32,308 nt of DNA from a virus, in IMG/VR virus record IMGVR_UViG_3300021964_000281, positions 1 through 32,308 of that record. One strand, 5' to 3'. Positions 1 to 32,308 of this stretch are shown here, one piece after another; the first letter of the stretch is position 1, and every line of letters begins with the position of its first letter. Under the pieces are notes generated by a model, which ran no database searches, was not told the origin of the DNA, and saw nothing but the letters and a program-made list of their open reading frames with translations. The position numbers were made by a program, and so were the translations under genes.

Positions 1-2229
1 TATGGTACAAACTACGGAAGACAATACGGTACCAATTACTTAAAGCAATATACTGGCCAATACACTGGCACGTTTGCTGGAACTTATGGTACAAACTACG
101 CCAAAGCATACACAGCAAACTATGCCCAACAGTATACAGGCAACTATGCCAGACAGTTCAGTGGAACATACAACACTAACTACACAAAAGACTATACTGC
201 AAACTATGCTAAACAATACACTGGAAATTATACTCGCGATTATTCTGGTAACTATACTAAGCAATATAGTACCAATTATACTAAACAATATACAGGTAAT
301 TACACTCGCGATTATTCTGGCAACTATACTAAGCAATATGGTACCAATTATACTAAACAATATACTGGTAACTATTCAAGACAATTTGGTGGCACTTACA
401 CAAGAAACTATGTAAAAAATTGGATCAGAACATATGCTAAGCAATATGCAAAATTGTATGCAGGACAATACAATAAACAATATGAAGGCGCGTTTACTGG
501 TACGTATACATCAAACTATGGTGCAGATTATGCAGGTACCTATAATAAGAATTATGCAAACGAGTATGCAGGAACGTATGGTACCAATTATACTAAATTA
601 TATGAAGGCGTATACAACACTACGTTTGTAGGCATATACAATCAACAATATGAAGGCATATTCTCTGGCACTTTCTCAAAATCATATGGTGCTGACTATG
701 CAGGTACATATGGAACAAACTATGCTGGTGAGTATGCTGGAACATACAATACTAACTATAACAAAGGATATGAGGGAGTATTTGCAAAGCAATATGTTGC
801 AACTTACACTGGACTGTTCATTAAAACGTATGTTGGACAATACAACAAACAATATCTTGCTCTGTATGAAGGATCTTTCAACAAAAATTACTCTGCAACG
901 TACGAGGGCGTGTATACAAAACAATATCTCAAGCAGTACACAGGGTTATGGTCTAAAAATTATATTAATATCTACAGTGCATTGTATGAAGGCGCATACA
1001 ACAAAAACTATGTAGGAAATTATACAAGAGATTACATTAAGTCGTATAATAAAAATTATGAAAGAGCATACGTAGGAATATTTAACTTATTCTATTCTGG
1101 AACATTTGCTGCGCAATATGCTGGATCAAGAACATACACTGGTCAATATAATAAACAGTATGAAGGTACATTTAATAAGAATTACACTAAGCAATATGCT
1201 GGTACAAGAACGTATGCGGACCAATATGGAACAAATTATGCTAAAACATACGCACCTGGATACGTAAAAGCATATGCAGGTCAGTATGCTGGATCCAGAA
1301 CATATGCTGGTCAATATACAGGCAACTTTGAAGGCGCTTTTAATAAGACATATGTTTCAGTAGCATATATTAAAGCATATGCTAAACTATGGGCCGGATC
1401 AAGAACATATAACGGTGATTACACTGGCTACTATAATGGGTTCTATAATAAGTCATATGAAAAAGCATATGCGGGTATCTATACAGGATACTATATAGGA
1501 ATTTATGAGGGACCTCAAATATACGAAGGCGTGTATACAGGCGTGTACGAAGGAACGTATACCAAGCAATACGAAGGCGCATACAACACAACGTATCTTG
1601 GAAACTACACAAAACAATACGAAGGTGCATTTACAGGCAACTACATAAAAACATATATTGGTCAATACAGTCAACAGTTTAGTAAAACATATGAAGGTGC
1701 TTTTAACAAACAATTTGAAGGAGCATTTACAAAACAATATGAAGGAGCTTACGTTGGCGACTTTGTTAAAGTGTGGGCCGGTGACTATTCTGGTCAATAC
1801 ACTAAAACTTATCTTGGATTGTATGAAGGAACATTTGAAGGAGTGTTCCAAAGACAGTATAGCGGTACTTACTTAAAAGTTTATACAAAAGAGTATGAAG
1901 GATCGTTTACTGGATACTACAGCAGTCAGTTTGAAAAAGTATGGGTAGGTCTATACACTAAACTGTATCAAGGTCAGTACTCGCAATTGTTTACTGGGTA
2001 TTTTGATAAAGTATATGAAGGCGTATTTACTGGTTACTACACAACCCAATATACAAAAACATATATTGGCCAGTATACTAAGACATATACAAAACAATAC
2101 GAAGGAACTTTTATTGGAAATTATGTTGCCACGTACCTTGGAAACTATGATAATGCCTGGTCAGGATTAACAGTTGACTCTGGAACTGAAACAATTTCTA
2201 CAGTTAAATTGTGGTTAAGAGTAGCTTAA
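1..2229 (+). CDS. Aromatic tetrapeptide-repeat virion protein (5' truncated)
   Basis: The frame is open from the first base, so this is the C-terminal 742 residues of a larger protein whose start lies outside the window. Almost the whole length, to about residue 723, is a repeat of four residues beginning with Tyr, Phe or Trp, for example YTGN, YTKQ, YEGA and YAGQ. Gly-containing tetrads often alternate with Lys/Arg-containing ones. The register is broken only by short insertions, mostly YAGSRT-like hexads. A non-repetitive tail (TVDSGTETISTVKLWLRVA) ends the protein and may be a folding or trimerisation cap. There is no signal peptide or membrane segment in the visible part. Position beside fibre genes suggests a fibre or other surface protein. 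I recall similar aromatic repeats in structural proteins of marine T4-like phages but cannot verify this, and no biochemical function is known to me. Confidence 0.85.
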   Translation, partial: YGTNYGRQYGTNYLKQYTGQYTGTFAGTYGTNYAKAYTANYAQQYTGNYARQFSGTYNTNYTKDYTANYAKQYTGNYTRDYSGNYTKQYSTNYTKQYTGNYTRDYSGNYTKQYGTNYTKQYTGNYSRQFGGTYTRNYVKNWIRTYAKQYAKLYAGQYNKQYEGAFTGTYTSNYGADYAGTYNKNYANEYAGTYGTNYTKLYEGVYNTTFVGIYNQQYEGIFSGTFSKSYGADYAGTYGTNYAGEYAGTYNTNYNKGYEGVFAKQYVATYTGLFIKTYVGQYNKQYLALYEGSFNKNYSATYEGVYTKQYLKQYTGLWSKNYINIYSALYEGAYNKNYVGNYTRDYIKSYNKNYERAYVGIFNLFYSGTFAAQYAGSRTYTGQYNKQYEGTFNKNYTKQYAGTRTYADQYGTNYAKTYAPGYVKAYAGQYAGSRTYAGQYTGNFEGAFNKTYVSVAYIKAYAKLWAGSRTYNGDYTGYYNGFYNKSYEKAYAGIYTGYYIGIYEGPQIYEGVYTGVYEGTYTKQYEGAYNTTYLGNYTKQYEGAFTGNYIKTYIGQYSQQFSKTYEGAFNKQFEGAFTKQYEGAYVGDFVKVWAGDYSGQYTKTYLGLYEGTFEGVFQRQYSGTYLKVYTKEYEGSFTGYYSSQFEKVWVGLYTKLYQGQYSQLFTGYFDKVYEGVFTGYYTTQYTKTYIGQYTKTYTKQYEGTFIGNYVATYLGNYDNAWSGLTVDSGTETISTVKLWLRVA
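217..360 (+). repeat. 72-bp tandem duplication (two copies) inside the tetrad repeat
   Basis: Bases 217-288 and 289-360 encode nearly the same 24 residues, six tetrads each, differing at one amino acid (Ser versus Gly at the start of the fifth tetrad) and at scattered synonymous sites. This is the clearest recent duplication in a region that repeats every 12 bases throughout. It suggests that the array grows by unequal exchange or slippage in multiples of 12 bases. Confidence 0.85.
1117..1521 (+). repeat. Cluster of register-breaking hexad insertions in the tetrad array
   Basis: Six interruptions of the four-residue period lie in this stretch: YAGSRT at 1117-1134, YAGTRT at 1195-1212, YAGSRT at 1285-1302, a five-residue YVSVA at 1351-1365, WAGSRT at 1390-1407 and YEGPQI at 1504-1521. 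Spacing between the SRT/TRT hexads is 78, 90 and 105 bases. The rest of the array keeps strict four-residue spacing, so these are likely kinks, junctions or loops in the folded fibre. Confidence 0.8.
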
Positions 2230-2238
2230 TGTTGACTT

Positions 2239-2246
2239 TATAAATA
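2239..2246 (+). promoter_or_regulatory. T4-type late promoter TATAAATA
   Basis: A perfect match to the T4 late promoter -10 box read by gp55. By T4 spacing transcription would start near 2252, giving a leader of about 33 bases with GAGG before the ATG at 2285. It follows the end of the repeat protein and would drive the cassette 2285-4676. Confidence 0.75.
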
Positions 2247-2284
2247 GATTCATATAGAATATCATTAACTCGTGAGGATATATT

Positions 2285-2824
2285 ATGGCTGAAGAAGCAA
2301 AAGAAGCAAAGGTGCCTGAGGGCGCCAATATAAAACAACCTAAACCAGAGAGACCGCAGAGATCAGGATTAACTATTCCTGAATTTTCTGTCGACGCTAG
2401 TTTACCAAATATCTGCTATCCACATTATACTAATAATGCTAGAGATCAACTTTCTTGTGTTCTGATTAGACCAGATGGAATGGCAATGATAGAACAAAAT
2501 ATTCCTAGGGATGAAAAACATCCACTTTACAGAGATATTAAAAGACAGTTTACAGATCAAGAGATTGATCATAACACGGAGCGTGAGATTGCAATCCAAC
2601 AAGCAAAAGCTAAGGATGCTGATCTTAAAACAAAGGATGAAAACAGAGAGAGACGTAGAGCAGAGTTATGGGCACGCAAAAGCACTTTCTTAGATTTAGA
2701 TGTAGTTAAAAATACTCAGCATAAAAATCTTAAAAGAAAATTACGACAAGCTACTAATCCTGAAGAAGCTCTAGCATACGGCGTAGCGATCATCATTAAA
2801 GAGTCTGAAAAAGATGGAGAATAA
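2285..2824 (+). CDS. Hypothetical charged protein
   Basis: 179 residues, which I do not recognise. The first 30 residues are rich in Lys, Glu and Pro and probably disordered. Residues 30-75 form a short block (IPEFSVDASLPNICYPHY) that looks globular. About 85-150 is highly charged and probably helical, with an Arg-rich stretch RERRRAELWARK. The start is supported by GAGG 8 bases upstream and by a late promoter. The last codons overlap the glycosyltransferase start by 11 bases, so the two are probably translationally coupled. It lies between a fibre-like gene and a sugar-transfer gene, so a role as a virion or assembly accessory protein is possible but unsupported. Confidence 0.7.
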   Translation: MAEEAKEAKVPEGANIKQPKPERPQRSGLTIPEFSVDASLPNICYPHYTNNARDQLSCVLIRPDGMAMIEQNIPRDEKHPLYRDIKRQFTDQEIDHNTEREIAIQQAKAKDADLKTKDENRERRRAELWARKSTFLDLDVVKNTQHKNLKRKLRQATNPEEALAYGVAIIIKESEKDGE

Positions 2825-3647
2825 AGGATACTTATTAGTGTCCACTATGTCAAAAGCATTTTACGAAGCCATGGTGATGGCAGTTGAATCCTTGAAAGAT
2901 GAAGTTCCGGATGCTAAAGTTGCTGTGTACACTCATGAGGAATGGATACGAGATCAAGATAGACCCTTGTTTGATCATATCGTGACCCCTGTTCCTGTTC
3001 ACGTAAGAACTAAACTATGGGCATTAGATCAATCGCCGTTTGATAAAACAATCTACCTAGATTGTGACGTATTTGTCTTAAACAATGAGATAGAAGAAGT
3101 TTGGGATCATTTAGGCGACCATGATGTTGTAATGTCAGAGAATAGGCCTTATAATGCTAAGGTAGTTTATTTTACTCACGACGACCAAGTTGGCCCAGGA
3201 ATTAAAGGTGCCGAACTAGAACACTACAGATCAGAGCACATGGATCTTTATAGACAAGGTAAAGCTCATAAGTTTCAATGGCACTGTGGTATGTTTGCTT
3301 GGAATAAAAATGAACGTACTCAAAAGTTATGGCAAGAATGGCTGAAGTGGTATAGAAGGCATACGGAGCAAACTACATCACCTTTTCCAAGTGGGCTAGC
3401 TTATTGGGACACATTTGCTTTTTGGAGGGCTCTATATGAGAATCCAGAATTGAATGTAGACATTAAAAGAATGCCAAACGATGCTAAGTATAACTTTGTT
3501 ACTGGTTATAAAGAAACTGAATTGAGACCTGGATCCGAAAAATCAGTTTTACATTACACAATTGATCCAGAATATACTAAGGAGGGATTTATTATCCATG
3601 AGACAAGTTTTGACACTAACTACGGATCTTTTGAAACTTTTAGATGA
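2814..3647 (+). CDS. Glycosyltransferase, GT-A fold (GT8/glycogenin-like)
   Basis: 277 residues. Near the N-terminus (YLLVSTMSKAFYEAM) is a beta-strand-helix pattern typical of nucleotide-sugar binding. KLWALDQSPFDKTIYLDCDV at about residues 67-86 matches the GT8-type pattern of a Lys-Leu helix followed by a DxD motif, here D83-C84-D85, which binds the metal and nucleotide-sugar phosphates. The C-terminal half is rich in Trp and His (FQWHCGMFAWN). The gene overlaps its upstream neighbour by 11 bases. The sugar donor and acceptor cannot be read from sequence. Because the enzyme sits beside fibre genes, decoration of virion proteins is the natural guess; modification of a host surface component or of DNA is also possible. 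Confidence 0.8.
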   Translation: MENKGYLLVSTMSKAFYEAMVMAVESLKDEVPDAKVAVYTHEEWIRDQDRPLFDHIVTPVPVHVRTKLWALDQSPFDKTIYLDCDVFVLNNEIEEVWDHLGDHDVVMSENRPYNAKVVYFTHDDQVGPGIKGAELEHYRSEHMDLYRQGKAHKFQWHCGMFAWNKNERTQKLWQEWLKWYRRHTEQTTSPFPSGLAYWDTFAFWRALYENPELNVDIKRMPNDAKYNFVTGYKETELRPGSEKSVLHYTIDPEYTKEGFIIHETSFDTNYGSFETFR

Positions 3648-4314
3648 GTATCAACAATTCATAATTAATAACAGGCCCGATAAACTTTTACCTAATTGGA
3701 AAACAAAAGGTAAGTTTATGAAAGAAGGTCGTCCAGAATACTCTACATCTATAGAATGTTTGAAAAGTATGCCTGCTGACACTCATGACGGATATCCTCC
3801 TGACAGCTATGGCTATGATATGAATGCTCCTACTTTGCAAAGAGTGTTGGCTGAAGACGGTGATAGATTCACACAAGCAGAAAAAGACGCCATCCGAATG
3901 TACATAGAAAAATCTGAAGAACTTGATGACACATTGGGTGCTTACATTGGATATAAGTTCTGTGCGTTAAAGATGTTCTATCCTGAAGATGGTTATATTG
4001 CATGGCATACTAATTGGAATGTCCCTGGATATAATTGTCTATTCACTTGGAGCGATGGTAAAGGATATTGGAGACATTTAGATTCTACTGATGAGAAGCC
4101 AGGATCCATAATGCCAGATCCAGACACTAAATTAGTTCATCTACAAGACAAAGATGGATGGCATTGCAAATTAGGTTACTATGGTGAGAAGCAAGAACAC
4201 AATAGAATTATGTGGCACTCTGCTTATGGAGGACCTAGAATTACATTAGGATTTGTTGTATACGACGTAAATATTTGGGACGATATTGTTGAAGAGATTA
4301 CATCTGCAGAATGA
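3598..4314 (+). CDS. Putative 2OG-Fe(II) oxygenase-like protein
   Basis: 238 residues from the ATG at 3598, chosen because GGAGGG lies 11 bases upstream; it overlaps the end of the glycosyltransferase gene by 50 bases. A longer reading from TTG at 3562 lacks a ribosome site. The central part reads FYPEDGYIAWHTNWNVPGYN (residues 127-146), then WHCKLGYYG and MWHSAYGG, then PRITLGFVVY (213-222). H137, a later His (H189 or H207) and R214 before TLGF resemble the metal- and 2-oxoglutarate-binding layout of this fold. However, the canonical HxD would here be HTN, so the metal site is non-canonical. It could be an oxygenase, a degenerate relative or another cupin-like protein. The setting beside a glycosyltransferase suggests modification of a polymer or protein. 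Confidence 0.5.
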   Translation: MRQVLTLTTDLLKLLDEYQQFIINNRPDKLLPNWKTKGKFMKEGRPEYSTSIECLKSMPADTHDGYPPDSYGYDMNAPTLQRVLAEDGDRFTQAEKDAIRMYIEKSEELDDTLGAYIGYKFCALKMFYPEDGYIAWHTNWNVPGYNCLFTWSDGKGYWRHLDSTDEKPGSIMPDPDTKLVHLQDKDGWHCKLGYYGEKQEHNRIMWHSAYGGPRITLGFVVYDVNIWDDIVEEITSAE

Positions 4315-4676
4315 AAGATTTAAGATACGATTTTAAGCATGCGCTTATAGAAGAGTATAAAACATACTGGAATGCCTTTCAAGATCCAGATGATGCTTAC
4401 TGTGAATTACTAATAATGGATCCATTAATCAATGACCACTTTAGAAATAGAAAACAACAAGCAAAAGGTTTTCACGGTATAACAGAAACAAGATTGCTAG
4501 ATCAAAATACTTTATGGTTCATTACTTACGCCAAATCACTCAAAGCACTGTCTTGCATAAATGATATAAAGCAAGATGAGATAGATATTATTTGTCGAAA
4601 TAATCGTTGGGAGTCACATAGAAAAATTGTTTCTCTAAAAGACGATCATAAACCAGTGGATCCACTGACTGTTTAA
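4311..4676 (+). CDS. Hypothetical protein
   Basis: 121 residues, not recognised. The ATG overlaps the stop codon of the preceding gene (ATGA), which indicates translational coupling and membership of the 2285-4676 operon. Composition is soluble and probably mostly helical, with aromatic-rich segments (EEYKTYWNAFQDPDDAYCE) and two Cys. No signal peptide, membrane segment or known motif is visible. It is the last gene before a new late promoter. Confidence 0.65.
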   Translation: MKDLRYDFKHALIEEYKTYWNAFQDPDDAYCELLIMDPLINDHFRNRKQQAKGFHGITETRLLDQNTLWFITYAKSLKALSCINDIKQDEIDIICRNNRWESHRKIVSLKDDHKPVDPLTV

Positions 4677-4697
4677 TAGTACATAGCTTCCGTCTCA

Positions 4698-4705
4698 TAT
4701 AAATA
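4698..4705 (+). promoter_or_regulatory. T4-type late promoter TATAAATA
   Basis: Perfect late box 24 bases before the ATG at 4729. A start near 4711 would give an 18-base leader containing the ribosome site AGGAGA. It probably drives the overlapping fibre/surface gene series from 4729 onward. Confidence 0.8.
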
Positions 4706-4728
4706 CATACGTATTATAGGAGATTTGG

Positions 4729-5058
4729 ATGGCAACTAAGGTCAATATAGTCCTAGATCAGGGCACTGATTTTGAAACAACAGTTAACTTAACAAACGAC
4801 GAGGGAGCACAGCTTGACCTTACAGGCATGGCTGCCGCCTCGCAAATCAGAAAAACTTACTCATCCTCTAACTCCGTAGCATTTACAACTGCATTAGCAA
4901 ATAATAATGGAACACTAACTCTTTCATTAAATAACGCTACAACTGCTAGTATGTCTCCAGGCAGATATAAATATGACGTGGAGATAACATCCTCTAGTGG
5001 AGTGATAACACGAATACTAGAAGGAACTGTTACCGTAACACCGGAGGTAACAAGATAA
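4729..5058 (+). CDS. Small beta-rich virion protein, baseplate-upper-like
   Basis: 109 residues. The pattern IVLDQGTDFETTVNLTND, then LDLTGMAAASQIRKTYSS, a NGTLTLSL strand, PGRYKYDVEITSSSG and a closing LEGTVTVTPEVTR is that of the all-beta domain at the N-terminus of phage baseplate upper proteins and of many virion surface proteins. Here it makes up the whole protein. AGGAG lies close before the start, and the stop overlaps the next ATG (TAATG). It is probably a structural component attached to fibre or baseplate; family assignment is by pattern only. Confidence 0.6.
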   Translation: MATKVNIVLDQGTDFETTVNLTNDEGAQLDLTGMAAASQIRKTYSSSNSVAFTTALANNNGTLTLSLNNATTASMSPGRYKYDVEITSSSGVITRILEGTVTVTPEVTR

Positions 5059-5309
5059 TGGCAAACACGTTATTTAACACTAACAGCACCAGTATTAAAG
5101 TAAATCTTGGATCTAGTGGCGGTGTAGTCGGATCTACATTGGGTTCTAATAATGTAACTCTACAAACATCAGCTACCGCAAAAAAGAATATTAGAGATCT
5201 AGATGACGTAAATGATCTAACGGAAGTAGATGGAGGCACATTAGTATATGATGCCGCACTAGATGAGTATGTGCTAAAAGCATTACCGATTGATGGCGGG
5301 GAGTTTTAA
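5058..5309 (+). CDS. Small virion-associated protein with DGGEF C-terminus
   Basis: 83 residues overlapping both neighbours by one base. The N-terminal half is Ser/Thr/Gly/Asn-rich (LFNTNSTSIKVNLGSSGG). The second half contains IRDLDDVNDLTEVDGGTLVY, a segment common in fibre-type proteins, and the end is IDGGEF. Similar DGG-aromatic ends occur on the proteins at 8371 and 9369. Likely a fibre or tail accessory protein, on context and composition only. Confidence 0.6.
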   Translation: MANTLFNTNSTSIKVNLGSSGGVVGSTLGSNNVTLQTSATAKKNIRDLDDVNDLTEVDGGTLVYDAALDEYVLKALPIDGGEF

Positions 5310-8300
5310 TGGCAAATACTGTCGTACAGATTAAACGAAGTAACACTACTTCACAACCAGCTAATCTGGCATATGGGGAATTAGCTTACTCGCTTGTAAG
5401 TAATAATTTATTCATTGGAACTGATTCTAACACTATCATAAAAATTGGTGGTGGGTCTGACGTCGCTTTACTAAACGTCACGCCTGGAGCAGTTACAGGC
5501 GACAAGGCATTAATTGCAAACTCTACCGGTGGCCTAGATAATATAACATTTACAAATGTTGTAACTACCGATCTAACTACTACAGCTAATATATCTGCTT
5601 TTAATTTTACAGCTGATACTATTACGGCCAACACAACATTAACAACATCAAACCTCGATGTCACTTCAACAGCAAATATAGTATCACTTACCGCTAATGA
5701 CATTGTCGTTTCAAACACTTTAACTGTTGATGGTGATATTATATTACGAGGCGATAGCATTACACTTGGTGATGGTGGAGATATTATTAGCTTTGGCGCT
5801 ACAGTAAATTCTCATATCATACCAGATGCTAATGTAACATACGATTTAGGATCCTCTATTGGCTACTGGAGAATGGCTTACGCAAATCAAGTAACGGTAG
5901 GAGCAGATCCAACTGCACCATTACAAGTAGCTACAAAACAATACGTAGACAATATTGAAGCACAGTTAGGAGGTAATAGTATTATAATTGGTCCTCCTGC
6001 TGACGGCGCATATGCAAATGGTTCTGGTTCCGGTAATGTAGAAGGTGCCGTGACATCATTAGAATCAAGCACAAAAATTTCAGATGCTATTGATGTACTC
6101 AATGAAGTGATTCTTAATGTTTACAACAATACTTACGTTCGAGATGTAGTAGCAACTTGTTCAGTTGGCAATACAGGAGGAGCTCCTTTAACCAGTACTT
6201 TAACAATCAATGTGGTTGGTAATGCTGACAGATATGATATAAACTGGGGCGATGGTACATGGACAAACAATACTACAGATTCTACTCCTTCACATACGTA
6301 TACAGACAACACCAATTCACCATTTGATGTAGTTGTTTATGCTAGAAACACAAATGCACTAGGTGAAGGAAATTCAGCAAGTTTTACAGCAACAGATTTA
6401 ATCACTTTATTTACTGGTGATCCAAGTGCAGCATTCCAAATCTATAATGCAGTATCAGGTGGCAGTGTAATAACTGAAGCAAACGTAGGCGAAACAATTT
6501 ATGTTGAAAACGATACAACTAACTCGAATGGTGTTGTTGCTACTTTTAATATCGATTGGGGCGATGGCAGTTCTGAATCGATTGCAAACACATCAGTTGA
6601 AGGTGGTCCAGAAGGAGCTAGAGCAGACCACATTTATGCTACAGGAACTGGAACAGGAACAAATACTATCACAGTGTCCGTTAATACCCATAGCACCGCT
6701 GACCCGTCATCAATACCAGACAGCGCAACTAGAACTATAAAAATATTTGATACAGCTATTGGAGCTCCAGAAGGGTTATCAGGCAAGTCATTTACTTTAA
6801 CATCATCATCAGTGAGTACAGGGACTCCTAAACTAGCATTTAATCATACAGACAATTCAAGCGAGTCTACACTAGGTGTCAATGATACAGTAACAAGATA
6901 TACGACATCTGGAGCAATTCAAACTTCAGGTGAAGCCAATTCACAGGTCGTTTATGATGCATCAGCAGGAACATTATCTGCTATTGTTGATGGATCAGTA
7001 GACGGTTCAATAACATTCGATTCTAGTGATAACACAGGATCAAATAGTTCACTCGTGGTTGTTGACGAGTTAGATTTTTATAACTTTAGTAACACAGGTA
7101 CTTCAGTTAGTGCTTCTAACAGAATACATGCTCCAGGATTATATTCCGGGTTTAGAGCTAGAGTTTCTAAGTCATCCGTATCGACAGGCTTACATACATA
7201 CAAGCTAAGTCATAGTACGACTGGAAATACCTCTGTCCTTCAGTTTGTTAAAGATAATCTAACGGGCACGCCAGTAATAAACTTTAGTGGAACTACGGTG
7301 TCTCAAAACTCAGCAGGAACATTAGCGTATGTTTCAGGGGTACCATATTACACTAATGATGCAGTGCTTGATGTGTCAGGCGTATTAGTATCTAATGTAG
7401 CAGGTCAAGTTTACAGAGATACATCTACTCCTTTCTCTATAATATCAGGAACAAATGTAGAGTCAGATAGTGGATCAGCATTCTCTACACAAACAAAAGG
7501 GTATTCTATATTACCATCTGCAACACTTAACAGCAGCAACCCAATTGCTAATACTGGAGTTGGCGCTAATGTAACTATAGATGATTTCACGGTAAATGTC
7601 AACGGCGGAGGTAGAGTCGTTGAAGGTTTTGCTATGAACATGAATAATATAAATGGAACTGGAGATACTGTCCAACATGCAAACACAAAAATTGCAGTAT
7701 ACAATGGGAACTCTTCGGGCGTTAGAGAAGACAGTATACCCGTATCGTCATCATTGGGAGCAGGGTTTGATACGAACGGAATTAGAGTTGACGCGTTCTC
7801 GTCAACAAATGCAACGCCAACGTTTACAAACAACACAGACTACTACGTAAACAATGCATGGTCAGGCGTAGTTACAGTCGCTGGCACAGATGAAGCAGTT
7901 GTAAGATACGGAAACTTACAACATTATACTACCGACCTTTCAACAGGATATCTACCTGCAGGACCAGATTTAAATACAGGTAGGTCTGGTAGTCAATATT
8001 TTAGATTTGCATTCAAACGAACAACAATGGCAAACTTTGATCTTGTATTAACAGGTAAAGTATCAGGAGTGTTTATTGCAGCACCTAATACTGCAATAGA
8101 TAGTGCTTCAGGATTAAATGGTTGGATTGATGCATCGACAACGTATGGTGGAGCAGGAACACCAGGAAGCGACACCGGCAACGGAGGTAATGGTTCAGAC
8201 GGTTGCGCATTTACATCTGGAGATAGAATTATAGACGGAACAACATATAGCAACCAATCGTTTACATTGACTCTAGGAGATCAAAGCGCTACGGACGCAT

Positions 8301-8371
8301 ATAACAATCAAATATTAGTTTCAATCAAATTAGATGATGGTGACTATTTAACTAAGCTGGAGGTACAATAA
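5309..8371 (+). CDS. Large fibre-type virion protein with two PKD domains
   Basis: 1020 residues. The N-terminus (VVQIKRSNTTSQPANLAYGE) matches the Mtd-like N-terminal module that anchors fibre proteins. Residues about 60-210 are Thr/Ala/Asn-rich strands ending in a YDLGSSIGYWRMAYANQV segment and ATKQYVD, both frequent in tail fibres. Two PKD-type Ig-like domains follow, around 275-365 and 370-485, each with the hallmark WGDG (residues 313-316 and 417-420). The remaining 500 residues are Ser/Thr/Asn/Gly-rich beta repeats. The C-terminus has a Gly-rich patch (GGAGTPGSDTGNGGNGSDG) and a compact end, ILVSIKLDDGDYLTKLEV. PKD domains usually mediate protein or carbohydrate contacts, so adsorption is likely. 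It overlaps both neighbours by one base. Confidence 0.8.
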   Translation: MANTVVQIKRSNTTSQPANLAYGELAYSLVSNNLFIGTDSNTIIKIGGGSDVALLNVTPGAVTGDKALIANSTGGLDNITFTNVVTTDLTTTANISAFNFTADTITANTTLTTSNLDVTSTANIVSLTANDIVVSNTLTVDGDIILRGDSITLGDGGDIISFGATVNSHIIPDANVTYDLGSSIGYWRMAYANQVTVGADPTAPLQVATKQYVDNIEAQLGGNSIIIGPPADGAYANGSGSGNVEGAVTSLESSTKISDAIDVLNEVILNVYNNTYVRDVVATCSVGNTGGAPLTSTLTINVVGNADRYDINWGDGTWTNNTTDSTPSHTYTDNTNSPFDVVVYARNTNALGEGNSASFTATDLITLFTGDPSAAFQIYNAVSGGSVITEANVGETIYVENDTTNSNGVVATFNIDWGDGSSESIANTSVEGGPEGARADHIYATGTGTGTNTITVSVNTHSTADPSSIPDSATRTIKIFDTAIGAPEGLSGKSFTLTSSSVSTGTPKLAFNHTDNSSESTLGVNDTVTRYTTSGAIQTSGEANSQVVYDASAGTLSAIVDGSVDGSITFDSSDNTGSNSSLVVVDELDFYNFSNTGTSVSASNRIHAPGLYSGFRARVSKSSVSTGLHTYKLSHSTTGNTSVLQFVKDNLTGTPVINFSGTTVSQNSAGTLAYVSGVPYYTNDAVLDVSGVLVSNVAGQVYRDTSTPFSIISGTNVESDSGSAFSTQTKGYSILPSATLNSSNPIANTGVGANVTIDDFTVNVNGGGRVVEGFAMNMNNINGTGDTVQHANTKIAVYNGNSSGVREDSIPVSSSLGAGFDTNGIRVDAFSSTNATPTFTNNTDYYVNNAWSGVVTVAGTDEAVVRYGNLQHYTTDLSTGYLPAGPDLNTGRSGSQYFRFAFKRTTMANFDLVLTGKVSGVFIAAPNTAIDSASGLNGWIDASTTYGGAGTPGSDTGNGGNGSDGCAFTSGDRIIDGTTYSNQSFTLTLGDQSATDAYNNQILVSIKLDDGDYLTKLEVQ

Positions 8372-9114
8372 TGGCTATTTCAGATACCCAAAAGGTTGAC
8401 CTCCTATGGAAAAAAGTTGGATTTAGTAAAGCAAAGACAGATACTAATGATGCAAAGAAAGCTCCTAACGAAGCTATTGTATCTAATTTAATAATTAGAC
8501 CAACTGAAATATGGTCAGATGCAAGCAACATTAACGCAGTACAGCCAGCAAGCAATACATCAATTCTACACATTTACACAGAATTAGAAACTACAGAAGA
8601 CGGTACTGCAACAAACAATAGAACATGGAAGACGGGATTAACTAACTGGGTGCCACCTTCATTTGGTGCAACGTATCAGTTAAAAGTGTATGCCGATTCT
8701 GCAGGATCAGGTAATCCAGCAGCTAACGGAACGCAGTTATTTGAAACAGGATCTGGCAATAATGATGAATGGTACTTCGATTATCAATCAGGTACATTAA
8801 ACTTCATAGGATCCAATTTGCCTTCAGGGGTATCTGATGGCAATAGTATTTTTGTGTCCGGCGCAAGATATGTCGGTGACAGTTTTAATACAGGAATAAA
8901 AGACGTAACATTGTATAATGCTACGATAGATAGTTTAGCCTCACCACTAAAAACCTCAGACGGTGGTACAGGGTTAACTACATTTACAGCCAAGGGGGTA
9001 TTTTACGCAAGTAATACTTCTACCATGGCACAAGCAACAGGCTCTAATGGACAAATTTTACAAATTACAAATGGAGAGCCAACCTTTGATGATGTTGATG
9101 GAGGAACATTTTAA
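8371..9114 (+). CDS. Fibre/structural protein with tail-fibre repeat
   Basis: 247 residues. The N-terminus KVDLLWKKVGFSKAKTD followed by KKAPNEAIVSNLIIRPTEIW is a block I associate with virion proteins of T4-like cyanophages. The middle is beta-rich (TYQLKVYADSAGSGNPAANG, WYFDYQSGTLNFIG). Near the end, SDGGTGLTTFTAKGVFYA is a classic phage tail-fibre GGTG repeat, and the C-terminus is DDVDGGTF. The start overlaps the large fibre gene by one base, and the stop overlaps the next ATG by one base. Probably a fibre or collar component. Confidence 0.72.
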   Translation: MAISDTQKVDLLWKKVGFSKAKTDTNDAKKAPNEAIVSNLIIRPTEIWSDASNINAVQPASNTSILHIYTELETTEDGTATNNRTWKTGLTNWVPPSFGATYQLKVYADSAGSGNPAANGTQLFETGSGNNDEWYFDYQSGTLNFIGSNLPSGVSDGNSIFVSGARYVGDSFNTGIKDVTLYNATIDSLASPLKTSDGGTGLTTFTAKGVFYASNTSTMAQATGSNGQILQITNGEPTFDDVDGGTF

Positions 9115-9359
9115 TGAAATTGAGTGATCTAGAAAATGATGAGGTTCAAATGTTAAGCCAGTATATTCAAAATCAACAACAGATTATTAATGAACTTACT
9201 GAGAAAAACATGCAATTGACTACTGAAATACAAATTCAGCGCATGACAATCAAACAGCTTGAATCTATAAATAATGTTAAGATTAAATCGAAAAAACGAA
9301 TTAGCGCTTTTAAGCAGGAACGCATGGGCATCCTCAAAAACGCAATTACTAAAGATTAG
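9114..9359 (+). CDS. Small coiled-coil protein
   Basis: 81 residues, not recognised. Residues about 5-65 have an uninterrupted heptad-like pattern rich in Gln, Glu, Ile and Leu (QQQIINELTEKNMQLTTEI), predicting a long coiled coil. The C-terminus is basic (KIKSKKRISAFKQERMG). It is translationally coupled to the previous gene (TAATG). A fibre chaperone, connector or oligomerisation partner is plausible from its position between fibre genes, but there is no direct evidence. Confidence 0.65.
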   Translation: MKLSDLENDEVQMLSQYIQNQQQIINELTEKNMQLTTEIQIQRMTIKQLESINNVKIKSKKRISAFKQERMGILKNAITKD

Positions 9360-9368
9360 GAGAAATAA

Positions 9369-10613
9369 ATGGCTTCGATTATTAAACTAAAAAGATCGTC
9401 AACAGCATCAGCAGTGCCTGGCGATTTAACCTTGCAAGCCGGTGAATTAGCGATTAACTTAGCTGATAAGAAGCTATTCTCTGCAAGGTCGAATGGTGAG
9501 ACAATCACTATTTCGGGTGACCAATATAACTTAGATACCTCTGCAGGTAACTCTACACAGGGTGTTGTTACTTTAACAGTAGATAACGCTGCGTTATCTA
9601 ACGACTCAATTGTTTTTGTTGGTGACAACGGTACAGTAGTTTCACAAACTAACTCTTCGCATATCACTGTTGACAGTACTACATATGCAGTATCTACGGG
9701 TGGTAATTCATCTATAGGTCAAATCACTTTAACACCTACTGGTGGTGGTGATACTTCTGCAGACACATTAAGCATTAAAGGTGCTAATGGTATTGTTGTT
9801 TCAGGTAACTCTACACAAATCACAGTTACAGCTGAGAGCTTTGACTACGACTTAAGTGCTGGTGGATCTGCTACAACAGGTACGGTTGTACTTGGAGATT
9901 CAGCTGGCGATGACGCCGACGTTGATACAGTAACATTCAGTGGTGCAAATAACGTTGTAGTTAAGAACGTTGATGGCAGTAACATTGAAGTTTACTTAGC
10001 AAATGATGTAACAACTGCTACTGTAACAACTACAGGCTTAGCAAACGTAAACAGCTTAGACGTAGTAGGAAATGCTACTGTTGGCGGCACATTAGACGTA
10101 ACAAGCACATCACAATTTGACGGTGCAGTCACAGTTGGTAACTCTACTGCAAATGCAGTTATTTCTGCATCAGGTGATATTAACACTGATGGTACTCTTG
10201 ATGTTGCTGGCAACACTTCACTTCAAGGGGCAAACACAGACGTCGGTGGCCACTTAGATGTAACAGGCAGTGCAAGAGTTGGAGTAAACTTAACAGTTGC
10301 TGGTAACTTAACAGTTGAAGGTACAACAACTACTGTTGAATCAACTACGGTTACTATTGACGATCCTATGTTATCTCTTGGTGATAATAACACATCAGGT
10401 GACGTAGTAGACATAGGTTTCTATGGAACATACAATGACGGAACTACTAAGCACTTTGCTATCGTAAGAGATGCAACAAATGATACAATTGTTGCTGTAA
10501 ATGGCATTGGAACAGAGCCCGGTACAACCGTGACATACAATGCTGCTAACTCGTCTAGCACAGGAGACCTTGCAACGTTTGATGCTATCATAGATGGCGG
10601 AACATACAGTTAA
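9369..10613 (+). CDS. Fibre-type virion protein, Mtd-like N-terminus
   Basis: 414 residues. The start IIKLKRSSTASAVPGDL then LQAGELAINLADKKLF is a clear Mtd-like N-terminal module, also found at 5309 and 10679. It is followed by repeated beta segments built on SGNSTQITV-like and DVAGNTSLQG/DVTGSARVGV units. A block VEGTTTTVESTTVTIDDPML is typical of marine T4-like fibre proteins, and then comes a domain with DIGFYGTYNDGTTKHFAIVR. The end is IIDGGTYS. AGGAG precedes the ATG. The protein is Thr/Ser/Gly/Asn-rich and almost lacks Cys and Trp, as expected for an extended fibre. Confidence 0.77.
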   Translation: MASIIKLKRSSTASAVPGDLTLQAGELAINLADKKLFSARSNGETITISGDQYNLDTSAGNSTQGVVTLTVDNAALSNDSIVFVGDNGTVVSQTNSSHITVDSTTYAVSTGGNSSIGQITLTPTGGGDTSADTLSIKGANGIVVSGNSTQITVTAESFDYDLSAGGSATTGTVVLGDSAGDDADVDTVTFSGANNVVVKNVDGSNIEVYLANDVTTATVTTTGLANVNSLDVVGNATVGGTLDVTSTSQFDGAVTVGNSTANAVISASGDINTDGTLDVAGNTSLQGANTDVGGHLDVTGSARVGVNLTVAGNLTVEGTTTTVESTTVTIDDPMLSLGDNNTSGDVVDIGFYGTYNDGTTKHFAIVRDATNDTIVAVNGIGTEPGTTVTYNAANSSSTGDLATFDAIIDGGTYS

Positions 10614-10620
10614 ATAATAT

Positions 10621-10642
10621 AAGCCCCTTATATAAGGGGCTT
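10621..10642 (+). terminator. Perfect 22-base palindrome, possible weak terminator
   Basis: Starts 7 bases after the fibre gene stop. The arms AAGCCCCTTAT and ATAAGGGGCTT are fully complementary, giving a GC-cored hairpin followed only by TTTG. The T-tract is too short for a confident intrinsic terminator, so it may instead attenuate transcription or protect a transcript end. Confidence 0.5.
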
Positions 10643-10650
10643 TGAACTCT

Positions 10651-10662
10651 GCGTATATACGC
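10651..10662. repeat. 12-base palindrome GCGTATATACGC
   Basis: A second perfect inverted repeat lies between the hairpin and the ribosome site GAGGAG at 10669-10674. No late promoter box is present in this gap. It might be a protein-binding site or part of an RNA structure, or chance. Confidence 0.4.
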
Positions 10663-10678
10663 ATTGACGAGGAGCTAA

Positions 10679-11374
10679 ATGGCATCTGTAATTAAGATCA
10701 AGCGCTCCAGTACTTCTGGAAACGCACCAAATACATCACAACTATCTGCGGGTGAGTTGGCTATCAACACAGCCGACGGTATCTTATACTCCGCAAATGC
10801 AACAGCTGTATTTGAAGTAGGTGCTAATCTCTCCAATTTAACTGTAAACTCACAATCCTTTCCTACCCAAGACGGTTCGTCTGGTCAAGTCTTAAAAACA
10901 GATGGCGATGGACAACTCTACTGGACTAATGAAGCCGGTGCAGCAGGGTTTTCAGCTTTTACCTTATATGAATTCGTAGCAAGTAATAACCAGACAAACT
11001 TTGCAGGGAACGATGATAATAGTAATAGTTTAGGATATAGAAGCGGAGATAGTATTCAAGTATTTTTGAATGGTATCCTATTAGAAGAAACAGAAGACTA
11101 TACTGCTACTAATGGTGCTAATGTCATATTAACACAAGCAGCATCTAATAATGACTTACTACAAATCATGTCTTATGGGGTTGGATCTTCAAACAACATA
11201 ACAATTGCTGCTAATAACAACATAGGTATTGGCAATACAAATCCAGCCCATGTATTATCTGTTAATGGCAATGCATATTTCAGTGCTAACGTAACCGTCA
11301 ATGACACATTGTTAGATGGAAGCGATAGAGCATTTAAAGTTTATTATGCAAACGGTGATGTAGCGTGGGGGTAA
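10679..11374 (+). CDS. Fibre-type virion protein, Mtd-like N-terminus
   Basis: 231 residues. The N-terminus VIKIKRSSTSGNAPNTSQ then LSAGELAINTADGILY is the third Mtd-like module in the window. Next come a fibre-type SSGQVLKTDGDGQLYW segment and a small beta domain (IQVFLNGILLEETEDYTA, NNDLLQIMSYG) common in phage structural proteins. An IGIGNTNPAHVLSVNGNA segment follows, resembling a peptidase-linked fibre knob leader but without a visible peptidase. It ends AFKVYYANGDVAWG, nearly repeated by the next gene. GAGGAG precedes the ATG. Confidence 0.75.
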   Translation: MASVIKIKRSSTSGNAPNTSQLSAGELAINTADGILYSANATAVFEVGANLSNLTVNSQSFPTQDGSSGQVLKTDGDGQLYWTNEAGAAGFSAFTLYEFVASNNQTNFAGNDDNSNSLGYRSGDSIQVFLNGILLEETEDYTATNGANVILTQAASNNDLLQIMSYGVGSSNNITIAANNNIGIGNTNPAHVLSVNGNAYFSANVTVNDTLLDGSDRAFKVYYANGDVAWG

Positions 11375-11377
11375 TAA

Positions 11378-11686
11378 ATGGCAAGTAAAGGTAGACATTT
11401 AGCAGACATTATATCAGACACAGCAAGAGGTCAAAATATTGGGGCTGCTAATGCAAAAATTAAACAATCTAAAGATGCTCAAGGCGGTAAGAGACTTGGT
11501 GCTGACGCAGACGATGATTTATTAGTTGCAAATACTATATCTGATAGAGTTGGTATACAGACAGCTAATCCACAGGCAACGCTTGATGTAGAAGGCGATA
11601 TTAGAATAGGCACTGACTTAGAAGACAATTCAGGTAGAGTGTTCAAAGTATATCAGGCAAACGGCAACATAGCCTGGGGAGAATAA
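11378..11686 (+). CDS. Small fibre-associated protein sharing its C-terminus with the previous gene
   Basis: 102 residues, 3 bases after the previous stop. The N-terminal half (GRHLADIISDTARGQNIG, then a Lys/Gly/Asp-rich stretch) is not recognised. The second half, VGIQTANPQATLDVEGDIRI then RVFKVYQANGNIAWGE, parallels the end of the upstream protein, suggesting duplication of a C-terminal module. Probably a fibre or neck accessory protein. Confidence 0.65.
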   Translation: MASKGRHLADIISDTARGQNIGAANAKIKQSKDAQGGKRLGADADDDLLVANTISDRVGIQTANPQATLDVEGDIRIGTDLEDNSGRVFKVYQANGNIAWGE

Positions 11687-11689
11687 ATA
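11682..11689 (+). promoter_or_regulatory. Candidate late promoter AATAAATA overlapping a stop codon
   Basis: Matches the relaxed late box NATAAATA and includes the stop codon of the previous gene. With T4 spacing the predicted start, 6 bases after the box, is exactly the A of the gp13 ATG at 11695, which would make a leaderless message. The box may be fortuitous. Confidence 0.4.
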
Positions 11690-11694
11690 GTATT

Positions 11695-12435
11695 ATGAGT
11701 GTACCAACAACAAAAGATGAATTTAAAGAACACTGTCTTAGAAGATTGGGTAAACCTGTAATTGAAATTAACGTTGATGAAGATCAAATTGATGATAGAG
11801 TAGATGAGGCATTATCGTACTACCAAGATTATCATTTTGATGGCGTAGAGCAAACATATTACAAACACGTCGTAACCGATGCTGATAAGACAAATGGATA
11901 TATCACTGTGCCAGATAATATTATTGGCGTAGTGGATCTCTTTGACATTGGTGACTCAACATCTACAAACAACCTGTTTAATATCAGGTATCAGATCGCT
12001 TTGAACGATCTCTACGACCTTTCTAGATACGAGCTGGTACCTTACTATATGAACTTCCAAAACATTCGTATGATCGAAGAAATACTGATTGGAAAGCAGT
12101 TGTTTAGATATAGTAGAGTAGGCAACCAATTACATATTGATATGAATTGGGATAGAATTAATACTGGCAATTACATTATAGCTAAGGCTTATAAAGTATG
12201 GGATCCAGCAACATATACAGATATCTGGAAAGATAGATGGTTATTAAGATATGCTTCTTGCTTGATAAAGATTCAATGGGGTAGCAACTTAACAAAGTTT
12301 GAGGGGCTGCAACTTCCTGGGGGAGTTCAATTTAATGGACAAAAGATATATGATGATGCAGTTGCAGAAAGACAACAATTAGAAGAAGAAATGGCAACAG
12401 CATATATGTATCCTCCAGAAGATATGGTGGGATAA
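11695..12435 (+). CDS. 13: Neck protein gp13
   Basis: 246 residues (T4 gp13 about 309). The N-terminus, an FKEHCLRRLGKP helix followed by IEINVDEDQIDDRVDEALSY and YYQDYHFDG, is characteristic of the T4-like gp13 head-completion family. The central VVDLFDI, DLYDLSRYELVPYY and MIEEILIGKQLFRYSR blocks fit as well. Gp13 assembles with gp14 at the portal after packaging to seal the head and dock the tail. The gene opens the 13-14-15-16-17 series in canonical T4 order. A GGGGAG site sits about 12 bases before the ATG, a longer spacing than usual. Confidence 0.88.
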   Translation: MSVPTTKDEFKEHCLRRLGKPVIEINVDEDQIDDRVDEALSYYQDYHFDGVEQTYYKHVVTDADKTNGYITVPDNIIGVVDLFDIGDSTSTNNLFNIRYQIALNDLYDLSRYELVPYYMNFQNIRMIEEILIGKQLFRYSRVGNQLHIDMNWDRINTGNYIIAKAYKVWDPATYTDIWKDRWLLRYASCLIKIQWGSNLTKFEGLQLPGGVQFNGQKIYDDAVAERQQLEEEMATAYMYPPEDMVG

Positions 12436-12436
12436 A

Positions 12437-13180
12437 ATGGCTACAAATGTATTCTTCAATAACTTTAACAATAGTGGCGAACAAGACTTAATAGAAGATT
12501 TAATTATTGAGTCTATTTCCATCTATGGTATTGATGCATACTATTTGCCAAAGACGTACTATGACTATGATAACCTTTATGGTGAAAGTGATCTAGGTTT
12601 ATTCAAAGAATTTTACACCACGACTATGTACATTAATTCTGTAGAAGGATTTGGTGGCGAGGGTGATTTCTTGTCTAAGTTTGGCGTTGAGCAAAGAGAT
12701 ACTATGACAATGTCAGTAGCTAGAAGAACTTTTGAAGATGAAGTAGGACGTTCTGATTTAGCAAACATTCCAAGACCTAGAGAAGGCGATTTAATTTGGT
12801 TCCCACTTAATCAAAAATTGTACTCATTAAGTTTTGTAGAACACGAACCTGTATTCTATCAAATGGGCCAGCTACAGTTTTATGAACTAAGATTAGAAAT
12901 GTTTGAATACTCTGGTGAGAGATTTAGTACTGGTATACAAGAAATTGATCAGCTTGAGCAACAAAGATCAATGGATATATTCATGGAGTCTCAGCTAATG
13001 ATGGAAACTGGAGATTTACCAATCCACGATGAAAGAGGTGATAGAATTATATTAAGCGGGTTTACAGAATTAGATCAAGACGATATAACAGACAGTGAAA
13101 ATTCATTTATAGAAACACAAGCTGATAATTTTATTGACTTTACAGACAGGGATCCATTCAGTGAAGGAGGATCGTTCTAA
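12437..13180 (+). CDS. 14: Neck protein gp14
   Basis: 247 residues (T4 gp14 about 256). The sequence EDLIIESISIYGIDAYYLPK, then LGLFKEFYTTTMYINS, GVEQRDTMTMSVARRTFE and REGDLIWFPLNQKLYSLSFV matches the gp14 pattern: a beta-rich neck protein with a conserved region where a phage-specific identifier sits. The acidic C-terminus ends SEGGSF. It lies directly after gp13 (one base gap) and its stop overlaps the gp15 start, consistent with co-translation of neck components. Confidence 0.88.
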   Translation: MATNVFFNNFNNSGEQDLIEDLIIESISIYGIDAYYLPKTYYDYDNLYGESDLGLFKEFYTTTMYINSVEGFGGEGDFLSKFGVEQRDTMTMSVARRTFEDEVGRSDLANIPRPREGDLIWFPLNQKLYSLSFVEHEPVFYQMGQLQFYELRLEMFEYSGERFSTGIQEIDQLEQQRSMDIFMESQLMMETGDLPIHDERGDRIILSGFTELDQDDITDSENSFIETQADNFIDFTDRDPFSEGGSF

Positions 13181-13995
13181 TGTTTGGTCATGATTACTAC
13201 CATGAAAGTATTAGAAAGTATATCATTTTATTTGGTACACTTTTCAATGACATTCATATAAAAAGAAAAAACAGTAGTGGCAATGTTATTCAAAAAATAA
13301 AGTGCCCGTTAACATATGCACCCAGAGAAAAAGTTACTGCAAGATTAGAACAAAACTTAAATCTAACAGAACAACAAAGTATGTTGTTACCAAGACTGTC
13401 ATTTGAAATGACTACTTTGCAATACGATCCAGCTAGAAAGTTAAATACTATTAATAAAAGAAGAAAAGATGCAACGGATCCAGCATTAAGAAAGAGCGTT
13501 TTTAATCCTGTTCCTTATGATATATCTTTTGACTTCAACATTTATGTTAGATATGCAGAAGATGCTACACAAATATTAGAACAGATACTTCCGTTCTTTA
13601 CACCAGAATATACTGCAACAATTAACTTGATTCCAGAAATGGACATTAAAGCAGATATTCCTATTGTGTTGCAAGGAATGAGCTCACAAGATACATATGA
13701 AGGCGACTTTGAAACAAGAAGAGCGCTTATATGGAATTTAAATTTTGTAATGAAAGGGTATTTGTATGGACCTATAAAAGAAACTGGCATTATTAATAAT
13801 GCTAATATTAATTTTTATACATCATCCACAGCTAATGTAATAGCAACATCTACCAAATTAACTCCCGGATTGGATGAATTTAGAAATCCAACCACAAATG
13901 CTGCTGCAACGTTACCGCCTTCAGAAATCAAATCTGGTGATAACTTTGACTACATTTTTAATTATGAGGACTATTTCAATGGAGATATCGAATAA
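13180..13995 (+). CDS. 15: Tail terminator / sheath stabiliser gp15
   Basis: 271 residues, close to the T4 length of 272. The N-terminus YYHESIRKYIILFGTLFNDI then KCPLTYAPREKVTARLEQN, and the middle PRLSFEMTTLQYDPARKLN and VPYDISFDFNIYVRYAEDA, are hallmarks of gp15. This protein forms the hexameric ring capping tube and sheath that joins the neck. GGAGG lies just before the ATG, which overlaps the gp14 stop. The C-terminus is acidic and overlaps the start of gene 16 by 17 bases. Confidence 0.9.
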   Translation: MFGHDYYHESIRKYIILFGTLFNDIHIKRKNSSGNVIQKIKCPLTYAPREKVTARLEQNLNLTEQQSMLLPRLSFEMTTLQYDPARKLNTINKRRKDATDPALRKSVFNPVPYDISFDFNIYVRYAEDATQILEQILPFFTPEYTATINLIPEMDIKADIPIVLQGMSSQDTYEGDFETRRALIWNLNFVMKGYLYGPIKETGIINNANINFYTSSTANVIATSTKLTPGLDEFRNPTTNAAATLPPSEIKSGDNFDYIFNYEDYFNGDIE

Positions 13996-14404
13996 CGATC
14001 CTATCAGTCAAGCACTAGACATTTCGCCACTAGAAAAAGAAGGTGAATTGTTGCCTGCAAAGACTGAAAAGGAAAAACCAAGTAACCCGGAACTAGAGAA
14101 CGATTTCAAATATGCACGAGAAAATCTATACAATATTATAGAAAGAGGAACGGACGCATTAAATGGAATTGTTGATTTAGCTCAACAGAGTCAACACCCA
14201 AGATCATTTGAGGTAGTTGCTGATTTAGTACGAACTTTATCTACTGCAAACAAAGACTTGCTGGATCTTCAAAAGAAGATGAAAGATATGCAACCAGAGG
14301 ATAAAGGACCTAGTAAAGTAACAAACAATCTATTTGTAGGCAGTACAAAAGATTTAACGTCGCTATTAGAAGGTGGCGCAAGAAAAATAAAGAAAGATGG
14401 CTGA
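13979..14404 (+). CDS. 16: Terminase small subunit gp16
   Basis: 141 residues from the ATG at 13979 (T4 gp16 is 164). I chose this start because GAGGA lies close upstream and the earlier in-frame ATG at 13874 would overlap gp15 by over 100 bases. The central helices (FKYARENLYNIIERGTDALN, DLVRTLSTANKDLLDLQKKM) form the coiled-coil core that oligomerises into the ring recognising DNA for packaging. The C-terminus VTNNLFVGSTKDLTSLLEG is the conserved tail thought to contact the large subunit. The stop overlaps the gene 17 start by 8 bases. Confidence 0.87.
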   Translation: MEISNNDPISQALDISPLEKEGELLPAKTEKEKPSNPELENDFKYARENLYNIIERGTDALNGIVDLAQQSQHPRSFEVVADLVRTLSTANKDLLDLQKKMKDMQPEDKGPSKVTNNLFVGSTKDLTSLLEGGARKIKKDG

Positions 14405-16049
14405 TCATTATCTAGGTAATCCAAAACTAAAGAAAGGCAATATTGAAATTGACTTTACTGAAGAACAAATAAAAGAGATTGTTAAATGTAGCAAAGATGT
14501 CGTTTACTTTTGTGAAAAGTATATTAAGATTGTTAATATTGATGAAGGTCTTGTAGGCTACAATCCATACGAATATCAAAAAAATATTATGAGGACTGTT
14601 GATGCTAATAGATTTGTAATATGTAAAATGCCTAGACAGACTGGTAAGACAACTACAATGGTTGCTATCATGATGCACTATGCATTATTTAATCCAGATT
14701 TCAATATTGCTATTCTTGCTAACAAAGCAGCCACATCAAGAGAAATTTTATCAAGATTACAATTGGCTTATGAAAACTTGCCATGGTTTTTACAACAAGG
14801 TATTGTAGAATGGAACAAAGGTAATATTGAATTAGAAAATGGTTCAAAAATATTTGCATCGTCAACGTCTGCATCATCTGTAAGGGGCATGTCTATTAAC
14901 CTAGTATACTTGGATGAGTTTGCATTCGTACCTGCAACAGTACAAGACGAGTTCTTTTCGTCTGTGTATCCTACTATTTCATCTGGTAGAACATCAAGGG
15001 TGCTAATAACATCTACGCCAAATGGCATGAATATGTTTTACAAACTGTGGCATGATGCAGAAAAGGGAATGAATGATTATGCAACAGTTAGTGTTAACTG
15101 GTGGGATGTTCCTGGTAGAGATGAAGCGTGGAAAGAAGAAACAATACGTAATACATCGGAAAAACAATTCGCGGTTGAGTTCGAATGTGAGTTCTTAGGT
15201 TCATCAAACACATTGATTGATCCTAACAAACTTAGAATGATGGTATATGAAGAACCAATCAAACATAACGACAGTTTAAAAATTTTCCATGAACCGCAAC
15301 CTAATCACCTCTATGCAATTGCTGTAGATGTGAGTAGGGGCGTAGGAAACGACTACAGTGCATTTGTAGTTGTAGATGTAACAGAAGTGCCTTATAAGGT
15401 AGTAGCTACATTTAGAAACAATACAATAGCACCAGTATTATATCCAAAAGCAATTTACAATGCGGGCAGAGCATATAACAATGCATCTGTTCTAGTTGAA
15501 ATTAATGATATTGGACAGCAAGTTGCTGATATACTACATCATGATTTAGAATACGAAGGTCTTATAAAGGCAGTCTGGAAGGGTAGAGCTGGACAGATTT
15601 GTGGTGGAGGCTTTGGCGGTGGAGATAGCCAACTAGGGGTTAGAACAACATCATCTTTAAAAAGAATAGGTTGTTCTATGTTAAAAACAATTATTGAAAA
15701 CGATAGATTAGTTATAAATGATTTTGATATATTATCTGAACTGACCTCGTTTGTATCAAACAAACGAGGAACAAACTATGAAGCTGAAGAAGGAATGACG
15801 GATGACCTTGCAATGTGCTTGGTATTATTTTCATGGTTAACAGGTCAAGATTACTTCAAAGAACTAACCGACATAGATATTAGAAAAAATTTATATGAAC
15901 TCAACCAACAAGCATTAGAGGATGAACTTGTGCCTTTTGGTTTTATAGATATTGGTACAGATGATAGTTGGGATGAAGACGATGAGTTTAAAGGCGGAGA
16001 GTTAGTTAAGTCTTGGGATTATGATTATGACAGAGATCAAACTTTCTAA
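14397..16049 (+). CDS. 17: Terminase large subunit gp17
   Basis: 550 residues (T4 610). ATPase domain: Walker A PRQTGKTT at residues 79-86, Walker B VYLDE at 170-174 with D173/E174, and the coupling motif STPNG at 206-210. Nuclease domain of RNase H fold: AVDVSRGVGNDY with D311, LVEIND with E368, and GMTDDLAM with D469/D470, matching the three metal-binding acids of gp17. It pumps DNA into the prohead through the gp20 portal and cuts the concatemer. It overlaps gene 16. No intein or homing-endonuclease insertion is seen, although this gene often carries them in other phages. Confidence 0.96.
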   Translation: MADHYLGNPKLKKGNIEIDFTEEQIKEIVKCSKDVVYFCEKYIKIVNIDEGLVGYNPYEYQKNIMRTVDANRFVICKMPRQTGKTTTMVAIMMHYALFNPDFNIAILANKAATSREILSRLQLAYENLPWFLQQGIVEWNKGNIELENGSKIFASSTSASSVRGMSINLVYLDEFAFVPATVQDEFFSSVYPTISSGRTSRVLITSTPNGMNMFYKLWHDAEKGMNDYATVSVNWWDVPGRDEAWKEETIRNTSEKQFAVEFECEFLGSSNTLIDPNKLRMMVYEEPIKHNDSLKIFHEPQPNHLYAIAVDVSRGVGNDYSAFVVVDVTEVPYKVVATFRNNTIAPVLYPKAIYNAGRAYNNASVLVEINDIGQQVADILHHDLEYEGLIKAVWKGRAGQICGGGFGGGDSQLGVRTTSSLKRIGCSMLKTIIENDRLVINDFDILSELTSFVSNKRGTNYEAEEGMTDDLAMCLVLFSWLTGQDYFKELTDIDIRKNLYELNQQALEDELVPFGFIDIGTDDSWDEDDEFKGGELVKSWDYDYDRDQTF

Positions 16050-16060
16050 GAGTCAGATTT

Positions 16061-16068
16061 AATAAATA
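16061..16068 (+). promoter_or_regulatory. Late promoter AATAAATA upstream of sheath gene
   Basis: NATAAATA box in the 61-base gap after gene 17. Predicted start near 16074 gives a 37-base leader with GGAGA before the ATG at 16111. It fits the need for heavy late expression of sheath protein. Confidence 0.7.
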
Positions 16069-16110
16069 TATCGAGAGCTTTATACACTATTTAAATAAAG
16101 GAGAATTGAG

Positions 16111-18042
16111 ATGCCATTTCAGGTCAGTCCAGGCGTAAATGTATCAGAAATAGATCTGAGTACTGTTGTACCAGCTGTTTCGACTACAGAAGGCGCAATT
16201 GCAGGGGTTTTCAAATGGGGACCGGTAGATACTCGTGTTCTAGTCGACAGTGAAGAAACGCTGGTTGCTAGGTTCGGGGATCCGAAACCATTTGCGAACG
16301 GAGATCTGCTAAATTCAGAGACATTTTTTACCGCAGCTAATTTCTTAGCATACGGTAATAAATTGTATGTAACACGTGTTGTAGACTCTGGTGCACTAAA
16401 TGCTGCAACAGAAGCAAATACAGCATTAATCAAAAATGATGATTTAATTGACAGCGTAACCGTACCAGCTGGGGGACACTTCATAGCAAGATACCCTGGT
16501 TCTTTAGGTAACAGCTTAAAAGTATCAGTGTGTGATTCTGGGAATGCATATAGCATTGCTTTAGGCACAGGTATTACTATTAGTTCTGGTTCTAATACTG
16601 CAACTGTAGTTGAGGACGTAAGTTCTAAAATCCAAGTCGGAGATAGATTAAGATTTGGTAATACAAAAATTGGTACATTTGATTTACAGCTATCTGCTAT
16701 TTCAGTAGACGGTCAAACATTATCTTTCAAAAACAAATACACAGGGTCTGATGATCTTTCATCTTTTACAGGTGCAACAAGATATTGGAAACACTTTGAC
16801 TTAGTCAGAGCAGCTCCTGGAACATCAGCTTTTGCAACAGCTAAAGGTGGTGTGGGTGATGAAATTCACGTAGTTGTTGAAGACGAAGATGGTGATATCA
16901 CAGGTGTCAAAGGAACAGTTTTAGAACTATACGAAGGCGTATCAAGAGCAACAGATGCTAAAACAGAAGTTGGCGAATCTAATTATTGGATCGATGTAAT
17001 TGAAAGATCCTCTGGTTGGATTTATGCAAAGAATGCTGCATCGTTAGCTGCTGACACAACAGCTGCAACAGCAACTGCATTAACCTCTAGCTTAGCAACA
17101 TACCAATCAATGAGCGGTGGTGTTGACTCATCTAACGAATCTACTATCGCATTAGGCGAAGTTGTGGCAGGTTATGATTTATACAAATCTGCAGAAGATG
17201 TAGATATTAGCTTAGTACTTCAAGGTAAGGCAATAGGTGGAACACACAAAGTAGGCCTTGCTAACTATATTAGAGACAATATTTGCGAATCAAGAAGAGA
17301 TTGCGTAGGGTTTATCTCTCCAGACAAAGATGACGTAGTCAACAATGCTGGTGATGAACACACAGACGTAGTAGAATTCAGAAATCAAATTGCTGGTTCT
17401 TCTTACATCTTCATGGATAGCGGATACAAATATCAATACGACAAGTATTCCGATAAGTACAGATGGATCCCTCTTAACGGTGACATTGCAGGTTTAGCTG
17501 TAAGAACAGATGAACTAAGAGACGCATGGTTCTCTCCTGCTGGTTACAACAGAGGCCAAATCAAGAACATCGTAAAACTTGCATTTAATCCTAAGAAGGG
17601 TCAAAGAGACGTTATGTATCAAGCAGATGTTAACCCAGTAGTAACATTCCCTGGACAAGGCACAGTCTTGTTTGGTGATAAAACATTACTAGGTAAGCCT
17701 TCTGCATTCGATAGACTAAACGTAAGAAGATTGTTCATCGTACTTGAGAAAGCAATCAGCACTGCATCTAAGTTTACATTGTTCGAATTCAACGATCAGT
17801 TTACCAGAGCGCAGTTTAGAAATTTGGTAGAACCATTCTTAAGAGATGTACAAGGTAGAAGAGGAATTACAGACTTCAGAGTTGTATGTGACGACACAAA
17901 TAACACAGGAGAAGTAATTGATAGAAACGAGTTTGTTGGAGACATTTACATCAAGCCTGCTAGATCAATCAACTTCATTCAGTTAAACTTCGTTGCAGTA
18001 AGAACTGGAGTAGAATTCTCAGAGATTGTTGGTCAATTTTAA
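16111..18042 (+). CDS. 18: Tail sheath protein gp18
   Basis: 643 residues (T4 659). The N-terminus FQVSPGVNVSEIDLSTVVPA followed by TEGAIAGVFKWGPVDTR is the standard contractile-sheath start, which forms the linker strand between subunits. The central 200-350 residues are the variable, surface-exposed insertion domains. The C-terminal part, LNVRRLFIVLEKAISTASKF, FEFNDQFTRAQFRNLVEPFL and IKPARSINFIQLNFVAVRTG, is the conserved core that contacts the tube. It has its own late promoter, and its neighbour is the tube gene. Confidence 0.96.
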   Translation: MPFQVSPGVNVSEIDLSTVVPAVSTTEGAIAGVFKWGPVDTRVLVDSEETLVARFGDPKPFANGDLLNSETFFTAANFLAYGNKLYVTRVVDSGALNAATEANTALIKNDDLIDSVTVPAGGHFIARYPGSLGNSLKVSVCDSGNAYSIALGTGITISSGSNTATVVEDVSSKIQVGDRLRFGNTKIGTFDLQLSAISVDGQTLSFKNKYTGSDDLSSFTGATRYWKHFDLVRAAPGTSAFATAKGGVGDEIHVVVEDEDGDITGVKGTVLELYEGVSRATDAKTEVGESNYWIDVIERSSGWIYAKNAASLAADTTAATATALTSSLATYQSMSGGVDSSNESTIALGEVVAGYDLYKSAEDVDISLVLQGKAIGGTHKVGLANYIRDNICESRRDCVGFISPDKDDVVNNAGDEHTDVVEFRNQIAGSSYIFMDSGYKYQYDKYSDKYRWIPLNGDIAGLAVRTDELRDAWFSPAGYNRGQIKNIVKLAFNPKKGQRDVMYQADVNPVVTFPGQGTVLFGDKTLLGKPSAFDRLNVRRLFIVLEKAISTASKFTLFEFNDQFTRAQFRNLVEPFLRDVQGRRGITDFRVVCDDTNNTGEVIDRNEFVGDIYIKPARSINFIQLNFVAVRTGVEFSEIVGQF

Positions 18043-18048
18043 TAAATA
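18041..18048 (+). promoter_or_regulatory. Late promoter AATAAATA upstream of tube gene
   Basis: Overlaps the stop codon of the sheath gene. Predicted start near 18054 leaves an 11-base leader holding AGGAGA before the ATG at 18065. Stop and box share bases, a compact arrangement seen several times here. Confidence 0.7.
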
Positions 18049-18064
18049 GGAATAGGAGACAAAA

Positions 18065-18616
18065 ATGGCTTTTAACATTAACGAAATTAGGTCACAGCTA
18101 ACACTTGGTGGTGCTAGACCTACCCTGTTCCAAGTAAACATCTCTAACCCAGCAAACAGTGCCGGTGATCTGAAAACTCCATTTATGGTGAGAGCTTCTC
18201 AGGTTCCAGCATCTACTTTAGGTTTTATCGAAGTACCATATTTCGGTAGAAAGGTAAAGATTGCAGGCGACAGAACATTTGCTGAATGGAACGTAACAGT
18301 AATCAATGACGAAGACTTCTTAATTAGAAATGCTATGGAAGAGTGGATGCAATCAATCAACTCTCACCTTGGCAACGTAAGAGGCTTCGGATCTGCGAGT
18401 GACTTATCTTATAAGTCAACAGCACAGGTCATTCAATATTCTAAGACAGGAGTACCTATCAGAGAATATAGCTTCAACGGTTTATTCCCAGTAAACATTA
18501 CTGAGATGGAAGTTGACTGGAATGCCACAGACGTGCTTCAAGAATTCCAGGTCACTTTCCAGTACGACTGGTGGGAAGTAACTGGTGGTTCTACAGGGAA
18601 CGCAGGCGGAAACTAA
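18065..18616 (+). CDS. 19: Tail tube protein gp19
   Basis: 183 residues (T4 163). The pattern GGARPTLFQVNISNP, FMVRASQVPASTLGFIEVPY, GRKVKIAGDRTFAEWNVTVI then NDEDFLIRNAMEEWMQSINS is the classical T4 gp19 family fold, which stacks as hexameric rings to form the DNA conduit inside the sheath. The strand EVDWNATDVLQEFQVTFQYD closes the barrel. It is preceded by a short-leader late promoter and followed by a strong terminator, so it can be made at high level independently. Confidence 0.95.
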   Translation: MAFNINEIRSQLTLGGARPTLFQVNISNPANSAGDLKTPFMVRASQVPASTLGFIEVPYFGRKVKIAGDRTFAEWNVTVINDEDFLIRNAMEEWMQSINSHLGNVRGFGSASDLSYKSTAQVIQYSKTGVPIREYSFNGLFPVNITEMEVDWNATDVLQEFQVTFQYDWWEVTGGSTGNAGGN

Positions 18617-18623
18617 GATTAAA

Positions 18624-18653
18624 GGGCAACAACTCGTTGCCCTCTTTTCTTTT
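18624..18653 (+). terminator. Intrinsic terminator after the tube gene
   Basis: Stem GGGCAAC (18624-18630), loop AACTC, stem GTTGCCC (18636-18642), followed by TCTTTTCTTTT. A textbook rho-independent terminator closing the sheath/tube unit. Confidence 0.9.
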
Positions 18654-18673
18654 ATAGGGTACGATATGCCCTT

Positions 18674-18681
18674 TATAAATA
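18674..18681 (+). promoter_or_regulatory. T4-type late promoter TATAAATA upstream of portal
   Basis: Perfect late box just after the gp19 terminator. Predicted start near 18687 gives a 13-base leader with GAGG before the ATG at 18700. Confidence 0.82.
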
Positions 18682-18699
18682 TATGATGAGGTAACCCCT

Positions 18700-20280
18700 A
18701 TGGCAGAATTATTCGGATTCGAGATAAAAAGAAAGTCCACAGATCAGGACTTAGGCTCATTTGTAAACAAATCAGATGATGACGGCGCTGTCGTTGTTGC
18801 TGAAGGTGGTGTTTATGGGCAATACGTAGATCTCGAACAGACAGCAAAGAACGAAGGTGAGCTTGTAACTAGATATCGTAAGATGTCTATGCAGCCTGAA
18901 TGCGAAAACGCTATTGACGATGTTGTAAATGAATCAATTGTTTACGAGCCGGATAGCCATACAGTCGAACTCAATTTAGATCAAGTCGAAGTCACAGACG
19001 GTATTAAGAATAAAATATTTGAAGAATTTAACATAGTAAAAGATCTGTTAGACTTTGAAAGACAATCATACGAAATTTTCAGACATTGGTATATTGACGG
19101 AAGGGTATACTACCACGTCATTATAGATGAACAAAATGTTCAGAATGGTATTCAAGAACTTAGATACATAGATCCTAGAAAGATTAGGAAAGTAAGGGAA
19201 GTTCAAAAGAAAAACAAAGGACAAGGACCTAACAGAATCACACTTAGCCAAACAAAGCAAGAATACTATCTGTTCAATGACAAAGGATTTAAGGGCGGAC
19301 CAGGAGTAACAAATCCCGCTCAAGGCACTACAAATGGTCTTAAGATAGCCAAAGATAGTGTGTTACATTGTACATCTGGATTAATGGACGAAGCAAATAA
19401 AATGGTATTAAGCCATTTACATAAAGCCATTAAACCTTTAAACCAACTAAGAGTCTTAGAAGATGCAACGGTTATCTATAGAATATCAAGGGCACCAGAA
19501 CGAAGAATATTCTATATCGATGTTGGAAATTTACCAAAACTAAAAGCCGAACAATATCTTAGAGATATGATGGCTAAACATAAAAATAGACTTGTCTACG
19601 ATGCAACTACTGGTGAGCTAAGAGACGATAGAAAGTTTATGACTATGTTAGAAGATTATTGGCTACCAAGAAGAGAAGGCGGCAAAGGTACAGAGATTAC
19701 TACTTTACCAGCTGGACAAAACTTGGGAGAAATGGACGACGTATTATATTTCCAAAAGAAATTATATAGAGCTTTAAATGTTCCTGTATCAAGATTAGAA
19801 CCTGAACAAGGGTTTGCAATTGGTAGAGCGTCTGAAATAAGCCGAGACGAAATTAAGTTTCAAAAATTTATTGCAAGATTAAGACTTAAATTTTCTAGAT
19901 TATTTGAATCTGCATTAGAAAAGCAACTGGTGTTGAAAGGTATTATTACACCTGACGACTGGCCCGCCATTAGAAGAGAGATGAGATTTGATTATGTCAC
20001 TGACAGTCACTTCTCTGAACTTAAACAACTCGAAATCTTTAGAGAAAAAATCAGTGCTGTTAATGATGTGGATCCATATCTTGGAAAATACTTCTCAACT
20101 ATGTGGGTTAAGAAGAATGTTCTTAAACAAACGGACAAAGAAATTGAAGATATGCATGCTGAGATGATGGCTGATACAGAAGCCGAGCAAGAAAATATGG
20201 ACCAATATGGCCCAGATCAAGGCGAAGAACAGCCAGATCAGGACAATGGATTCCCTGAAGCACCGCCTGAGCAAGTGTAA
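18700..20280 (+). CDS. 20: Portal vertex protein gp20
   Basis: 526 residues, essentially T4 length (524). Recognisable blocks include RYRKMSMQPECENAIDDVVN near residue 60, ILDFERQSYEIF-like and FRHWYIDGRVYYHVI around 125-145, and ELRYIDPRKIRKVREV. Further on are RAPERRIFYIDVGNLPK (about 266-283), AEQYLRDMMAKHKNRLVYDA, TLPAGQNLGEMDDVLYFQKK and RALNVPVSRLEPEQ. These are classical gp20 sequences used as cyanophage diversity markers. The protein forms the dodecameric ring at one vertex that nucleates head assembly and through which gp17 packages DNA. The acidic Gln/Pro-rich C-terminus is probably disordered. Confidence 0.96.
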   Translation: MAELFGFEIKRKSTDQDLGSFVNKSDDDGAVVVAEGGVYGQYVDLEQTAKNEGELVTRYRKMSMQPECENAIDDVVNESIVYEPDSHTVELNLDQVEVTDGIKNKIFEEFNIVKDLLDFERQSYEIFRHWYIDGRVYYHVIIDEQNVQNGIQELRYIDPRKIRKVREVQKKNKGQGPNRITLSQTKQEYYLFNDKGFKGGPGVTNPAQGTTNGLKIAKDSVLHCTSGLMDEANKMVLSHLHKAIKPLNQLRVLEDATVIYRISRAPERRIFYIDVGNLPKLKAEQYLRDMMAKHKNRLVYDATTGELRDDRKFMTMLEDYWLPRREGGKGTEITTLPAGQNLGEMDDVLYFQKKLYRALNVPVSRLEPEQGFAIGRASEISRDEIKFQKFIARLRLKFSRLFESALEKQLVLKGIITPDDWPAIRREMRFDYVTDSHFSELKQLEIFREKISAVNDVDPYLGKYFSTMWVKKNVLKQTDKEIEDMHAEMMADTEAEQENMDQYGPDQGEEQPDQDNGFPEAPPEQV

Positions 20281-20284
20281 GATA

Positions 20285-20292
20285 TATAAATA
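20285..20292 (+). promoter_or_regulatory. T4-type late promoter TATAAATA upstream of the head-core genes
   Basis: Perfect box right after the portal stop. Predicted start near 20298 gives a 10-base leader beginning in GGAGA before the ATG at 20308. Confidence 0.8.
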
Positions 20293-20307
20293 TAGCAGGA
20301 GATTATT

Positions 20308-20640
20308 ATGACAGATAATGTAAAGAGTATTGTTGATTTGGCAATGGACGACAAACCAAATAAAGCTAGTGAAGTTTTAGATGATATTTTGAGAGATCGA
20401 TTAGCTGCTAAAGTTCAAACTATGAAAAACGAACTAAGCAACGATATGTTCGGTCAAGAATATCAAGGTGATGTTCATGCTGAGCCAGTAGAAGATCAAC
20501 AAGAACTTGATTTAGAACCTATTGAAGACGAAGAGGAGCTAGATCAAGAAGAACTCGTTGATGATGGTGAAGTAGAAACTGAAGACCAAGAGCAGGATGA
20601 AGATCCTGTCGAAGACGAGGAAGAAAATGAAAACACTTAG
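20308..20640 (+). CDS. 67: Prohead core protein, gp67-like
   Basis: 110 residues. An N-terminal helical part (VKSIVDLAMDDKPNKASEVL then DRLAAKVQTMKNEL) is followed by an extremely acidic tail of Glu/Asp from about residue 55 to the end. Both features and the location between portal and protease genes match T4 gp67 (80 residues), an internal core protein degraded during maturation. The first part has the AAKV-type helix common to gp67 relatives. The last 14 bases overlap the next gene. The assignment rests on synteny and composition more than on sequence identity. Confidence 0.75.
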   Translation: MTDNVKSIVDLAMDDKPNKASEVLDDILRDRLAAKVQTMKNELSNDMFGQEYQGDVHAEPVEDQQELDLEPIEDEEELDQEELVDDGEVETEDQEQDEDPVEDEEENENT

Positions 20641-21031
20641 ACAAATTGTAGAACTGAAGAAGATTGATATTGTTCCTGATCCAGAAGAACAAGCTGGACA
20701 AATCAGCAACTATGCTAATCCTAAATCAGAAGCAGAAAAGAATTTTGTCGGCAAACATTTAGACGCAGTGCAACAACAACTTCATCCTGCATTTAAAAAT
20801 CAAGCAGAACAAGATGCTGTATTTAAAGGCGGCACTATTAAAAAAGATCATTCAAAAATTGCTTCTTATAAAGAGGGCGAAGACGCTGAAGTTTATGAGC
20901 AAGCTATTGAGTTCGTAAAAGATAATTTAACAGAAGAAAATTTAGAAAGGTTTAACCAATTGCTAGAAGACGATTATCAAAGCGCTGTTAACTTTGCATT
21001 AGAAATCTCTGAGGAAATTTTAAGTGAGTAG
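20627..21031 (+). CDS. 68: Prohead core protein, gp68-like
   Basis: 134 residues from the ATG at 20627 (T4 gp68 is 141). An in-frame ATG 30 bases earlier would deepen the overlap with the acidic core gene and is less likely. The N-terminus MKTLRQIVELKK is basic, followed by a helical charged body (SEAEKNFVGKHLDAVQQQLH, EVYEQAIEFVKDNLTEENLE). Position exactly between the gp67-like gene and the protease, as in T4, is the main support. It would be part of the scaffold inside the prohead. Some relatives are annotated only as hypothetical. Confidence 0.6.
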   Translation: MKTLRQIVELKKIDIVPDPEEQAGQISNYANPKSEAEKNFVGKHLDAVQQQLHPAFKNQAEQDAVFKGGTIKKDHSKIASYKEGEDAEVYEQAIEFVKDNLTEENLERFNQLLEDDYQSAVNFALEISEEILSE

Positions 21032-21278
21032 AATATTAAAGTTAAAAGGTTCTGAATTTACAGCTCCAACTGATTTAGCAAATGCTAACACAGCATTTGA
21101 CTCAACACTTATTAAACACTATCATACAGCTGCAGCAGTAATTACTGTTACTGATTCAGCAAACACAGCAATTGGAAATACAACTGTCTCTGCAGGCGAA
21201 CATTTTATACAGAAAGCTGCAACAGATAAAATTTATGCTAGCGCTGGTTTATTCACGCCGATAGCATTCGCAGATTAG
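21024..21278 (+). CDS. Small beta-rich protein, GTG start
   Basis: 84 residues with a GTG start preceded by GAGGA, overlapping the upstream gene by 8 bases. The sequence runs ILKLKGSEFTAPTDLANANT, YHTAAAVITVTDSANTAIGN, VSAGEHFIQKAATDKIYASA, FTPIAFAD. It reads as one small all-beta domain similar to those found alone or fused in virion proteins of marine myophages. T4 has no counterpart between genes 68 and 21. Encoded in the middle of the prohead operon, it could be a head accessory or decoration protein; this is inference. Confidence 0.65.
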   Translation: MSRILKLKGSEFTAPTDLANANTAFDSTLIKHYHTAAAVITVTDSANTAIGNTTVSAGEHFIQKAATDKIYASAGLFTPIAFAD

Positions 21279-21286
21279 GAGTACAA

Positions 21287-21949
21287 ATGAAGTTAATTGC
21301 AGAAACCACTTTTGATAGCATAGCACCAATCATCACAGAAGCTAAGGATGGTAAAGGTAAAGATTACTTTATAGAAGGTGTTTTCATGCAAGGTGGCATC
21401 AAAAACAGAAATGGTCGTATGTACCCAATGGAAACATTGGACAAAGAAGTTCAAAGATACAACGATCAATTTGTAAAAACAAATAGAGCTTATGGTGAGC
21501 TTGGACATCCTGATGGCCCTACCATAAATTTAGAAAGAGTTTCGCATATGATCAAAGACCTCAGAAGAGAAGGTAATGATTATGTTGGGAGAGCAAAAAT
21601 AATGGACACCCCTTACGGTAAAATTGTAAAGAGTCTGATCGATGAAGGAGCACAACTAGGTGTATCTTCGCGCGGTATGGGGAGTCTTGTACAGAATAGT
21701 GATGGTATCAATGAAGTGCAAGGAGATTTTCAACTTGCTACTGCTGGCGATATTGTTGCAGATCCTTCTGCACCAAACGCTTTTGTAAATGGTGTGATGG
21801 AGGGTGTTGATTGGATTTATGACGCTGCATCTAATTCGTGGCAATCACAAAAAGTGATTGAGCAAATTAGAGATACAGGCAGAGTAAGTGCAAGAGAGTT
21901 ACAGGAAAGGAAAGTAGAGTTATTCTCTAAGTTCTTACAAACCCTGTAA
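21287..21949 (+). CDS. 21: Prohead maturation protease gp21
   Basis: 220 residues (T4 212). It has the herpesvirus-like assembly protease fold of the T4 type. GGIKNRNGRMYPMETL occurs near residue 36, GELGHPDGPTINLERVSHMI carries the catalytic His (H74), and GAQLGVSSRGMGSL carries the catalytic Ser (S127 or S128). It cleaves scaffold, core proteins and capsid protein at (L/I)xE sites once the prohead is complete. A candidate site is visible in the capsid protein encoded downstream. AGGAG lies before the ATG. Confidence 0.94.
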   Translation: MKLIAETTFDSIAPIITEAKDGKGKDYFIEGVFMQGGIKNRNGRMYPMETLDKEVQRYNDQFVKTNRAYGELGHPDGPTINLERVSHMIKDLRREGNDYVGRAKIMDTPYGKIVKSLIDEGAQLGVSSRGMGSLVQNSDGINEVQGDFQLATAGDIVADPSAPNAFVNGVMEGVDWIYDAASNSWQSQKVIEQIRDTGRVSARELQERKVELFSKFLQTL

Positions 21950-21959
21950 TTTGTTAATT

Positions 21960-21967
21960 TATAAATA
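21960..21967 (+). promoter_or_regulatory. T4-type late promoter TATAAATA upstream of scaffold
   Basis: Perfect late box in the 56-base gap after gene 21. Predicted start near 21973 gives a 33-base leader with GAGGAG before the ATG at 22006; it probably serves both scaffold and capsid genes. Confidence 0.82.
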
Positions 21968-22005
21968 ATAAGCAAACGAATTAGACTCAAATGAGGAGAA
22001 AACAA

Positions 22006-23049
22006 ATGGCTAATGAACTAAAAAAGTTCGACAATGAAGAAGCTGTTGTGGCCGAAGAGCAAGTAGAACTTGACGAGTTTAAGGCCAGCGGTGAGAATTC
22101 AGAAATCGCAGACCCTGTAACTAAAGGTAGCAACAAAAGACCAGCTGATAAAACAGCTGGATTCAAAGCTCCTAACCCAGGCGGCGCTGATGAGAAATCT
22201 GGATCTGAGTCAAAAGGAGAAGATTTGATTACTGCTAAGGGAAAACAAGCTCCAGCTAGAAAAGCTGATAAAAAAGCTAGTGATGCCCCCCAAGCACCTA
22301 AAGTAGCAACTCCTGGACAAGGATCTGGTATGAAAGAAGACATCGACGCAATCTTTGGTGAGGATCTTTCAGAGGACCTAAGAGAAAAAGCAACTACTGT
22401 TTTTGAAGCAGCTGTTAATGCTAGAGCAACTGAGCTAGAAGCTCAATACTCAGAAGCATTTGACACTCAGCTTGCAGAAGCTAAAGAAGCTCTTTCTGAA
22501 GAGATGGCAGGCAAAGTAGACGAGTACATCAACTACATTGCTGAGCAGTGGATTGAAGATAATAAAATTGCAGTTGAATCTTCTCTGAAGGTAGAGATTG
22601 CAGAATCTTTCATGAGCGGTCTTAAAGGTCTTATGGAAGCACACAGCGTTGTGATTCCTGAAGGTGCCGACAGCGACATTTTACAGAACTTAGAAAATAG
22701 AGTCGAAGAACTCGAAGGCAAGCTGGAAGAAGAAACAGCACAAAAAATTGCTATCAACAACGAGTTGTTCGAAGAAAAAGTACAGAACATTTTTGCTACA
22801 GCTTCTAAAGGCTTAGCAGAAACACAAATTGAAAAACTCCGTGCTCTATCGGAAGGTCTAGATTATGATGATATCGAAGACTATTCTTCAAAGCTAAACA
22901 CTTTAAAAGAATCATACTTCGAGAAAAAACAGGCTAGTTCTTCAGACGTTGAAGATCAAGATCCTGTAGAGTTAGACGAAGAAGTCAAACCTTTACCAGG
23001 TGAAATGGCCAAGTATGCAGCCGCGATATCGCGAACTGTTAGGAAATAA
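22006..23049 (+). CDS. 22: Prohead scaffold protein gp22
   Basis: 347 residues from the ATG at 22006, chosen because GAGGAG lies 8 bases upstream; the ATG at 21991 overlaps that site. It is longer than T4 gp22 (269), mainly through an N-terminal Lys/Ala/Gly/Pro-rich low-complexity region (residues 20-105). From about 110 onward it is charged and helical, with FGEDLSEDLREKATTVFEAA, an EAQYSEAF coiled region, DEYINYIAEQWIEDNKIAVE and SFMSGLKGLMEAHSVVIPEG, which are the conserved gp22 blocks. It forms the internal scaffold on which the capsid shell assembles and is digested by gp21. Confidence 0.92.
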   Translation: MANELKKFDNEEAVVAEEQVELDEFKASGENSEIADPVTKGSNKRPADKTAGFKAPNPGGADEKSGSESKGEDLITAKGKQAPARKADKKASDAPQAPKVATPGQGSGMKEDIDAIFGEDLSEDLREKATTVFEAAVNARATELEAQYSEAFDTQLAEAKEALSEEMAGKVDEYINYIAEQWIEDNKIAVESSLKVEIAESFMSGLKGLMEAHSVVIPEGADSDILQNLENRVEELEGKLEEETAQKIAINNELFEEKVQNIFATASKGLAETQIEKLRALSEGLDYDDIEDYSSKLNTLKESYFEKKQASSSDVEDQDPVELDEEVKPLPGEMAKYAAAISRTVRK

Positions 23050-23075
23050 TTCGTAAATTCTAAAAGGAGAAACTA

Positions 23076-24404
23076 ATGGAATACATGTACGAACAACTCC
23101 AACAGAAATGGCAACCAATTATTGAGCATGCTGACCTTCCAGAAATCCAGGATAGTCACAAGAAATCAGTAACTGCTGTCTGTTTGGAAAACACAGAGAA
23201 GTCTCTAAGAGAGAATGCAGGATTCGCTCCTAATTCTTTACTTGCTGAGGCTCCCGCAAACGCTACTGGTTCTAGTATTGATAACTACGATCCAGTATTA
23301 ATTAGCTTAGTTAGAAGAGCTATGCCTAACTTAGTCGCTTATGACTTAGTTGGTGTTCAGCCTATGACAGGACCTACAGGTCTTATCTTTGCTATGAGAA
23401 GCAGATATACTTCTCAGTCAGGCTCAGAGTCTTTCTACAACGAAGCTGATACTTCATTCTCAACCCAAACTGCTGGTAACACAACATTGGGTGAGGCAAA
23501 CTCTAGCAACCAAGGTACTGAGCCTTCAGGTAACTCTGCTACTTACAACTTTGCAAGTGGTATGGAAACAACTGAAGCTGAAGCACTTGGTGATGGCGGT
23601 GGAACAAACTTCGCAGAGATGGCATTCAGCATCGAGAAGATTTCTGTCACAGCTAAATCTAGAGCTCTTAAAGCAGAATACTCAATGGAACTTGCTCAAG
23701 ACTTGAAAGCTATTCATGGTCTTGACGCTGAGACAGAACTTGCTAACATTCTTTCTACAGAAATCTTAGCTGAGATCAATAGAGAAATCGTAAGAACAGT
23801 TAACCTTGTTGCTGTACCTGGTGCACAACAAAACGTTTCTTCCGGTGGTACTTTTGACTTAGACGTTGATTCTAACGGTAGATGGATGGTTGAGAAGTTC
23901 AAAGGTCTTATGTTCCAAATCGAGAGAGAAGCTAATGAGATTGCAAGAGGAACAAGAAGAGGAAAAGGTAACATCATGTTATGTTCTTCTGACGTTGCTT
24001 CTGCACTTCAAATGGCTGGTGTATTAGATTACACTCCTGCTTTGAACAGCAACAACTTACAAGTTGATGATACAGGTTCTACATTCGCTGGTGTATTAAA
24101 CGGCAGAATTAGAGTCTACATTGACCCTTACTTTGCACCTTCTTCAGGTGTACACTACATGACTGTAGGTTATAAAGGTTCATCAGCATTTGATGCTGGT
24201 CTGTTCTATTGCCCATACGTTCCACTACAAATGGTGAGAGCGGTTGGTGAGGACACATTCCAACCAAAAATTGGATTCAAGACAAGGTACGGCGTTGTCG
24301 AGAACCCATTTGCGAGAGGAACTGATGCCCTTGCTTCTAACGGTGCATTATCACAAAACCTTAACAAGTACTACAGAAGAGTGTTGGTCAACAACATCAT
24401 GTAA
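23076..24404 (+). CDS. 23: Major capsid protein gp23
   Basis: 442 residues (T4 521, so insertions seen in T4 are shorter here). Typical gp23 sequence includes DPVLISLVRRAMPNLVAYDL then GVQPMTGPTGLIFAMRSRY, KISVTAKSRALKAEYSMELA, QDLKAIHGLDAETELANIL and VGYKGSSAFDAGLFYCPYVP. The HK97-like fold forms the hexamers of the head. The N-terminal 58 residues are probably a delta-domain removed by gp21, since LAE followed by A at residues 56-59 fits the (L/I)xE cleavage rule. AAGGAG precedes the ATG, and a strong terminator follows the stop. Confidence 0.96.
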   Translation: MEYMYEQLQQKWQPIIEHADLPEIQDSHKKSVTAVCLENTEKSLRENAGFAPNSLLAEAPANATGSSIDNYDPVLISLVRRAMPNLVAYDLVGVQPMTGPTGLIFAMRSRYTSQSGSESFYNEADTSFSTQTAGNTTLGEANSSNQGTEPSGNSATYNFASGMETTEAEALGDGGGTNFAEMAFSIEKISVTAKSRALKAEYSMELAQDLKAIHGLDAETELANILSTEILAEINREIVRTVNLVAVPGAQQNVSSGGTFDLDVDSNGRWMVEKFKGLMFQIEREANEIARGTRRGKGNIMLCSSDVASALQMAGVLDYTPALNSNNLQVDDTGSTFAGVLNGRIRVYIDPYFAPSSGVHYMTVGYKGSSAFDAGLFYCPYVPLQMVRAVGEDTFQPKIGFKTRYGVVENPFARGTDALASNGALSQNLNKYYRRVLVNNIM

Positions 24405-24426
24405 TACAAACCTTTTATGGTTTTTA

Positions 24427-24452
24427 GAGGGGCTTTTAGCCCCTCTTTTTTT
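24427..24452 (+). terminator. Intrinsic terminator after the capsid gene
   Basis: Stem GAGGGGC (24427-24433), loop TTTTA, stem GCCCCTC (24439-24445), then seven T. It isolates the riboswitch unit that follows from capsid transcription. Confidence 0.93.
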
Positions 24453-24466
24453 ATCTGTTGATTTTA

Positions 24467-24474
24467 TATAAATA
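24467..24474 (+). promoter_or_regulatory. T4-type late promoter TATAAATA of the riboswitch unit
   Basis: Perfect late box between the capsid terminator and the first aptamer. Predicted start near 24480 puts both aptamers in full inside the 5' leader of the 54-residue ORF, a leader of about 140 bases. Confidence 0.82.
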
Positions 24475-24495
24475 ATATTGTATAGTAATATACAT

Positions 24496-24543
24496 CGTTC
24501 ATCTCTAACGAGACGGAAGTAGTCAATAGTGACGAAGGAACGC
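24496..24543 (+). ncRNA. Glutamine riboswitch (glnA/Downstream-peptide class), copy 1
   Basis: The conserved core of the glutamine aptamer is present. CGTTCA begins the P1 stem (24496-24500) and pairs with GAACG (24538-24542). A small hairpin TCTC/GAGA follows, then the invariant ACGGAAGTAG, a second hairpin GTCA/TGAC, and the closing CGAAGGAACGC. This arrangement matches the three-way-junction RNAs shown by Ames and Breaker to bind L-glutamine. The identification is from remembered consensus, not a covariance search. It is followed 8 bases later by a second aptamer. Confidence 0.85.
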
Positions 24544-24550
24544 ATTGTTA

Positions 24551-24598
24551 CGTTCATCTAGTAATAGACGGAAGTAGGCAATGGTGCTGAAGGAACGC
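24551..24598 (+). ncRNA. Glutamine riboswitch (glnA/Downstream-peptide class), copy 2
   Basis: Second aptamer with the same architecture: P1 CGTTC (24551-24555) with GAACG (24593-24597), hairpin TCTA/TAGA, ACGGAAGTAGG, hairpin GGCA/TGCT and TGAAGGAACGC. Stem bases differ from copy 1 in a compensatory way (TCTC/GAGA to TCTA/TAGA; GTCA/TGAC to GGCA/TGCT with one G-U pair), which is internal evidence for a structured RNA. Tandem aptamers are known for this class and usually sharpen the response. This copy abuts the hairpin containing the ribosome site. Confidence 0.85.
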
Positions 24599-24617
24599 AA
24601 TCTTCTATAGGAGATTG
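24598..24617 (+). promoter_or_regulatory. Hairpin hiding the ribosome-binding site (possible expression platform)
   Basis: CAATCTTC (24598-24605) and GGAGATTG (24610-24617) can form eight pairs, one of them G-U, closed by TATA, so the GGAG ribosome site for the ATG at 24620 is fully paired. The helix starts on the base right after the P1 stem of copy 2 and could stack on it. Ligand-stabilised P1 would then favour a translation-off state. The direction of control is inference. Confidence 0.5.
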
Positions 24618-24619
24618 AC

Positions 24620-24784
24620 ATGACTAAATATCAAATTGCTCGTTTCAAACGTGCAGTCAAAAGGGATCTTACTAAGGAAATATTAAGCCCTAAAGCTAAG
24701 AATCATAGAATAGCTAAATCTTCTGGTCCAAGAGACGAGGAAAGATTTTTGCCTGAATATGCGACTAATAATCCTTGGTACTAA
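24620..24784 (+). CDS. Riboswitch-controlled small basic protein (Downstream-peptide type)
   Basis: 54 residues, too short for usual ORF cut-offs. The start is supported by GGAG 6 bases upstream, by the riboswitch leader and by a terminator right after the stop. The N-terminal half is basic and helical (MTKYQIARFKRAVKRDLTKE), the middle is Lys/Ser/Pro-rich, and the end is GPRDEERFLPEYATNNPWY. Small conserved ORFs behind this RNA class in cyanobacteria and cyanophages gave the motif its name. In cyanobacteria a glutamine riboswitch controls a small basic inhibitor of glutamine synthetase (IF17, gifB). A comparable role here is an attractive guess, but I see no clear sequence match to IF7 or IF17. 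Confidence 0.8.
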   Translation: MTKYQIARFKRAVKRDLTKEILSPKAKNHRIAKSSGPRDEERFLPEYATNNPWY

Positions 24785-24787
24785 CAG

Positions 24788-24809
24788 AAGGGGCCAATGG
24801 CCCCTTTTT
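24788..24809 (+). terminator. Intrinsic terminator after the riboswitch-controlled ORF
   Basis: Stem AAGGGGCC (24788-24795), loop AAT, stem GGCCCCTT (24799-24806), continuing into a run of T ending at 24809. It begins 4 bases after the stop and makes the riboswitch unit monocistronic. Confidence 0.9.
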
Positions 24810-24840
24810 ACTCGTTGACTTTAAACCGCTATAGAGGTAA

Positions 24841-24848
24841 TATAAATA
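24841..24848 (+). promoter_or_regulatory. Late promoter TATAAATA directly before the tube-fold gene
   Basis: Perfect late box between terminator and gene. With T4 spacing the predicted transcript begins at 24854, exactly the A of the ATG, implying a leaderless message, since the GAGGT ribosome site at 24834-24838 would lie upstream of the transcript. Confidence 0.65.
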
Positions 24849-24853
24849 CTGTT

Positions 24854-25375
24854 ATGACTGGAACTGAACCTACAACAACAAACTTTCTATCTCCTCTAGG
24901 ACATAGATTTTTCATTAAGAAGATCCCGACAGTGAACTTCTTTGTACAGAATGTCGCTATTCCTTCCATAACAATGGGCGAAACACCGGTCCCTACACCT
25001 TTCACTAAAATACAGTTGCCTGGTGATCAAGCAACATATGGCGATCTAGTAATCACATTTAGAGTTGATGAAAACTTAGATAACTATATGGAACTGTATA
25101 ATTGGATGAGAGCAATATTAAGGGTCGATGATTTTACAGAATCTACTGCATGGGTGAACGAGGCTAATAACCCAATGTCTGATGATCGAGTGTTTAGTGA
25201 CGCAACATTGACTATATTGAATAGCGCAATGAATCCTAACAAAGAAGTTACATTTACGGACTGCTTTCCTACTTCTCTATCAGATATTCCGTTCTCTACG
25301 CAGCTAGCTGATGTAGATTATGTTGAATGTACAGCTACATTCAAATACAGAAAATTTGAAATAGAGAATATATAA
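24854..25375 (+). CDS. Tail tube-fold protein (gp19/gp54 superfamily; possibly gp3)
   Basis: 173 residues from the ATG at 24854. An in-frame ATG at 24797 lies inside the preceding terminator and is rejected. The sequence TNFLSPLGHRFFIKKIPTVN, VQNVAIPSITMGETPVPTPF, KIQLPGDQATYGDLVITFRV, then DENLDNYMELYNWMRAI, has the same strand order as the gp19-type tube fold encoded at 18065, with a different body. Related T4 proteins are gp19, gp54 and gp48. By position after the capsid gene, T4-like cyanophages carry the tail-completion protein gp3, whose T4 length (176) also fits. It is therefore a tube initiator or terminator component rather than the main tube. Confidence 0.7.
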   Translation: MTGTEPTTTNFLSPLGHRFFIKKIPTVNFFVQNVAIPSITMGETPVPTPFTKIQLPGDQATYGDLVITFRVDENLDNYMELYNWMRAILRVDDFTESTAWVNEANNPMSDDRVFSDATLTILNSAMNPNKEVTFTDCFPTSLSDIPFSTQLADVDYVECTATFKYRKFEIENI

Positions 25376-25656
25376 TGAATGAAACTTGCAGAACTAATTT
25401 TTTAAAAGAAGCAAAAGAAGGAATCGTAACAGTAGAGTTCACTAAAATTGGAACTGGTGAACTACGTGTCATGCCATGCACACTAAAAGCTGATTTGATG
25501 CCTGGAGAAGCAACAGTAAAAGATATAGATCCAATGAGTGATAATTTTGTAGTATGGAGTTTGGATAAGGACGCATGGAGATCCTTTAGAGTTGACACCG
25601 TTACAAAATGGTATACAGGAAATCCAGTTGAACAAGAAAGTCAAGAGAGCAGCTAA
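25375..25656 (+). CDS. Small Sm/SH3-like barrel protein (WYL_2-type)
   Basis: 93 residues, start overlapping the previous stop (TAATG). The pattern GIVTVEFTKIGTGELRVMPC TLKAD, followed by VVWSLDKDAWRSFRVDTVTK, resembles the small beta-barrel family that Pfam calls WYL_2 (formerly DUF2693), widespread in T4-like phages. The conserved FTK, RxMxCTL and WRSFR features are present. The role is unknown; related WYL barrels bind ligands or nucleic acid in regulators. The C-terminal 20 residues are Glu/Gln/Ser-rich and overlap the next gene. Confidence 0.65.
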   Translation: MNETCRTNFLKEAKEGIVTVEFTKIGTGELRVMPCTLKADLMPGEATVKDIDPMSDNFVVWSLDKDAWRSFRVDTVTKWYTGNPVEQESQESS

Positions 25657-25873
25657 AGAAGCTACTAGCGATACCATACTAGGCACTATTATTAACTTCC
25701 CAATTAACTTTGCTATTATTTGGGTTTGTTTGTCGTTGTCTTTTAATGCGTTACAGACTACAATAGCCTGTACATCAATAATGTTTTTCATTGCTGTTAT
25801 TAGAAAGACGGCAGTTAGATTATGGTTTGAAAAGAAATATGACACTAGAACAGATACAGGAACTATGGAGTAA
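25628..25873 (+). CDS. Small two-helix membrane protein
   Basis: About 81 residues from a proposed TTG start at 25628, chosen because AGGA lies 7 bases upstream; a longer reading from TTG at 25592 has no clear ribosome site. A basic N-terminus (NKKVKRAAKEATSD) is followed by two hydrophobic segments, LGTIINFPINFAIIWVCLSL and TTIACTSIMFFIAVI, separated by a short loop, then a basic stretch RKTAVRLWFEKK. The INFPIN helix is one I associate with small inner-membrane proteins of marine phages. Function unknown. It overlaps both neighbours. Confidence 0.6.
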   Translation: MNKKVKRAAKEATSDTILGTIINFPINFAIIWVCLSLSFNALQTTIACTSIMFFIAVIRKTAVRLWFEKKYDTRTDTGTME

Positions 25874-26273
25874 GGACGCTCCAGTAGATAGAACTGAATT
25901 AGGCGATGAGGCCATTAAGATACCTCAACTCCACAGCAAATACTTTAAGATTTATTCGACTGAGAGATTGATTCTCAAGAAGATGGAACTTGAAAGCAAA
26001 CAAATGTGGAAAGACTTGTGGAGCTATTACCAAGGTCACATGGACTATGAGGATCTAACAGAACGAGGTTGGGATCAAATTAACACTATTATCCTAAAAG
26101 CAGACCTCAACATTCACATTGATTCTAACAAGGATTGGATCAACAACAATCTTAAGTTAGCTTATCAAAGAGAGAAGGTAGACTTCTTAGAGGCAATTAT
26201 TAAATCACTCAACAATAGAGGATTCAATATCAATGCCGCAATATCATGGGAAAAATTTAAGGTAGGAATTTAA
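25839..26273 (+). CDS. uvsY: Recombination mediator UvsY
   Basis: 144 residues from the ATG at 25839 (T4 137); a TTG 48 bases earlier would extend it into the membrane-protein gene without reason. It begins MTLEQIQELWSKDAPVDRTE and continues EAIKIPQLHSKYFKIYSTER and LKKMELESKQMWKDLWSYYQ, the standard UvsY start that loads the UvsX recombinase onto gp32-coated single-stranded DNA. The rest is charged helix (LKLAYQREKVDFLEAIIKSL). UvsX is not in this window. The stop overlaps the thyX start by one base. Confidence 0.9.
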   Translation: MTLEQIQELWSKDAPVDRTELGDEAIKIPQLHSKYFKIYSTERLILKKMELESKQMWKDLWSYYQGHMDYEDLTERGWDQINTIILKADLNIHIDSNKDWINNNLKLAYQREKVDFLEAIIKSLNNRGFNINAAISWEKFKVGI

Positions 26274-26935
26274 TGAACGTAAGGTTAGTAAGCTGGTCTC
26301 AAACGCCAGTTGAAGAGCAAGACCTATCTGCACTTGATCTGGTTGCTTTCTGTGCAAGAGTAAGTAACCCTGAGAACCAGATGAATACACAGACTAGTGA
26401 AAGGCTAGTCAAATACTTAATTAAACATCAGCATTGGTCTCCTTTGGAGATGGTCAGTGCATGTATAGAAGTAGAAACGACACGTGACATTGCACGTCAG
26501 TTTCTTAGACATAGATCATTCTCATTCCAGGAGTTCAGTCAACGATATGCTGATCCAACAATGGACTTGGAGTTTACGACTCGTGAGGCTAGGATGCAAG
26601 ATCCAAAGAACAGACAGAACAGTATCAAATCAGACAATGATGGTCTACATATCGAATGGCACAGACGACAGAGGAAAGTCATTGAAGCAGCAAGCAATGC
26701 TTATGAGTGGGCTATCAATAATGGTATTGCAAAGGAACAAGCAAGAGCAGTACTACCAGAAGGCAACACAATGAGTCGTCTTTATGTCAATGGAACTTTG
26801 AGATCATGGATCCATTACATTCAATTACGAAGTGCTAATGGCACTCAGCTAGAGCATATGCAACTAGCGCAAGAGTGTGCAAAAGCTATTTCTAAAATAT
26901 TCCCTATTGATGAATATGGAAACATTAATAGTTAG
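26273..26935 (+). CDS. thyX: Flavin-dependent thymidylate synthase ThyX
   Basis: 220 residues, the normal ThyX length. The signature RHRxxSxxxxSxRY is present as RHRSFSFQEFSQRY at residues 79-92. QHWSPLEM (residues 53-60) and the C-terminal block LRSWIHYIQLRSANGTQLEH supply further FAD and dUMP contacts. It makes dTMP from dUMP using methylenetetrahydrofolate and NADPH, supporting phage DNA synthesis. T4 uses the unrelated ThyA; ThyX is typical of marine T4-like phages. Here it is embedded between uvsY and uvsW, overlapping both (its end overlaps the uvsW start by 20 bases), so it is probably expressed with the replication/recombination genes. Confidence 0.95.
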   Translation: MNVRLVSWSQTPVEEQDLSALDLVAFCARVSNPENQMNTQTSERLVKYLIKHQHWSPLEMVSACIEVETTRDIARQFLRHRSFSFQEFSQRYADPTMDLEFTTREARMQDPKNRQNSIKSDNDGLHIEWHRRQRKVIEAASNAYEWAINNGIAKEQARAVLPEGNTMSRLYVNGTLRSWIHYIQLRSANGTQLEHMQLAQECAKAISKIFPIDEYGNINS

Positions 26936-28373
26936 TAAAGTAAACGAAGTCTATATGTCAGTAGACTGTGATGGAGGGTCTTGTTGGGAACTTCAAGACT
27001 ACTTTACGTTTACAGTGCCAGGTATGCAATTCATGCCACAGGTTAGAAATAAAATGTGGGATGGAAAAATAAGATTATTCAATCCATCAACCAAACGAAT
27101 TTACTCAGGGTTGTTACCTCATGTGCAAAGATTTGCATCCGAGAGAGGATATAATATAGTAATCGATCCTGCATACAATGATCAAGAATTTAGCTTAGCA
27201 GAAGCTAAAGAATTCGTTTCAACAATTGGTTTACCATTTGCGCCTCGTGATTATCAGTTGGACGCATTTGCTCATGCAGTAAAGAAAAGGCGTGCCTTGC
27301 TGTTATCACCAACAGCAAGTGGTAAATCTCTTATCATTTATATGTTATCAAAGTACTTAAACCAAAAGACTTTGATTATTGTACCGACAATATCATTAGT
27401 ACAACAGATGGCTGGCGACTTTAAGTCATACGGTTATAATGAATCAATGCATTGTATAACAGCTGGTGTTGAAAAAGAAACAAATGATTTAGTAACTATT
27501 AGTACATGGCAGTCTATTCATAAGATGCCTCGAAAATGGTTTGAGCAGTTTGATGTTGTAATAGGCGATGAGGCCCACTTATTTAAAAGCAAGTCTCTAA
27601 CAAGTATTATGACAAAAACAATCAACACCAAATATAAGTTTGGGTTTACAGGAACATTAGATGGAACACAAACACATAAGTTAGTACTAGAAGGTTTGTT
27701 TGGTGCAGTAGAAAAAGTAACAACAACTGATGAACTGATAAAGAAAGGAACCCTTGCTCAATTTAAAATTAAATGTTTAGAGTTACAGTATCCAGAAGAA
27801 GTTAAACGTACTCATGCCAATGATAAATACCAAGACGAAGTAGACTTTCTAGTTCGTAACGAAGCACGTAATCGCTTCCTTAGAAATTTAGCTTTGAGTT
27901 TAAACGGCAATACCCTCTTACTGTATCAGTTTGTTGACAAACATGGTAAGCCGCTATACAACGAAATTAAGAAAAAGATTAAAGACTCTGTAGACAAAGA
28001 TAGAAAAGTGTTTTTTGTCTCAGGCGAAGTCGACGGTCAAGCTAGAGAAGATATAAGAGGCATTGTAGAAAATGAAGACAATGCAATCATTGTGGCGAGC
28101 TTTGGTACTTTTAGTACTGGTGTTAACATTAAACGCCTGCACAATATTATATTCAGCTCTCCGAGTAAGTCCAGGATTAGAGTATTGCAATCTATTGGTA
28201 GAGGACTTCGAAGAGGTGACAATAAACAACAAGCCACTTTGTTTGACATTGCGGATAACCTACAATGGAAATCTAAACGAAACTTCACGTTAGAACATTT
28301 TGCGGAACGTATTAAAATGTATAACGAAGAAAAGTTTGATTACAAAATATACAAAGTGGATCTGAAAAAATGA
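26916..28373 (+). CDS. uvsW: ATP-dependent helicase UvsW
   Basis: 485 residues from the ATG at 26916 (T4 503); ATG at 26910 and GTG at 26877 are alternatives, and none has a good ribosome site. An N-terminal DNA-binding domain (WELQDYFTFTVPGMQF, MWDGKIRLFNP) precedes a superfamily 2 helicase: the RDYQ region near 111, Walker A SPTASGKS at 131-138, IIVPTISLVQQM, DEAH at 218-221, FTGTL at 244-248, VASFGTFSTGVNIKRLHNII and QSIGRGLRR. It unwinds branched DNA and R-loops, which in T4 shuts down origin use and promotes recombination-dependent replication. The stop overlaps the next start (ATGA). Confidence 0.95.
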   Translation: METLIVSKVNEVYMSVDCDGGSCWELQDYFTFTVPGMQFMPQVRNKMWDGKIRLFNPSTKRIYSGLLPHVQRFASERGYNIVIDPAYNDQEFSLAEAKEFVSTIGLPFAPRDYQLDAFAHAVKKRRALLLSPTASGKSLIIYMLSKYLNQKTLIIVPTISLVQQMAGDFKSYGYNESMHCITAGVEKETNDLVTISTWQSIHKMPRKWFEQFDVVIGDEAHLFKSKSLTSIMTKTINTKYKFGFTGTLDGTQTHKLVLEGLFGAVEKVTTTDELIKKGTLAQFKIKCLELQYPEEVKRTHANDKYQDEVDFLVRNEARNRFLRNLALSLNGNTLLLYQFVDKHGKPLYNEIKKKIKDSVDKDRKVFFVSGEVDGQAREDIRGIVENEDNAIIVASFGTFSTGVNIKRLHNIIFSSPSKSRIRVLQSIGRGLRRGDNKQQATLFDIADNLQWKSKRNFTLEHFAERIKMYNEEKFDYKIYKVDLKK

Positions 28374-28768
28374 CAATAGCGTGTATCAAATTAATTAGCG
28401 GTGAAGAATTGATAGCTGAAGTACAACAAGGATCCAATCCCTTAGATATCATTGTTCATAATCCTGTCGTAGTTCACAAACAACAGACAGCAATGGGTCC
28501 AATGATGACAGTATCACATTGGCTAATGTTCACAAAAGAGAACAAAGCCACTATTAATCGCAAGAACATCGTTGCCTTAGAAGTTGATTTAGAGGAGAAT
28601 GCTATACAACACTACATGAAGTTTATCAATAACAAAGGGGAATTGAACCACTTGGATAACCAAGAAAAGTTAGATGAGCTTTTACATAAACTAGATGAGT
28701 TAACAGGAGAAAATGTAATAGAAACTGATAATATGAATGAGCCAGAATCTAATACTACAATACACTAA
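28370..28768 (+). CDS. Small Sm-like barrel protein, hypothetical
   Basis: 132 residues, coupled to uvsW by an ATGA overlap. The first 75 residues (CIKLISGEELIAEVQQGSNP, IIVHNPVVVHKQQ, MMTVSHWLMFTKE, INRKNIVALEVDLEE) read as a five-strand barrel of the Sm/LSm type with an xGEELIAEV first motif. From 75 on it is charged helix, ending in a disordered Asn/Glu/Thr tail. Proteins like this occur between uvsW and gene 55 in T4-like marine phages. An RNA- or DNA-binding accessory function is possible; nothing in the sequence proves it. Confidence 0.6.
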   Translation: MTIACIKLISGEELIAEVQQGSNPLDIIVHNPVVVHKQQTAMGPMMTVSHWLMFTKENKATINRKNIVALEVDLEENAIQHYMKFINNKGELNHLDNQEKLDELLHKLDELTGENVIETDNMNEPESNTTIH

Positions 28769-29337
28769 TGCCTAAGAAAAGATCCGAACATTACGTAGAC
28801 AACAAAAAACTATATGCAGAGATGGTAGACTATCTGAATGCAGTAAAAGAAGCAGATGAGTCTGGCGACGACAAGCCAAGAATTCCAGAGTACATTGGGG
28901 AGTGCTTGCTTAAGATTTCAACCCGTCTATCAACAAAACCTAACTTCATTAACTACACGTACCGTGATGAAATGATAAGCGACGGTATTGAAAATTGCAT
29001 AAACTACATACAAAACTTTAAACCAGATAAGTCGGACAATCCTTTTGCATACTTCACACAGATAATTTATTATGCTTTTTTAAGAAGAATTCAAAGAGAG
29101 AAAAAGCAGCTGTATATTAAACACAAGACATTAGAAAGAAGTCTAGTGTTAGATGAATTAGCATCACATAGTGATGCTGGGGCGCAGGGTGATCAAGGAG
29201 CATATGTTAATCTAGAAACTCCTTACATGGTTGACTTTGTAGAAAACTTTGAACGAAAAGAAGAAGAAAAGAAACAGGCTAGGAAGAAGAAGAAAGGCCT
29301 CGAGAATTTTGTAGATGACGAAACAACTGATAAATAA
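28768..29337 (+). CDS. 55: Late-transcription sigma factor gp55
   Basis: 189 residues (T4 185). It contains ISTRLSTKPNFINYTYRDEM, SDGIENCINYIQNFKPDKSD, NPFAYFTQIIYYAFLRRIQR and EKKQLYIKHK, the region-2-like core by which gp55 recognises the late -10 box in complex with host RNA polymerase. The C-terminal part is acidic then basic (EEEKKQARKKKKGLENFVDD), where T4 gp55 carries the sliding-clamp binding tail. Its presence explains the many NATAAATA boxes in the window. The start overlaps the preceding stop by one base. Confidence 0.95.
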   Translation: MPKKRSEHYVDNKKLYAEMVDYLNAVKEADESGDDKPRIPEYIGECLLKISTRLSTKPNFINYTYRDEMISDGIENCINYIQNFKPDKSDNPFAYFTQIIYYAFLRRIQREKKQLYIKHKTLERSLVLDELASHSDAGAQGDQGAYVNLETPYMVDFVENFERKEEEKKQARKKKKGLENFVDDETTDK

Positions 29338-29338
29338 G
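29331..29338 (+). promoter_or_regulatory. Candidate late promoter GATAAATA upstream of gene 47
   Basis: Box with G at the least conserved position, overlapping the gene 55 stop. Predicted start near 29344 would give a 21-base leader containing GGGGAG before the ATG at 29365, a sensible arrangement. Recombination genes are usually transcribed earlier, so this may be secondary. Confidence 0.45.
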
Positions 29339-29364
29339 CTACCTATTTTTGGGGAGTATGTATA

Positions 29365-30432
29365 ATGCGTGTGGCGTTAATCACTGACATGCATTTTGGA
29401 GCAAGAAATGACTCTAAAAGAGTACACGACCACTTCCAAAAATTTTATGACAATGTATTCTTTCCTGAAATCAAGAAGCGTGGAATTGATACTGTTATTG
29501 ATCTTGGGGACACTTTTGATCGTAGGAAGTATATTAGCTTTACCTCATTAAAAAGAGCAAAGGAAATGTTCTTTCAACCGTTGCATGATGCTGGAATTGA
29601 TCTGCATGTTATTGTTGGCAACCATGATTCAGTTTATAAAAATACCTTAGAAGTTAATTCAATAGACTTGCTGCTAGAAGAGTATCCAAACATTACAACA
29701 TATGTTAGACCTGAAGTGATAGAAATGGACAACACAGAAATAATGTTGGTTCCATGGGTGTGTGATGCAAATGAAGAAGAAACGTTTGTTATGGCAGATA
29801 AAACTACTGCACAAATACTACTAGGTCACCTAGAGTTAGCAGGGTACCAAATGTATAAAGGTGGATTTATTGATCACGGTATATCGGACAACTGGCTAAA
29901 GAAATTTGACCTAGTTTGCAGCGGACATTATCACCACAAGTCAACTAATGGCAATGTTAACTATCTTGGGTGTCCGTATGAGATGACTTGGAGTGACTAC
30001 AACGATCAAAAAGGATTTCATATACTAGACACAGACTCAAGAACAATTGAATTTATACCTAATCCTCATACAATGTTTCATAAAGTGTGGTATGATGATA
30101 CTGGATTAGATATGCACGGTCTGTTAAAACAGACAGAACAGTTTGAGAATTACAAAGGCAAAGTAGTTAAGGTTATTATTAAGAATAAAGACAATCCTAC
30201 ATTATTTGATTTGTACATAGAAAAATTAGAAGGATCCGATCCTTTGAACATTCAAGTGGTCCAAGACCACTTACACTTAGATGTTGAAGACGATGCAGAC
30301 ATCGTTGATGAAGCAGAAGATACATTAACAATATTAGATAACTATGTTACTAATTTAGACATAAAGAATGACAGGGTTGATCTACAAAAACTTTTAAGAG
30401 AGTTATATCAAGAAGCATTGCAAGTAAGTTAA
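29365..30432 (+). CDS. 47: Recombination nuclease subunit gp47 (Mre11/SbcD family)
   Basis: 355 residues (T4 339). Metallophosphoesterase motifs are in order: DMHFG (D8, H10), DLGDTFDRR (D46 and D49), VGNHDSVY (N86, H87), GHLELAGYQ, and CSGHYHHKS with the final metal-binding histidines. The C-terminal half is acidic and carries the region that binds gp46. Together they resect double-strand ends for recombination-dependent replication and degrade host DNA. GGGGAG precedes the ATG. Gene 46 follows 4 bases after the stop. Confidence 0.95.
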   Translation: MRVALITDMHFGARNDSKRVHDHFQKFYDNVFFPEIKKRGIDTVIDLGDTFDRRKYISFTSLKRAKEMFFQPLHDAGIDLHVIVGNHDSVYKNTLEVNSIDLLLEEYPNITTYVRPEVIEMDNTEIMLVPWVCDANEEETFVMADKTTAQILLGHLELAGYQMYKGGFIDHGISDNWLKKFDLVCSGHYHHKSTNGNVNYLGCPYEMTWSDYNDQKGFHILDTDSRTIEFIPNPHTMFHKVWYDDTGLDMHGLLKQTEQFENYKGKVVKVIIKNKDNPTLFDLYIEKLEGSDPLNIQVVQDHLHLDVEDDADIVDEAEDTLTILDNYVTNLDIKNDRVDLQKLLRELYQEALQVS

Positions 30433-30436
30433 ATTT

Positions 30437-32152
30437 ATGATCATATTTGAAAAGGTTCGATGGAAGAATTTTCTATCGTATGGAAATAGTTGGTGTGAGT
30501 TAGACCTCAATAAACATAAAGATACATTAATCATTGGAGAGAACGGAGCTGGTAAGTCTACGTTCTTAGATGCATTGTCATATGCATTGTACATGAAGCC
30601 GTTTAGAAAAGTTAACAATCCTCAACTTGTTAATTCAATTAATAAGAAGCACCTAAAGGTAGAAGTTGAATTTAAGGTTGGAGGTAATCACTATAAAGTA
30701 GTGAGAGGCCACGCACCAAGACTATTTGAGGTCTATCAGAACGGCGATCTACTAAACCAAGATGCCCATACAAAAGACTATCAGAAAGTACTAGAACAAA
30801 GTATCCTAAAAATGAGCTACAAATCATTTACACAGATTGTAGTTTTAGGTAGTAGAAACTTCGTCCCTTTCATGCAATTGTCTGGAGCTGATAGAAGAAC
30901 AGTGATTGAAGATTTACTTGACATTCAAATCTTTAGTACCATGGCTTCTTTGTTAAAAGACAAGCTAGCAGACAATAGATCACAGCTACAACAGGTAGAT
31001 TATGATGTGAATCTGTTAGAAGAAAAAATTACAATTCAAAATCAATATCTTGAAGATATTGCTAAAGATAAGAAACAACAGCTAAATAAGATCAAGCTAC
31101 AGATTAAAGAAAAACAAGATAAGGTATCTGAGTTACAATCAGAACTAGCTCTTGTTGAAGGTCATGCAAAAGAGTTGTTAGAGCAGTGTGCACCGTTAGA
31201 GTCTGTTTCTCAACGTGTGCAACAATTGATTGCACTTGAAGGACAAATTGAGTCCAAGATTACTAAACTGAAAAGGCAATTAAAGTTCTATGAAGACAAC
31301 AGCGACTGTCCGACGTGCGGACAAGAAATTGATGACGAGTTCAAAAGACAAGTCACAGATGAGACTGACTCCTCTATCACGGAGACAGAAACAGGTCTTA
31401 CGCAACTTGAGACACAAATCCAAACTCAGTCCGCTAGAATATCAGATCTTAAGAGAATACAGGATGAGGCTACGGAAGCAGAAAGAAATGCAGGCCGTCT
31501 TAAAGCAGAAATCTCATCCATCAATTCGGTTATTGAGGGTATGGAGAAGGAAGTTGAAGAGAGCACTTCGGAGAACAACAATTCAGACCATGCAGCTACT
31601 AAGGTTCAAGAACTCACGGACGAGTTAGAAATAACTCAAAAGAGAAAAGTTGCACTAAGACAACAACAGACTGTTTTTAATACTGCTCAAGTGTTATTGA
31701 AAGACACAGGTATTAAATCAAAAATTATTAAACAATATGTTCCTGTGATGAACAAGCTAATTAACAAATACTTAGCTGCTATGGAATTCTTTGTTGACTT
31801 CCATTTGGATGAAGACTTCAAAGAAACAATTAGGTCACGTCATAGAGACGATTTTGCATACGCATCATTCTCTGAAGGAGAAAAGATGAGGATTGACCTA
31901 TCGTTATTGTTTACATGGAGAGCCATTGCTAAGTTAAAGAACAGTGCATCTACTAATATACTGATCATGGATGAGATTTTTGATAGCAGTCTCGATGCAT
32001 CAGGTACAGATGAGTTCTTAAAAATCATAAAAGAGTTGACTTCAGATACAAGTATCGTTATAATATCTCACAAGACAGACCAACTTCTCGATAAGTTTTC
32101 TAATGTAGTTAGATTCGAGAAGCATAAGAACTTCTCAAGGATTGCAGAATGA
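30437..32152 (+). CDS. 46: Recombination nuclease subunit gp46 (Rad50/SbcC family)
   Basis: 571 residues (T4 560). Walker A GENGAGKST is at residues 34-42, followed by a Q-loop region SFTQIVVLGSRNFVPFMQLS. Two long coiled coils lie at about 170-285 and 300-420, separated by a zinc-hook CPTCGQ (C291, C294). The ABC signature FSEGEK (478-483) and Walker B ILIMDE (508-513) follow, and then SHKTDQL with the switch His. The ATPase forms a complex with gp47 and dimerises through the hook. No strong ribosome site is seen before the ATG, so translation is probably coupled to gene 47. Confidence 0.95.
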   Translation: MIIFEKVRWKNFLSYGNSWCELDLNKHKDTLIIGENGAGKSTFLDALSYALYMKPFRKVNNPQLVNSINKKHLKVEVEFKVGGNHYKVVRGHAPRLFEVYQNGDLLNQDAHTKDYQKVLEQSILKMSYKSFTQIVVLGSRNFVPFMQLSGADRRTVIEDLLDIQIFSTMASLLKDKLADNRSQLQQVDYDVNLLEEKITIQNQYLEDIAKDKKQQLNKIKLQIKEKQDKVSELQSELALVEGHAKELLEQCAPLESVSQRVQQLIALEGQIESKITKLKRQLKFYEDNSDCPTCGQEIDDEFKRQVTDETDSSITETETGLTQLETQIQTQSARISDLKRIQDEATEAERNAGRLKAEISSINSVIEGMEKEVEESTSENNNSDHAATKVQELTDELEITQKRKVALRQQQTVFNTAQVLLKDTGIKSKIIKQYVPVMNKLINKYLAAMEFFVDFHLDEDFKETIRSRHRDDFAYASFSEGEKMRIDLSLLFTWRAIAKLKNSASTNILIMDEIFDSSLDASGTDEFLKIIKELTSDTSIVIISHKTDQLLDKFSNVVRFEKHKNFSRIAE

Positions 32153-32308
32153 CAGATAAAGAATTTAAGAAAAAGTATAATCTAGTTGAATCATCACATT
32201 CATTGCTGAGAACTAAACTAGAAAAGTTTGATTTCAACAATCCGCCTGTAGATCCAGTAGAGCTTGGAACAGATATGTTAGCTCATATGAGATACTATGG
32301 AGGGATAG
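32149..32308 (+). CDS. def: Peptide deformylase, N-terminal fragment (runs off the window)
   Basis: The ATG overlaps the gp46 stop (ATGA), and 53 codons are open to the window edge. The sequence LLRTKLEKFDFNNPPVDPVE then LGTDMLAHMRYYGGI matches the start of phage-type peptide deformylases: a Leu-Arg opening, FDF.NPP.DP and a helix leading into the G(I/L)GLAA motif, which would begin exactly at the edge. The enzyme removes formyl groups from nascent proteins. Cyanophage versions are known auxiliary genes thought to support D1 turnover. The catalytic motifs are outside the window, so the call rests on the N-terminal pattern. Confidence 0.7.
   Translation, partial: MTDKEFKKKYNLVESSHSLLRTKLEKFDFNNPPVDPVELGTDMLAHMRYYGGI

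Follow-up and report, generated by a model that had tools for sequence, protein, structure and literature searches.

The window analysed here, a virus record of 32.3 kb taken at its full length, covers the part of a T4-like phage genome that encodes structural proteins, with genes for sheath, capsid protein gp23, tail-tube protein and helicase. Downstream of the gp23 major capsid gene (23076–24404, plus strand, as are all window features given below; PHROG 138 major head protein, E 5.8e-167) lies a compact cassette with a terminator on either side. The upstream one, an intrinsic terminator called by a scan (24426–24452), consists of the hairpin AGAGGGGC-TTTTA-GCCCCTCT followed by a T-run, while the one at the cassette end (AAGGGGCC-AAT-GGCCCCTT-TTT, 24788–24809) was found by eye, a simple scan not calling it, and has its equivalent in nearly every relative of the enclosed gene, where a hairpin and T-run directly follow the stop codon. 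Between them are found a T4-type late promoter box (TATAAATA, 24467–24474), overlapped by a weak sigma-70-like promoter candidate (TTGATT-17-TATAGT, 24458–24486, 9 of 12 matches), two tandem aptamers (24494–24546 and 24549–24601), a hairpin CAATCTTC-TATA-GGAGATTG (24598–24617) that encloses the Shine-Dalgarno (SD) sequence GGAG (24610–24613), and the gene of a basic mini-protein of 54 residues (24620–24784). A sequence-only reading of this DNA had proposed a self-contained glutamine-sensing unit isolated by terminators, including a short ORF with its ribosome site, and all of these elements are borne out. Beyond the cassette, a further TATAAATA box (24841–24848) precedes the tail-tube protein gene (24854–25375; PHROG 45 tail tube, E 6e-45). 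This second box lies just 5 nt 5′ of the ATG and 3′ of a GAGG ribosome-site-like stretch (24834–24856), so that the late tail-tube transcript may be nearly leaderless or may use another start.

Both RNAs are full-length matches (positions 1–53 of 53) to the RF01739 covariance model of the glnA (glutamine-I) class, scoring 60.4 bits (E 3.8e-11) and 55.6 bits (E 7.8e-10, both E-values referring to the whole window) against a gathering cut-off of 35 bits, confirming the two glutamine aptamers postulated earlier. The accompanying label of Downstream-peptide (glutamine-II) RNA has to be withdrawn, as the score with the RF01704 covariance model, 12.2 bits, falls short of the 33-bit cut-off; both aptamers are of the glnA class only. 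Crystal structures have defined the ligand-contacting bases of the glutamine-I aptamer, in which C60 pairs with G23 upon glutamine binding (PMC11477058). Alignment to the model and to the published construct places the contacting residues C1, G2, G22, G23, C58, G59 and C60 in both copies, and by analogy with members of this aptamer class studied in the literature, the window RNAs are expected to bind L-glutamine.

The expression platform is tied to the aptamer by a covarying anti-SD hairpin that begins at C60 of aptamer 2 (base 24598), directly past its stem P1. In the fold model of the free leader the SD is nearly all paired, its unpaired probability not exceeding 0.04. With the register fixed, 78.3% of the hairpin pairs can form across 83 distinct viral leaders, compared with 69.1% for permuted leaders (none of 1000 permutations reaching as high) and 38–56% at shifted registers. 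Compensatory pairs among phages include CAATC/GATTG, CATC/GATG, CACCT/GGGTG and CACTT/GAGTG, and the cyanobacterial IF17/IF7 leaders carry CGCCTC/GAGGCG in the layout of the phage hairpin. Removal of the two pairs formed by C60 and A61, bases common to the hairpin and aptamer 2, halves the hairpin energy from -6.8 to -3.3 kcal/mol; since the 6 bp left over nevertheless stay closed in the model, free energy by itself does not prove SD release. Glutamine-I RNAs preceding glutamine synthetase (GS) or amt genes do not contain this hairpin, and one RNA class may thus serve opposite outcomes. Since the IF17 riboswitch, whose layout is the same, reportedly acts as an ON switch upon glutamine binding (PMC6316151), the best inference is that glutamine would likewise turn on translation of the 54-residue ORF. 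A further pairing, between TAGTCA of aptamer 1 and TGACTA spanning the start codon, extends over 6–8 bp in nearly all family members and also appears in the minimum free energy fold, while tandem leaders before unrelated ORFs mostly offer 2–5 bp, reaching 6–8 in a few that start with ATGAC. As it is devoid of compensatory changes, this pairing is indistinguishable from shared ancestry and is regarded as a lead only.

The encoded protein is under purifying selection, with pairwise dN of 0.12–0.15 against dS of 0.66–1.0 for relatives 74–78% identical, and dN/dS of approximately 0.15–0.2 versus the nearest relatives. It is basic (pI 10.2), and AlphaFold2 predicts a confident helix for residues 3–21 followed by a low-confidence remainder. 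Successive IMG/VR searches, beginning with the protein and continuing with alignments, identified 9, 12 and 35 loci in turn, encoding proteins of 45–55 residues that start with MT(K)Y...RAVK, end with LPxYxxxNP(W/F/Y)Y(P), and nearly always follow tandem aptamers (L040 has a single one). This is an undescribed mini-protein family. Pfam, PHROGs and PDB searches with the window ORF returned nothing significant, the best match being PHROG 5489 (unknown function, E 0.019), and neither tblastn with three family members nor blastn with the leader found a true relative among 50,697 phage records. Some relatives (L051, L075, L297, L301 and L302) contain YRG motifs recalling the DUF4278 part of IF17, and the Pfam model of this domain (PF14105) matched neither the window ORF, nor 13 aligned relatives, nor two YRG-bearing relatives. 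Homology to the GS-inactivating factors (IF7 domain, ARxLM...RQQxML) was rejected on the basis of an hhalign probability of 0.2% with one aligned column, and the Ala-Arg pair that IF7 and the window ORF each have close to the start is not conserved in the window family. Phage mini-ORFs of the WC/YCR type were also rejected as relatives, their weak N-terminal similarity amounting to E 0.031 in a single comparison. Pfam, PDB and IF7 profile comparisons thus revealed no homology of the ORF to a known nitrogen regulator. Pointers to nitrogen metabolism, and hence to a putative function there, come from the switch held in common with IF17/IF7, the small basic character of the protein, and the YRG motifs of some relatives; the protein may act in the manner of an inactivating factor, though it is not classed as one.

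The complete unit, comprising tandem aptamers at approximately -125 and -69 relative to the ATG, SD hairpin, ORF and terminator, recurs beside genes for gp23, a tail-fibre-like protein, tail sheath, single-strand binding protein, DnaB helicase and ribonucleotide reductase. In two IMG/VR phages (L347 and L349) the site is empty, leaving 90 nt between the gp23 and tail-tube genes compared with approximately 449 nt in the window and its closest relatives, with a tail-tube protein 100% identical to that of the window and flanks of approximately 96–97% nucleotide identity. Because phages approximately 97% identical in the flanks have an empty site, the cassette looks to have moved recently, and the many insertion sites, together with this empty one in near-identical phages, agree with the acquired module suggested earlier. 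As in mobile cassettes of the T4 type, the unit has its own promoter and terminator and is present or absent at one site in close relatives. Each end of the insert abuts a terminator T-run and then a GTTGA-TTTA motif, suggesting insertion by recombination between like junctions. The gp23/tail-tube site is also free of the cassette in phages Melnitz, Mosig and DLP6. Many cassettes adjoin a gene of approximately 70 residues (MS..KSG(Y/F)E(I/L)R(A/T)(D/E)LL..AQ..), or share the gp23-to-tail-tube gap with it (L155, L281, L160, L040, L354, L356). In L352 this gene is separated from the tail-tube gene by approximately 340 nt of G+C-richer, non-coding-looking DNA (2090–2430) that has no Rfam or tRNA/tmRNA match and a fold that is not unusually stable.

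As for timing, TATAAATA boxes occur nine times in the window, on the coding strand every time, against 3.6 expected. Within 45 nt upstream, this box is found in 36 of 125 viral leaders (0.7 in shuffles) and two of 71 cellular ones (1.2 in shuffles), and NATAAATA in 57 of 125 (3.5 in shuffles) and five of 71 (3.5 in shuffles), respectively. Since the boxes are enriched before viral leaders and hardly before cellular ones, phage copies often stand under T4-type late promoters. Sigma-70-like sites (up to three mismatches) show a mild excess across viral leaders, 23 versus 9 in shuffles; approximately two as good as the window candidate are expected by chance in the scanned region, and as a promoter this candidate was rejected as being at chance level. 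The earlier proposal of late expression therefore holds as concerns the late-type box, but not to the exclusion of other timing, since the weak sigma-70-like site overlaps it.

The cyanobacterial or cyanophage setting implied by the sequence-only reading is not supported, because the closest gp23 proteins belong to phages of heterotrophs, namely Stenotrophomonas (72%), OM43 (68%) and SAR11 (66%), cyanophages being interleaved and then below at no more than 67%. When bacterial genomes were scanned for the aptamer core, matches lay at cyanobacterial IF17-type genes, at amt, GOGAT and GS genes of marine bacteria, and on SAR86 contigs with members of the window ORF family. Among 203 SAR86-order genomes, five related ones carry the gene (four complete copies, one cut by a contig end) and one more a distant version, while one further match with internal stops is probably spurious; SAR86 is the only source of chromosomal homologues found, in a protein search of that order, which likewise speaks against the implied cyanobacterial setting. 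Neighbouring genes of the SAR86 copies are metabolic rather than phage genes. One SAR86 leader (L269) matches the leader of the T4-like phage L159 at 128 of 134 positions (95.5%), the RNA being more conserved than the proteins, which are less than 60% identical. Glutamine-I RNAs score above the cut-off in 81 of 202 SAR86-order genomes, preceding GS and GOGAT genes among others. In view of these homologues, the near-identical leader and the frequency of such RNAs in the order, SAR86 or a relative is a reasonable guess at the host of the mini-protein family, short of proof for the window phage. Another mini-ORF family, ending in (K)KDVFFPYYL, occurs behind tandem glutamine-I aptamers in SAR86 and a gammaproteobacterial genome (L179, L255, L257).

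The window family is one of several. A viral scan for glutamine-I RNAs yielded at least 119 loci, and among the matches listed 110 leaders have an SD and start codon close behind the aptamer, nearly all leading into mini-ORFs of approximately 28–65 residues, an arrangement also seen in Melnitz and Mosig. These 110 divide into unrelated families: WC/YCR (43), YRG/DUF4278-like (18), GTSGY (13), the window family (10, nine of them tandem), DPRLQ (7), MNTII (5) and others (14). YRG-repeat mini-proteins follow glutamine-I aptamers in L048, L011, L020, L102 and other phage loci, and that of L048 matches DUF4278, the N-terminal domain of cyanobacterial IF17, with 26.5 bits against a cut-off of 25.3. 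No description of these phage families was found in the open-access literature searched, in which the 2011, 2015 and 2018 riboswitch papers were represented by the papers citing them.

Taken together, these data are probably best explained by a mobile, self-contained phage cassette, made up of late promoter, two tandem glutamine-I aptamers, SD-masking hairpin, small basic protein gene and terminator, in which glutamine switches on the 54-residue protein, a putative glutamine-gated regulator of host nitrogen assimilation. Without glutamine, the SD would be locked in the hairpin that starts exactly at C60, the first base past the closing stem of aptamer 2; with glutamine bound, G23 of the aptamer would take C60, the hairpin would lose this base, and the protein would be translated. 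In cells the glutamine-I switch also precedes IF17/IF7, GS, GOGAT and amt genes, and from this nitrogen link we infer a product that regulates host nitrogen assimilation (GS, PII or similar), like the cyanobacterial GS-inactivating factors but not homologous to them.

The same switch could instead serve a phage process such as lysis timing, late transcription or assembly, with glutamine as a cue for biosynthetic capacity. Late-type promoters, the position of the cassette among structural genes in the window phage, and the lysis timing suggested for the Melnitz riboswitch (PMC9004378) favour this alternative, but the cassette position varies freely between phages, and the family is also found amid metabolic genes of SAR86 chromosomes, where phage functions make no sense, so that we consider it rather unlikely. 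A change of polarity, with glutamine repressing the ORF and expression confined, for instance, to nitrogen-poor cells, would fit the GS, GOGAT and amt genes that glutamine-I RNAs precede in marine bacteria, where repression is expected. It is made improbable by C60 and A61, whose sharing between the masking hairpin and the ligand-bound aptamer means that binding should open the hairpin, by the ON polarity reported for IF17, and by the hairpin being missing from GS and amt leaders.

Presence or absence among near-identical phages, the many insertion sites and the like motifs (T-run, GTTGA-TTTA) at both ends would also be consistent with a selfish or hitchhiking element, transferred from one terminator/promoter junction to another with no strong benefit to the window phage, yet selection on the protein, conserved hairpin pairing and retention in SAR86 chromosomes render this very unlikely. 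Least credible, to the point of being nearly dismissible, is a reading in which the RNA is the functional product, acting as a glutamine-binding decoy or as a small RNA, and the ORF is incidental: it would account for RNA being conserved more than protein between SAR86 and phage copies, but not for a dN/dS near 0.15–0.2 or for the conservation of SD-to-start spacing and of the SD-masking hairpin.

Phage riboswitches are few, and are usually read as controlling known genes. Here a glutamine sensor repeatedly precedes tiny uncharacterised proteins in many phages, and the unit is found on SAR86 chromosomes as well. New in this analysis are the mini-protein family, the empty site, the SAR86 homologues and the SD hairpin at C60 of aptamer 2. 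As near-identical phages are free of the cassette and a few SAR86 bacteria have a related copy, it has the look of a mobile component by which phages sense host nitrogen state. It offers a compact, testable route to asking in what way the phages of abundant ocean bacteria sense that state and may alter it. A broader proposal, which we advance tentatively and would not call likely, is that glutamine-gated mini-proteins form a mobile toolkit common to marine T4-like phages. These proteins, in several unrelated families of approximately 28–65 residues under a glutamine-I ON switch and often a late promoter, would play for the phages the part of the cyanobacterial GS-inactivating factors and would be exchanged with SAR86 and other heterotrophic hosts. 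The tandem version might then be a two-key gate, aptamer 2 guarding the SD and aptamer 1 (TAGTCA) the start codon (TGACTA).

Mobile regulatory cassettes of T4-type phages, reportedly described by Arbiol et al. in 2010 as promoter/hairpin-bounded units shuffled between T4-type genomes, resemble the window cassette in these boundaries and in mobility, whereas the window unit adds a metabolite sensor and its own gene. The cyanobacterial gifB/IF17 riboswitch (PMC6316151; PMC7760959) shares its Rfam class, the hairpin layout from C60 and a small protein behind; the window unit differs in its tandem aptamers, phage late promoter and a protein without homology to IF17/IF7. In marine picocyanobacteria, the glutamine-II (RF01704) leaders that precede short DUF4278 ORFs (PMC2864571; PMC6316151) also join a glutamine-sensing RNA to a tiny protein, but the window aptamers are of a different class and its ORF is devoid of DUF4278. 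A 2018 review described the glutamine-I class as ‘restricted to cyanobacteria’ (PMC6316151), a statement beyond which the present findings widen it. The riboswitches of Melnitz and Mosig (PMC9004378) likewise belong to T4-like phages of marine heterotrophs and place an aptamer before a mini-ORF, but with a single aptamer, unrelated mini-ORFs and other genome positions. That of Melnitz was published as controlling tmRNA, and the accessible text makes no mention of the mini-gene pointed out here, a 32-residue ORF (MTLYQQWCYLKAQKEYRRRQKILMYFRIRLKG) with a ribosome site behind the aptamer at 45146–45194 of MZ577095.1 (L135, 1572–1670). In Mosig (MT647606.1) a 51-residue ORF of the DPRLQ/DPRMQ family follows the single aptamer at 92197–92250 (L136, 1329–1484, minus strand).
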